Source of the DNA: a virus
Length of the DNA: 39,690 nucleotides
Direction: 5' to 3' (one strand)
IMG/VR virus record: IMGVR_UViG_3300038311_000052
Coordinates: 1-39,690 of that record
This document shows positions 1-39,690 of the stretch, piece after piece. The position numbers were made by a program, and so were the translations under genes. Position 1 is the first letter of the stretch. Each line of letters starts with the position of its first letter. The notes beneath the pieces were generated by a model. The model did not search any database and was not told the DNA's origin. It worked only from the letters and a program-made list of their open reading frames with translations.

Positions 1-1314
1 ATCCCTGCCGGCACCAGCAAAATCAAGACTGCAGAAGAAGCGAAGGAAATTATCTATGAATATGACCAGAAGATAGAGAAGGAAATCTTGAAGATTGCGG
101 GGAGATATAGGGATGTGGCTATAGGGATGGTGCCAAAAGGAATGGGCAACCTGAAGTGGCATTATATGCTGGCCCCTGGGGCTGGAGGTAGAGATGCGCT
201 CACCGTTACTGGTCGTAATTTCATCGAAGGTTTGGCGCGGACAAACCCATCGAAGCACAATGTCTTTAGGATGAGCAGTATAGAGCACGAGATCCAGCTG
301 AAGATACCGTATGGTTTTGGACAAAAGGCCAGAGAACACTACAAGGCAGAACTGCTGCCGAAGGCGGAGAAGCATTATAAGGAACTGATGGCGGAGATAG
401 ACAGAAGCAACCTTCGCCAGCTTCTTCATGATCGCTATGCCTATTCGAAGCGGAGATTTGAGCTGATGTCTTTGGCAGAAGTGAACCGGGAGAGAGACAG
501 TATCATCGACCAGATGCTGATGGTGGCAGATAACCAGAGCACCGCTTCTCCAAGTCACTTCAATCAGGTTGTAAAAAGCCATATTGAAGACTATCAGAAG
601 CTCTTGAAGAAGGCACCTTTGGATCTTCTGGAGAGTATGAGGAGTGAGGGTTTTCACTTTAGGATGCGGATGCTGGATGATGCAAAGCACGAAAACCAAT
701 ACTTCAGCCACGAAAACTTCATCCACATAAACGTTGACCGTTCAGTTAGATCATCCCTGCCGACACAAGCTCATGAGTTTGGCCATGCTTTGGACTTTTA
801 TCTGAGTGGAGGGCAAGATGTTAAGTGTGAGTGGAGTGGAGGGAACATGCGGTTTGTCCCTCCGAAGACTGCCTATGCTGCGAGAGAGATGTTTGAGCAC
901 CAAGTCTGTGGCACTCCTGCCTACATCACTACAGTAAGAATTATGCAGGAGACTTCTACAGAGTTTATCCCATATTGTCATGGCAACTTTATTGACAACT
1001 ATGAGGCAAGAAGATATTACACTGACTACAGGAACCCAAGGATTGATCATGCGAATGATGCGGACTCAGGAGCTGAATTTGTCTCCAATAATATGGGGCG
1101 GTGGGTTTTCTTCAACAACACCATCGACAGCAGCAAGAACTGGTATGGACCTGGTGGACCACAATCTGGCAGAAACTTTACCAAATACTATACTGACAAT
1201 AGGGAGAAGATTGAAAAGGATCCAGTTTACAGCGGATACAAAGAGTTCATTGGGGTGCTGGATAGTATTATGAGCGGGGAAAAGATGGGAGAGATTGCAC
1301 CCGATATCTGGTAA
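1..1314 (+). CDS. Head-region protein with HEFGH zinc metallopeptidase domain (5' end outside window)
   Basis: The frame is open from base 1, so the gene begins upstream; the TTG at 88 is only the first start-like codon inside the window. The visible 437 residues include HEFGHALD (bases 772-795), the HExxH zinc motif. A later GAEFVSNNMGRW (about bases 1069-1104) could supply the third, glutamate ligand of a gluzincin-type site. The region before the motif is charged and helical. The gene lies upstream of scaffold and capsid, where portal and MuF-type head morphogenesis proteins usually sit, and MuF proteins often carry C-terminal enzymatic or toxin domains. It may therefore be the C-terminal part of such a protein, packaged in the head, or a capsid maturation protease. 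The peptidase motif is seen directly; the MuF link is inference. Confidence 0.65.
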   Translation: MPAGTSKIKTAEEAKEIIYEYDQKIEKEILKIAGRYRDVAIGMVPKGMGNLKWHYMLAPGAGGRDALTVTGRNFIEGLARTNPSKHNVFRMSSIEHEIQLKIPYGFGQKAREHYKAELLPKAEKHYKELMAEIDRSNLRQLLHDRYAYSKRRFELMSLAEVNRERDSIIDQMLMVADNQSTASPSHFNQVVKSHIEDYQKLLKKAPLDLLESMRSEGFHFRMRMLDDAKHENQYFSHENFIHINVDRSVRSSLPTQAHEFGHALDFYLSGGQDVKCEWSGGNMRFVPPKTAYAAREMFEHQVCGTPAYITTVRIMQETSTEFIPYCHGNFIDNYEARRYYTDYRNPRIDHANDADSGAEFVSNNMGRWVFFNNTIDSSKNWYGPGGPQSGRNFTKYYTDNREKIEKDPVYSGYKEFIGVLDSIMSGEKMGEIAPDIW

Positions 1315-1342
1315 TCTATAATATAGCAGGAGGGCAGAGAAG

Positions 1343-1639
1343 ATGCCGCAAAAGCTGATTGCAAAAGTTGAGTATAAGGGTAATCTTGGCACTATCACAT
1401 ATAATGAGAAAACCAGGAAGGGAGAAGTACACCTACCGAAGAAGATCAGAACAGAGGTAATTAAATACTTCAACACAAAGAAAACATTCATGGTTCCTAC
1501 TGGTCCAATCATAGATCACTACAATGTTGAAGATCACCTACCTTTAGAGAACATGTTCTTCTTCTCTGCAGCGCTGAACGAATTGTTGGTAAATACAGGT
1601 GTTTGTGTCAAGGAGGTTGAAACCTTCGAAGAGGATTAG
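1343..1639 (+). CDS. Small protein of unknown function in head operon
   Basis: A 98-residue protein with a good ribosome site (GGAGG, 1330-1334) before its ATG and a gap of 28 bases from the preceding gene. It is basic at the N-terminus (KVEYKGNLGTI, KKIRTEVIKYF) and acidic at the C-terminus, with no signal peptide or membrane segment. The beginning looks like a small beta domain, followed by two helices. I do not recognise a family. Its place between the metallopeptidase protein and the scaffold suggests a head-assembly accessory role, but this is context only. Confidence 0.7.
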   Translation: MPQKLIAKVEYKGNLGTITYNEKTRKGEVHLPKKIRTEVIKYFNTKKTFMVPTGPIIDHYNVEDHLPLENMFFFSAALNELLVNTGVCVKEVETFEED

Positions 1640-1859
1640 ATATAATTTACCCCACTGAAAAAAGTTCTTTACTTTCCCCTTTTTTTATACTATAGATTAA
1701 TTCCAATCTACTGTATCACTTCTATCAATTCTTTCCAAAACCACCAGGCGCTCAGGTAAGAAGAGGCAGAAGCCTCAAAGTGAATCAAGACGGTTCTACA
1801 GGCCAGAATGCCAACTTTGAGTCTTAGGCACGGAGTGCCCCCCACAAGGAGATCAAGCA
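1640..1859 (+). promoter_or_regulatory. Intergenic leader before the scaffold gene, with mutually exclusive hairpins
   Basis: This is the longest gene-free stretch of the head region. An AT-rich block holds a T-run followed by TATACT (1686-1691), a possible -10 box without a convincing -35. Further on, GAGGC (1763-1767) pairs with GCCTC (1772-1776), and CTCAAAGT (1774-1781) pairs with ACTTTGAG (1814-1821). The two pairings share 1774-1776, so they cannot form together. A third hairpin GGCAC-GGA-GTGCC lies at 1827-1839, just before the ribosome site AAGGAG of the scaffold gene. This may be a start point or control leader for strong capsid-module expression. The pairings are seen directly; the role is inferred. 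Confidence 0.35.
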
Positions 1860-2738
1860 ATGTCGTGGAAGCTGAAACTGACGGAAGATGGCTCTGCTGC
1901 TGTGGTCAATGATAAAGGCCACGTTGTTCTTGTGAATGAGGCTGGTGAAGAGAAGCCGCTGGATGTCCTTCATCTGCATGTCCAGGTACCTTCTCTCAGG
2001 AATGAAGCCAAGTCGCACCGCGAAGAGAAAGAAGCACTCCAGGCCACCATCAAATCCCTCAAGGATATCTTCGGGGATGCTGAGCTGGATCTGGAGAATG
2101 CTGACGCCGTGAAGACGTGGCTTACCGACGCCACCAAAGCCATCAAAACCGTCCAGAACCTGGCCGATAAGGATCTGGTGTCAGCGGGAGATGTAGAGAA
2201 GATCAAGCAACAGGTCCAAGATCAGGCTACCAAGACTCTGGAGAAAGTAAAGGCCCAATATGACGGCCAGCTAAAGGAGCGGGATGAAAAGCTCCAGTCG
2301 CTGGAGAAGAGCCTTTATGATCTCCTGGTCACAAACCAGTTCCAGACCTCCAAGTATGTGAAGGAGAAGCTTGCTATCTCCCCAGCTGTGGCAGCCAAGT
2401 ACTGGAGAGACAATTTCAAGGTGGAAGCCGATGGCGATAAGCACATCCCTGTCGGCTACTTCAACGGAGAAAAGATTCTCTCCACGGAGAAGATGGGTGC
2501 CGTGGCTGATTTTGATGAAGCTCTTGAGTTTTTGGTGGAGAAAGACCCTGAGAGGGATTCGCTGCTGCAAGGCTCTGGCCATGCAGGAAGTGGTGCGCAA
2601 CAGCCTGGAGCTGGAGGCGGTAACAGTCACCAGTCTCTCTTGGCCAAGTATGAAGATGCGATGAAGAGAAATGACGTCCAGCTGATGGTCACTCTGAAAC
2701 GACAGATTCATCAGGCCCAGATGGCTTCGCGCAGATAG
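1860..2738 (+). CDS. Capsid scaffold protein (GP20-like)
   Basis: A 292-residue protein directly upstream of the major capsid gene. Residues about 45-165 are predicted long charged helices and coiled coil (repeated Lys/Glu/Gln, e.g. KEALQATIKSLKD and GQLKERDEKLQSLEKSL), as in phage scaffolds of the minor-structural GP20 type. A small folded region follows (about 165-235), then a Gly/Gln-rich linker (GSGAQQPGAGGG), and a basic helical C-terminus (MVTLKRQIHQAQMASRR) that would bind the capsid protein. It carries no protease motif. The start has AAGGAG at 1847-1852. It is expected to guide procapsid assembly and then leave the head. The assignment rests on composition plus position rather than on a recognised diagnostic motif. 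Confidence 0.8.
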   Translation: MSWKLKLTEDGSAAVVNDKGHVVLVNEAGEEKPLDVLHLHVQVPSLRNEAKSHREEKEALQATIKSLKDIFGDAELDLENADAVKTWLTDATKAIKTVQNLADKDLVSAGDVEKIKQQVQDQATKTLEKVKAQYDGQLKERDEKLQSLEKSLYDLLVTNQFQTSKYVKEKLAISPAVAAKYWRDNFKVEADGDKHIPVGYFNGEKILSTEKMGAVADFDEALEFLVEKDPERDSLLQGSGHAGSGAQQPGAGGGNSHQSLLAKYEDAMKRNDVQLMVTLKRQIHQAQMASRR

Positions 2739-2797
2739 TCCTTCTCCATTCTTATCTTGCTCTTATTTTGCATTGAAGAAAAACAAGGAGAAGACCA

Positions 2798-3763
2798 ATG
2801 TCGAATACGAATGCTGCCGGTACCGTCTGGAATTGCCCGAATTATGTGGGTGAACTCTTCATCGCCGGTTCTGCGCACAAGTACCCTTTGCTCAACATGA
2901 TGGGCGGACTCTCCGGTGGTCAGGTCCGCACAGTGGGAGATTTCCAGTTTCCGCTGGCGGTGCCGTATGACCTGGAAGCAGCGGCCCAGCCGGCCATCAC
3001 GGAGACTGCCTCCCTCACAGCGCCGACAGCCTGGACGTATGTGCGTGGCCAGGATGTCAACACAGTGCAGATCTTCCAGCGCCAGGCATCCCTGTCCTAC
3101 GCCAAACTCTCTGTCACTGGCCAGGTGATGGCGGATACGACCACATACCGTGTCGATTCCACCTCCAAGAATCCGGTGCCCAATGAGATGGATTTTCAGA
3201 TTATGGCTCATATGAAGCAGGTGAGCCGTGATGCTGACTATACCTTCCTCAACGGTGCATACCAGCAGGCTACCTCTGCCGCCGTGGCCGCGAAGACACG
3301 TGGTGTGGTGACGGCGTGCTCTACTTCGGCAGTGGCGGCGGGGAGTGTGGACCTCTCCAAGGATCTTATCGACCAACTTCTGCGGACGATGTCTGCTGCC
3401 GGTGCCGAGTTTGAAAACCCGGTTATTTTTGTCAATGCATTCCAGAAGCAGCAGCTGTCGAAGATCTATGGCTATGCCCCCACGGACCGCAATGTCGGTG
3501 GTGTCAACATCAAACAGATCGAAACCGACTTCGCGGTGCTCGGGGTGGCATATGCTTCGAATATGACCACGAGTGTCCTGGCCATCATCGATGTGGCTTA
3601 CTGCAAGCCGGTTTTCCTTCCTGTCCCCAACAAGGGGCTGCTCTTCTATGAAGAACTCTCCAAAACGGGCGCAGGCGAAAGCGGCCAGATCTATGGTCAG
3701 ATCGGCATCGACTATGGGCCGGAAGAGTACCACGGGAAGATCACAGGTCTCACGACCAGCTAA
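2798..3763 (+). CDS. Major capsid protein
   Basis: A 321-residue protein right after the scaffold gene, with a strong ribosome site (AAGGAGAAGACCAATG). It resembles the SU10-like/DUF5309 group of HK97-fold capsid proteins. The features are an N-terminal arm of about 60 residues, a central section with MDFQIMAHMKQVSRDAD and a following YTFLNGAYQ segment, an Ala/Thr-rich loop, then LSKDLIDQLLRTM and a C-terminal beta-rich axial domain (VFLPVPNKGLLFYEELS). GC-rich, Gln/Ala-rich codon use agrees with strong expression. No N-terminal prohead-protease delta domain is apparent because scaffold is a separate gene. Family membership is recognised by pattern, not by search; the capsid role is well supported by synteny. 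Confidence 0.88.
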   Translation: MSNTNAAGTVWNCPNYVGELFIAGSAHKYPLLNMMGGLSGGQVRTVGDFQFPLAVPYDLEAAAQPAITETASLTAPTAWTYVRGQDVNTVQIFQRQASLSYAKLSVTGQVMADTTTYRVDSTSKNPVPNEMDFQIMAHMKQVSRDADYTFLNGAYQQATSAAVAAKTRGVVTACSTSAVAAGSVDLSKDLIDQLLRTMSAAGAEFENPVIFVNAFQKQQLSKIYGYAPTDRNVGGVNIKQIETDFAVLGVAYASNMTTSVLAIIDVAYCKPVFLPVPNKGLLFYEELSKTGAGESGQIYGQIGIDYGPEEYHGKITGLTTS

Positions 3764-3817
3764 AGGTCTTCTGTCGGGTAGTCTTCGATAAATCTTCAGC
3801 ATCAAGGAGAAATTCCA

Positions 3818-4240
3818 ATGGCAATTGAAAAAGAGATGTTGGGTGTTGCTCCGGCGATGCGAGATCATCTGACCCTTCTGCACAAGGCTTTGGCCGGTGA
3901 TATAGCATGGAGTGTTTCTCCGGCAACCGTCACCGGCACGAGCACCAGTGCAGCCTGGACTCGCACCGTCAACATCAAACTGGTCACCGCCGCAGGAGAA
4001 GTCCACGAGTGGTTCGACAAGGCCATCGCCACAGGTGTTGCAGTCACCGATGACTCCACAGCCGGCACCGCCTCCATTCCCAGCACTACGCTGACGGTGG
4101 AGAAGGGCTGTGCTGCTGTGGTGGTCTCTGGCGATGCAGCTGAATGGGCTGGCGCGGAGACCGACACACTCACCGTCGCCCAAGCCACAATTCTCGGCTA
4201 CACAGTGGCTGCGAAGACAAGCGTGGAGACATTCGCTTAG
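3818..4240 (+). CDS. Probable head decoration protein
   Basis: A 140-residue protein encoded 54 bases after the capsid gene, with AAGGAG before its ATG. After a short helical N-terminus (MRDHLTLLHKALAGD) the chain is Thr/Ala/Val-rich, with alternating hydrophobic residues typical of an immunoglobulin-like beta sandwich, ending in GYTVAAKTSVETFA. Position directly behind the capsid gene and the beta-rich composition fit a capsid-surface cement or decoration protein. No enzyme motif is seen. It could instead be a structural Ig-domain protein of another part of the virion. A strong hairpin follows the gene, so the scaffold-capsid-decoration block may form its own high-level transcript. Confidence 0.6.
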   Translation: MAIEKEMLGVAPAMRDHLTLLHKALAGDIAWSVSPATVTGTSTSAAWTRTVNIKLVTAAGEVHEWFDKAIATGVAVTDDSTAGTASIPSTTLTVEKGCAAVVVSGDAAEWAGAETDTLTVAQATILGYTVAAKTSVETFA

Positions 4241-4266
4241 TTGTGGCTTGGCCTCTCCACTGCTGC

Positions 4267-4294
4267 GGGAGGGAGTGAATCACTCCCTCCCTTT
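4267..4294 (+). terminator. Strong hairpin after the capsid block (terminator or attenuator)
   Basis: GGGAGGGAGTG (4267-4277) pairs perfectly with CACTCCCTCCC (4281-4291) around a 3-base AAT loop and is followed by only TTT, then CACGGCATTTT. The 11-bp GC-rich stem is strong, but the short T-run suggests a leaky terminator or an mRNA 3'-end stabiliser. It would separate the abundant capsid transcript from the lower-level connector genes. Confidence 0.6.
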
Positions 4295-4332
4295 CACGGC
4301 ATTTTAACTTCATACCAAAAAGGGGGCAGACC

Positions 4333-4752
4333 ATGCCGACTTACCAGTTCAAGCAGCAAATCGGACAGCCTTCGGTCATCTGGGACAAAGAGAAGAACAA
4401 GGCGCTTTGTGAGTTTAATAAGAAGAGCCTGATCACATCTGACCCGAAGATCTTCATTACCCTGATGAAGATGGGGTATGCTTATCGGCAGTTGGATGAG
4501 GCAGGGAACCCAGTGGCAGGATCAGATGTCAGTGGTGCTCCTGAAATGGCCGAAGCGCCGATTATCTCCACCGTCCAGGACCAGGGGCTGAAGAGGATGG
4601 AGTCGCCACAGCCTTGGCGTCAAGATCACTCCATCCCGATCCCCACTGAAGATGAAATCAACTCCCATCTCGGCATCAAACCCGAAACCGATGCACCGGC
4701 CAACACCAAAACCAAGCAGGAAATGGTCAAGCCGCCACGCATCAAGAAGTAA
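4333..4752 (+). CDS. Virion-region protein of unknown function
   Basis: A 139-residue hydrophilic protein. The first 55 residues look like a small folded domain (MPTYQFKQQIGQPSVIWDKE, then an FITLMKMGYAYR helix). The remainder is Pro/Glu/Lys-rich and probably disordered (SPQPWRQDHSIPIPTEDEIN, then ending PPRIKK). Proteins with this short-domain-plus-tail layout are common between capsid and connector genes, but I do not recognise a named family. There is no signal peptide or membrane segment. It is preceded by an AGGGGGC-type ribosome site (4320-4326) and follows the capsid-block hairpin. Confidence 0.7.
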   Translation: MPTYQFKQQIGQPSVIWDKEKNKALCEFNKKSLITSDPKIFITLMKMGYAYRQLDEAGNPVAGSDVSGAPEMAEAPIISTVQDQGLKRMESPQPWRQDHSIPIPTEDEINSHLGIKPETDAPANTKTKQEMVKPPRIKK

Positions 4753-4783
4753 CAGGGGCAGCTCCAACAAGGAGAATTGTGAG

Positions 4784-5281
4784 ATGAAGAGATTTATTAA
4801 GTGCACTCTCAGCCTCATCATCTTCCTGGCCCTGGCCTTTTGGGCTGTACTGCTGTTTGGGCCATCTTCCGTTTTTGCTGCAGGCACCGTCACTGTCACT
4901 TCGGAGAACTGCTGGAGTGGAATGTGCACGATGGTTGTGACGGCCACAGCAGATGCAACAGATGGCTCCTTCCCAGCCACCACCCTTCGGCCAATCCATG
5001 GCCTTTTTTACTACTGCGTGAATGATCCTGGGGCAACCGCTCCTACAGATGATTGGGACTACACTCTGACGGATGCTGCGGGGAGAGACCTTTTGGGGAC
5101 TGGCGGAACAGATGAAGATGAAGCTGTCACAGGCATCAACTATGCCAATGATGGCACAAACAACATATTCACTGGACTGCCTATCAATGAGGCTCCTGTC
5201 CTGACCATCACTGGCAACTCCGTCAACAGCGCCGTTATTGTCTTCACCATTGTCTCCAGAAGGGTGTTGCCTGAAAGGTAG
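4784..5281 (+). CDS. Exported protein with signal peptide inside the head operon
   Basis: The start at 4784 is chosen because AAGGAG sits at 4769-4774 and the product then begins with a classic signal peptide: basic MKRF, a hydrophobic core SLIIFLALAFWAVLLF, and a VFAAG cleavage site near residue 33. The mature part (about 132 residues) is Thr/Val-rich and beta-like, with two nearby cysteines (CWSGMC) and a third in YYCVNDPG. It resembles small secreted beta proteins, but no family is recognised. A secreted product encoded between capsid and connector genes is unexpected for a virion component. It may be a host-envelope or superinfection-exclusion factor, or a virion protein whose hydrophobic start is not cleaved. 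Confidence 0.7.
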   Translation: MKRFIKCTLSLIIFLALAFWAVLLFGPSSVFAAGTVTVTSENCWSGMCTMVVTATADATDGSFPATTLRPIHGLFYYCVNDPGATAPTDDWDYTLTDAAGRDLLGTGGTDEDEAVTGINYANDGTNNIFTGLPINEAPVLTITGNSVNSAVIVFTIVSRRVLPER

Positions 5282-5289
5282 GTGAGTAG

Positions 5290-5799
5290 ATGGCTCTTGT
5301 AATTGTTGCCACTGCCGGAGCAGCAACCGCCAACAGCTACGTTACTCTTGCCAGGGCAGAAGAGATAATGGAAGAGGTGGTGCATAAGGCGGATTGGTCT
5401 GCCGCAGCCGACGCCACAAAGAACTCTGCTCTGGTCCAGGCCACTCGTATTCTTGATGCATTAGTGGACTGGGACGGGGAGAAGTCTGCTACAGACCAGT
5501 CTCTCAGATTCCCCAGGTCTGGCCTGTATGACCGGGAAGGGGAGGAGGTAGATGACGAGACAATCCCAGCAGACTTAGAGCGCGCAACTACTTTCCTGGC
5601 CAACGAGCTGATCAAGCAAGACCGTACAGAAGAAGCAAGTATGGCTGGCTTTAAGGAAATTGGACTGGCGGGGATGAAGCTGGTGGCCGATAGAGCTTCA
5701 CAGCCGGATGTGATCCCTGACTTTGTGTGGGCCTTTGTGGACTATCTTGGAGAGTACACGGGGACATCTCCCTTCTCCTATGAAATAGTGAGGACATGA
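5290..5799 (+). CDS. Head-tail connector/adaptor (DnaT-like family)
   Basis: A 169-residue protein matching the phage family often labelled 'putative DnaT-like', which acts as the first head-tail adaptor under the portal. Features are the N-terminal ANSYVTLARAEEIM, the ATRILDALVDWDGEK helix, the RFPRSGLYDREGEEV loop, and a helical C-terminus with WAFVDYLGEY. It overlaps the next gene by 4 bases (ATGA), so the two are probably translationally coupled. The family label is recognised from these motifs; the adaptor function follows from synteny with the closure and terminator genes downstream. Confidence 0.78.
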   Translation: MALVIVATAGAATANSYVTLARAEEIMEEVVHKADWSAAADATKNSALVQATRILDALVDWDGEKSATDQSLRFPRSGLYDREGEEVDDETIPADLERATTFLANELIKQDRTEEASMAGFKEIGLAGMKLVADRASQPDVIPDFVWAFVDYLGEYTGTSPFSYEIVRT

Positions 5800-6188
5800 T
5801 GGGGTATTCTGGTTTATCAAAAGTCTTCCGCAAAGCCGCACAGACCGTCTTCGGTGCTGTGAAGGGAATACCACTGTCCGGCACATATTATTCTGTGCAG
5901 GCATACACCGTCAACGCTACATCACAAACAGTCTCCTCCACCCCTACGCAATACTCCATTTCGCGGCTGATTGTTGCGGAGTTCTCTGCGGAGCTGGTGG
6001 ATGGAGTGAATATAATGCCTGAGGACAGGAAGATCCTCATCCCAGCCGCAGATCTATCCTTTACTCCAAAGGCACAAGATTACCTGACTTATGTGGACCG
6101 TGCCGGCAACACTTCCCGGCGCCAGACCGTCATCAAGTCCAAAATCGACCCAGCAGAGGCATTGTGGACCCTACAGGTGAGGCCATAG
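5796..6188 (+). CDS. Probable head closure / head-tail joining protein
   Basis: A 130-residue protein whose start overlaps the adaptor stop. It has a short helical N-terminus and then a beta-rich body (YSVQAYTVNATSQTV, then ILIPAADLSFTPKAQDYLTY). Its end (EALWTLQVRP) is typical of SPP1 gp16-like head-closure proteins, which test a nominal value such as LIPAADL before a Tyr-rich strand. Size, composition and position between adaptor and HK97-gp10-like protein support a stopper role that seals the packaged head. No specific catalytic residue is expected or seen. Confidence 0.68.
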   Translation: MMGYSGLSKVFRKAAQTVFGAVKGIPLSGTYYSVQAYTVNATSQTVSSTPTQYSISRLIVAEFSAELVDGVNIMPEDRKILIPAADLSFTPKAQDYLTYVDRAGNTSRRQTVIKSKIDPAEALWTLQVRP

Positions 6189-6192
6189 AGAG

Positions 6193-6648
6193 ATGCCTGA
6201 AGTATTCCGATCAGACTACGGCACAGTTGTAGTAGATTTCGATCTGCGAAGAGCAGAACTGATGACCGGGATACCTGCGGCCAGGCTTCTGGCAAAGATC
6301 GGCCTTGACATCTTTAGCAACATCGTCAAAGGAACCCCAGTCGATACTGGGCTGGCAAGAAGCAGCTGGAGCATCACAGTGAACTCGGCGCCGCCGGAAG
6401 GAAGTGCCTCCAAACTCAGCGGCAAGATGTCGAAGAGTGCCGCCACCAATTCCGCTCTTCGCAATGCTTCTCGTGTCAAGCAAGTGAAGCATCCGACGGA
6501 TGTCATCACTATCTACAACAATGTAGATTATGTGTATTATCTGGAGTTTGGAACTCCAAAAATGCAGCCATTCGGTATGGTGCGGAAGTCTTTGGCTAAG
6601 GCCAAAGCATTTTTCCAATCTGCCAGGAGTTTCACTGGAGAAGGCTGA
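6193..6648 (+). CDS. HK97 gp10-like head-tail/neck protein
   Basis: A 151-residue protein with the hallmarks of the HK97-gp10 family: an amphipathic N-terminal helix (RLLAKIGLDIFSNIVKG), the TPVDTGLARSSW motif at about residues 52-63, basic linker residues, a beta strand VITIYNNVDYVYYLEFGT, and a final helix (MVRKSLAKAKAFFQSA). These proteins connect head and tail or complete the tail. The gene is GC-rich, like the neighbouring head genes, and ends in a TGATG overlap with the tail terminator gene. Confidence 0.85.
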   Translation: MPEVFRSDYGTVVVDFDLRRAELMTGIPAARLLAKIGLDIFSNIVKGTPVDTGLARSSWSITVNSAPPEGSASKLSGKMSKSAATNSALRNASRVKQVKHPTDVITIYNNVDYVYYLEFGTPKMQPFGMVRKSLAKAKAFFQSARSFTGEG

Positions 6649-7040
6649 TGTCCTACGCAAATGAATTTTCTGACATCTTGGCACGGCTTCAGGCAAACTG
6701 GTCCACCACTTCTATTGCCACTCCGAATGTCCCATTTAACCCAGGCGGATCTGCCTATGTCAGGTTAAATGTGCTGAATACAGAGGCTCAGCGCACAGAG
6801 TTCTCCGGCGGAAGTGAGTGGGTGTTCTTCCCTGGTATCATCCAAGTAGACATCTTTGTGCCCGAAGCCACTGGCGTCTTCACTGCCAAGTCATACGCTG
6901 ACACCATCTTCGGCATCTTCAGCAGAGCAGAGTTCTCCAACATAGACTGCGATGTTGGAGAGGTGGTGGATGTTGGGACCATCGAAGGCTATTACCAGCT
7001 TTCAGTCTCCATTCCCTTCACTCGGAGAGAAGACCAATGA
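6648..7040 (+). CDS. Tail terminator protein
   Basis: A 130-residue protein of the DUF4128/gpU-like type. It contains an N-terminal helix (EFSDILARLQANW), the strand YVRLNVLNTEAQ, a GSEWVFFPGIIQVDIFVP core, a helix (YADTIFGIFSRAEF), and a terminal strand with YYQLSVSIPFTRRED. Proteins of this fold cap the tail tube and set the joint to the head. It overlaps the neighbouring genes on both sides (TGATG upstream, ATGA downstream), which places the methyltransferase gene in the same translational unit. Confidence 0.8.
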   Translation: MSYANEFSDILARLQANWSTTSIATPNVPFNPGGSAYVRLNVLNTEAQRTEFSGGSEWVFFPGIIQVDIFVPEATGVFTAKSYADTIFGIFSRAEFSNIDCDVGEVVDVGTIEGYYQLSVSIPFTRREDQ

Positions 7041-7504
7041 CGCCACAAGTTCTTGCACTTGTGCGAATGCTTGCTCTTAAAGGCAAAGTGCTGGATGTGG
7101 GCTCATTCGATGTGAATGGGTGCGTGAGAGAGTACTTTGAAGACTACACAGGAGTGGACATGCGGCCTGGGCCGAATGTGGACAAGGTCTGTAATGCAGA
7201 GTGCCTGCCTTTTGAGGATAATTACTTTGACCACGTTTTGTGCTTAGAGTCGCTGGAGCATATGGCTTGTTTTTGGCTTTGTGTAGATGAGATGAAGAGA
7301 GTCCTGAAACCAGGCGGAACCCTTGTCCTAACAGCCGCCGGCAACGGCTTCCAGCCTCACGACTTCCCATCTGACTATTGGAGATTTCTCCCGGCAGGTC
7401 TCGAAGAGCTGTTGAAGGGGATGGAGGAAGTGACGGCTGGTGTTCTGGGAGTGAGGGGAGTCTTTGCAACCGCCAAAAAAACAGAGAGGGGCAGCTGGAT
7501 ATGA
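7037..7504 (+). CDS. Class I SAM-dependent methyltransferase in the tail operon
   Basis: A 155-residue protein with the SAM-binding core of the Methyltransf_11 type: motif I KVLDVGSFDVNG, the acidic end of strand 2 (YTGVDMRPGPNVD), CLPFEDNYFDHVLCLESLEH for motifs II/III, and VLKPGGTLVLTAAG. It is shorter than typical enzymes and lacks an obvious substrate domain. The gene overlaps the tail terminator (ATGA) and the glycosyltransferase (ATGA), so it is co-translated with both. The likely substrate is a sugar or protein on the virion or cell surface, inferred from its partner. DNA methylation is less likely, since no DPPY or NPPY motif is seen. Confidence 0.85.
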   Translation: MTPQVLALVRMLALKGKVLDVGSFDVNGCVREYFEDYTGVDMRPGPNVDKVCNAECLPFEDNYFDHVLCLESLEHMACFWLCVDEMKRVLKPGGTLVLTAAGNGFQPHDFPSDYWRFLPAGLEELLKGMEEVTAGVLGVRGVFATAKKTERGSWI

Positions 7505-8934
7505 AGTTCTCTATCTTGATCCCAGTGGTGCGGCCGCAAAACATCAGCAGTATTAAAGAGGCCATCTATCAGAATGCAGGCATCCCTGCCGACAACATCG
7601 AAGTGCTGACGCTGTATGATGTGGAGCGGGAGGGTTGCCCGAAGACTTTGAAGAAGCTGGTGGAGCATGCAACCCATCGCTTTCTGGTGTTCATCGGGGA
7701 TGATTGCATTCCTGAGGATAACTTCCTGTTGAACACACTGAAGTACCTGGAGGAAGGTGCACAGCTTGTGGGTTTTAATGACGGCTATATCTCCGGCCCC
7801 AAGCACTGCACCCACTTTGCAGCTGATCGGAATATCCTACGCGAACTGGAAGGCGGAGAGTTCTTTTCCACTGCCTATGCCCACTGCTTTGCAGATAATG
7901 AGCTTACGGAAGTGGCGCTGGAAAAGGGGTGGTATGTGTATGCAGAGGATGTGAAGATCTTGCACAACAACCCCATCGTCAAGTCCAAAGGCTTCTCCAG
8001 TGCAGAGGAACTGCCGGACCCAGACTTGCGAAGAGTCTATGCGGCGGATGTTTATGAGAAGGACAGGCTGACCTTTCTCCACCGCCGCATCCTCCGCCGC
8101 AAGCGCCAGGGCATAGAGAAGATTGCTATTGCCTTCCCGATTATTGATGACCGTGTCTATAGCAAGTTCTTTGTGTCATTTGCTGTCGCAGAGAAGCCGG
8201 AGAGATACACCCTTCTTCTGCCTACCTTCCCTTCTGGAGACTTTCCGAACAGCATCGCAGCAGTGCGGAATAACCTTGCGTGGCAAGCCTTGGTGCTCGG
8301 CTGTACAAAGGTCTTCATGGTGGACACCGATCAAGTTTATCCTCCCAACGCATTCGTGCGTTTGCTGGAGCTTTCGAAGAGCGCCCCGGTGGTAGGTGCC
8401 AGAGTGCACCGAAGATATGTGCCATTTGACCCGATTCTGATGAGAGGTGATAACTACATCTTGTCGCATGTGCCCGATGAAGAGAGTTTGTCTGGTGGAG
8501 TAATTGAGGTGGATGCGACGGGGGCAGGATGTCTTCTCATTGACACAGAAGTCTTCTTTCATGTGAAGCGGCCATGGTATCGTGAGATCATCAATCCGCG
8601 CAACAGGAGACCTGTGGGGGAGGACATCTACTTCACTCAAAATGTCCACATGGCTGGCTTTAAGATCCTTGTGGACACCTCATTGGAAGTGATTCATTTG
8701 GCAATGATAGAAGTGAATGATCAGCTTTACAAACTCTACAAGAAGTCATCTGGCTTCTCCTGGGACAATCCACCATCACCGATGGAGCAGCCCAGGAGCC
8801 TCAACAACAGGCTCCTATCAGAAGTACAGCACGACGGGATGGATGAGCCTGTTGATGAGGATTTTGCAGCACTGAAGATGCCTTCATTTGTAGTGGATGG
8901 AGCGGGTCAGGACAGTCTGTTGGCGCCGGAGTGA
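7501..8934 (+). CDS. Two-domain glycosyltransferase (GT-A fold) in the tail operon
   Basis: The start at 7501 is set by the ATGA overlap with the methyltransferase gene. The 477-residue product carries two GT-A-like halves. The first begins MKFSILIPVVRP and has the metal-binding FIGDDCIPED near residue 70. The second begins KIAIAFPIIDDRVY near 205 and has FMVDTDQVYPPNAF near 278, GEDIYFTQN near 377 and VIHLAMIE near 400. The DTD, GED and late HL motifs match metal-dependent family-2-like transferases. It probably glycosylates a tail protein or modifies host surface sugar, alone or with the methyltransferase. The C-terminal 40 residues are acidic and probably disordered. A fusion of two transferases in a tail cluster is unusual. 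Confidence 0.8.
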   Translation: MKFSILIPVVRPQNISSIKEAIYQNAGIPADNIEVLTLYDVEREGCPKTLKKLVEHATHRFLVFIGDDCIPEDNFLLNTLKYLEEGAQLVGFNDGYISGPKHCTHFAADRNILRELEGGEFFSTAYAHCFADNELTEVALEKGWYVYAEDVKILHNNPIVKSKGFSSAEELPDPDLRRVYAADVYEKDRLTFLHRRILRRKRQGIEKIAIAFPIIDDRVYSKFFVSFAVAEKPERYTLLLPTFPSGDFPNSIAAVRNNLAWQALVLGCTKVFMVDTDQVYPPNAFVRLLELSKSAPVVGARVHRRYVPFDPILMRGDNYILSHVPDEESLSGGVIEVDATGAGCLLIDTEVFFHVKRPWYREIINPRNRRPVGEDIYFTQNVHMAGFKILVDTSLEVIHLAMIEVNDQLYKLYKKSSGFSWDNPPSPMEQPRSLNNRLLSEVQHDGMDEPVDEDFAALKMPSFVVDGAGQDSLLAPE

Positions 8935-9065
8935 GGGAAGCACCAGTCTTTTTGCTGAAGACAAGAGCGATTGCTTTATAGAATTGCTTCAAAATCTTTA
9001 CGAATACTCCCCTGCTGGCCCAACAGCTTGCGACGAAATTAGACTGATAACAAGGAGAAGAAAAG
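8935..9065 (+). other. Short intergenic region before the tail tube gene
   Basis: This stretch of 131 bases has no open frame of note. It contains an AT-rich segment with TATAGAAT (about 8979-8986) that could be a -10 element, but no matching -35 box at proper spacing. An AAGGAGAAG ribosome site ends it. A separate start for the abundant tail tube protein would be expected here, but the sequence does not prove it. Confidence 0.25.
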
Positions 9066-9518
9066 ATGTCTGGAATCGCAGCATACAAGGCCAAGGTCAC
9101 CATTGGCGCGAACAAGATTGCCGGTATGGGGAGCTGGAAGCTCAGCGGCATTGAAGCTGACCAGCTGGAAGACTCAGAATTTGATGACACATGGAAGACC
9201 TATAAGTTTGGCCAGAAGGATGGCGGCACCATCTCGGTCAATGGTTTCTACAAGAAAGATGACACCACTGGCCAGGATATCATCCGTCAGGCCAATCTCG
9301 AAAACTCTTCGATTGCTACAATTCGGTTCTACATCGACGGCACAAGCTATTATACACCGTGTCAGACCACTGGTTACTTCTCTCCCAGCGTAACCAGCGG
9401 TGCGGCCACAGTTCTCTCCAATGTCGATATCACAGCCTATGAAGTCGGCGCGGAGAAGGCAGGGATGGTGGAGTTCAGCTTCACTGCCAAAGTCAGCGGG
9501 TGCCTGGTGTTGGTGTAG
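9066..9518 (+). CDS. Major tail tube protein
   Basis: A 150-residue protein with a strong ribosome site (AAGGAG, 9052-9057). The sequence has the alternating pattern of a tail-tube beta barrel: KAKVTIGANKIAGMGSWKLS, then ADQLEDSEFDDTWKTYKFGQKDGGTISVNGFY, then QDIIRQANLENSSIATIRFY as the typical helix, and a final strand MVEFSFTAKVSG. The DTWK..FGQKDGG stretch with a following NGFYKK strand is characteristic of small siphovirus tube proteins. It is placed exactly before the frameshifting chaperone pair and the tape measure, as in lambda-type tails. Confidence 0.88.
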   Translation: MSGIAAYKAKVTIGANKIAGMGSWKLSGIEADQLEDSEFDDTWKTYKFGQKDGGTISVNGFYKKDDTTGQDIIRQANLENSSIATIRFYIDGTSYYTPCQTTGYFSPSVTSGAATVLSNVDITAYEVGAEKAGMVEFSFTAKVSGCLVLV

Positions 9519-9527
9519 CAAACGGCT

Positions 9528-9595
9528 ATGGGGGATAGGCGGATGCCGCCGCTGATAAAAGCCAGCTCAAACTGCCCCGGCTGGCTTTCCCCCAT
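9528..9595 (+). ncRNA. Three-way-junction RNA structure between tail tube and chaperone genes
   Basis: ATGGGGGA (9528-9535) pairs with TCCCCCAT (9588-9595) as a closing stem. Inside lie a small hairpin GGCGG-ATG-CCGCC (9538-9550) and a larger one, AAGCCAGC (9559-9566) with GCTGGCTT (9580-9587). All three stems are perfect. There is no T-run behind it, so it is not a standard terminator. It lies in the mRNA leader of the tail chaperone gene, about 40 bases before its start, and could act as an attenuator, an RNA processing barrier or a stabiliser that keeps tube protein in excess. Confidence 0.5.
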
Positions 9596-9635
9596 TACTT
9601 CTTACAGGGGCAGCAGAAAAGGGGTAGGAGATAAG

Positions 9636-10025
9636 ATGGAACTCTCGACAAAAAACGAAGCCACTGTGTACTACCTGGAGAAGAATAGTGACGGCACCGA
9701 CAACCTCACCGGTGCATTCATTGCCGTAAGGCTGGGCACTGCCAAAGCTCTTCGGGAGATTGAAAAGCGATGCACCGTGACCAAAAAGATCAAGGGTGTA
9801 GAGGTCAAGGACATCGACAGCGAAAAGTACCAGGAAGAGCTTTGGAAGTATGCAATTAAGAACTGGGGTGGAATCACTATTGAGGGCAAAGAATACCCCT
9901 GCACAGATGAGAACAAAGTCTTCCTCATGCTCAATTCAGTGGACTTCTGCGCAATTGTGAATTCGTGTCTCGAATCGGAGAAGCTGAACAAAGTTGACTC
10001 CTGGGATGTGTTAAAAAACTCGTAA
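9636..10025 (+). CDS. Tail assembly chaperone, short form (gpG-like)
   Basis: The start at 9636 is chosen because the GGGGTAGGAG site lies just before it; an ATG further upstream at 9528 lies in the structured RNA and has no ribosome site. The 129-residue product begins MELSTKNEATVYYLEKN. It has the mixed small domain and helical C-terminus typical of lambda gpG-type chaperones, including AIVNSCLESEKLNKVDSWDV. It would coat the tape measure protein during tail assembly. Its last codons hold the slippery sequence that makes the longer gpGT form. The role is assigned from position between tube and tape measure plus the frameshift signal. Confidence 0.85.
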   Translation: MELSTKNEATVYYLEKNSDGTDNLTGAFIAVRLGTAKALREIEKRCTVTKKIKGVEVKDIDSEKYQEELWKYAIKNWGGITIEGKEYPCTDENKVFLMLNSVDFCAIVNSCLESEKLNKVDSWDVLKNS

Positions 10026-10384
10026 AGCACATAATCTGGATCGGGGAGAAGCCAGACTGCGACATATGTGCTGAGCTGAATGATTCTCCTCCTTGTGAAG
10101 AGTGCATTGAGCCTTTACCGGCAGGCGGCGAAGATATTTTGGAGATTTACCTGACGGTGATGAACCAGATCTACAGTTACCGCGATGAACAAAAAAACTT
10201 AAAGTTAATCGATGTAGATGTGAAGGCTCTGGTGGAAGTGGTGAAGATATACGGTGAAGGGCTGGGGCTTGATGGGGCAGGCACTCTCCAACTTCTTCAA
10301 CACTCTCTTTGGGTGATACGAAGAGTGATCAAGAAGAAGAATGATGCCGTGGATGGTGTCATAGGAGCAGATGAAGATGATTAA
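9636..10384 (+). CDS. Tail assembly chaperone, -1 frameshift fusion (gpGT-like)
   Basis: A -1 slip on A AAA AAC at 10013-10019 joins the 128 zero-frame codons to an uninterrupted frame from 10019 to the stop at 10382-10384, giving about 249 residues. The extension begins LVKHIIWIGEKPDCDIC and includes CDICAE followed by CEEC, a possible zinc knuckle. It continues as an acidic-helical domain (DVKALVEVVKIYGEGLGLDG, then HSLWVIRRVIKK). No start codon with a ribosome site precedes this frame, so frameshifting is the natural way to express it. Its end overlaps the tape measure start, as in lambda G-T-H. The two forms together recruit the tape measure protein to the tube subunit. Confidence 0.85.
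10013..10072 (+). promoter_or_regulatory. Programmed -1 ribosomal frameshift signal
   Basis: The heptamer A AAA AAC (10013-10019) is in the correct zero-frame phase (TTA AAA AAC). Six bases later, AGCACATA (10026-10033) pairs with TATGTGCT (10065-10072), and inside it TCTGG (10035-10039) pairs with CCAGA (10052-10056). The zero-frame stop TAA (10023-10025) lies in the spacer. This is the standard layout of slippery site, short spacer and stimulatory stem. Confidence 0.88.
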
Positions 10385-12743
10385 TCTTGGCGGTGCATTC
10401 CTCCAGATCACTGGGAACATAAACCCGCTCCAGCGTGCTCTTGCACAGGCAAAGGGCCACGTCAATGGCTTCGCCAAAGATACCACTGGGAAATTCAACG
10501 TCATCAAAGGAGCCATCACAGCAGTCTCCAGCACTCTGGCTGCGATGGCTGTAGGGGCTGCGATTCGCAAGAGTGTAAGTGAATTCACTGCTTTTGAGAA
10601 AGCCTCTTCCCGCATCGGCAACGTCACCAAGGAGAACATCGGCGCCATCAAGGACCGCATCAAAGCTCTGCCTTCGGAGCTGGGCGACTTTACTTCATTG
10701 ATGGAAGGGTATTATCAGGTTGTTAGTGCAGGTGTCCAGGGCACTTCCAAGCAGATGGAGACTTTGGCTACATCTTCAAAGGTGGCCAAAGAAGCCGGTC
10801 TCCAGCAGGGTGAAGTGGTGAGGGGCTTGGCATCCTTGATGGGTGCTTATGGTAAGGAGCTTGGCAGTGCATCCAAAGCCGCCGACCTCCTCTACACTAT
10901 AGAGAAGAATGGCATCACTACAGTCGGCGAACTCATCCCTTACATCGGATCACTCGGCAACCAGGCCGCCTCACTCGGCTTGTCTGCTACAGAGATGGCG
11001 GCATCTCTCTCCCAAGTGAGCACTGCTGGTGCCGGCACAGCAGAATCCGCCACACAGCTCTCTGCTGTGATGACAGCGCTGATGAAGCCGACAAAGGAAA
11101 TGGAGGCTGCGCTGAATAAGTATGGTGGTGCACAAAAGGCCATCAAAGACCTCGGCTTCGCAGGAGTGCTGCGGGAGCTGGTGGGGAGCACAAAAGGCAA
11201 CACCTCCGCTCTCACAGACCTCTTTGGCAGAGTGGAGGCAGTGAGAGGAGTTCTACAGCTCTCCCGCAACAGCTTTGCAGAACTGGACCAGAAGTTAAAG
11301 GATACGAAAGAGTCTGCCGGAGCATCAGCGGACGCATGGAATCGTTATAAGGAGACTCTTTCTGCTTCTTTCGAGACCCTCACTGCCAGCACCAAAAATC
11401 TCTTCATTGCAATCGGAGAGAAGCTGGCACCGACAGTGAATGTGCTGGTGACATCATTGACTTCTTGGATAGACAAGAACAGAGACCTCATTGCTTCTGG
11501 AATGGAGAAGTTCCTTGTTGTCATCGGGCAGGGCCTCCTCACAGTCATCGGCAACATCGGCTCAGCAGTGAGGGCAATCGGGCTGTTCCATAATGCTTGG
11601 CTGCAGGTGAAGTATGGCATCCAAGCAGTCATCGCCAAGGTTGCTGAAATCACCAATTGGCTCTACAAGCATTTGGTCAGAACACTTCTCTCCCCGTTTG
11701 ACGATATGTTTAAGGCTTTGGTGAAGCTGGGAGCTGTGGAGAGCAATCCGTTTGATAGTTTGGGAAGGGCATTGGATGACTTCGCCTTCTCTTCCAAGCA
11801 AGTCAAGGAAGAGATGGCAAAGGATGTTGACACCGCCAAGGCCAAATATGACGAGCTGGCTGCGAAGATAGACCAAGTCACCGCTGGCACAAAAGATGCT
11901 GGAGCGGTGCTGGCAGGGATGGCCTCTGGCAATGCCTGGGAGCAAGCCTTCACCGGAGCAAAGACTGCTTCAAAGAATGTAGAGGAGCTGAAGACAAAAA
12001 CCAAAGAACTCACTACTTCCAATGGTGTGCTGATTGAGGGGCTGTATGGCCTGTCGGAAGGTGCTGGACAAGCTGCTGATGCAGTAGATGGCGCTGGAGA
12101 TGCAGCCGATAAAGCCAAGAACAAGATTGTTCAGATGGGGAATGCCGCCGGACCAGTTGGGCAGCAGATCACAGAAATGGCAGCATCTGCTCAGGTCACT
12201 CTTCAGAACTTCGCCAATTCCATTCGCAACCTCACCGGGAGTACTCTGGTAGGGGCAACCGGCTCCTACACCTATAACCCGCTGAAAGCGGCAGGATATA
12301 CTGACGCGCAGATTTCGGCGATGACTGAATCAGAGAGAAGCAGACTGGCCAAGCAGCTCGACAACAAGCTTTATGCTGCCCAACTTCAGGCAGCAATTGG
12401 CACGCCGGACCAATATCGGCAGATTAGCACGATGTTTGCTTCTCAGTCTTCAAGGATGGCTGGAGAAGAGATTTGGAAAAAGGCTGGGCTTGACTACAAT
12501 TACACCGGTTCGTATGCATCTGGCACAGGCCCACAAGGTCTCCCCGAAACCGGGTTCTTCCTTGGGCATAAAGGAGAAATTGTCAAAAGTAAAAAAGAAA
12601 GCGATGCCGAAAGAGGGTCTTTTGCAAAAACAGAAATCCATATTCACGCTGGTGCCTTTGTAGGAAATCAATCTGATGCACGAACCTTCGCTGATTTGCT
12701 TCTTAAAGAGATAAACTTCAAAACCAAAAGATTAGGGATGTAA
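10377..12743 (+). CDS. Tail tape measure protein (TP901-type)
   Basis: A 788-residue protein. ATG 10377 is preferred over 10371 because AGGAG at 10363-10367 is then 9 bases away. Residues about 20-330 carry the TP901 tape-measure core: AITAVSSTLAAMAVGAAIRK, FEKASSRIGNVTKENIGAI, a VVRGLASLMGAYGKEL segment, AASLSQVSTAGAGTAES and LMKPTKEMEAALNKYGGAQKA. A hydrophobic segment at about 385-430 and long helical stretches (TAKAKYDELAAKIDQV) follow. The length would correspond to a tail of very roughly 120 nm using about 0.15 nm per residue. The last 50 or so codons become AT-rich, like the genes behind, pointing to a module junction here. It sets tail length and takes part in DNA ejection. Confidence 0.93.
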   Translation: MINLGGAFLQITGNINPLQRALAQAKGHVNGFAKDTTGKFNVIKGAITAVSSTLAAMAVGAAIRKSVSEFTAFEKASSRIGNVTKENIGAIKDRIKALPSELGDFTSLMEGYYQVVSAGVQGTSKQMETLATSSKVAKEAGLQQGEVVRGLASLMGAYGKELGSASKAADLLYTIEKNGITTVGELIPYIGSLGNQAASLGLSATEMAASLSQVSTAGAGTAESATQLSAVMTALMKPTKEMEAALNKYGGAQKAIKDLGFAGVLRELVGSTKGNTSALTDLFGRVEAVRGVLQLSRNSFAELDQKLKDTKESAGASADAWNRYKETLSASFETLTASTKNLFIAIGEKLAPTVNVLVTSLTSWIDKNRDLIASGMEKFLVVIGQGLLTVIGNIGSAVRAIGLFHNAWLQVKYGIQAVIAKVAEITNWLYKHLVRTLLSPFDDMFKALVKLGAVESNPFDSLGRALDDFAFSSKQVKEEMAKDVDTAKAKYDELAAKIDQVTAGTKDAGAVLAGMASGNAWEQAFTGAKTASKNVEELKTKTKELTTSNGVLIEGLYGLSEGAGQAADAVDGAGDAADKAKNKIVQMGNAAGPVGQQITEMAASAQVTLQNFANSIRNLTGSTLVGATGSYTYNPLKAAGYTDAQISAMTESERSRLAKQLDNKLYAAQLQAAIGTPDQYRQISTMFASQSSRMAGEEIWKKAGLDYNYTGSYASGTGPQGLPETGFFLGHKGEIVKSKKESDAERGSFAKTEIHIHAGAFVGNQSDARTFADLLLKEINFKTKRLGM

Positions 12744-12744
12744 A

Positions 12745-13479
12745 ATGCCTATTTACCTTTACACTTTTAATCTTGCACAAGATTTTAATCTTGGCACTGG
12801 TGGCGGGTTTGATGATGCTGGTTTTAGCTATCGCCGTTTGTTTGATAGATCAGTTGATTTATATTGGAAACAGTCTTCTACTGCTCAGAAGAACTTTAAT
12901 TTTGAACAAAATGTTGCTGAAGCTTATAGGAAGGGAATAAACGCTTTAATTGTCGAAAAGCATAATTTTGATGGAGTAGAATTAAACCTTGAACATTCAG
13001 ATGATAATATAACCTACACCGCTGCTGTTGCTCCATGGACACAAGACGGGAATGGCCAGATTGTAAAAGAGTTTACTACAGTTACAAGAAGATACTGGAA
13101 ATTTTATTCAACAGGAACGATTGTTAATCCCCGTTGTTCAGAAATATTTTTTAGTTTTGGGTTTGAAATACCTGTTGCATCAGTAGTAAGCCCATCAACA
13201 GGAGAACAGATTAGCGCCGATTGGATTTCTTCAGTTGGTGGAGTAGAAAGGGGAATTGATTTAGGGAAACCAAAAAAAGTATTTTCATACGTCGTCAATT
13301 TGACTACTTTGTTTGATTTAAGAGCATGTTTTGATTATCTATCAAACTTTTCTTATCCGTTTTATTTAAAAGATCATGAGGGCAATTTTCACTTTGTAAA
13401 GATAGACAACATAGAATACAATTGGCAAACCGGCGATTATATAAGAGCAAGACTTGATTTTTCAGAAGTAAGAGGTTAA
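12745..13479 (+). CDS. Distal tail (Dit)-like protein, copy 1
   Basis: A 244-residue protein starting one base after the tape measure stop. It shares a fold pattern and several motifs with the next gene: LFDRSVDLYW near residue 31, RCSEIFFSFGF near 131, and PFYLKDHEGNFHFVKI near 210 before a strand-rich C-terminus. Position right behind the tape measure and a beta-sandwich-like, aromatic-rich composition suggest a distal tail protein forming the ring at the tube tip. Codon use is strongly AT-rich compared with the upstream tail genes. The Dit assignment is by position and overall pattern, without a diagnostic residue. Confidence 0.6.
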   Translation: MPIYLYTFNLAQDFNLGTGGGFDDAGFSYRRLFDRSVDLYWKQSSTAQKNFNFEQNVAEAYRKGINALIVEKHNFDGVELNLEHSDDNITYTAAVAPWTQDGNGQIVKEFTTVTRRYWKFYSTGTIVNPRCSEIFFSFGFEIPVASVVSPSTGEQISADWISSVGGVERGIDLGKPKKVFSYVVNLTTLFDLRACFDYLSNFSYPFYLKDHEGNFHFVKIDNIEYNWQTGDYIRARLDFSEVRG

Positions 13480-13480
13480 A

Positions 13481-14227
13481 ATGTCTTCAATAAAGCTTTT
13501 TACGAGAAATGCACTCGAACATAGCTTCGTTGAATGCTCCCAAGAAGCTGATGAAGGCTTTTTAATTGATAGACTTTATGACAGATCAATTGACTTTGGA
13601 TGGAGAATTTCAGACGTTGATTATGCTGAGTATTTGACCATCATTCAGCCTTTGTCGAATATAGTTGAATTAGATCATCTTATTCTTGGAAGGAATAATT
13701 CAGATAGCAAAATTTGGTGGATTCTTTATTATTATGATGACGTGTTGGCTGATTACGTTCCTATTGTAGACCCTTTTATGCCACCTTCCGGCGAATATAC
13801 CACCGGGAAATCATTTACCGCATTGACAGAAAGAACATTCAAACTTTTGTATAATCCTGATTCTGTTTTTGATTTGTTCTGTTCGGAAATTTTTTTATCA
13901 AAAGCAAATGAACTTAGAATCTCTGATATGAAAAAGCCGACAACGGGAATAGCCAAAAATGTTGATAGTGTCCTGACTGTTGGCGGTAGCATAAGGCAGA
14001 TAAAAAACGGTTATGAAAAGAGAAATTACTCCTATTTTGTGACTCTTGATGAAATAGAATATGCGTCACTTTCAGAAGATCTTTCTTTTCTTGCTGGATA
14101 TTCAAAGCCGTTTTTTATTCAAGACCATGAAGATGAATATGTTTTTGTGAGATTCAGAAATAACATTGCTTACGAATGGGTTAGACCTGATGTTATTAGA
14201 ATCCAATTAGACTTGGTGGAAATATGA
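13481..14227 (+). CDS. Distal tail (Dit)-like protein, copy 2 (paralogue)
   Basis: A 248-residue paralogue of the preceding protein. Shared landmarks in the same order are RLYDRSIDFGW, CSEIFLSKANE and PFFIQDHEDEYVFVRF, and the C-terminal strand IRIQLDLVEI corresponds to IRARLDFSEV. The middle parts have diverged widely, so this is an old tandem duplication. It starts two bases after copy 1 and overlaps the hub gene by four bases (ATGA), so the three are probably co-translated. Together the two copies could form two stacked rings or a mixed ring at the tail tip. Which one contacts the tube cannot be told from sequence alone. Confidence 0.6.
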   Translation: MSSIKLFTRNALEHSFVECSQEADEGFLIDRLYDRSIDFGWRISDVDYAEYLTIIQPLSNIVELDHLILGRNNSDSKIWWILYYYDDVLADYVPIVDPFMPPSGEYTTGKSFTALTERTFKLLYNPDSVFDLFCSEIFLSKANELRISDMKKPTTGIAKNVDSVLTVGGSIRQIKNGYEKRNYSYFVTLDEIEYASLSEDLSFLAGYSKPFFIQDHEDEYVFVRFRNNIAYEWVRPDVIRIQLDLVEI

Positions 14228-16500
14228 AAACAGTATCGGCTTACAATTCAAGAACTATTGATAGGCAAGTCATAGAGCCAATTACTCTTCTTGAAATTGA
14301 GCTTGACGGGCTTACCCTTTATTTTTCTGATAGGTCTTGGTTTAAGGGTTATTATTGGAACATCTTCGAAGGTCAGCTTTATGAACCATTTATTTTTAGC
14401 TATGGTGAAATAAAAGTAAGTGAAGCTGATCCAATTTGGCTTAATGATTCCCCAGGAGAATTTGAAATAAAAATTTTTAACAATGTTGCTGTTGGCAATG
14501 AGGCAAATTTTTCTTCTCTTCTTTTGAGTTATGCATTCCAATTTTCAACAGTAACATTAAAAAGAGTTTTTATAAATGACTACTATGCTGACAATCCTGA
14601 TTCAGGTGATGTTTTTATTCTATTCAAAGGGAAGATAGAAGAAGTTCCAGAAATAAACAGACATTATGTTTCATTGATTTGTTCTTCTTTTAAGTTAAGC
14701 TTATTGAATAAATTCTCTCACACAATTATCGATAATACAACTTATCCATATGCCAAAAAAGAAGATTTTGGCAAAATGCTTCCGATAGTATATGGTAGCT
14801 GTAGAAAAGTTCCATTTGCTTTGGTCAGAAGCCCAGGGAAAACAACCTTGACTGCTGCAATGAATAGTACTGCTACAGTTGCAAACGTTACCGATACAAG
14901 CGGATTTGGATCTTCAGGATATTTGGTAATTGGAGAAGAAAGAATAGCTTTTGCTGGAAAGACTTCTTCTTCATTTACTGGACTGACAAGGCACCAAGGC
15001 GGGACTTCTGCTGAAAATCATTTGATTTCTGATGTTGTAACTGAATATGGAGTTAATTCAGTTTATCTTCTTAATCATCCGGTCAAGGCAATTAATGTTG
15101 TGTACGGAGATAGCGTCAAACTTATAGATTATACAGCTTATACCGGGCAAAGCGGCGATGAACTGACCGGATATGAAGGAAAAGCAGCTATCCTTTTCAC
15201 TTCACCGCCTTATTTTCTGAAATCAGGCACGGTTTCGGTAAATGATGGAATTACAGTTTCAGACAATATCTCTGTTACAACTACTCTAAATAAGCAGTTT
15301 AACAATATTCATAGTAACTTGGGTGTGGTTGAACGTCTTCATACCTTTTCTCTCGAATCAATATCTATCAGTCTGGATTCCACTTCCGATTGGTCCCCAA
15401 CTCCGGCATGGGCTAACAGCAAAAATGGTTGGGAAATCGAAGTAACCCTTAACTTGGATATTGTTGAATTTACGGGTATCCACAGGGACTTTTACCTTTA
15501 TGCTGTTTTAGGTGGCCATTACTATGACTTTTACACTATAATTGATGGCGTGGTTACTTTATCCCGGTTGAATATGCGTATAGTTGGAACCGGCAACTAT
15601 CCGGCCAATTATACAGATCTTCTTGTAGTCGGCAATGCCAATTATGCGGTTGATCTTGACATTTATTTTTCTGTTTCGTCCATTCGAATGACTATGTTTA
15701 AATATAATGAAACTGCGGTGAAGTCGGGCAATGCATACCGCAGCGGAGCGGTCACTGCAACTGGAGGCAATTCTAATAGGGTTTTGGTTGATCTTATTTC
15801 AGCAGATGTTGATGGTTATCAAGACGACGGTTCAGGAACATACACAGGCACAGCAAATGCACTTATAGAAAGGCCTGACCATATCTTTAAGCATCTTTTA
15901 ATGGCTTTATGTGGTTTATCATCTTCAGAAATAAATGCAACTTCTTATGCTGCTGCTGGAGCATTATTTTCTTCAAATAGTATAGATTTAGCAATTTGCC
16001 TTCTTGAAAGGCCAAACATTCTTTCTCTTCTTACTTCAATTGCAATTCAGAGCAAATGCATCGAGTTTTGGGAAGAAGGAGAACATAATCTTAAATTTAT
16101 AGAAAGTTCTCCTTCTGTCGATATGACCGTTTACCAAAATACAGTTGATGCCGGATCAGTTAAGCTTTTCTTCACTCAAAGGGTTGACATTGTAAATAAG
16201 CTTTCGGCGCGTTTTGATGTCGTTTGGGAAAATACAGACGAAGAAGAGCGGTCAGAAGGCTTAGAGGTGGTAGAAGACTCTGAGAGCCAATCAACTTTTG
16301 GAGTTTTAGAAGGTGATGTTGTTAGTTTGGATTTTGTAACAAATTCTGCCCATGCAATTTTGATCCTTAATTGGCTTATTGATAAAATGTCTGAACCTAT
16401 TCTTATTGTTGAATTCGAAGGAGACCAAAGATATTTAGCTTTGGAACTTGGTGATGTTATCAAATTTAGTTTTGATAAATATGAATTTTTGATCACTTAA
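14224..16500 (+). CDS. Tail tip / baseplate hub protein
   Basis: A 758-residue protein following the Dit-like pair. The N-terminal part (about 1-190) is beta-rich (TLLEIELDGLTLYFSDRSWF) with hub-like strands. Residues about 215-275 contain the common phage tail module pattern SGYLVIGEERIAFAGKTSSS followed by FTGLTRHQGGTSAENH. The central part (about 290-510) is Tyr- and Ser-rich and could be a carbohydrate-binding or structural beta domain. The C-terminal 200 residues (CLLERPNILSLLTSIA onward) look like a tail-associated hub domain. It probably connects the tip to fibres. The identity as hub rests on order and size; it could alternatively be a large tail-fibre base protein. Confidence 0.62.
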   Translation: MKTVSAYNSRTIDRQVIEPITLLEIELDGLTLYFSDRSWFKGYYWNIFEGQLYEPFIFSYGEIKVSEADPIWLNDSPGEFEIKIFNNVAVGNEANFSSLLLSYAFQFSTVTLKRVFINDYYADNPDSGDVFILFKGKIEEVPEINRHYVSLICSSFKLSLLNKFSHTIIDNTTYPYAKKEDFGKMLPIVYGSCRKVPFALVRSPGKTTLTAAMNSTATVANVTDTSGFGSSGYLVIGEERIAFAGKTSSSFTGLTRHQGGTSAENHLISDVVTEYGVNSVYLLNHPVKAINVVYGDSVKLIDYTAYTGQSGDELTGYEGKAAILFTSPPYFLKSGTVSVNDGITVSDNISVTTTLNKQFNNIHSNLGVVERLHTFSLESISISLDSTSDWSPTPAWANSKNGWEIEVTLNLDIVEFTGIHRDFYLYAVLGGHYYDFYTIIDGVVTLSRLNMRIVGTGNYPANYTDLLVVGNANYAVDLDIYFSVSSIRMTMFKYNETAVKSGNAYRSGAVTATGGNSNRVLVDLISADVDGYQDDGSGTYTGTANALIERPDHIFKHLLMALCGLSSSEINATSYAAAGALFSSNSIDLAICLLERPNILSLLTSIAIQSKCIEFWEEGEHNLKFIESSPSVDMTVYQNTVDAGSVKLFFTQRVDIVNKLSARFDVVWENTDEEERSEGLEVVEDSESQSTFGVLEGDVVSLDFVTNSAHAILILNWLIDKMSEPILIVEFEGDQRYLALELGDVIKFSFDKYEFLIT

Positions 16501-16516
16501 ATTATAGAGGGCAGAA

Positions 16517-16708
16517 ATGACAACAGATAAATTAAAAATGAAAGTAACGGTGAAAGCAAAGGTGCTTAAATACGGCCCTGGCAAAGATCCTGAGAGGGAT
16601 TCGCCTGATGAAATTATTGAATTCGGCGAAGAATTTCCTGAAGATGAAGCAAAAAAATTTATGGAAGAAGCAAGGAGAAAAGGTATTAATATTCAAACTA
16701 TAGAATAG
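16517..16708 (+). CDS. Small charged protein of unknown function
   Basis: A 63-residue protein between the hub and a putative tip protein, with GAGGGCAG ahead of its ATG. It consists of a short Lys/Val-rich beta segment (KMKVTVKAKVLKYGPG), then an acidic stretch (SPDEIIEFGEEF), then a helical end (AKKFMEEARRKGINIQTIE). There is no membrane segment. Similar small proteins occur between tip genes, but I do not recognise a family. Confidence 0.6.
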   Translation: MTTDKLKMKVTVKAKVLKYGPGKDPERDSPDEIIEFGEEFPEDEAKKFMEEARRKGINIQTIE

Positions 16709-16720
16709 GGAGTATTGGAA

Positions 16721-17119
16721 ATGGGACTGACAACAGTAGGAATAAATTTTCTCGCAGGGGCTTTAATGGGTGATGAAGCCACTTTGTTCAACGAAACCAA
16801 TTCATATCTTGGCGTTGGCGACAGTACAACAGCCTTTGCCGTTGGCCAGACCGATCTTCAAGCAGCTTCAAACAAGGTAAGGAAGGCACAGGAAGTCGGC
16901 TATCCGACGAGAGACCCCGGCGGGGCAGGAGACAACGTTCTTAGGTATCGTTCTTCATTTGGTGCCGCTGAAGCTAATTTTGATTGGGAAGAATGGGGCC
17001 TATTCAATGCCGCTTCCGCTGGCAGTATGTTCTCAAGAAAGGTTGACAGTTTAGGCACAAAATCTTCCGGCTCGACATGGGTTCTTGAAGTGGATTTAAC
17101 TTTTTCCATTGGCTCTTAA
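16721..17119 (+). CDS. Tail-tip or fibre-associated structural protein
   Basis: The start at ATG 16721 is chosen because GGGAG at 16708-16712 is 8 bases away; the in-frame TTG at 16715 would be too close. The 132-residue product reads MGLTTVGINFLAGALMGDE, then YLGVGDSTTAFAVGQTDLQ and FDWEEWGLFNAASAGSMFSRK, ending STWVLEVDLTFSIGS. This pattern of a small beta protein with a W-E-E-x-GLFNA loop is found in phage tail-fibre accessory proteins. It is most likely a virion protein at the tail tip. Confidence 0.65.
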   Translation: MGLTTVGINFLAGALMGDEATLFNETNSYLGVGDSTTAFAVGQTDLQAASNKVRKAQEVGYPTRDPGGAGDNVLRYRSSFGAAEANFDWEEWGLFNAASAGSMFSRKVDSLGTKSSGSTWVLEVDLTFSIGS

Positions 17120-17147
17120 TATTTTGCGGGCAGGTTAGGGAGTCAAA

Positions 17148-17501
17148 ATGTCAAATTATCATGTTAAGAAGCAAAACAAAGAAGGCGATGGTGTTAGAGT
17201 CGTTTTCCATATAGCTGTGCCTGCTGAAACAAATGCTGCGGGGAAAAATCTTTCTGACTGCGTAAAAGAATATTTTTCTATTGAAGAATCTGCTGTTCCT
17301 TGGCTTGTTGACCCAGAATTAGCACAAGTCTTGAATGGTGAAGTTTTTGAGTATGAAGAGGAAGTAAATTTTTCTGGCGCCTTAACTGTTTTGCAAAAAA
17401 GAAATATCATTGATTCTCGTTTCACTTCTATTCAAACTGTAATTCAAAATAGGATAAGGAGGGAGTTTGATTTTTGGGGTCTTGACAGAAATGTAACATA
17501 A
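17148..17501 (+). CDS. Small protein in adhesin cluster, unknown function
   Basis: A 117-residue protein with GGGAG before its ATG. The sequence is mixed alpha/beta, with VRVVFHIAVPAETNAAGKNL, a central acidic stretch, and a C-terminal basic helix (QTVIQNRIRREFDFWGLDRN). I do not recognise a family. Genes of this size in adhesin clusters can encode chaperones or small structural proteins. Its stop codon lies inside a 21-bp tandem repeat, so the end of this gene may have been altered by a slipped duplication. Confidence 0.6.
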   Translation: MSNYHVKKQNKEGDGVRVVFHIAVPAETNAAGKNLSDCVKEYFSIEESAVPWLVDPELAQVLNGEVFEYEEEVNFSGALTVLQKRNIIDSRFTSIQTVIQNRIRREFDFWGLDRNVT

Positions 17502-17526
17502 ACGAACAGAAATGTAACATAAACGA
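17485..17526 (+). repeat. 21-bp perfect tandem duplication over a stop codon
   Basis: A 21-base unit beginning ACAGAAATGTAACATAAACG occurs twice without mismatch, at 17485-17505 and 17506-17526. The first copy contains the TAA stop (17499-17501) of the upstream gene. Both copies precede the ribosome site of the gene at 17539. Perfect identity suggests a recent replication slip. Confidence 0.9.
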
Positions 17527-17538
17527 AAGGCTAACAAA

Positions 17539-17898
17539 ATGGCATGGGGAAACAAAACCTTAATTGCTAATGGTCTTTCAGTTGCTGGGACTGAATTGTT
17601 TTCAGATGATGTATCTTTAAACCCCGGCGAACAGGCTCACATTGAGGTTAAAGGCAATTCTGACGGGACAACTGATAGCCTTATTATTAGTGTCTATACA
17701 ACCCTTGATGATACTTCTGAAGAATGGTCTACTGTTCCCATATTCAGCAAGGTTTTAGATTGCACTGATGGAGGTGACAATATTTGCCCTATCATTGTCT
17801 CAGATGTTTATAAGTTCAGGCTTGGATTTGTTAGAAACGGATCGACTGACACTATCGATACTGATGCAAATGTAAGGCTTGATGGAGCCAATATATAA
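17539..17898 (+). CDS. Putative beta-sandwich structural protein
   Basis: A 119-residue protein of alternating polar and hydrophobic residues, e.g. GEQAHIEVKGNSDGTTDSLI, IISVYTTLDDTSEEWSTVPI and YKFRLGFVRNGSTDT, with the look of an Ig-like or jelly-roll sandwich. Phage tip and neck-passage proteins often have this design. It overlaps the LamG gene by one base (TAATG), so it is probably co-translated with it. No enzymatic residue is seen, and no named family is recognised with confidence. Confidence 0.6.
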   Translation: MAWGNKTLIANGLSVAGTELFSDDVSLNPGEQAHIEVKGNSDGTTDSLIISVYTTLDDTSEEWSTVPIFSKVLDCTDGGDNICPIIVSDVYKFRLGFVRNGSTDTIDTDANVRLDGANI

Positions 17899-18995
17899 TG
17901 ACACATATCATCAAACAGAAGCCTTTTGTTGGCTCAAAAATTAATATTATGCATCCTTTGGCCAAAGGTCTAATGGCGGCATGGGCCTTTGATGAAATGG
18001 ATGGAAGTAGAATTTATGATAGGGTTACAGGTGAAGAGTACATTAAATTAAATACTTCAACATGGAAGCAAGATTCATTAAATTTTTCTTCTTCCATTGC
18101 AAATATATCAACATGGGATTTACACCGTTTAAACCCGCCTGGCGATATGTCAATTTCACTTTGGTTTTTATGTAGAACTTGGGCTGTTGGTGCCAATTAT
18201 AGGTTTCTTTGGCGAAAGTGGGCAGATAGCAACAAATGGAATTATGAAATTGCTTATAATGGAACACAAATCCAATATATTGTTTATTATACGGCTTTGG
18301 GGACTTACCGTTATGCCTATTTCAGTGCACCTTTGACTCTTAACGCCTGGCACCATTTAGTAGGAGTAAGGGAAGGTGATACATTAAGAATTTACATAAA
18401 CAACGTTAAAGGAACAGACGGAACTGGCAGTGGTTCTCCTGATTCTGTTTGGCATCCTACAACTGATATTGGCAATGTAACAGGATACACATACTATCAT
18501 GACGGACAAATTAAAGATCCTATCATTTGGGATAGAGCATTAAATGAATCGGAAATTTCACTTCTTTATGAAGACCCTTATTGTCTGTGGAGAAATAGAA
18601 GAAAAAGAATCAGAAAACACTATAGAAGAAAATATTGTACTGATACGATAAGCCTTTATATCAATGAGCTTGCAAAAAGGGTATTATCTTCATCGGATGA
18701 TATTCTTTTATATATAACTGAAAGTTCAACTCTTGCTGCTGTCGTTTATGGGAATGAAACATTTTTGATCGATCTAACAGAATCCGCAACAAAGACTGTT
18801 GCAACTGACAAAACGTCTTCAGAATCAATCATAGTTGATCTTGAAGAAAGAGCAGTGACAGAAAAAATGTATATGCTGCCAAATTACCTTGAAGAATCCA
18901 TGCTTGGGCTTGTGAGCACAGCAGATAAATTTAGAGTAATCGGAAAAAGAATTGGCCAAAAAGGTAAAATAACTTTTGTGGTAATGAAAATATAA
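17898..18995 (+). CDS. LamG/concanavalin A-like adhesin (tail fibre candidate)
   Basis: A 365-residue protein. Residues about 20-225 form a LamG/ConA-like domain, recognised by LMAAWAFDEMDGSRIYDRVT, MSISLWFLCRTW, NAWHHLVGVREGDTLRIYIN and the closing DPIIWDRALNESEISLLYED. A basic patch (RNRRKRIRKHYRRKY) follows, then a Ser/Thr-rich beta region of about 110 residues. LamG-type domains bind glycans or proteins, so this is a likely receptor-binding or surface-adhesion protein of the tail. Codon use is AT-rich, like the rest of the tip module. The overlapping start (TAATG) links its translation to the upstream sandwich protein. Confidence 0.8.
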   Translation: MTHIIKQKPFVGSKINIMHPLAKGLMAAWAFDEMDGSRIYDRVTGEEYIKLNTSTWKQDSLNFSSSIANISTWDLHRLNPPGDMSISLWFLCRTWAVGANYRFLWRKWADSNKWNYEIAYNGTQIQYIVYYTALGTYRYAYFSAPLTLNAWHHLVGVREGDTLRIYINNVKGTDGTGSGSPDSVWHPTTDIGNVTGYTYYHDGQIKDPIIWDRALNESEISLLYEDPYCLWRNRRKRIRKHYRRKYCTDTISLYINELAKRVLSSSDDILLYITESSTLAAVVYGNETFLIDLTESATKTVATDKTSSESIIVDLEERAVTEKMYMLPNYLEESMLGLVSTADKFRVIGKRIGQKGKITFVVMKI

Positions 18996-19312
18996 TGAAA
19001 ATGGAAATTGGCGGCGCACAAGTAGATACTTTTGTAAAAACTGTCAAAGATCCTTTGATCCTTGCCTTCCTCTTTGTCATTGTTGTTTTGGTTGTCTTCT
19101 GTTATATGCTTTTAAGAAGCAATCTAAAAAAAGATAAAATATATGGAGAAGTATTTGAAAAGAAAGATCAGCTTATTTTCGGGATGAAAGATGCAATCAA
19201 CGATGGAACAAATGCAATCGTGAGGCTCACTGATGCATTCAACCAGCTTGTTAGGGGAGTTCCAAGATTCACTATTGACAGACTTTCCCCTGAAGATGAA
19301 AGAGAAAAATAA
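18995..19312 (+). CDS. Single-span membrane protein, holin-like candidate
   Basis: A 105-residue protein with one strong membrane segment at about residues 21-41 (PLILAFLFVIVVLVVFCYML). A Lys-rich stretch follows (RSNLKKDKIYGEVFEKKD), and then an amphipathic helix ending in a charged tail. One span near the N-terminus followed by a cytoplasmic coiled helix resembles BhlA/UviB-type holin-like proteins. It overlaps the LamG stop by one base. An alternative start at 19001 removes only two residues. It stands two genes before the three-span membrane protein, so either could be the holin. The lysis role is inferred from context. Confidence 0.55.
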   Translation: MKMEIGGAQVDTFVKTVKDPLILAFLFVIVVLVVFCYMLLRSNLKKDKIYGEVFEKKDQLIFGMKDAINDGTNAIVRLTDAFNQLVRGVPRFTIDRLSPEDEREK

Positions 19313-19313
19313 G

Positions 19314-19574
19314 ATGCTTCTTCTTGACAAGCTAAAAGAGTTTTTCGGAACTTTCAAAACCCATAAGGAAGTAAAGGAAGAATCTATCCTTATGGAAGAA
19401 TACATTCAAAAGTCTCTGGCAGAAATGGGGGTCAAAAACAAGATTGCTTCGAAGACTGCTGAAGGCATCAAAGCGGCCATTGACGGGGAAGATCAAAAAT
19501 GGTTCCTTTGTTTAACCAAAGATAGAAGAACTTGTGATAGAATCCCATTCCACTCCGAAGAGGAATCAAAATAA
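19314..19574 (+). CDS. Small soluble protein in lysis region
   Basis: Starting at ATG 19314, one base after the previous stop, this gives 86 residues: MLLLDKLKEFFGTFKTHKE with an amphipathic start, then a mostly helical, charged body (IQKSLAEMGVKNKIASKTAE) and two Cys residues (FLCLTKDRRTC). It ends in a one-base overlap (TAATG) with the next membrane protein gene. It could be an antiholin-like partner of the membrane proteins or a regulator, but there is no motif to prove it. I do not recognise a family. Confidence 0.55.
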   Translation: MLLLDKLKEFFGTFKTHKEVKEESILMEEYIQKSLAEMGVKNKIASKTAEGIKAAIDGEDQKWFLCLTKDRRTCDRIPFHSEEESK

Positions 19575-19921
19575 TGAATCTTCTCTTAAAAGATCCAGTC
19601 TTTTGGATTTATCTCTCTTCCATCCTAATGTACTTTTACCTTGCTGTGGTATTCCTGTTTTGGTGGATGAAGGTAAAGAGCGCAAATACGATTTATAAAG
19701 CGATGGTGTTTCTCTTTGCTGGCCTTTCGATTTCAAGAGCAGGGGCAATCACTCTACGGATAGTTCATCACGTTAGTTTAGATGATTGGATTCCGATTGT
19801 AAAAAGCAAAATTTGGATTTTCAGAATCCTTCCTGAAAGCATTGCTCTTCTCTTCGTCGTTGTTGTAGTTACAAAAAGAATCTACAGAACATACCGCGAT
19901 GCATATACCTGGAGGAAGTAA
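19574..19921 (+). CDS. Three-span membrane protein, candidate holin
   Basis: A 115-residue protein with three hydrophobic segments at about residues 8-32 (FWIYLSSILMYFYLAVVFLF), 40-60 (YKAMVFLFAGLSISRAGAIT) and 85-101 (ILPESIALLFVVVVV), and a positively charged C-terminus (KRIYRTYRDAYTWRK). Size and topology match a class I holin. It lies directly upstream of the receiver-domain protein and close to the amidase endolysin. The start overlaps the preceding stop (TAATG). Other membrane roles are possible, since charge and spacing alone cannot prove pore formation. Confidence 0.55.
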   Translation: MNLLLKDPVFWIYLSSILMYFYLAVVFLFWWMKVKSANTIYKAMVFLFAGLSISRAGAITLRIVHHVSLDDWIPIVKSKIWIFRILPESIALLFVVVVVTKRIYRTYRDAYTWRK

Positions 19922-19922
19922 A

Positions 19923-20378
19923 ATGGAATGTGATGCTTGTGCCATGATTTCAAAGGGCAAGAGAGAACCGTTGATGATTATCGAAGATGATTATCATGTT
20001 GCAGAAATTGAAAAGGGGATGATTGAAAGGTTCTGCCCTGATTATATTTCGGATGTAATCATCGTCGATAATGCAACCAAAGCTTTGGAAATCGTCAAAA
20101 GGGGAACGAGTGTAAAATTCTTTTTTGTTGACCTTCTTCTCCCTGGTATGGATGGGAAAGAGTTTTGTTTGGTGACAAGGGACTTCCTTACTCTTCATTC
20201 AAATCACCCTTCTTTTATCTTCGTTGCCGTTACAGGAGGATTCACTTCTTACACATTATCTGATCTTCGAAGATCAGGATTTGATGATATTCTTTTGAAA
20301 CCAATTGACCGGAATCAACTTATTTCGGTTGTTGTTTGCAATGTCTGCCGGATTCAAAGATGGAAGACTTTGATATGA
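19923..20378 (+). CDS. Stand-alone response-regulator receiver (CheY-like) domain
   Basis: ATG 19923 is preferred because GGAGG at 19911-19915 precedes it; ATG 19899 would lie within the previous gene. The 151-residue product has all key receiver positions: acidic pair E21/D22/D23 (LMIIEDDYH), phospho-acceptor D70 (FFFVDLLLPGMDG), T104 (VAVTGG) and K126 (DILLKPID). There is no output domain. Receiver-only proteins act by binding partners in two-component signalling. Here it sits between a membrane protein and the endolysin, and overlaps the endolysin start by 4 bases. It may tie lysis or host signalling to a host histidine kinase; that is inference. Confidence 0.85.
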   Translation: MECDACAMISKGKREPLMIIEDDYHVAEIEKGMIERFCPDYISDVIIVDNATKALEIVKRGTSVKFFFVDLLLPGMDGKEFCLVTRDFLTLHSNHPSFIFVAVTGGFTSYTLSDLRRSGFDDILLKPIDRNQLISVVVCNVCRIQRWKTLI

Positions 20379-20815
20379 GACCAAACAAGATAACTATCCA
20401 CCATTCATTAACTGAAGATAGCAGAACCGTTTCTTGGGGAGCAATAAGAAGGTTCCAAACAACAGACCCCAAATATCTTTTTGATGATATCGGTTATCAT
20501 GCTGGTTGTGAAAACATCAATGGAGATTATGAAATACTTATCGGAAGAATGCCCAACATTCAAGGAGCCCATGTTAAACACTTCAACAAAGACAACTTCG
20601 GTTTTGTCTTTGTTGGGAATTATGATAAGATAGAACCTCCAGAAGAAATGCTGAAGAAAGGAGTGAAGTTTTTAGGCTGGCTGACAGAAGTTTTCAATAT
20701 CCCCATTGACAACATCTTCAGACATAGTGATTTTGACCCCAACAAAACTTGCCCTGGAAAACTATTTGATATCGTAAAGCTAAGGAGGATGATTTATGAA
20801 GACAAGTCGATTTGA
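20375..20815 (+). CDS. N-acetylmuramoyl-L-alanine amidase endolysin (Amidase_2/PGRP-like)
   Basis: The start at 20375 overlaps the receiver gene stop (ATGA). The 146-residue enzyme shows the T7-lysozyme-like layout: KITIHHSLTE with zinc ligand H9 or H10, DDIGYHAGCENINGDYEIL, GRMPNIQGAHVKH, NFGFVFVGNYD, and RHSDFDPNKTCPGKLF giving H117 and C126 as the remaining zinc ligands. It cleaves the amide bond between muramic acid and the peptide stem. There is no signal peptide, so it depends on a holin for export. Its C-terminal codons overlap the start of the next, exported protein. The chain is a single catalytic domain, consistent with a Gram-negative host. Confidence 0.9.
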   Translation: MRPNKITIHHSLTEDSRTVSWGAIRRFQTTDPKYLFDDIGYHAGCENINGDYEILIGRMPNIQGAHVKHFNKDNFGFVFVGNYDKIEPPEEMLKKGVKFLGWLTEVFNIPIDNIFRHSDFDPNKTCPGKLFDIVKLRRMIYEDKSI

Positions 20816-21233
20816 AAAACTTTTTTACGTCATGTTGGCTTTGCTTGCAATTCTTCTTTTCCTTACCCTCCCGGTGCATGCATCTTCGATTGCATGGGAT
20901 GCTTCAACTTGTTTGGATCCAGATCCGGCAAGATGCGGTACTATTCAATATCGGGTTTGGTTTACAGACCAAGATCCTTCTCTTCCGTGGAAGTGGTTCT
21001 ACAACGCAGGAGAAAATTTGACTGTTCCACTTGACTCTGGAGGCAACCCGATGAAGCTTCATTTTGGTGTCAAGTATTACTTCAGAGTATCAGCATACAA
21101 TGCGGCCGGCGAAAGTGGGCTTTCAAACATGGTGGACTTCACCATGCCGGCCTTTGTTTGTCCGCCAGATCAACTTCCGCCGGATCCACCGATAAACAAA
21201 CCTGAAGATCCGGCAAACACAACCGTTCAATGA
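20796..21233 (+). CDS. Secreted fibronectin type III domain protein
   Basis: A 145-residue protein whose start overlaps the amidase gene by 20 bases; AAGGAGG at 20782-20788 supports ATG 20796. A signal peptide is clear: MKTSRFEKLFYVMLALLAIL, a further hydrophobic stretch and a VHASS cleavage site near residue 28. The mature part is one fibronectin III fold (IAWDASTCLDPDPARCGTI, then YRVWFTDQDPS and YYFRVSAYNAAGESGLSNMV), followed by a Pro-rich tail (PPDPPINKPEDP). Such domains bind surfaces or partners. In the lysis region it may occupy the periplasm or outer surface, much as spanins do, but no spanin feature is proved. The pattern resembles host-type secreted proteins and may have been acquired. 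Confidence 0.8.
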   Translation: MKTSRFEKLFYVMLALLAILLFLTLPVHASSIAWDASTCLDPDPARCGTIQYRVWFTDQDPSLPWKWFYNAGENLTVPLDSGGNPMKLHFGVKYYFRVSAYNAAGESGLSNMVDFTMPAFVCPPDQLPPDPPINKPEDPANTTVQ

Positions 21234-21244
21234 AAGGGGCAACC

Positions 21245-21967
21245 ATGGCACTAAGGCGAGCATTTTGGTTTGCTGTAGGGTTTCTCAGCATCATCGTTTT
21301 CTGTTTCCTATTCTTTGGCTGTGCAATCCGCTATTATGAAGTAAATGCCGAAGGCAGGTCCACCCAGCATATCTCCCTCAGCGGTCTTGATGTCTCCAAA
21401 TCTGGACCAGAACAGAGCCCAAATGTTACGGCTGATTTGGGAGAAGCAGCTTCAGCCCTTCTCTCTATCTTGGGCCCAAAAGAGGCAGAGGTGCTGAAGG
21501 CTTTGGCGCCGGATCAGTTGGCTTCTCTTCGTAAGATCATTGAAGAGTATATCAAGTCAGCATCACCAGAAGAGAAGCCCAAGCCTCCCAGCAACAGCAC
21601 TATTGTTGAAGACGCAAAGCCTGTAGATGGTGCTGAAGTTAACTGGGGTCCGGTGGAAGGTGTGGGGAATGTGCACTGGCGGCCTGAGACCACAATCCCT
21701 CTATACAATAAGCACGCTTGTTTTGTTGGTCCTGTGAAGATGCGAGTGCGGGATGTCTCGCTGGTTGAAGTGAAGACAGGCTACACAGAGTCTGCAAAGC
21801 TCCACGGACCATACCCTGGGAACCTGGATGGAGACCGGCAAGTCTGGATCTTCTCCAAGCGCGGCTCACAGTACACTGGACCACTCCTGATTGAGTACGG
21901 TGATGTGTACTACTGGGTGGCGGACCCTGCGAAGGGTGCAGAGAAGGGAGACTTGCTGCCGAAGTGA
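21245..21967 (+). CDS. Lipoprotein-like exported protein
   Basis: ATG 21245 is chosen over 21230 because the AAAGGGG ribosome site falls between them. The 240-residue product starts MALRRAFWFAVGFLSIIVFC and has a Cys after FLFFG at position 26, a weak lipobox (FFGC). An acidic/Pro-rich linker (SASPEEKPKPPSNSTIVEDA) follows the helical middle. The C-terminal 100 residues are beta-rich (VRDVSLVEVKTGYTESA and VWIFSKRGSQYTGPLLIEYG). It may be an outer-membrane-linked spanin or surface protein, or a superinfection-exclusion factor. Codon use returns to the GC-richer style of the left part. Confidence 0.6.
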   Translation: MALRRAFWFAVGFLSIIVFCFLFFGCAIRYYEVNAEGRSTQHISLSGLDVSKSGPEQSPNVTADLGEAASALLSILGPKEAEVLKALAPDQLASLRKIIEEYIKSASPEEKPKPPSNSTIVEDAKPVDGAEVNWGPVEGVGNVHWRPETTIPLYNKHACFVGPVKMRVRDVSLVEVKTGYTESAKLHGPYPGNLDGDRQVWIFSKRGSQYTGPLLIEYGDVYYWVADPAKGAEKGDLLPK

Positions 21968-22008
21968 TCTGGCCGCCAGAAGAACAAACAAAAAAAAGGA
22001 GAAGACCA

Positions 22009-22272
22009 ATGGCAGAAGAACAAGGTGTAGGGGCGCTCGGCAACAACATAGAACAAGGTGTAGGGGCAATCGGCAACAACATCATTCTCAATGCCCTGAA
22101 GGGTGCTATCCGCGAGGCCACAGGCGATAGTGCCGATCAGGTCAAAATTGACTTTCTCAACAAACTCAGGGCAAAAATCGTCGCCAGCAAGAACCAGTTT
22201 GATGATGCCTTTATCCCGGCCATCGATGCTCTGATGAAGGCCATCGAAGACATCGACTTGTATAAGGAATAA
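22009..22272 (+). CDS. Small protein with tandem N-terminal repeat
   Basis: ATG 22009 is chosen since AAAGGAGAAGACCA directly precedes it. The 87-residue product begins MAEEQGVGALGNNIEQGVGA, in which EQGVGALGNNI is repeated as EQGVGAIGNNI. The rest is amphipathic helix (LKGAIREATGDSADQVKID, then a helical FIPAIDALMKAIEDIDLYKE). No membrane segment or known motif is seen. The ribosome site is the same AAGGAGAAGACCAATG sequence as at the major capsid gene, suggesting high-level translation. Function unknown. Confidence 0.65.
   Translation: MAEEQGVGALGNNIEQGVGAIGNNIILNALKGAIREATGDSADQVKIDFLNKLRAKIVASKNQFDDAFIPAIDALMKAIEDIDLYKE
22018..22083 (+). repeat. 33-bp tandem repeat inside a coding region
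   Basis: Two adjacent 33-base units (22018-22050 and 22051-22083), both beginning GAACAAGGTGTAGGGGC, differ at only three positions (G/A and C/A in GCTCGG versus AATCGG, and A/C at the end). They encode the in-frame repeat EQGVGALGNNI / EQGVGAIGNNI. Confidence 0.92.
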
Positions 22273-22293
22273 TGTTTGTATAAGGAATAATGT
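22258..22293 (+). repeat. 18-bp perfect tandem duplication over a stop codon
   Basis: TTGTATAAGGAATAATGT occurs at 22258-22275 and again at 22276-22293 without mismatch. The first copy contains the TAA stop of the gene at 22009-22272. The second copy repeats the codons and stop in the same register. It looks like a recent slip. Confidence 0.92.
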
Positions 22294-22298
22294 TTGCC

Positions 22299-22440
22299 TG
22301 GGTATGGGCGTGGCCTTTGCCTTCGAACTGTCAATGAAAGGACAACGCCTATGGGAATGCAGTAAATACTTCAGAACAGACGGAACATTATTGATTGATC
22401 ACGTTGGAGAATTGAAGTGAACATACCACGCCCATACCCA
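22299..22440 (+). repeat. 15-bp perfect inverted repeat flanking a small frame
   Basis: TGGGTATGGGCGTGG (22299-22313) and CCACGCCCATACCCA (22426-22440) are exact reverse complements, 112 bases apart. The left arm covers the start of the 38-codon frame at 22304; the right arm lies in the first codons of the gene at 22417. In RNA the arms would pair and cover both starts. Confidence 0.85.
22304..22420 (+). CDS. Possible 38-residue small protein
   Basis: A short open frame from ATG 22304 to TGA 22418-22420 reads MGVAFAFELSMKGQRLWECS and continues to LLIDHVGELK. It ends in a GTGA overlap with the next gene, like other coupled pairs in this genome. No good ribosome site precedes ATG 22304; an internal ATG at 22334 would leave 28 residues. 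Coding status is therefore uncertain. The small frame could serve as a translated leader for the downstream gene. Confidence 0.35.
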   Translation: MGVAFAFELSMKGQRLWECSKYFRTDGTLLIDHVGELK

Positions 22441-23058
22441 TTTCGTGAATTGTTTTATGTGTCATTTGATGGACTGAGCACTCTCTCAGATCTCATAAAG
22501 ATCTTCTCTCGCTCCAGCTCCAGAACGCACATAGCTACACTGCGCAACTGGCACGGGGATTGGCCTTTGATTGAAGCATGGACCTTTGATGGCCATTGGA
22601 CCAATACCCGTTGGGGAATCTCCAACTTTTCATTCCACACTCCAGGAACCTACTATGAAGTGTGGAGCCTGAAGGTGTCTGTGCATTGTGCAATATACTG
22701 TATGCAGGAGTATGAGAGATTTGCAAGAGAGAAGCGTCCATATGATTTCAAAGCTCTCTTCTCTTTCCTTCTCTACAAAAACAAGGAGAACCCCGTGGGG
22801 GCGATGTGTTCGGAAGGGGAGGTGGAACCGCTGGCTCATTTCTTGAAGTGGTTTGCTGTAGAGCCATACAAGGTCACTCCACAATTCTTCATTCAGCTCA
22901 TCCAAGCTGCCGGAGCCAGGGTTGTGACCACCGGAGTGACAGATGGCACAACAAACCCTCTACAGAAGAATGCCGGGAAGGGAGCCGCTATCAGCCCTCC
23001 CGGCATCTTCAAGGCAGCTATTCGCCATCCCATCAAGAAGATTTTGGGGCGCCAATGA
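22417..23058 (+). CDS. Permuted papain-like (YiiX/NlpC-P60-type) enzyme
   Basis: The start is GTG 22417, with TTGGAG 8 bases upstream and a GTGA overlap with the small frame. The 213-residue product shows the order expected for circularly permuted NlpC/P60 enzymes: a strand with the catalytic His (SSSRTHIATLR, H38), a W-rich strand, then KRPYDFKALFSFLL and MCSEGEVEPLAHF with the likely nucleophile C131. Family members cleave peptide or acyl bonds, often in cell-wall peptides. At the end of the late operon it might assist lysis or act as a virion-linked peptidase. The C-terminal 50 residues are basic (AAIRHPIKKILGRQ). Its end overlaps the opposing gene by 26 bases. Confidence 0.7.
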   Translation: MNIPRPYPFRELFYVSFDGLSTLSDLIKIFSRSSSRTHIATLRNWHGDWPLIEAWTFDGHWTNTRWGISNFSFHTPGTYYEVWSLKVSVHCAIYCMQEYERFAREKRPYDFKALFSFLLYKNKENPVGAMCSEGEVEPLAHFLKWFAVEPYKVTPQFFIQLIQAAGARVVTTGVTDGTTNPLQKNAGKGAAISPPGIFKAAIRHPIKKILGRQ

Positions 23059-23320
23059 ACTCCCATCGCATCTTCTCTTCGTTCCAAGAATACAGCTTCC
23101 GCATACCATTCCCTCCCGCGCCACGGCCAATGATGTAAATAAATGAGCCAATGTGCACAGGGACCTCTTCCAGTGCATCTTCCAAAGATGGGAAAGGCCC
23201 AGCTGTCCACCCCAGGTCTGCATCATCAAAACCTATGCAGTAAGCTGTGGGAGTGGAAGAGTAGTCTTTTGCAGGTTTTCGGAGTGCTGACGGCTGATAG
23301 TTTTGGGGTAAGTTGGCCAT
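23033..23320 (-). CDS. Small protein of unknown function, end of minus-strand operon
   Basis: A 95-residue protein with AGGAGAGACCG before ATG 23320. It contains TAYCIGFDDADLGWTAGPF, then PSLEDALEEVPVHIGSFIYI and RKLYSWNEEKMRWEFIG, a likely small alpha/beta fold with aromatic strands. No motif is recognised. It is the last gene of the leftward operon and overlaps the stop of the rightward permuted papain-like gene by 26 bases, so the two operons converge and collide here with no clear terminator between them. Confidence 0.75.
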   Translation of the reverse strand: MANLPQNYQPSALRKPAKDYSSTPTAYCIGFDDADLGWTAGPFPSLEDALEEVPVHIGSFIYIIGRGAGGNGMRKLYSWNEEKMRWEFIGAPKSS

Positions 23321-23335
23321 CGGTCTCTCCTGTGG

Positions 23336-23635
23336 TTATTGTGAGGTGATGATTCTTGGTTTGGCATCTTGGAGAGTGCCTTTGCGAGAAGCATCAAGAA
23401 GCTGGATAATTTGCTCTACCATTCTCTCCAGCTTCTTGGGAGTGTCCTGTGCCAGCACAAACAGACCGATGTAGACATCCTTGCCGCAGTGTGGGCAGTT
23501 GTCCTGGAAGACTGTGCGTGGATTTGAATGCCAGGCTTGAAGGTCGAAGCGTATGATGTTACGGCACTTGGGACACCTGACTGAAGATGGGTGTATATTG
23601 TCCTTTACCTCAAATTTCATCCCTTTGTCTTCCAT
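23336..23635 (-). CDS. Zinc-ribbon protein
   Basis: The start at 23635 is favoured by a perfect AAAGGAGG site directly upstream; the frame is open further but overlaps the preceding gene. The 99-residue product carries SVRCPKCRNIIRF (CxxC) and, about 25 residues later, DNCPHCGKDVYIG (CxxC), forming a zinc ribbon. A Lys-rich helical C-terminus follows (PKKLERMVEQIIQLLDASRK). Such small ribbons often bind nucleic acid or modulate transcription. It is one of several small Cys-rich proteins in this stretch. Confidence 0.8.
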   Translation of the reverse strand: MEDKGMKFEVKDNIHPSSVRCPKCRNIIRFDLQAWHSNPRTVFQDNCPHCGKDVYIGLFVLAQDTPKKLERMVEQIIQLLDASRKGTLQDAKPRIITSQ

Positions 23636-23649
23636 ATTTATTTCCTCCT

Positions 23650-23817
23650 TTACGGTTTTCCACTCGGCTTTGGGTGGCATATAAACCTCCCACAAATCCC
23701 GCACCTTGGTGGCCATGCCGGTGAACCATGGATGGGGCAATCATCGGCGGGTTCATCCGCCAACTGATAACACTTACACGTTTTATCTTCTTCGCAAATA
23801 TGTTGTTCTTTCTCCAT
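23650..23817 (-). CDS. Very small Cys-rich protein
   Basis: ATG 23817 follows a GGAGG site (CAGGAGGCGTCAATG) and gives 55 residues: MEKEQHICEEDKTCKCYQLA, then a DDCPIHGSPAWPPRCGICGR stretch, ending FICHPKPSGKP. Seven cysteines, including CGIC, suggest one or two bound zinc ions. Function is unknown. It lies between two other Cys-rich genes and reads in the same direction. Confidence 0.65.
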   Translation of the reverse strand: MEKEQHICEEDKTCKCYQLADEPADDCPIHGSPAWPPRCGICGRFICHPKPSGKP

Positions 23818-23843
23818 TGACGCCTCCTGCCGAATCAGACAAT

Positions 23844-24149
23844 TTAACATTTAAGAAAAAAGTGCCTTAAAATTTTTTTAGCATTATCATTCACCGCTGG
23901 TTTTGATACGACGCGAAGTCCTGGTGTTTGGTTGACAAGGTCAAGCCGTTTACGTTTTGCATTAATCTTGTGTCCACAATATTTATGGAAGCACCTTTCG
24001 CACACAAGACCTTCTCCATGATCTGGGGTTGAATAAAAATCGTTGCTTGGCGTACACTTTGATATCTCTCCGCATACGCAGCATAAACAATCCTTGTATG
24101 CCCTGTCATGGTGTATAGTTTTTATAACATTCATAGATTCATCTGTCAT
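23844..24149 (-). CDS. Cys-rich zinc-binding protein
   Basis: A 101-residue protein with GAGGA before ATG 24149. Cysteines cluster as DCLCCVCGEISKC and, after about 24 residues, VCERCFHKYCGHK, typical of two-part zinc binding. A basic helix follows (INAKRKRLDLVNQT). The C-terminal part (AVNDNAKKILRHFFLKC) is helical. It may be a nucleic-acid- or protein-binding early phage protein. No specific family is recognised. Confidence 0.7.
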   Translation of the reverse strand: MTDESMNVIKTIHHDRAYKDCLCCVCGEISKCTPSNDFYSTPDHGEGLVCERCFHKYCGHKINAKRKRLDLVNQTPGLRVVSKPAVNDNAKKILRHFFLKC

Positions 24150-24175
24150 CGTTTGGGTTCCTCGGCTGCTTGGTT

Positions 24176-24370
24176 CTATGCGTCCGGCCCTTCAACCCAC
24201 CATTGATATCCGCACGCCAGGCATTCAAATTTATCATCGTCATATCCGCCACAGGATGATTTCCATGTTTGATAACGGACCTTCGCTTGTTCGCATCTTG
24301 GACATTTTCTTGATGTCTGTTGCCATCCTTCGAATGTCCCCTCCGATTCACTCATTGGTTTTGTGTGCAT
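24176..24370 (-). CDS. Small zinc-ribbon protein
   Basis: A 64-residue protein with GGGAG before ATG 24370. SRKCPRCEQAKVRY (CxxC) and FECLACGYQWWVEGPDA (CxxC) form a compact zinc ribbon of the transcription-factor type. It overlaps the upstream gene by 19 bases, so the two are probably co-translated. Ribbons of this form can bind RNA polymerase or nucleic acid, but the target is not known. Confidence 0.7.
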   Translation of the reverse strand: MHTKPMSESEGTFEGWQQTSRKCPRCEQAKVRYQTWKSSCGGYDDDKFECLACGYQWWVEGPDA

Positions 24371-24714
24371 GGTATTTCTCCCTTACATAGATGATGATCG
24401 CCCCAATACTTCGCATCACACTCAGTATATCCACATTCTGGACACCTGGGGTGATCACTGTATGGTTTACCACAAGCAAAGCACTTATTTTCGTTTTCGT
24501 AAATATCGTCCATGGTTGTGTCTCCATCGTTATGTGGTGGGCAAAAAGACAATACTGTCTGATAGGCTTCCTCTTTTTCAGCAAATAATTCATAGTATCT
24601 TGGCATAAAATTTTTAACAAATTCAATAAATCCATCAGAGACAGTCAATCGCTCTTTTAAATAATTATCAGTCTTCGCCAGTCTTTTAATGATCTCCCCC
24701 ACTGTTTCGCCCAT
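24352..24714 (-). CDS. Protein with C-terminal zinc-binding cluster
   Basis: ATG 24714 (AAGGAAGGG upstream) is favoured over 24780, which would overlap the preceding small gene. The 120-residue product has an N-terminal helical part (ETVGEIIKRLAKTDNYLKE, then FIEFVKNFMPRYYELFAEKE). A Cys-rich end follows: NKCFACGKPYSDHPRCPECG, YTECDAKYW and LCKGEIPC. The helical part suggests a protein-contact surface carrying a zinc domain. Function unknown. Confidence 0.65.
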   Translation of the reverse strand: MGETVGEIIKRLAKTDNYLKERLTVSDGFIEFVKNFMPRYYELFAEKEEAYQTVLSFCPPHNDGDTTMDDIYENENKCFACGKPYSDHPRCPECGYTECDAKYWGDHHLCKGEIPCTQNQ

Positions 24715-24734
24715 GTCACCCTTCCTTTGGATTC

Positions 24735-24818
24735 CTATCGACGGCCAATTGTTGGTTGGCAATGCGACGGTTCCAGGCAAGCGAGGCGCCCATCTTGTTC
24801 GATTTGATAGTCTTCCAT
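24735..24818 (-). CDS. Possible 27-residue protein
   Basis: From ATG 24818, with AGGAG 9 bases upstream, the frame reads MEDYQIEQDGRLACLEPSHC, then QPTIGRR, then stop. It sits in the operon gap between the genes at 24714 and 24851, in the same direction, and has the ribosome site usual for this operon. It is too short for confident assignment; a leader peptide is possible. Confidence 0.4.
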   Translation of the reverse strand: MEDYQIEQDGRLACLEPSHCQPTIGRR

Positions 24819-24850
24819 TTTTATGCTCCTGCTAACTCCTTGTTATCTGA

Positions 24851-25093
24851 TTACCAATTAAATATGCAGTAATTTGGATCAAGCCCCCATTTACCACCAT
24901 CCAAAACAAAACGAATTTCAAAAGGTGGAAGCTCTCTGCCCGTTTCTGTTCCGTTGACAACTTCACGCAAATAAACCATGTCGTATTTCTTGAAATTGCG
25001 GTCATTGATTCTGAGTTCAAATTTCTTCTCTCCGCGCTTGACCGCCTGAAACATATCAGTTTCGCATTTCAAATAATGGTGTTGACGCGACAT
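24851..25093 (-). CDS. DUF3850-like (ASCH/PUA-fold) protein
   Basis: An 80-residue protein with the signature of the DUF3850 family: HYLKCETDMFQAVKRGEKKF, then ELRINDRNFKKYDMVYLREV, and a C-terminal FEIRFVLDGGKWGLDPNYC. These ASCH-like proteins have a PUA-type beta barrel expected to bind RNA or modified nucleotides. They are common in phage early regions. The start has AGGAG before ATG 25093. The target in this phage is unknown; RNA binding is the family-level expectation. Confidence 0.85.
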   Translation of the reverse strand: MSRQHHYLKCETDMFQAVKRGEKKFELRINDRNFKKYDMVYLREVVNGTETGRELPPFEIRFVLDGGKWGLDPNYCIFNW

Positions 25094-25149
25094 ATTTATT
25101 CTCCTGGCAGATAACTTGGTTTGCCAAATGCTTTCGATGCATACACAAA

Positions 25150-25416
25150 CTATGCAACAAGCTTCCCTGTTACCTTCATCTCTGCACCATCTAACAGTAT
25201 AAACGGATCTTTACACTTGGACATCCTGAGATAATACAAAAATGCGCTGTCCTTAAAAATGTTGTCGTGCGTCGTTTTTCGGTATGCCGCCAAAATGGTG
25301 GACAATGCGGAATCGACATCAAGAGCGAGCATTTCCTCTGGTGATAGACCATCTGGATAATGATCTGGATTCATTTCATATTCAACTGTTGCAGTAATAG
25401 TGATGATTGCTTTCAT
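25150..25416 (-). CDS. Small protein of unknown function
   Basis: An 88-residue protein preceded by AGGAGAGATAG at ATG 25416. The N-terminus MKAIITITATVEYEMNPDHY has beta pattern, followed by helical LSPEEMLALDVDSALSTIL and a C-terminal strand FILLDGAEMKVTGKLVA. This alpha/beta arrangement occurs in many small phage early proteins. No function can be assigned. Confidence 0.7.
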   Translation of the reverse strand: MKAIITITATVEYEMNPDHYPDGLSPEEMLALDVDSALSTILAAYRKTTHDNIFKDSAFLYYLRMSKCKDPFILLDGAEMKVTGKLVA

Positions 25417-25483
25417 CTATCTCTCCTATCTTTGCTGTAGAATCCTATTGGCTCACCGTCCAGCTAAATGTTATACATCGTAA

Positions 25484-25717
25484 TCAATCAGCGTTGCAGC
25501 CAACTCCGCACACAGCCACTTCACCAGAAGGGTGGATTAAATTGTTTGGCCAATGTTCAGAAACTTCTGGCAAATTGTTCGCTTCGCAGAACTTTTTCAC
25601 AAGGTCGGCAATAGGGGCGGCATCATCAGAAGACGACATTACAGTTTTTTCTTTACGGCAGGTAAGCCATGCTGCGAAACCATAGACAGCTTCAGAAGGG
25701 TTCAAATGTTCAGACAT
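25484..25717 (-). CDS. Conserved-looking phage protein of unknown function
   Basis: A 77-residue protein with AAAGGAG before ATG 25717. The sequence LNPSEAVYGFAAWLTCRKEK, then TVMSSSDDAAPIADLVKKFC and LPEVSEHWPNNLIHPSGEVA, resembles small proteins seen in many phages (pattern recalled, not searched). It is probably a single compact helical domain. No catalytic or binding motif is visible. Confidence 0.7.
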   Translation of the reverse strand: MSEHLNPSEAVYGFAAWLTCRKEKTVMSSSDDAAPIADLVKKFCEANNLPEVSEHWPNNLIHPSGEVAVCGVGCNAD

Positions 25718-25729
25718 AGTTTATCTCCT

Positions 25730-25921
25730 TTAATGTTTACGCACCAAGCCAGTCGGAAACTCCTGCCCGTCTGGGTCAGTGACGTAGAACTCTCCATTGT
25801 GGCACCTCACTCTCACTTCAATCCCGGTTATTCGCTTAATCAACTCCCTCACTGTCTCCGCTCCATCGTCTATGGCGTTGACTTCTGTTTGTGACTTCTT
25901 CAGCTCTGGTAGTCTGGCCAT
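25730..25921 (-). CDS. Small protein overlapping the Rad50 C-half gene
   Basis: From ATG 25921 (GGAGG 10 bases upstream) the frame gives 63 residues: MARLPELKKSQTEVNAIDDG, then ETVRELIKRITGIEVRVRCH and FYVTDPDGQEFPTGLVRKH. Its helix-strand pattern looks real. It overlaps the end of the upstream gene by 86 bases in another frame, more than usual in this genome. Either both are translated, or the true end of the upstream protein is shorter than the present reading. Function unknown. Confidence 0.6.
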   Translation of the reverse strand: MARLPELKKSQTEVNAIDDGAETVRELIKRITGIEVRVRCHNGEFYVTDPDGQEFPTGLVRKH

Positions 25922-26522
25922 CGTGGTGGAACCTCCATTTTTTGTCTGCGATAGATGCCACTTCCTCATCGTGTGTGAGAATGATAAGCTGTAGGTTAAA
26001 TTCCTTGGACATCTCTCGGAGTGCTTCTGCCCCTTTGAGAAGGTCTTCTCCACGCCCCACAAACTTTATGGGCTCATCATGTAGGAAGAAGTTGCGCTTG
26101 CGATTTGGGTCAATACTCCACAAGATCCACCGCATCCCAGCAGACAGCATATCCAAAAGGCTTCCGCCATCATCATCTTTTGGATCATAGATGTTGTCGC
26201 CTTCTTGGATAAAGACTGTGGCTGTGGAGTACTTGCTGCCGGAGCCAGGGTTGAACTCTATCTTGCACTCACTCGGCCTGTCGAACACTGTGGCTAAACA
26301 GGCAGTGATTGCACTCTCGAAAGTGGACCTGAAGTGATTTTGGGTCCTGTTTTGGACCTCCTTTACCACAGCTACAGCCCTCTCCAGCACAGCCGCTCTA
26401 CGCCCAAGAGAGACCACTTGTTTTTCTAACTGCTGTAGATGATCAGCTTTGGCTTTTGAGATAGACTTGATGAGATTAGCATTTTCTTCTGCTGAAGTCA
26501 AGCGTATTATGAGATCCTGCAT
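25836..26522 (-). CDS. sbcC: C-terminal half of SbcC/Rad50-like ATPase
   Basis: A 228-residue protein beginning with a coiled-coil stretch (AKADHLQQLEKQVVSLGRRA). It then has the second ATPase lobe of an SMC/Rad50 protein: a signature-like region GGSLLDMLSAGMRWILWSID, Walker B NFFLHDEP and an H-loop LIILTHDEEVASIAD. It has no P-loop. The P-loop half is encoded separately at 28858-29949 and ends at a zinc hook, so the two chains would assemble into one ATPase, working with the Mre11-like nuclease at 27939. The ribosome site AAGGA overlaps a 24-bp palindrome. The last 30 residues overlap the next gene in another frame and may not be conserved. Confidence 0.82.
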   Translation of the reverse strand: MQDLIIRLTSAEENANLIKSISKAKADHLQQLEKQVVSLGRRAAVLERAVAVVKEVQNRTQNHFRSTFESAITACLATVFDRPSECKIEFNPGSGSKYSTATVFIQEGDNIYDPKDDDGGSLLDMLSAGMRWILWSIDPNRKRNFFLHDEPIKFVGRGEDLLKGAEALREMSKEFNLQLIILTHDEEVASIADKKWRFHHDGQTTRAEEVTNRSQRHRRWSGDSEGVD

Positions 26523-26533
26523 TTAGTGTGTTC

Positions 26534-26557
26534 CTTGCGTTTAAATTTAAACGCAAG
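26534..26557. promoter_or_regulatory. 24-bp perfect palindrome over a ribosome site
   Basis: CTTGCGTTTAAA and its exact reverse complement TTTAAACGCAAG are joined without spacer. On the minus strand its end overlaps the AAGGA site (26532-26536) of the Rad50 C-half gene. It may be an operator for a dimeric DNA-binding protein, or an mRNA hairpin hiding the ribosome site. A 15/16 match to one arm plus centre lies at 26590-26605. Confidence 0.75.
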
Positions 26558-26573
26558 CTTTCGAGAATAGGAG

Positions 26574-26605
26574 AGTATAGGCTAAGATACTTGCGCTTAA
26601 ATTTA
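26574..26605 (-). promoter_or_regulatory. Possible promoter flanked by operator-like repeats
   Basis: On the minus strand TATACT (26579 to 26574) could be a -10 box, with a weak TTTAAG-like -35 sixteen bases ahead. That -35 lies in TAAATTTAAGCGCAAG (26605-26590), a near copy of the palindrome arm that sits just downstream of the expected transcript start. Two sites straddling a promoter is a common repressor layout. The -35 match is poor. Confidence 0.35.
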
Positions 26606-26623
26606 CTGCTGAAGAATCTTGTG

Positions 26624-27184
26624 TCAATGGCTATTCCTCTTGATTACCTTAGCCACTTCTCCGACAATCCACCCGCTGGCCTTCTTCTTGCTGGTGCTCA
26701 GCTCTTTGTTTCTTGCTACAAGAGTGGAGTTGAGCTGACGAATGTGTTGATCCTTCTCCTTGACTATCTTGTGATGCTCGATTTGGATCCGCTTGATTTT
26801 GCTATCCATATCCTCAAGAAGCATCTTCAGATGCTGTATTTCTTTCTTCTGGTTTTCGATGATGGTGATGATGCCTGCACCGATATCCTCAAAAGTCATC
26901 GGCGGCACCTTGTCATCTGCTTCTACGGGAGAAGGAGGTGATGGCTCTTCTGTGACAGGCGGCTCCTCTTCGACAGCCTTGTAGTACTTCCGCCCACCTT
27001 TGCCCTTGCGGATGGAAGTGATAAGACCTTTCTTCTCCCACTTTAGTGCCGCACACCCCACTGAAGACATCGATGCCGAAGGGATAATTGTAGAGACCTG
27101 CTCATGAATGCTTTTCTGGTCTACTTCTGTGGGGCTGGACTGAATAACCTCCAAGACTGTGCTGGTGATTGTGGTCGGGGCCAT
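26624..27184 (-). CDS. Winged-helix protein with long coiled coil
   Basis: A 186-residue protein, GAGGAG before ATG 27184. Residues 1-70 have a winged-helix pattern: VLEVIQSSPTEVDQKSIHEQ, SMSSVGCAALKWEKKGLITS, and a basic wing IRKGKGGRKYYKAV. A Pro/Glu-rich linker follows (EEEPPVTEEPSPPSPVEADD). Residues about 105-165 form a coiled coil (IIENQKKEIQHLKMLLEDMD), and the end is Lys-rich. It is a likely DNA-binding dimer. It is encoded directly upstream of the palindrome and the Rad50 C-half, so it might bind that palindrome or assist the Mre11/Rad50 complex. Both ideas are inference. Confidence 0.78.
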   Translation of the reverse strand: MAPTTITSTVLEVIQSSPTEVDQKSIHEQVSTIIPSASMSSVGCAALKWEKKGLITSIRKGKGGRKYYKAVEEEPPVTEEPSPPSPVEADDKVPPMTFEDIGAGIITIIENQKKEIQHLKMLLEDMDSKIKRIQIEHHKIVKEKDQHIRQLNSTLVARNKELSTSKKKASGWIVGEVAKVIKRNSH

Positions 27185-27186
27185 CT

Positions 27187-27471
27187 TTATCTCCTCATTT
27201 TGAGGATGCTCTCTGCTTCTTCCACTGCTACGGCAATGATATCGGCGTTGCTTCTGATCTCGGCTTCGATCTTGTCCAAAACCTCAGAAGCATCCTCCAA
27301 GTTCTTCACCCCCATCTCTTTCAGCTTTGAGAGCGTCCTGTTAAGTTCAGAATTGGCAACTGCGAGCTGTTCCTTGTGGTTGGAGATTTCTGTCTTGAGC
27401 CTGCTGATGAGCTGCGCAGCCTTTTGGAGTTGTTCTTGTGTTCTGTCAATTTTGTTTCTCTGGTCAGCCAT
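27187..27471 (-). CDS. Coiled-coil protein near the split Rad50 genes
   Basis: A 94-residue protein that is almost wholly coiled coil: QEQLQKAAQLISRLKTEISN, then KEQLAVANSELNRTLSKLKE, a short break MGVKNLEDASEVLDKI, and a final helix EAEIRSNADIIAVAVEEAES. Short coiled-coil proteins with a GV-x-x-LE/DA break are seen beside Rad50-like halves in other phages (recalled pattern). It could supply part of the returning coiled-coil arm that is missing between the zinc-hook half and the C-terminal half. It overlaps neither neighbour, with 2 bases to the winged-helix gene. Confidence 0.72.
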   Translation of the reverse strand: MADQRNKIDRTQEQLQKAAQLISRLKTEISNHKEQLAVANSELNRTLSKLKEMGVKNLEDASEVLDKIEAEIRSNADIIAVAVEEAESILKMRR

Positions 27472-27648
27472 CTATTCATCCTCCACATTATTCTTCAGGC
27501 GCCATTGGTATTCCTTGTCTGCAGCTGTGGCGATGCTGTCATCGCGGTAATGTGTAGCAATCCAGCACAGAAGTCTTCTCGGCACCCTGGGGTCATCAAT
27601 GTCATATCCCTTAAACTCTCCAAATGGGATCTTCAGCGGTTTTTTCAT
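27472..27648 (-). CDS. DUF3820-like small protein
   Basis: A 58-residue frame with AGGAGAATAG before ATG 27648. The sequence MKKPLKIPFGEFKGYDIDDP, then RVPRRLLCWIATHYRDD, has the IPFG-x-(F/Y)KG...W pattern of DUF3820, a small domain also found appended to nucleases. The rest (TAADKEYQWRLKNNVEDE) is helical and charged. It fills the gap between the coiled-coil gene and the 92-residue gene exactly, ending one base before the next start. It is probably a nucleic-acid-metabolism accessory protein. Confidence 0.75.
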   Translation of the reverse strand: MKKPLKIPFGEFKGYDIDDPRVPRRLLCWIATHYRDDSIATAADKEYQWRLKNNVEDE

Positions 27649-27659
27649 CTATTCTCCTG

Positions 27660-27938
27660 TTAGATTTGCGGAAATTGATAAGTGGTGCCGGAAGGTGGCT
27701 CTTGCTCAATAATCTCCACAAATCGCAACGTCAGATCCTTGTTAGTGGCCTTCTTGAGCTTGAATAGGCAGTTGAAAAGCTTGAAGTTCTCACCAACGAG
27801 TGCAGCAAAGTTCTCCATCGCTTGCTGTTTGGTTTTTGGGTCATCGTGAGGGATGCTGCCCTTTTTTTTGGCTCGATTGGCATAGGACTTTTCGAGCCTT
27901 GTGTGTGCTTCTTTTTTCTCTTTTTCAGTCGTGTCCAT
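27660..27938 (-). CDS. Small helical protein of unknown function
   Basis: A 92-residue protein with GGAGGG before ATG 27938, starting one base after the Mre11-like stop. A very basic N-terminal half (KEKKEAHTRLEKSYANRAKK) leads to a helical second half (QQAMENFAALVGENFKLFNC, then NKDLTLRFVEIIEQEP). A DNA-contacting helper of the Mre11/Rad50 complex is possible from its position and charge. No family is recognised. Confidence 0.65.
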   Translation of the reverse strand: MDTTEKEKKEAHTRLEKSYANRAKKKGSIPHDDPKTKQQAMENFAALVGENFKLFNCLFKLKKATNKDLTLRFVEIIEQEPPSGTTYQFPQI

Positions 27939-28883
27939 TTATTTCCCTCCCATTGTGTTCTCTTCTCTGGCAGTCTCTATCTCGTGCACTACCTCTTCCT
28001 CTACAGCATTGTCTCTGATGAATGACGAGAGGTTTTGCTTGAAGGTGAAAGTTGTCTTCTCCAGCATAGCCTTGGAGAACTCTGCTTTCATTCTTTCTTT
28101 CCGCTCTTGTCTGTCTGCTTCTTTTCTGATATGCTCACAACTTATGACTTCTGTGGATGGATGATGTTGGATAACTACCTGATCCAATATGTTGCCGGTT
28201 TGATTGAAGATGATGAATTTGGGCTTGTGGCTGAAGTTATACTCTGTGGCCTCTGCACGGATCATTGGGCCTGTGTTGATGATGACTCTGCCGCCATCGT
28301 ATGTGGTGAATTCGCGGTGGATGTCGCCACAAAGGATGAAGTCAAATGGGTTCTGCCTGAGGAAGAGTTTGGAAGGCTTGCGGCCGCTTCCCGGCCAAAG
28401 CTCTACGTCTGATATGCTATCGTGGATGATGAGGAAGTGCTTGGACTGGACGCCTTCAATATCATATATCTTTGGCACTTCTTCCCCATAGCTACAACCA
28501 TAGAACCGGGAGCAAAAGCCTTGGTCTACTATATTGATTGGGTCTTGGTTCAAGATCTGCACCAGACCCAACCGACTCAGCAGCTCTAAAGTTGTGTTCT
28601 TCCTGGTGCGGGCGATGAGGTCGTGTTGGCCGTAAATGGTGAAGAACTTTATGCCGTTGCTCTTGAGGGTGTGAAGCCTTTGGGAAAGCTGGTAGAATAC
28701 ACTCCACCCTACGGCATCCTCTGTGAGGTCTCCTGCATGGAATATGCTGTAGATGTCATTCTGGAGGCAATACTCTACCAAGAAGTCAAATTTACTCCAC
28801 TGCATCATCAGAATGTCATCTGTTCTTGCAATTGGCTTTTTGCTGAGTAGGTGTATGTCAGATATCCCCACAAACTTCTTCAT
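27939..28883 (-). CDS. sbcD: SbcD/Mre11-like nuclease
   Basis: ATG 28883 is chosen since GGGAG lies directly upstream, though upstream ATGs exist. The 314-residue protein has the calcineurin-like phosphoesterase motifs in order: VGISDIHLLSK (DxH), FHAGDLTEDAVG (GDxxD), FTIYGQHDL (GNHD variant), IIHDSISD, and ILCGDIHREFTTY (GDIH in place of the usual GHxH). A C-terminal coiled region (RKEADRQERKERMKAEFSKA) would contact the Rad50 arms. It pairs with the split SbcC halves on either side, and its start overlaps the end of the N-terminal half. It is expected to be a manganese-dependent DNA end nuclease for recombination, like T4 gp47. Confidence 0.9.
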   Translation of the reverse strand: MKKFVGISDIHLLSKKPIARTDDILMMQWSKFDFLVEYCLQNDIYSIFHAGDLTEDAVGWSVFYQLSQRLHTLKSNGIKFFTIYGQHDLIARTRKNTTLELLSRLGLVQILNQDPINIVDQGFCSRFYGCSYGEEVPKIYDIEGVQSKHFLIIHDSISDVELWPGSGRKPSKLFLRQNPFDFILCGDIHREFTTYDGGRVIINTGPMIRAEATEYNFSHKPKFIIFNQTGNILDQVVIQHHPSTEVISCEHIRKEADRQERKERMKAEFSKAMLEKTTFTFKQNLSSFIRDNAVEEEVVHEIETAREENTMGGK

Positions 28884-29949
28884 GATCACTCCCATATGGC
28901 CTCTCACACAGCGGGCAAAAGCCGATAAGGTCTTTGGTTGCTTGAAGCTCTTTTCCCTTTGCCTTTATTGCTGTTCTGAGGCTGCGGGCTGTCTGGGTTA
29001 GTCTGTTCACTTCTTCTGCTTTATTATAGATATCATCTCTTTTCCTGAAGAGGCCGGACTGGCCGGTGATGCTGGTCTCTATCCTCTCCAATGCTGAAGT
29101 CAGCTTGGCTATCCTCTTGGCAATAAAGTCAGCCTTGGCGGCTGTAGTGGTGTATTGGTCTATCTTTATGGCTGTAGAAAATAAGCTCCTCAATGTAGCG
29201 GAGCAATCTTCTAATTTGGCCAGCTTGCTCTCTGCGTCTGCTAATGCCTTCCCTATCTGATCTTTGCTGTCTTCTGTGTTGATGTATGACTCTATGAGGC
29301 TTTCAATCTTCTCCAATTTTTGCTTGTTGCTGTGGTGTGCACGGATGGAGTCTTTTGCCTGAGAAATGTACAGAAGTGCTCCGGCGGCATCAGGCATCTC
29401 TTTCAGCTCTTCGGTGACTGTGGCTGCTTCGAGCTTTTTGCTTGTCTCCAGGGTGGTGGTTTCTGTTAGCTTCTTGTTGAGAATGCGGAGGATATCATCT
29501 GCCTCATCGTTGCCAGTTGCGGCAGAAATCACCCGCGCCATCTCCGGCGGAGAGAAGATAAAGTGTGAAGCAAATTGTGACTGGAGGTTGATTGTGTCAA
29601 TCCCCAAAACCTCTTTCACCTCTTCCGGCACTCCAGCCCCAGCCGCCGAAGGTGTAGAGACTTCACCATCCCCATAGTCTATTGTGTACTTTGTGGCCTT
29701 GGAAGTTTTCTCCTTGCGGATGCTTATGCCTTCGGAGAGTTCTATGGTGACAGCAGTGAAACCATCTTTAGTGAAGTTGCTATGAAAGCGAAAGCCCAGC
29801 GGCCTGTTGAATGCCACCCATTCTATTGCTCTCTCCACGGCGGTCTTGCCTGATCTTCCCTTCCCCATTATGACATTAATGCCTTCAGACAGCTCTAATT
29901 TAGTGTCTTTGTGGGATTGGAAGTTTTGTAGCCAGATGCTTTTAAGCAT
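28858..29949 (-). CDS. sbcC: N-terminal half of SbcC/Rad50-like ATPase ending at a zinc hook
   Basis: A 363-residue protein with the first SMC/Rad50 lobe: MLKSIWLQNFQSHKDTKLEL, P-loop MGKGRSGKTAVERAIEW near residue 30, and Q-loop NLQSQFASHFIF near 120. A long coiled coil covers about 150-335. The chain ends LIGFCPLCERPYGSDHEEVC, where CPLC is the zinc hook normally at the apex of the arm. There is no second lobe; it is encoded at 25836-26522. The gene overlaps the PD-(D/E)XK nuclease gene by 8 bases and the Mre11-like gene by 26. Function: DNA-end ATPase of the gp46/gp47 type, here in two pieces. Confidence 0.9.
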   Translation of the reverse strand: MLKSIWLQNFQSHKDTKLELSEGINVIMGKGRSGKTAVERAIEWVAFNRPLGFRFHSNFTKDGFTAVTIELSEGISIRKEKTSKATKYTIDYGDGEVSTPSAAGAGVPEEVKEVLGIDTINLQSQFASHFIFSPPEMARVISAATGNDEADDILRILNKKLTETTTLETSKKLEAATVTEELKEMPDAAGALLYISQAKDSIRAHHSNKQKLEKIESLIESYINTEDSKDQIGKALADAESKLAKLEDCSATLRSLFSTAIKIDQYTTTAAKADFIAKRIAKLTSALERIETSITGQSGLFRKRDDIYNKAEEVNRLTQTARSLRTAIKAKGKELQATKDLIGFCPLCERPYGSDHEEVCGDI

Positions 29950-30574
29950 ATTCTTGCTCCAACAGTGCTTCTCTCACACCCTCTGGATCAGAGTGAAGAA
30001 TGAACTCCTCCAGCCTCATCATTATCACAAGATTTTCTCCAATTCTGAATTGGCTGGAGAATGCGGGGTTTGCCTCTGAGCACGAACCAGGAGTGAAGAT
30101 ATTGGCCCAAGCATTCATTGTCAGGATGCACATCGGCTCACGCCTTGTGCGCTGGAAGATGATGAGAACTTGGCTCCGGCGGCAGAATGCTGCTTCCTTC
30201 TCTGCCTTCTCCCAGACTTGCTGGATGTAAGGCTTGTGCTTGTAGGTGGTGACTGTCTTGCGGTCGAAGAGGTCAAGCAGATCCAGCTCATCATTTCTTC
30301 CTCTCTTCAGTTCCATAAGGAAGTACTTGAAGAGAGGTTCGGCAATGGGCTTAGTGGCTTTGAGGTCTCCGGCTTCATGAGCGATGTCTGCCCTGAACTT
30401 TTTGGACCGATTGGTGAAGCGTGCTCCTGAAGAGACGGTGCGCCAAATTGTATCAGAATCTTCTCCTTCAGTCCACCATAGGCTCAGCTGGCGCGACACA
30501 TCACGCTCAAATTTGCCACCCTTCTTTGGGTCACCCTTGCGCTTCTTCGGCATTTTTCTCTTTATTCTCTCCAT
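29942..30574 (-). CDS. PD-(D/E)XK nuclease, Holliday-resolvase-like
   Basis: A 210-residue protein. After a Lys-rich start (RIKRKMPKKRKGDPKKGG) it has the resolvase-like order GGKFERDVSRQLSLWW (first acidic residue E), HEAGDLKATKPIAEPLFKYF (catalytic D) and YFLMELKRGRNDEL (E-x-K), a complete PD-(D/E)XK core. The remainder (SQVLIIFQRTRREPMCILTM and further) adds beta strands. It probably cleaves branched recombination or replication intermediates. ATG 30574 has AGGA upstream; ATG 30553 is an alternative. Four-base-scale spacing with the neighbours indicates one operon. Confidence 0.78.
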   Translation of the reverse strand: MERIKRKMPKKRKGDPKKGGKFERDVSRQLSLWWTEGEDSDTIWRTVSSGARFTNRSKKFRADIAHEAGDLKATKPIAEPLFKYFLMELKRGRNDELDLLDLFDRKTVTTYKHKPYIQQVWEKAEKEAAFCRRSQVLIIFQRTRREPMCILTMNAWANIFTPGSCSEANPAFSSQFRIGENLVIMMRLEEFILHSDPEGVREALLEQEYA

Positions 30575-30576
30575 AA

Positions 30577-31443
30577 CTACACCATCCTGAATGCTTTTTC
30601 GAATCTTGTTAGCTGGAAAGTAGTTAGTAGGCTGCGAATATTATAGACTCGAAGGATATCTGCGAAGTCTTTCAGCTTTATCTGGTCAGGGACACAAAGC
30701 TTCACTGGCTGGGTTTTGTAGAAGGGAAGTGTGACCAGGAGCTTGTTCCTGCTTATGACATCTTTGTGATCTGTGATCTTCTGGTAGGCTGCTGTGGAGA
30801 GCTTTAGATTGCAAGTTAAGTACTTCACGGCGGTCTTCTCTGCCACACCAGGCACACCAGGCACATCATCACTTCCACATCCAGCAATACACTTTACATC
30901 ACCCCATATGCGCGGATGCACTCCCCACTTTTTGAAGAAGGATCTTGGGGTGATGAGTTCTTTGCGGATTGGGTCAAACATATGGGCATCGTCTGAGATG
31001 CACTGGAAGAGGTCGTGGTCACTTGTCAGGAACACTTTCTTCCCGCTATAGTCTTCGCAGATCTTTGCTATCAGGTCATCCCCTTCGACTCCTTCTTGGA
31101 GAAAGCTGTTCTGGCAGCCGATGTATGGCAGAACAACGTCCCTTATCTCATTCAGCTGCTCTATGGCCAGCCTGTCAATCTTTTTATCATCTTCACTTTT
31201 CTCTTTCTTGGCCTTGGCGCGTTTGTGTTTGTAGTCTGGATATATTTCCCTGCGGAAGGACACACGGCTATCCCACACCCACGCCGTCACAATCGGAGAA
31301 AAGCTCTCTACAATAGGCAGGATCTTCTTCATCACAGCAAACAGGATGAATGTTCCAGGGTGCTGTGCATTCATCCTCTTGTCCATATGCTTGGCGGCGG
31401 TGCAGATGAAGTTACCGTCGATGATCACAATGTCGTAAGCCAT
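30577..31443 (-). CDS. 5'-3' exonuclease / flap nuclease (FEN/T4 RNase H-like)
   Basis: ATG 31443 follows AGGAGACCAAA; the open frame further upstream is inside the recombinase gene. The 288-residue enzyme shows DIVIIDGNFICTAAKHMD, WVWDSRVSFRREIYPDYKHK, EGVEGDDLIAKICED, FLTSDHDLFQCIS, and the helix-hairpin-helix-type AGCGSDDVPGVPGVAEKTA. The acidic cluster for two metal ions is intact. It would remove RNA primers and flaps during replication or trim ends in recombination. It overlaps the recombinase gene by 19 bases. Confidence 0.9.
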   Translation of the reverse strand: MAYDIVIIDGNFICTAAKHMDKRMNAQHPGTFILFAVMKKILPIVESFSPIVTAWVWDSRVSFRREIYPDYKHKRAKAKKEKSEDDKKIDRLAIEQLNEIRDVVLPYIGCQNSFLQEGVEGDDLIAKICEDYSGKKVFLTSDHDLFQCISDDAHMFDPIRKELITPRSFFKKWGVHPRIWGDVKCIAGCGSDDVPGVPGVAEKTAVKYLTCNLKLSTAAYQKITDHKDVISRNKLLVTLPFYKTQPVKLCVPDQIKLKDFADILRVYNIRSLLTTFQLTRFEKAFRMV

Positions 31444-32582
31444 TTTGGTCTCCTGTCTGGCTTCAGCCCATCTTCCACTTTCCACCAAAGATCCTCTACG
31501 GCTCCCAGAAGCTGGCTATAGTTATCTTCTTGCTCAAAATATTTGATGGCGTGATCTCGTTCACGGAAAGCCTTTCCGCCTTCTTCAAAGTACTTTTCCA
31601 GTTGTTTTGCTGTTCTTCTTTTCATGTCCAGTGGATAGCCTTTGGCCTCTGGCCCATATAGCCAGTCCAGCATTGATCCGACATCATCTATGCCGTAGTT
31701 GAGAAGAACTTGAAACTCTGCTTCCCTGTAGGGTAGGGCAACTTTGTTGCGTTCAAACCGTCCCACTACCCGCAGCGCATACACCCTCTTTTCCCCCAGG
31801 ACCGTTTTAGGTAATTTGCCTTTCTCGTAAAGCCAGCACACTTGGTGGGTGTAGAAGTTGAGGGCATCTCCTCCAGTCCTGTACTTCTTCTTGCCGAAGG
31901 TGGCATCAATCCGCTGCCGTGTCTGTGATACGATGCCCAGGGTGAAGTCTTTCTGGCCCCCATTTGAGTCTACCATCCGTTTGCACATCGACCTGAAGAA
32001 GGTCCATGCATACCTTTGCTTGTCTAAGTCATATGCCTTTTTTGTGTCTCCTTCACAAGCCTTCTCATCGTCCTTGTCAGGCTGGAGAGCATCCCACGTA
32101 TCAATCAGGTACAGTATGGCTTCGCCTTGCTTCTGCCGCTCCATTCGGCGGAGGATATCTCTGCCCACAGCATCCGGCTGCGCAATGTGCTGCCAGTCAA
32201 TGCTCTTCTCGAAGTCTTCCCCGTACATATCTGCCAACGGGAAATCCATCACGCCTTCAGGGTTGTTGAAGACCACAATGGGCTTCTCTACTGGAGGGAA
32301 AATGGCAGATGGACGGTTTGTGATATTCTTCAAGAACCAGTGTGCCGACTCCAGTGCGGTGATTGTCTTTCCACTGGACCCATCCCCGACAATGTTGAAG
32401 ACCCTGCCACGAGCCCATCCGCCATCTCTCCCCAGGCCACTCCCTGCCAGGTTTAATGTAGTGGAACCGGTGGTGATGAACTCTACACGGCTGGAAGACA
32501 GTTTACGCAAGTTGGAGTAGTCTTCATCCGTTGCCTGTTCAATGCGGCCTTCTGGCTCTTCTGATCTTTTGATTCTTTCCAT
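31425..32582 (-). CDS. uvsX: UvsX/RecA-like recombinase
   Basis: ATG 32582 is chosen because AGGAG precedes it by 9 bases; the longer open frame reads through the end of the SSB gene. The 385-residue protein has Walker A FNIVGDGSSGKT (66-73), a Walker B strand AILYLIDTWDAL near 188, and the loop region LGIVSQTRQRIDATFGKKKY near 245 followed by RTGGDALNFYTHQVCWLYEK. The C-terminus is helical. It catalyses strand exchange on SSB-covered DNA. It lies directly after the gp32-like gene, matching the T4-like recombination group. Confidence 0.92.
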   Translation of the reverse strand: MERIKRSEEPEGRIEQATDEDYSNLRKLSSSRVEFITTGSTTLNLAGSGLGRDGGWARGRVFNIVGDGSSGKTITALESAHWFLKNITNRPSAIFPPVEKPIVVFNNPEGVMDFPLADMYGEDFEKSIDWQHIAQPDAVGRDILRRMERQKQGEAILYLIDTWDALQPDKDDEKACEGDTKKAYDLDKQRYAWTFFRSMCKRMVDSNGGQKDFTLGIVSQTRQRIDATFGKKKYRTGGDALNFYTHQVCWLYEKGKLPKTVLGEKRVYALRVVGRFERNKVALPYREAEFQVLLNYGIDDVGSMLDWLYGPEAKGYPLDMKRRTAKQLEKYFEEGGKAFRERDHAIKYFEQEDNYSQLLGAVEDLWWKVEDGLKPDRRPKWLTTL

Positions 32583-32650
32583 CTGGGAGGTCTCCTGTGA
32601 AGATGTAGTATGGGTCGGTTTACACCGACCCATCGAGGAGTGTGCGCGGA

Positions 32651-34072
32651 CTATTTGGCTATCTGGCGTTTGCGCTCTGCAATCTTCTGCCGCAGACGTT
32701 CTCTCACCGCCGCTTTGTCGTCTTCTCCGGCAGCGGTGGCTCCGCTGGGATTGGAGGAAGGTGCTGCAGATTGTGCAGGGTGCTGGGCCTGTGGGGCTGG
32801 TTGGGCCGGAGTGCTTGCGGCCGTTCTTGTGGCCCTGGCTGGGCGGGCAGGCTTGGTTTCTTTCGCCTCCCGGCACTCTGGCTTGCATGGGCACCACTCA
32901 CAATCCTGCCACTGGTCGTATTCTTTCCCGAAGCAGTCATACTTCGACTGGTCACAGCCTTCTTCTACTGCCGGTTGTTCCTGTGGCTGTGGCTCTGGGT
33001 CTGAAGAGCTGGGGTGTTGTCGGTAGTATTCGGCCTGGCAGTCATTGAAGCTGGCGCACTTTTCACACTCAACATACTTCCCAAAGTCAGTCCCAATAGC
33101 ACAGGTCCCATCATCGGTGACGTTGTCAGGAACATCAGTTTCCGGCACCCTTCGATTAGCAGGAGAGACACTGGCAGGAAGTATGGGAGCACCGAAGCCG
33201 CCGCCACCCGAAACAGGCGGACCAGGAAATGCTGCTTCTGGATCTCCACAGAATGCCCTCCACACATCCAGTGGATCAGGGATCACCAGGATTTCATTGA
33301 AGGGGAGAATGAAGTCAAACAGCTCTTCCGGCAATGGATAGGTTCGATCTGGCACCACATCTACATTCTTGTATTTGATGTTGTATGCCCGTTCACCTGT
33401 CTTCTCCCTGTCAAAGTAGATGGCACAGCCGGTGAACGGGTTTGATACGTCTACCATTGTGTCGGAATCCCTGCGCTTAGAGCGGGAGAGGATGTCTTCA
33501 TAAAGCCCCCATGGGCAGGACATCAACCTAACATTCCACTCCCCATCCTTCTCCAGTTCCTTGAGGTCTTGGACCCAGTAGAGCATCCGCCGTTCAGGGT
33601 AGTATTTTTTGGCCAGATCCTTGTCTTCGTCCCAAAGTTCAGCAGTCTGCTGCTCACAGATTGTGCACCGGCTGCTGATGCTGATGCCGTAGACCCCTGA
33701 GAAGATATCTGCCATCCTGCGCGTGCACAAGTAATCGTGCCGCACAGGGCCGACATTCCTGTGGATGTGTACTTCCAGGCCATAGAACCCCAGCGCAGCC
33801 TTCTCGATTGGAGGGATGATCCTGATAGCATTCTCTCCGTTCTCCGGCAAATACATCTGCACCAGGCTTTGCTGGAGATATGAGACAATTTTGCTATATC
33901 CGCTGCCGGAGTTGCGCTGACCGGCCTGTTCTTTGCGGCCTTGGAGCTTGTCTTGTGGAATGTCAGGAACCTCTGCCCACTTGCTGCTGGCGGCTGGGGC
34001 TGGACGCATGGTGCGAGCGGGTGGAGCTGCTTGCTGTTGTGTTGGTGCTGGCCGTCTTGTTCTTCTCTCCAT
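32651..34072 (-). CDS. gp32-like single-strand DNA-binding protein with Cys-rich extension
   Basis: A 473-residue protein, AAGGAG before ATG 34072. A Pro/Arg-rich start is followed by the gp32-type OB core: GYSKIVSYLQQSLVQMYLPE, ENAIRIIPPIEKAALGF, a zinc site made from His near 102-112 plus C116, C136 and C139 (SSRCTICEQQ), and MLYWVQDLKELEKDGEW. From about residue 330 a new part adds two Cys clusters, TCAIGTDFGKYVECEKCASF and YDCFGKEYDQWQDCEWC, then an Ala/Pro/Gln linker and a basic end (RERLRQKIAERKRQIAK). T4 gp32 is about 300 residues with an acidic tail, so this is longer and ends differently. Confidence 0.87.
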   Translation of the reverse strand: MERRTRRPAPTQQQAAPPARTMRPAPAASSKWAEVPDIPQDKLQGRKEQAGQRNSGSGYSKIVSYLQQSLVQMYLPENGENAIRIIPPIEKAALGFYGLEVHIHRNVGPVRHDYLCTRRMADIFSGVYGISISSRCTICEQQTAELWDEDKDLAKKYYPERRMLYWVQDLKELEKDGEWNVRLMSCPWGLYEDILSRSKRRDSDTMVDVSNPFTGCAIYFDREKTGERAYNIKYKNVDVVPDRTYPLPEELFDFILPFNEILVIPDPLDVWRAFCGDPEAAFPGPPVSGGGGFGAPILPASVSPANRRVPETDVPDNVTDDGTCAIGTDFGKYVECEKCASFNDCQAEYYRQHPSSSDPEPQPQEQPAVEEGCDQSKYDCFGKEYDQWQDCEWCPCKPECREAKETKPARPARATRTAASTPAQPAPQAQHPAQSAAPSSNPSGATAAGEDDKAAVRERLRQKIAERKRQIAK

Positions 34073-34090
34073 AGCGTTCTTCTCCTTGTG

Positions 34091-34831
34091 TTAGGTGTTC
34101 TCTCTGATCTTCCGTTTAAGCATTTCACGGTTCTGCTTGGCCTCAGTGTCAGCAGACTCCCGGCTGCGGGCTTCGCGGTACCAGTACTCACTGGAGAAGA
34201 GCCTTTGGAGTATCTCCAAGGACCTGTTCCGCTCTACCCAGGACTGCCGCCGCAGGGAAGCCTCCCGCGCCATGATTGAAGCTTGTAAGTGCAGCGATCC
34301 CCAAGCCAACACCCTCTCATCAGTGGATATGAGAGACTTTATGGTGTCCACTGTGGGGTTCTTGACGCCGAAGATGGATTCAATTTCGCTCTTCTCCATA
34401 CTTTTGATGGAGAGTTCTACAAGAGCCTGTATGGTGTCGAGCCTTGACTTGACTTGATCCCTGGCACCGATGACAAGGGCTTCGATGCTGCTCCAGAAAT
34501 CAAACATCGCAGGGCAACGACACACTTCATCATCAAGCTTGTTCTTGTTCACTTCATTTTGGAGTATGAGCCCTTGCGCTTCTGCTTTATCAAAATGGTC
34601 TGACATCTGCTTGACCATATCCTTGGCCTGACAGTATCCAGCGTGCGCTTTGTCGAGTCTTTCAGTTATAGAGCTGCGGTCTTCTGGCGGCTTCTTCTCC
34701 TTGTGGTTGGTGAGGTGGTCTTTGGGCTGTAGATTGCCATCATAATCTGCTGAAATGTTGGGGTGTCTTGGCCTTCTTGGCTTTTGCTGTGGTTTTTCTT
34801 CTTCATTGGTCATGCGCCTTTTCCTCTCCAC
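34091..34831 (-). CDS. Helical protein of unknown function upstream of SSB
   Basis: A GTG start at 34831 with a strong AGGAGG site 9 bases away gives 246 residues; ATG 34813 with GAGG is an alternative. The first 50 residues are basic and disordered (KPQQKPRRPRHPNISADY). The rest is helical: ITERLDKAHAGYCQAKDMVK, WSSIEALVIGARDQVKSRLD, IESIFGVKNPTVDTIKSLIS, and a basic, arginine-rich end. It might load or regulate the replication proteins beside it (for instance as a helicase-loader or mediator like T4 gp59), but no motif confirms this. Confidence 0.7.
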   Translation of the reverse strand: MERKRRMTNEEEKPQQKPRRPRHPNISADYDGNLQPKDHLTNHKEKKPPEDRSSITERLDKAHAGYCQAKDMVKQMSDHFDKAEAQGLILQNEVNKNKLDDEVCRCPAMFDFWSSIEALVIGARDQVKSRLDTIQALVELSIKSMEKSEIESIFGVKNPTVDTIKSLISTDERVLAWGSLHLQASIMAREASLRRQSWVERNRSLEILQRLFSSEYWYREARSRESADTEAKQNREMLKRKIRENT

Positions 34832-34852
34832 GGTAGTCTACCTCCTGTCTAT

Positions 34853-34861
34853 ATTATAGCA
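34853..34861 (-). promoter_or_regulatory. Extended -10 promoter candidate between polymerase and SSB genes
   Basis: The minus strand reads TGCTATAAT (34861 to 34853), a perfect extended -10 element, in the 48-base gap after the polymerase stop. No -35 box is visible at 17 bases. A start about 7 bases downstream would fall just before the AGGAGG of the gene at 34831, giving the SSB-recombinase block its own transcript. Confidence 0.45.
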
Positions 34862-34879
34862 GACAATAAGCAGCCTGGG

Positions 34880-37800
34880 CTATGGTTTAAGGTGCTTGCC
34901 GTTGTCGAAGAACTCTCCAAACCCCAGCATCATTACTTTCCTGGCAAAATTGTCGATGCCGATGTCAAAGAGTTCTTTGTTGTCTGGGCTGCGGAGAACC
35001 ATAGCAGGGTGCACACACCAGCAGATCCAGCAGTTCCACTCATCACTCCACTGTGTCTTCCCACAAGCTTCGGTGATGCCTGATTCTTCTCCTACCATGG
35101 AGAACCGCGCTTGATTGCCCAGGCCTAATATGAGGAATGGCTGGACGGTTTGTGCTTCTTCCAACAGCCACTTCCGACAAGTTTTGATCTCTGGCTTCTT
35201 GGGAGTCCTGGTCTCAGATGGCCAACACTTACATGTGTTTGTGATGTGAAAGTAGGATCTATCCATACCATACTCAGCCAAAGCCCTCCACAACAGCTCT
35301 CCGCTATCGCCGATGAAGCCTATGCCTTGGCGGTCTTCTTGCCTTCCTGGTGCCTCTCCAACTATCATTATGTTGGCATCGCCTTGTGAGGGAAGAACTA
35401 CTTGAGAGGCTTGGCGCCGGAGAGAACACAGTTTACACTTCTCCATCTCTCGAATCAGGTCTTTGGAAAATTTCTTTGGTTTAGTAGCCATCTCCAGCCC
35501 AAGTCCATTCAGCTCTCCAGCCAATATCTCATCACCAAACCAGCAGTCTTGCCCTTGTATGGCGGTGTCCTTGTGGGGGAAGTTTGCGAGAGAGAGCAGC
35601 CATTGGTTTTGGCAGTGTTCAATCTCTTCCTTGCGGCGTTTGTAGAGAGGAGTTGTGAAGATGTGCATAAGAAAGTCTGTGTCATCCTTCAAGTAGCAGT
35701 ACACACCACCCATGCTCCCCTTCGAGTCAGAAGCCAAGTTCTCACGATACCCGATGACCAGCCTTTCAATCTCTCCAAAGTAAAAGTGAAGATCCTTGGA
35801 AGTGCCGCCGTGGTCTGCCACCGATTTCAGATCATCGATGGCGAAGAACTCTCTCAGCCGCGCCATCACCTTCCTGAACTTGTACTGTGGGTCATTGGAG
35901 AGCCTGAAGTTGAATAGGACCGAAAGCTGCTCCAGCTCTGCTTCGGACAAGTGTTCACACTCAGTCGTCATAGAGAAGGCTTTACAGTCAGCCAATAGTC
36001 TCCGCACCTTCGCATTACACTTCCGCTTATCTACTCTTCTCTCAAAGTCTGCATACCCGTCAAACTCACCCTTTTCCCTTTCTTCCATTATTGCATCAAC
36101 CGCCACCTGGCCGACGCCTTTGATTTCCTTGAGCGGGATGAGAAGAGTGTCCTTTTTGTTTGGCATCGCCTTCCACATTATCCCATCAGAGAAGTTGATT
36201 TGCGGCATGGCAATCTTCAGCCCAAGCCTTCGCGCCTCTTCAAGATATTGAGCTGACTTGCTGTCTACGCCAACGGATAGCTGGGCTATGATGAACTCGG
36301 CAGGGTAGTGAACCTTCAGCCACATCTGCCAATAAGCAATGTAAGCGTATTCTGCGGCGTGGGCTTTGTTGAACCCGTAGTTACCAAAGTACTTCAGGTC
36401 ATCAAACAGCTTTCTCGCATCCGCCTCACCAAGTGTTCCCTTCTCCAAGCACCCATCCACAAACTGCTGTTCAAACTCCATGATCTTCTCTACACCTTTG
36501 GACTTGGAGACAACTTTGCGGACTGCATCAGCTACTTTCCACGGGAACCCTCCCAGCTCATACAGCATCCGCATGATTTGCTCTTGGTATAGGATGATGC
36601 CATAGGTCTCTTGAGTTAGTCTCTTCACAAAATCATTCAGATATGTGGTAGGCTCCTTACCGTGCTTGCGCTTCTCGTATGTGTTCACAAGGCCAGACCG
36701 TAAACACCCTGGCCGGTGGAGGGCATTCAGTGCAATCACTGCTTCAAAGTCTTCAATGCCGATGTCGCGGCAGATTTTGATCATCGACTCAGAACCAAAC
36801 TGAAAGACGCCGGTGTTGTTGCCTTGGGAAAACTGCTCGAAGACTTTTGGATCATCCATCGGTAAGGTCTCCAAGTCTACATCTACACCGTGGTTCTCCT
36901 CTATCATCTTCAGACACTCCGACAGCACCGTCAGAGCATTCAGGCCCAGCACATCCAGCTTCATCAGGCCCATATACTCTGCATCCTCCTTCTCCCAGTT
37001 ACAGCACAGCACTCCACCCTTCCGCTGGACATAGTTGGCATTCTTGCCAAGCCGAAGATCTTCAGCCGACACACACATTGCGGCTGCGTGCTGACCGGAA
37101 TTGGATATCTGTCCTTCCAGCTCCATTGCTATCTTGGTGACTTGGGGGTACTTCTCCTTGAACTTCCTACCATCTTCAAAGGCAGAGAAGGCATCTTCGA
37201 TGGTGAAGTCTGCACGGATATCTCCACCAGACCGTGTCACAATACAGTCGCAGGCGCGGCTAACATCCATTATCGGGACATCAAACACCCGCGCCACAGA
37301 GCGGATGGCAGCTTTTCCCTTCATCCTTGCAAAGGTGCTGACGCCGACGACATTGTTGCTCCCATAAAGCTCTTCAAGGTGTTCACGAATGAGGTGGCGC
37401 TTGCGGTCTTCGAAGTCCATGTCGATATCAGGAAGGTCTATGCGTGCAGGGGATATGAACCTGGAGAACACAAGATCATACTTCAGTGGGTCCACCATAG
37501 TGATCCCAAGGCAATATGCCACCAGACTCCCGCCGACACTTCCTCTTCCCGGCCCACACATAATATCATTCGCTTTACACCAGTTTATCAACTCCCACAC
37601 AATCAGGAAGTATCTGGAGAAGCCCAACGGGATAATATGCTCCAGCTCCTCTACTACCCTCTCTTCATAGGTGTCAAAATTATGGGCTATGGATGGATGT
37701 TTAAGTGCTTTCACCCGAAGCCCATCCAAGGCCAGCTCCATTATCTGCTCATCTTCGGGGAGGTGCTTATAATGCGGCACCACCACTTTCGGCAGAAGTA

Positions 37801-38623
37801 CAGGTCTCTTCTCTACTGTAAGGTTGCACAAGTCTACAACCTTTTGTGTGTTGGATATGGCTTCTTCTATCTCTGAGTTGGAGAGGATGGCTTGGCGGCG
37901 GAAGGCTGCTTTCATTTCCTCTTCGCTTCGCAAGTAGAGTTCATCTGTGTCAAACCTGAAGCGATCAGTATCATTCCATCGCTTCTTAAACTGGATGGCC
38001 AGAAGTACTTCTTGTGACACTGAGTGCTCCCTCTTCACGTAGTGGCAGTCATTTGTGGCAACCAAATCTCCGCCATAATTCCTCTTCAGCTGTAGTACCA
38101 GCTTGTTCATCTCTTTTTGCGGGTCAAAGATCAGTGGCATCACCTCAAGAAATATTGGCACACCCCACTGCCGCAGCTCCCGATATATCTGGACTCCACC
38201 TTCCATCTTCAAGAAGGAAAAACTACAGCCGGTGAGGATGGCTATCCCTTCGGCATGCTCATAGAGCAGGTCTGGGTCGATGCGCGGCCGCTTGTAGAAT
38301 CCCTGTGTGTTAGCATAGGTAAGCATCTTCAGGCAGTTCTCAAAGCCTTTCTCATTCCGGCACAGTATGGTCATATGCCACCGGTTAGTATTTTCCTTGT
38401 CTACCATATTCGGCACAATGTAGGCTTCGAACCCCAGCACCGGCTTCAAACCTGCATCCTTACAGGCTTTCTGCCATTTAATCACTCCATCCATATTGCC
38501 GTGATTGGTGAGGCCGATAGACTTCATGCCCAGTTCTACAGCTCGTGCACAAAAGTCTTCAGCCTTCCCCATCCCATCTAACTGTGAATACTGATCATGA
38601 ATGTGAAGATGAGTAAATGCCAT
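34880..38623 (-). CDS. dnaE: DNA polymerase III alpha fused to family-4-like uracil-DNA glycosylase
   Basis: ATG 38623 has GGAGG upstream and a TGATG overlap with the HAD gene. The 1247-residue chain starts with a PHP domain (FTHLHIHDQYSQLDG, IGLTNHGNMDG, VLGFEAYI, TNDCHYV). The C-family polymerase core follows: MCGPGRGSVGGSLVAYCLG, the catalytic LPDIDMDFED, a third aspartate in GLMKLDVLGLNALTVL, and GVFQFGSESM. After a probable OB region, the last ~197 residues are a family-4-like uracil-DNA glycosylase: CKLCSLRRQ, MIVGEAPGRQEDRQG, TCKCWPSETRTPKKPEI, KTCRKWL and VHPAMVL. Four cysteines spaced as in Fe-S enzymes are present. The usual tau- and clamp-binding tail is not evident. Confidence 0.92.
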   Translation of the reverse strand: MAFTHLHIHDQYSQLDGMGKAEDFCARAVELGMKSIGLTNHGNMDGVIKWQKACKDAGLKPVLGFEAYIVPNMVDKENTNRWHMTILCRNEKGFENCLKMLTYANTQGFYKRPRIDPDLLYEHAEGIAILTGCSFSFLKMEGGVQIYRELRQWGVPIFLEVMPLIFDPQKEMNKLVLQLKRNYGGDLVATNDCHYVKREHSVSQEVLLAIQFKKRWNDTDRFRFDTDELYLRSEEEMKAAFRRQAILSNSEIEEAISNTQKVVDLCNLTVEKRPVLLPKVVVPHYKHLPEDEQIMELALDGLRVKALKHPSIAHNFDTYEERVVEELEHIIPLGFSRYFLIVWELINWCKANDIMCGPGRGSVGGSLVAYCLGITMVDPLKYDLVFSRFISPARIDLPDIDMDFEDRKRHLIREHLEELYGSNNVVGVSTFARMKGKAAIRSVARVFDVPIMDVSRACDCIVTRSGGDIRADFTIEDAFSAFEDGRKFKEKYPQVTKIAMELEGQISNSGQHAAAMCVSAEDLRLGKNANYVQRKGGVLCCNWEKEDAEYMGLMKLDVLGLNALTVLSECLKMIEENHGVDVDLETLPMDDPKVFEQFSQGNNTGVFQFGSESMIKICRDIGIEDFEAVIALNALHRPGCLRSGLVNTYEKRKHGKEPTTYLNDFVKRLTQETYGIILYQEQIMRMLYELGGFPWKVADAVRKVVSKSKGVEKIMEFEQQFVDGCLEKGTLGEADARKLFDDLKYFGNYGFNKAHAAEYAYIAYWQMWLKVHYPAEFIIAQLSVGVDSKSAQYLEEARRLGLKIAMPQINFSDGIMWKAMPNKKDTLLIPLKEIKGVGQVAVDAIMEEREKGEFDGYADFERRVDKRKCNAKVRRLLADCKAFSMTTECEHLSEAELEQLSVLFNFRLSNDPQYKFRKVMARLREFFAIDDLKSVADHGGTSKDLHFYFGEIERLVIGYRENLASDSKGSMGGVYCYLKDDTDFLMHIFTTPLYKRRKEEIEHCQNQWLLSLANFPHKDTAIQGQDCWFGDEILAGELNGLGLEMATKPKKFSKDLIREMEKCKLCSLRRQASQVVLPSQGDANIMIVGEAPGRQEDRQGIGFIGDSGELLWRALAEYGMDRSYFHITNTCKCWPSETRTPKKPEIKTCRKWLLEEAQTVQPFLILGLGNQARFSMVGEESGITEACGKTQWSDEWNCWICWCVHPAMVLRSPDNKELFDIGIDNFARKVMMLGFGEFFDNGKHLKP

Positions 38624-39108
38624 CACTTCCTCCACCAGACCTTAAAGTTTTCAATTCTCTCCAGCGTGTCAGACCAGTCTCCTCTGAAGGGGATGTTGCG
38701 GTCATCGATGTAGATATCAGCAAGAACTTTTGTAGGGCTCAACTCCAGGCGGATGTTGTCGGGATTGTGGTTGATGTAGTCATATGGGATCTCCCACTTG
38801 TGGAGATATTCGCGGATCTGTAGTACTTCTGACCTGGTGGTGTTGATGATTATGGTGTGGCCTCTCTGCTTGAGAAGAGTTATGGAGAGTGCGGCACCGG
38901 GGATGGGCGGCTCAAACACTCCCTTGCCCATCCACCCGCTGTAGCTGTTGATAACACCATCGAAGTCAATGGCTATTGTCTTCGGCCTTGAAGACTTTCC
39001 TGCCGCCACTTGGAGCTTGGTGCACTCCTCATCCATACAAAATGGGCCTTCATCAGGGTCCGCATGAAAACAATGGCGCGGGCAAGATGTGTCGTAGCAC
39101 TCAATCAT
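38623..39108 (-). CDS. HAD-superfamily phosphatase with N-terminal Cys cluster
   Basis: A 161-residue protein, AAGGAGATAAAAG before ATG 39108. HAD motifs are present: TIAIDFDGVINSYSGW (DxD nucleophile), HTIIINTTRSEVLQIREYL (motif II Thr), and PTKVLADIYIDDRNIPF (Lys and the DD of motif IV). The first 40 residues hold five cysteines (CYDTSCPRHCFHADPDEG, then CMDEEC), a probable zinc module. Small phage HAD proteins of this type may act on deoxynucleotides or DNA 3'/5' phosphates. Being co-translated with the polymerase, it could act in nucleotide supply or DNA end processing. Confidence 0.82.
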   Translation of the reverse strand: MIECYDTSCPRHCFHADPDEGPFCMDEECTKLQVAAGKSSRPKTIAIDFDGVINSYSGWMGKGVFEPPIPGAALSITLLKQRGHTIIINTTRSEVLQIREYLHKWEIPYDYINHNPDNIRLELSPTKVLADIYIDDRNIPFRGDWSDTLERIENFKVWWRK

Positions 39109-39182
39109 CTTTTATCTCCTTGGAGAAGAGTTGAGAGGATCTTTTCTACTTACTATTTAATTAGGGAGAAGTAAAGCTGTTT
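39109..39182 (-). other. Gap before the HAD-polymerase genes
   Basis: A 74-base gap with an AT-rich middle (CTAATTAAATAGTAAG on the minus strand). A weak TTTACT and TAAGTA pair at 17 bases could be a promoter for the HAD-polymerase genes, but neither box is strong. The ribosome site AAGGAGATAAAAG ends the gap. No open frame is present. Confidence 0.25.
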
Positions 39183-39690
39183 CTATTGGCCGCCTGTCAT
39201 ATCTAAAGTGTGGCCAGTCACATAATCCGGCATATTGATCAGCTTCAAAACTGCTTCGGCAACTTCTTCTCTGGTAGTCCAACGGTGCATCGGGACAAGG
39301 CTTTTGGCGTACTTCTCTGCTTGGTTGCCGCCCCAGCCACGAAGGTCCAGCACTTGCTGGTTTGTCCTATGGGACATCTCTGTATCTTCAATAAGGCCTG
39401 GAGCAATAGCATTCACAATTACTGTAGGGGCCAGCTCCCGTGCCATAACCTTAGTGAGATGAGAGAGGCCAGCTTTGCTTGCGCAGTAGGCAGAGGTGCA
39501 CCGTTGGGCCACCCGATACGTCTGAGAGGAAATGTTGATGATTCGGATTGAACGATATATTGGTGATGCAGGCTGGTAGTTGCGCACTAAGGCATCCACT
39601 ACCATCAAAGGCCACTTCAGGTTCTTGTCGATGATGTCGAAATGTTCTTTCCCCAGCGTACCGATCCACCCCAGCTTATTGATGCCAAAA
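39183..39690 (-). CDS. Short-chain dehydrogenase/reductase (5' end outside window)
   Basis: The frame is open to the right edge, so the gene begins beyond it and 168 C-terminal residues are visible. They contain SDR landmarks: FGINKLGWIGTLGKEHFD with the NAG-like strand region before it, ISSQTYRVAQRCTSAYCASK with active-site Ser and the YxxxK pair, NAIAPGLIEDTEM, and the C-terminal YVTGHTLDMTGGQ. The Rossmann GxxxGxG is expected upstream. SDRs are rare in phage replication operons; this one may act on a nucleotide sugar or modified base precursor, but the substrate cannot be read from sequence. Confidence 0.85.
   Translation of the reverse strand, partial: FGINKLGWIGTLGKEHFDIIDKNLKWPLMVVDALVRNYQPASPIYRSIRIINISSQTYRVAQRCTSAYCASKAGLSHLTKVMARELAPTVIVNAIAPGLIEDTEMSHRTNQQVLDLRGWGGNQAEKYAKSLVPMHRWTTREEVAEAVLKLINMPDYVTGHTLDMTGGQ

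Follow-up and report, generated by a model that had tools for sequence, protein, structure and literature searches.

A tailed-phage DNA polymerase III alpha chain with a C-terminal family-4-type uracil-DNA glycosylase domain

Uracil repair usually reaches the replication fork via separate proteins. A gene in a viral DNA stretch of 39,690 nucleotides (IMG/VR record IMGVR_UViG_3300038311_000052, referred to here as the window) raises the question of whether a phage replicative polymerase can carry its own uracil-DNA glycosylase (UDG), whether such a domain is likely to be active and how the arrangement arose. Its major head and tape measure proteins identify the window virus as a tailed phage. 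The gene and its polymerase domains are as follows.

34880-38623, minus strand: DnaE-UDG fusion gene (open frame, TIGR00594 and Pfam domains)
37750-38623 (end approximate), minus strand: PHP domain (Pfam PF02811 at residues 5-137)
36437-37681, minus strand: palm, thumb and fingers (PF07733 at residues 315-560, PF17657 at residues 564-729)
35969-36223, minus strand: helix-hairpin-helix (HhH) domain (PF14579, residues 801-885)

An earlier note on this DNA gave coordinates, length and motifs that were correct on re-reading, but did not mention that the gene is encoded on the minus strand. The frame was uninterrupted for 1247 codons from an ATG at 38623 (1251 from an alternative GTG at 38635, 12 bases upstream) and GC content was level throughout, at 0.496 in the DnaE part and 0.496 in the UDG part. 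Domains were ordered PHP, family-C palm and fingers, HhH, a predicted OB-like domain and a C-terminal UDG, and matches to the Pfam models for PHP, DNA_pol3_alpha, DNA_pol3_finger, HHH_6 and UDG (PF03167) were each above the model cut-off. The chain scored 799 bits against TIGR00594 for DNA polymerase III alpha (cut-off 434) and below the cut-offs of the DnaE equivalog models. The nine PHP metal-binding residues (H7, H9, D16, H41, E66, H83, C133, D192 and H194) and the catalytic polymerase aspartates D399, D401 and D557 were all present and did not vary among ten aligned sequences. The domains above cut-off and these residues bear out the single frame with an intact PHP and DnaE core described previously, and the features of DnaE-type family-C polymerases, namely PHP, palm, fingers and HhH in order and three aspartates, were all found. 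A DnaE1-type tau-binding C-terminal domain after the OB was absent, the C-terminus being occupied by the UDG.

35537-35800, minus strand: OB-like domain (residues ~942-1029, AlphaFold2 model and weak profile match)

The segment preceding the UDG seems to be OB-like, as judged by a model and a weak profile match. Pfam gave no match for this region, which was modelled by AlphaFold2 as five strands with intervening helices in front of the UDG and had a weak in-register profile match to the OB domain of E. coli DnaE (E 0.0055).

34883-35479, minus strand: family-4-type UDG tail (residues 1049-1247; PF03167 core 34973-35380)
35354-35356, minus strand: E1090 of GEAPGRQED, the Thermus thermophilus motif-1 Glu in the 1ui0 alignment, with E1096 and F1103 downstream
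35237-35239, minus strand: N1129 of ITN, uracil-pocket Asn (1ui0 alignment)
35009-35011, minus strand: H1205 of HPA, catalytic-pocket His (1ui0 alignment)
35177-35437 (span), minus strand: Fe-S cysteines C1063, C1066, C1133 and C1149 (1ui0 alignment)

The tail matched PF03167 at residues 1082-1217 (E 7.7e-25), and the best solved match by sequence was the T. thermophilus UDG, 1ui0 (4.7e-27). The CKLC, GEAPGRQED, KCWP...TC (C-to-C spacing of 16) and HPAMVL motifs noted previously aligned with this enzyme, as did the ITN motif. The tail has the features of family-4 UDGs, including a four-cysteine Fe-S site, motif 1 of the form GE(G/A)PG..E, the pocket F and N, and an HP motif, and every UDG residue checked in the window chain was intact. 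The Pfam match and the 1ui0 alignment thereby uphold the proposed fusion of DnaE to an Fe-S UDG, here with active-site residues intact. The domain is described as family-4-type because its score of 116.1 bits against the curated family-4 model TIGR00758 was below the 125.3 cut-off, although that of the PF03167 superfamily was passed. Assignment to the UDG fold and not another was reached by profile and by predicted structure, as an AlphaFold2 model of residues 861-1247 built from 25 sequences (mean pLDDT 87, pTM 0.85) had a UDG part that Foldseek placed on T. thermophilus 1ui1 at TM 0.88 and rmsd 1.6 A. The domain thus shares with the T. thermophilus family-4 UDG (1ui0/1ui1) its fold, Fe-S cysteines, motif 1 and N80 and H155 equivalents, whereas the latter is a stand-alone enzyme.

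Conservation was concentrated in this domain. In a tail alignment of 25 sequences with 31% mean identity, all twenty invariant columns (20/20) fell inside the UDG. Equivalents of E41, E47, F54 and H155 were present in 29/29 DnaE-UDG relatives, N80 in 28/29 and the Fe-S cysteines in 28-29/29, in a set recruited by UDG motif with patterns that contained the motif-1 Glu and the Asn and hence biased towards intact domains. The Fe-S cysteines were conserved in nearly all intact relatives.

A covalent uracil binder like UdgX of Mycobacterium smegmatis was considered and rejected. Superfamily, fold and Fe-S cluster are shared with UdgX, but the KRRIH loop with His109 is absent, the window has GEAPG where UdgX has GEQPG, and the UdgX model score was 120.5 bits against a cut-off of 189.95.

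Relatives were found widely among uncultured phages. An IMG/VR scan with the UDG alignment returned 80 loci. DnaE chains with the UDG at the C-terminus made up nearly all of those most like the window, and the others were mostly family A polymerases (PolA) that have it at the N-terminus. The same family was recovered by a second scan in which only the DnaE core served as query, so that the UDG had no influence on recruitment. The two scans combined gave 46 contigs with DnaE and a C-terminal UDG in one frame, a count that takes in three degenerate chains and a few near-identical pairs, and a motif scan added seven more, so the search for phage DnaE proteins with the same tail, as the earlier note had advised, yielded about 50 further IMG/VR contigs overall. 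The closest relatives were 40-55% identical to the window in the UDG part and came from independent contigs of many metagenomes. Exact 8-mer pattern scans of IMG/VR with a single protein found no relative where alignment-based scans succeeded, and a megablast of the window replication region against the phage collection also found none. The lineage motif KCWPSxTxTP identified DnaE and UDG in one frame in 15/20 viral matches, and the 62 stretches matched in bacterial and archaeal genomes by exact-match scan included no DnaE-UDG. This exact-match scan gave no sign of a host copy of the window's sublineage. The best UDG matches among plasmids included no intact-type DnaE-UDG by annotation.

The probability that an error of assembly or reading frame has joined two genes is negligible. 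The UDG part was in a different frame from DnaE in two contigs (L116 and L135), probably through sequencing indels, although these may be real splits. A chance join was rejected by the recurrence of the same fusion in independent assemblies, with one open frame in about 50 other contigs that come from different metagenomes and a degenerate form present in cultured phages. Several chains in the family had additional segments: intein-like in-frame inserts were observed in the DnaE-UDG genes of L028, L041 and L072, several of them in L041 and some with HNH-like stretches, and an extra cysteine-containing tail of about 50 residues followed the UDG in L035, L106 and L130.

A tree of 65 DnaE cores, made by a quick search without bootstrap, placed all C-terminal DnaE-UDG chains in one clade (48 rows, SH-aLRT 95), with L024, L034 and L027 as neighbours of the window. 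Inside this clade, two lineages (L107-L113 and L120/L121) lacked a UDG both behind the polymerase and in the rest of the contigs examined. A subclade (SH-aLRT 95) of SSU5, Cyrano, RHEph10, V1VFA-S, ANB28, hairong, nickie and L132/L136/L164 consisted of chains with degenerate UDG domains. One fusion, two domain losses and one loss of catalysis would account for this most simply. The fusion, its recurrence, the intact residues at three sites and the placement in a single polymerase clade were demonstrated by sequence comparison and modelling.

Joining of a UDG to a polymerase has been repeated, at the C-terminus of DnaE, at the N-terminus of DnaE and at the N-terminus of PolA. The N-terminal DnaE form (L162:3808-7827) is a phage chain whose DnaE is unrelated to the window's clade, and the fusion looks independent because its UDG clusters with stand-alone enzymes in the UDG tree. 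The L131/L138 lineage has an unfused DnaE and a separate UDG gene. Family A phage polymerases with an N-terminal UDG include those of PaBG, described as PolA-UDG, and the Lupandier group (PMC7412058), SPO1/SP8 and Thermus phage phiLo (structure 9qhs). These resemble the window in having a UDG4-type domain on a phage polymerase, and the metagenomic members have mostly kept its catalytic residues, but the polymerase family is unrelated, the domain is at the opposite terminus and the UDGs are apart from those of DnaE in the tree. The window chain is not such a polymerase.

Contrary to the earlier suggestion, the architecture is not new in kind, since both DnaE-UDG and PolA-UDG fusions are published. 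Nor is the DnaE-UDG chain undescribed: Timinskas et al. 2014 reported that a UDG (PF03167) replaces the OB and C-terminal domains of DnaE in certain strains of Yersinia pestis and Salmonella enterica, in a passage that does not comment on activity (PMC3919608), and a GenBank note on Rhizobium phage RHEph10 gp048 reads 'uracil-DNA glycosylase-like'. We infer that this DnaEX-UDG variant is the DnaE of SSU5-type phage-plasmids. As in the window, its PHP-Pol3-HhH chain has a PF03167 UDG at the end, and SSU5-type DnaEs belong to the same DnaE clade (SH-aLRT 95) and are encoded near genes for SSB, 5'-3' exonuclease and RecA. In contrast to the window, in which both sites are intact and an OB-like domain (by model and weak profile match) seems to precede the UDG, the SSU5-type chains have lost the UDG and PHP sites and the UDG directly follows the HhH. 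No earlier account was found of the intact OB-containing form, the active-site loss or the single origin, in a literature search that left most subscription papers outside; the main text of a 2026 survey of bacterial polymerases did not include uracil or UDG (PMC12926913).

The degenerate chains bear on what the domain is for. The SSU5-type and L132/L136/L164 lineages kept the UDG domain after its catalytic residues were gone, and the pocket residues F, N and H were also missing. PHP metal residues were intact in the window's relatives and in degenerate L132 and L136, and were lost in SSU5, RHEph10, hairong and ANB28, the same four being without a UDG site. As read from the aligned residues, the SSU5-type branch is one in which both editing sites are lost and the polymerase aspartates retained. 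Its tail was found in at least 900 plasmid records (913 in PLSDB), mostly of Klebsiella, Escherichia and Acinetobacter and also Enterobacter, whose annotations call it just DnaE or UDG. A NUMOD4-domain gene splits dnaE in Acinetobacter baumannii plasmid p5671_1 (L268:35-4278), and there the UDG part is annotated as a separate UDG protein.

Since a whole subclade kept the fold after losing catalytic residues, excision is not the only way in which the domain can be of use, and the persistence of a dead domain suggests a second use of the fold, probably in DNA binding or chain cohesion. The two lineages that dispense with the domain also count against an active UDG. The main task of the fold might even be to bind DNA or to give the replicase processivity, as vaccinia D4 does in its polymerase complex, with excision secondary or dispensable. 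Its retention in degenerate lineages and in the many plasmid records is consistent with such a role, as are the still UDG-like model of the L136 domain (TM 0.77 to UDG structures at a mean pLDDT of only 66) and the catalysis-independent replication role of the vaccinia UDG (PMC1936997). This reading is nevertheless unlikely for the window: across its lineage, no columns of the tail are better conserved than those of the catalytic and Fe-S residues, a pattern that pure binding would not need.

It is considerably less probable that the domain senses uracil and makes synthesis stall or slow down on uracil templates in the manner of the archaeal family-B read-ahead pocket. The domain is physically joined to a polymerase, UDG folds bind flipped uracil and partly changed relatives could be pure binders; in the unbiased DnaE-only scan most UDGs were intact, four (L117, L123, L127 and L128) were partly changed and L132, L136 and L164 were degenerate. 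The loss of activity on which the sensor had been made conditional does not apply to the window, in which the catalytic residues do not differ and a bound uracil should be cut, and the loss of F, N and H in the degenerate relatives argues against retained uracil binding there.

Replication genes located downstream of dnaE on the same strand include the following.

32651-34072, minus strand: gp32-like SSB (Pfam and PHROGs)
31428-32543, minus strand: UvsX/RecA-like recombinase (Pfam and PHROGs)
30577-31488, minus strand: 5'-3' exonuclease (Pfam)

A PDDEXK nuclease and an SbcC/SbcD-like pair were also downstream, and a comparable set (SSB, 5'-3' exonuclease and RecA) follows dnaE in SSU5-type phages by annotated neighbours. 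The dnaE ATG shares one base with the stop of the upstream gene (38623-39108, minus strand), which encodes a small HAD-type phosphatase-like protein whose PHROG match is named phosphoheptose isomerase. A short-chain dehydrogenase fragment (39183-39689, minus strand) is located at the window edge, and a FabG-like gene is also found just upstream of dnaE in Mycobacterium phage Gumball.

The fused domain was the only UDG match in the window, and no second UDG was identified in the 28 contigs and genomes searched. ThyX was present in 12/26 contigs of relatives and a dUTPase (PF00692) in 1/31 contigs with an intact C-terminal fusion, these contigs being fragments in which absence is weak evidence. 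A search for the Endo IV family of AP endonucleases found none in 22 contigs. A role in excluding uracil from phage DNA fits the conservation of the UDG site, the missing second UDG, the ThyX genes and the rarity of dUTPase. Uracil DNA is used by some phages (PMC7824862) and DNA glycosylases act in phage-host conflict (PMC11078745), so the UDG could instead target foreign or host uracil DNA, as a counter-defence or to exclude phages with uracil in their DNA. Such a target is very improbable: a UDG joined to the replicase is expected to work at the fork of its own phage, and the ThyX encoded by many relatives suggests DNA made with thymine.

The UDG is probably active, removing uracil near the fork and keeping the phage genome uracil-free. 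The phage's replicative DNA polymerase III alpha would then have three active sites on one polypeptide, namely those of the polymerase, of a 3'-5' exonuclease of the PHP type and, behind the OB-like domain, of a family-4-type UDG. Family-4 UDGs excise uracil from both single- and double-stranded DNA. Tethered to the fork through the polymerase, and perhaps coupled to synthesis, a catalytically active domain may excise uracil derived from dUTP misincorporation or deaminated cytosine from DNA newly made or about to be copied, with a host AP endonuclease presumably helping to complete repair. Mainly post-replicative removal of misincorporated dUMP would be expected because cutting a single-stranded template ahead of the polymerase leaves an AP site in its path; UNG2 tethered to PCNA is described as acting in post-replicative uracil removal (PMC8053108). 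UNG2-PCNA and vaccinia D4 UDG-A20 similarly tether a UDG to a replication machine, but as a family 1 UDG on a separate chain in eukaryotic systems. As the sole detectable phage UDG, the domain would guard the genome against uracil alongside the ThyX of many relatives.

More tentatively, the chain may be a self-editing replicase in which polymerization, PHP proofreading and uracil excision occur in cis inside the replisome, and the SSU5-type chains its descendants with both editing sites dead and the folds kept. A polymerase with its own apparently active UDG and PHP exonuclease would make the coupling of repair to synthesis testable on one purified protein, and the degenerate relatives are worth examining for the sensor idea. 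A polymerase with a built-in UDG, or a dead relative, could help handle uracil in PCR and sequencing. The odd tail in the plasmid records would be explained as a dead UDG descended from an active one.
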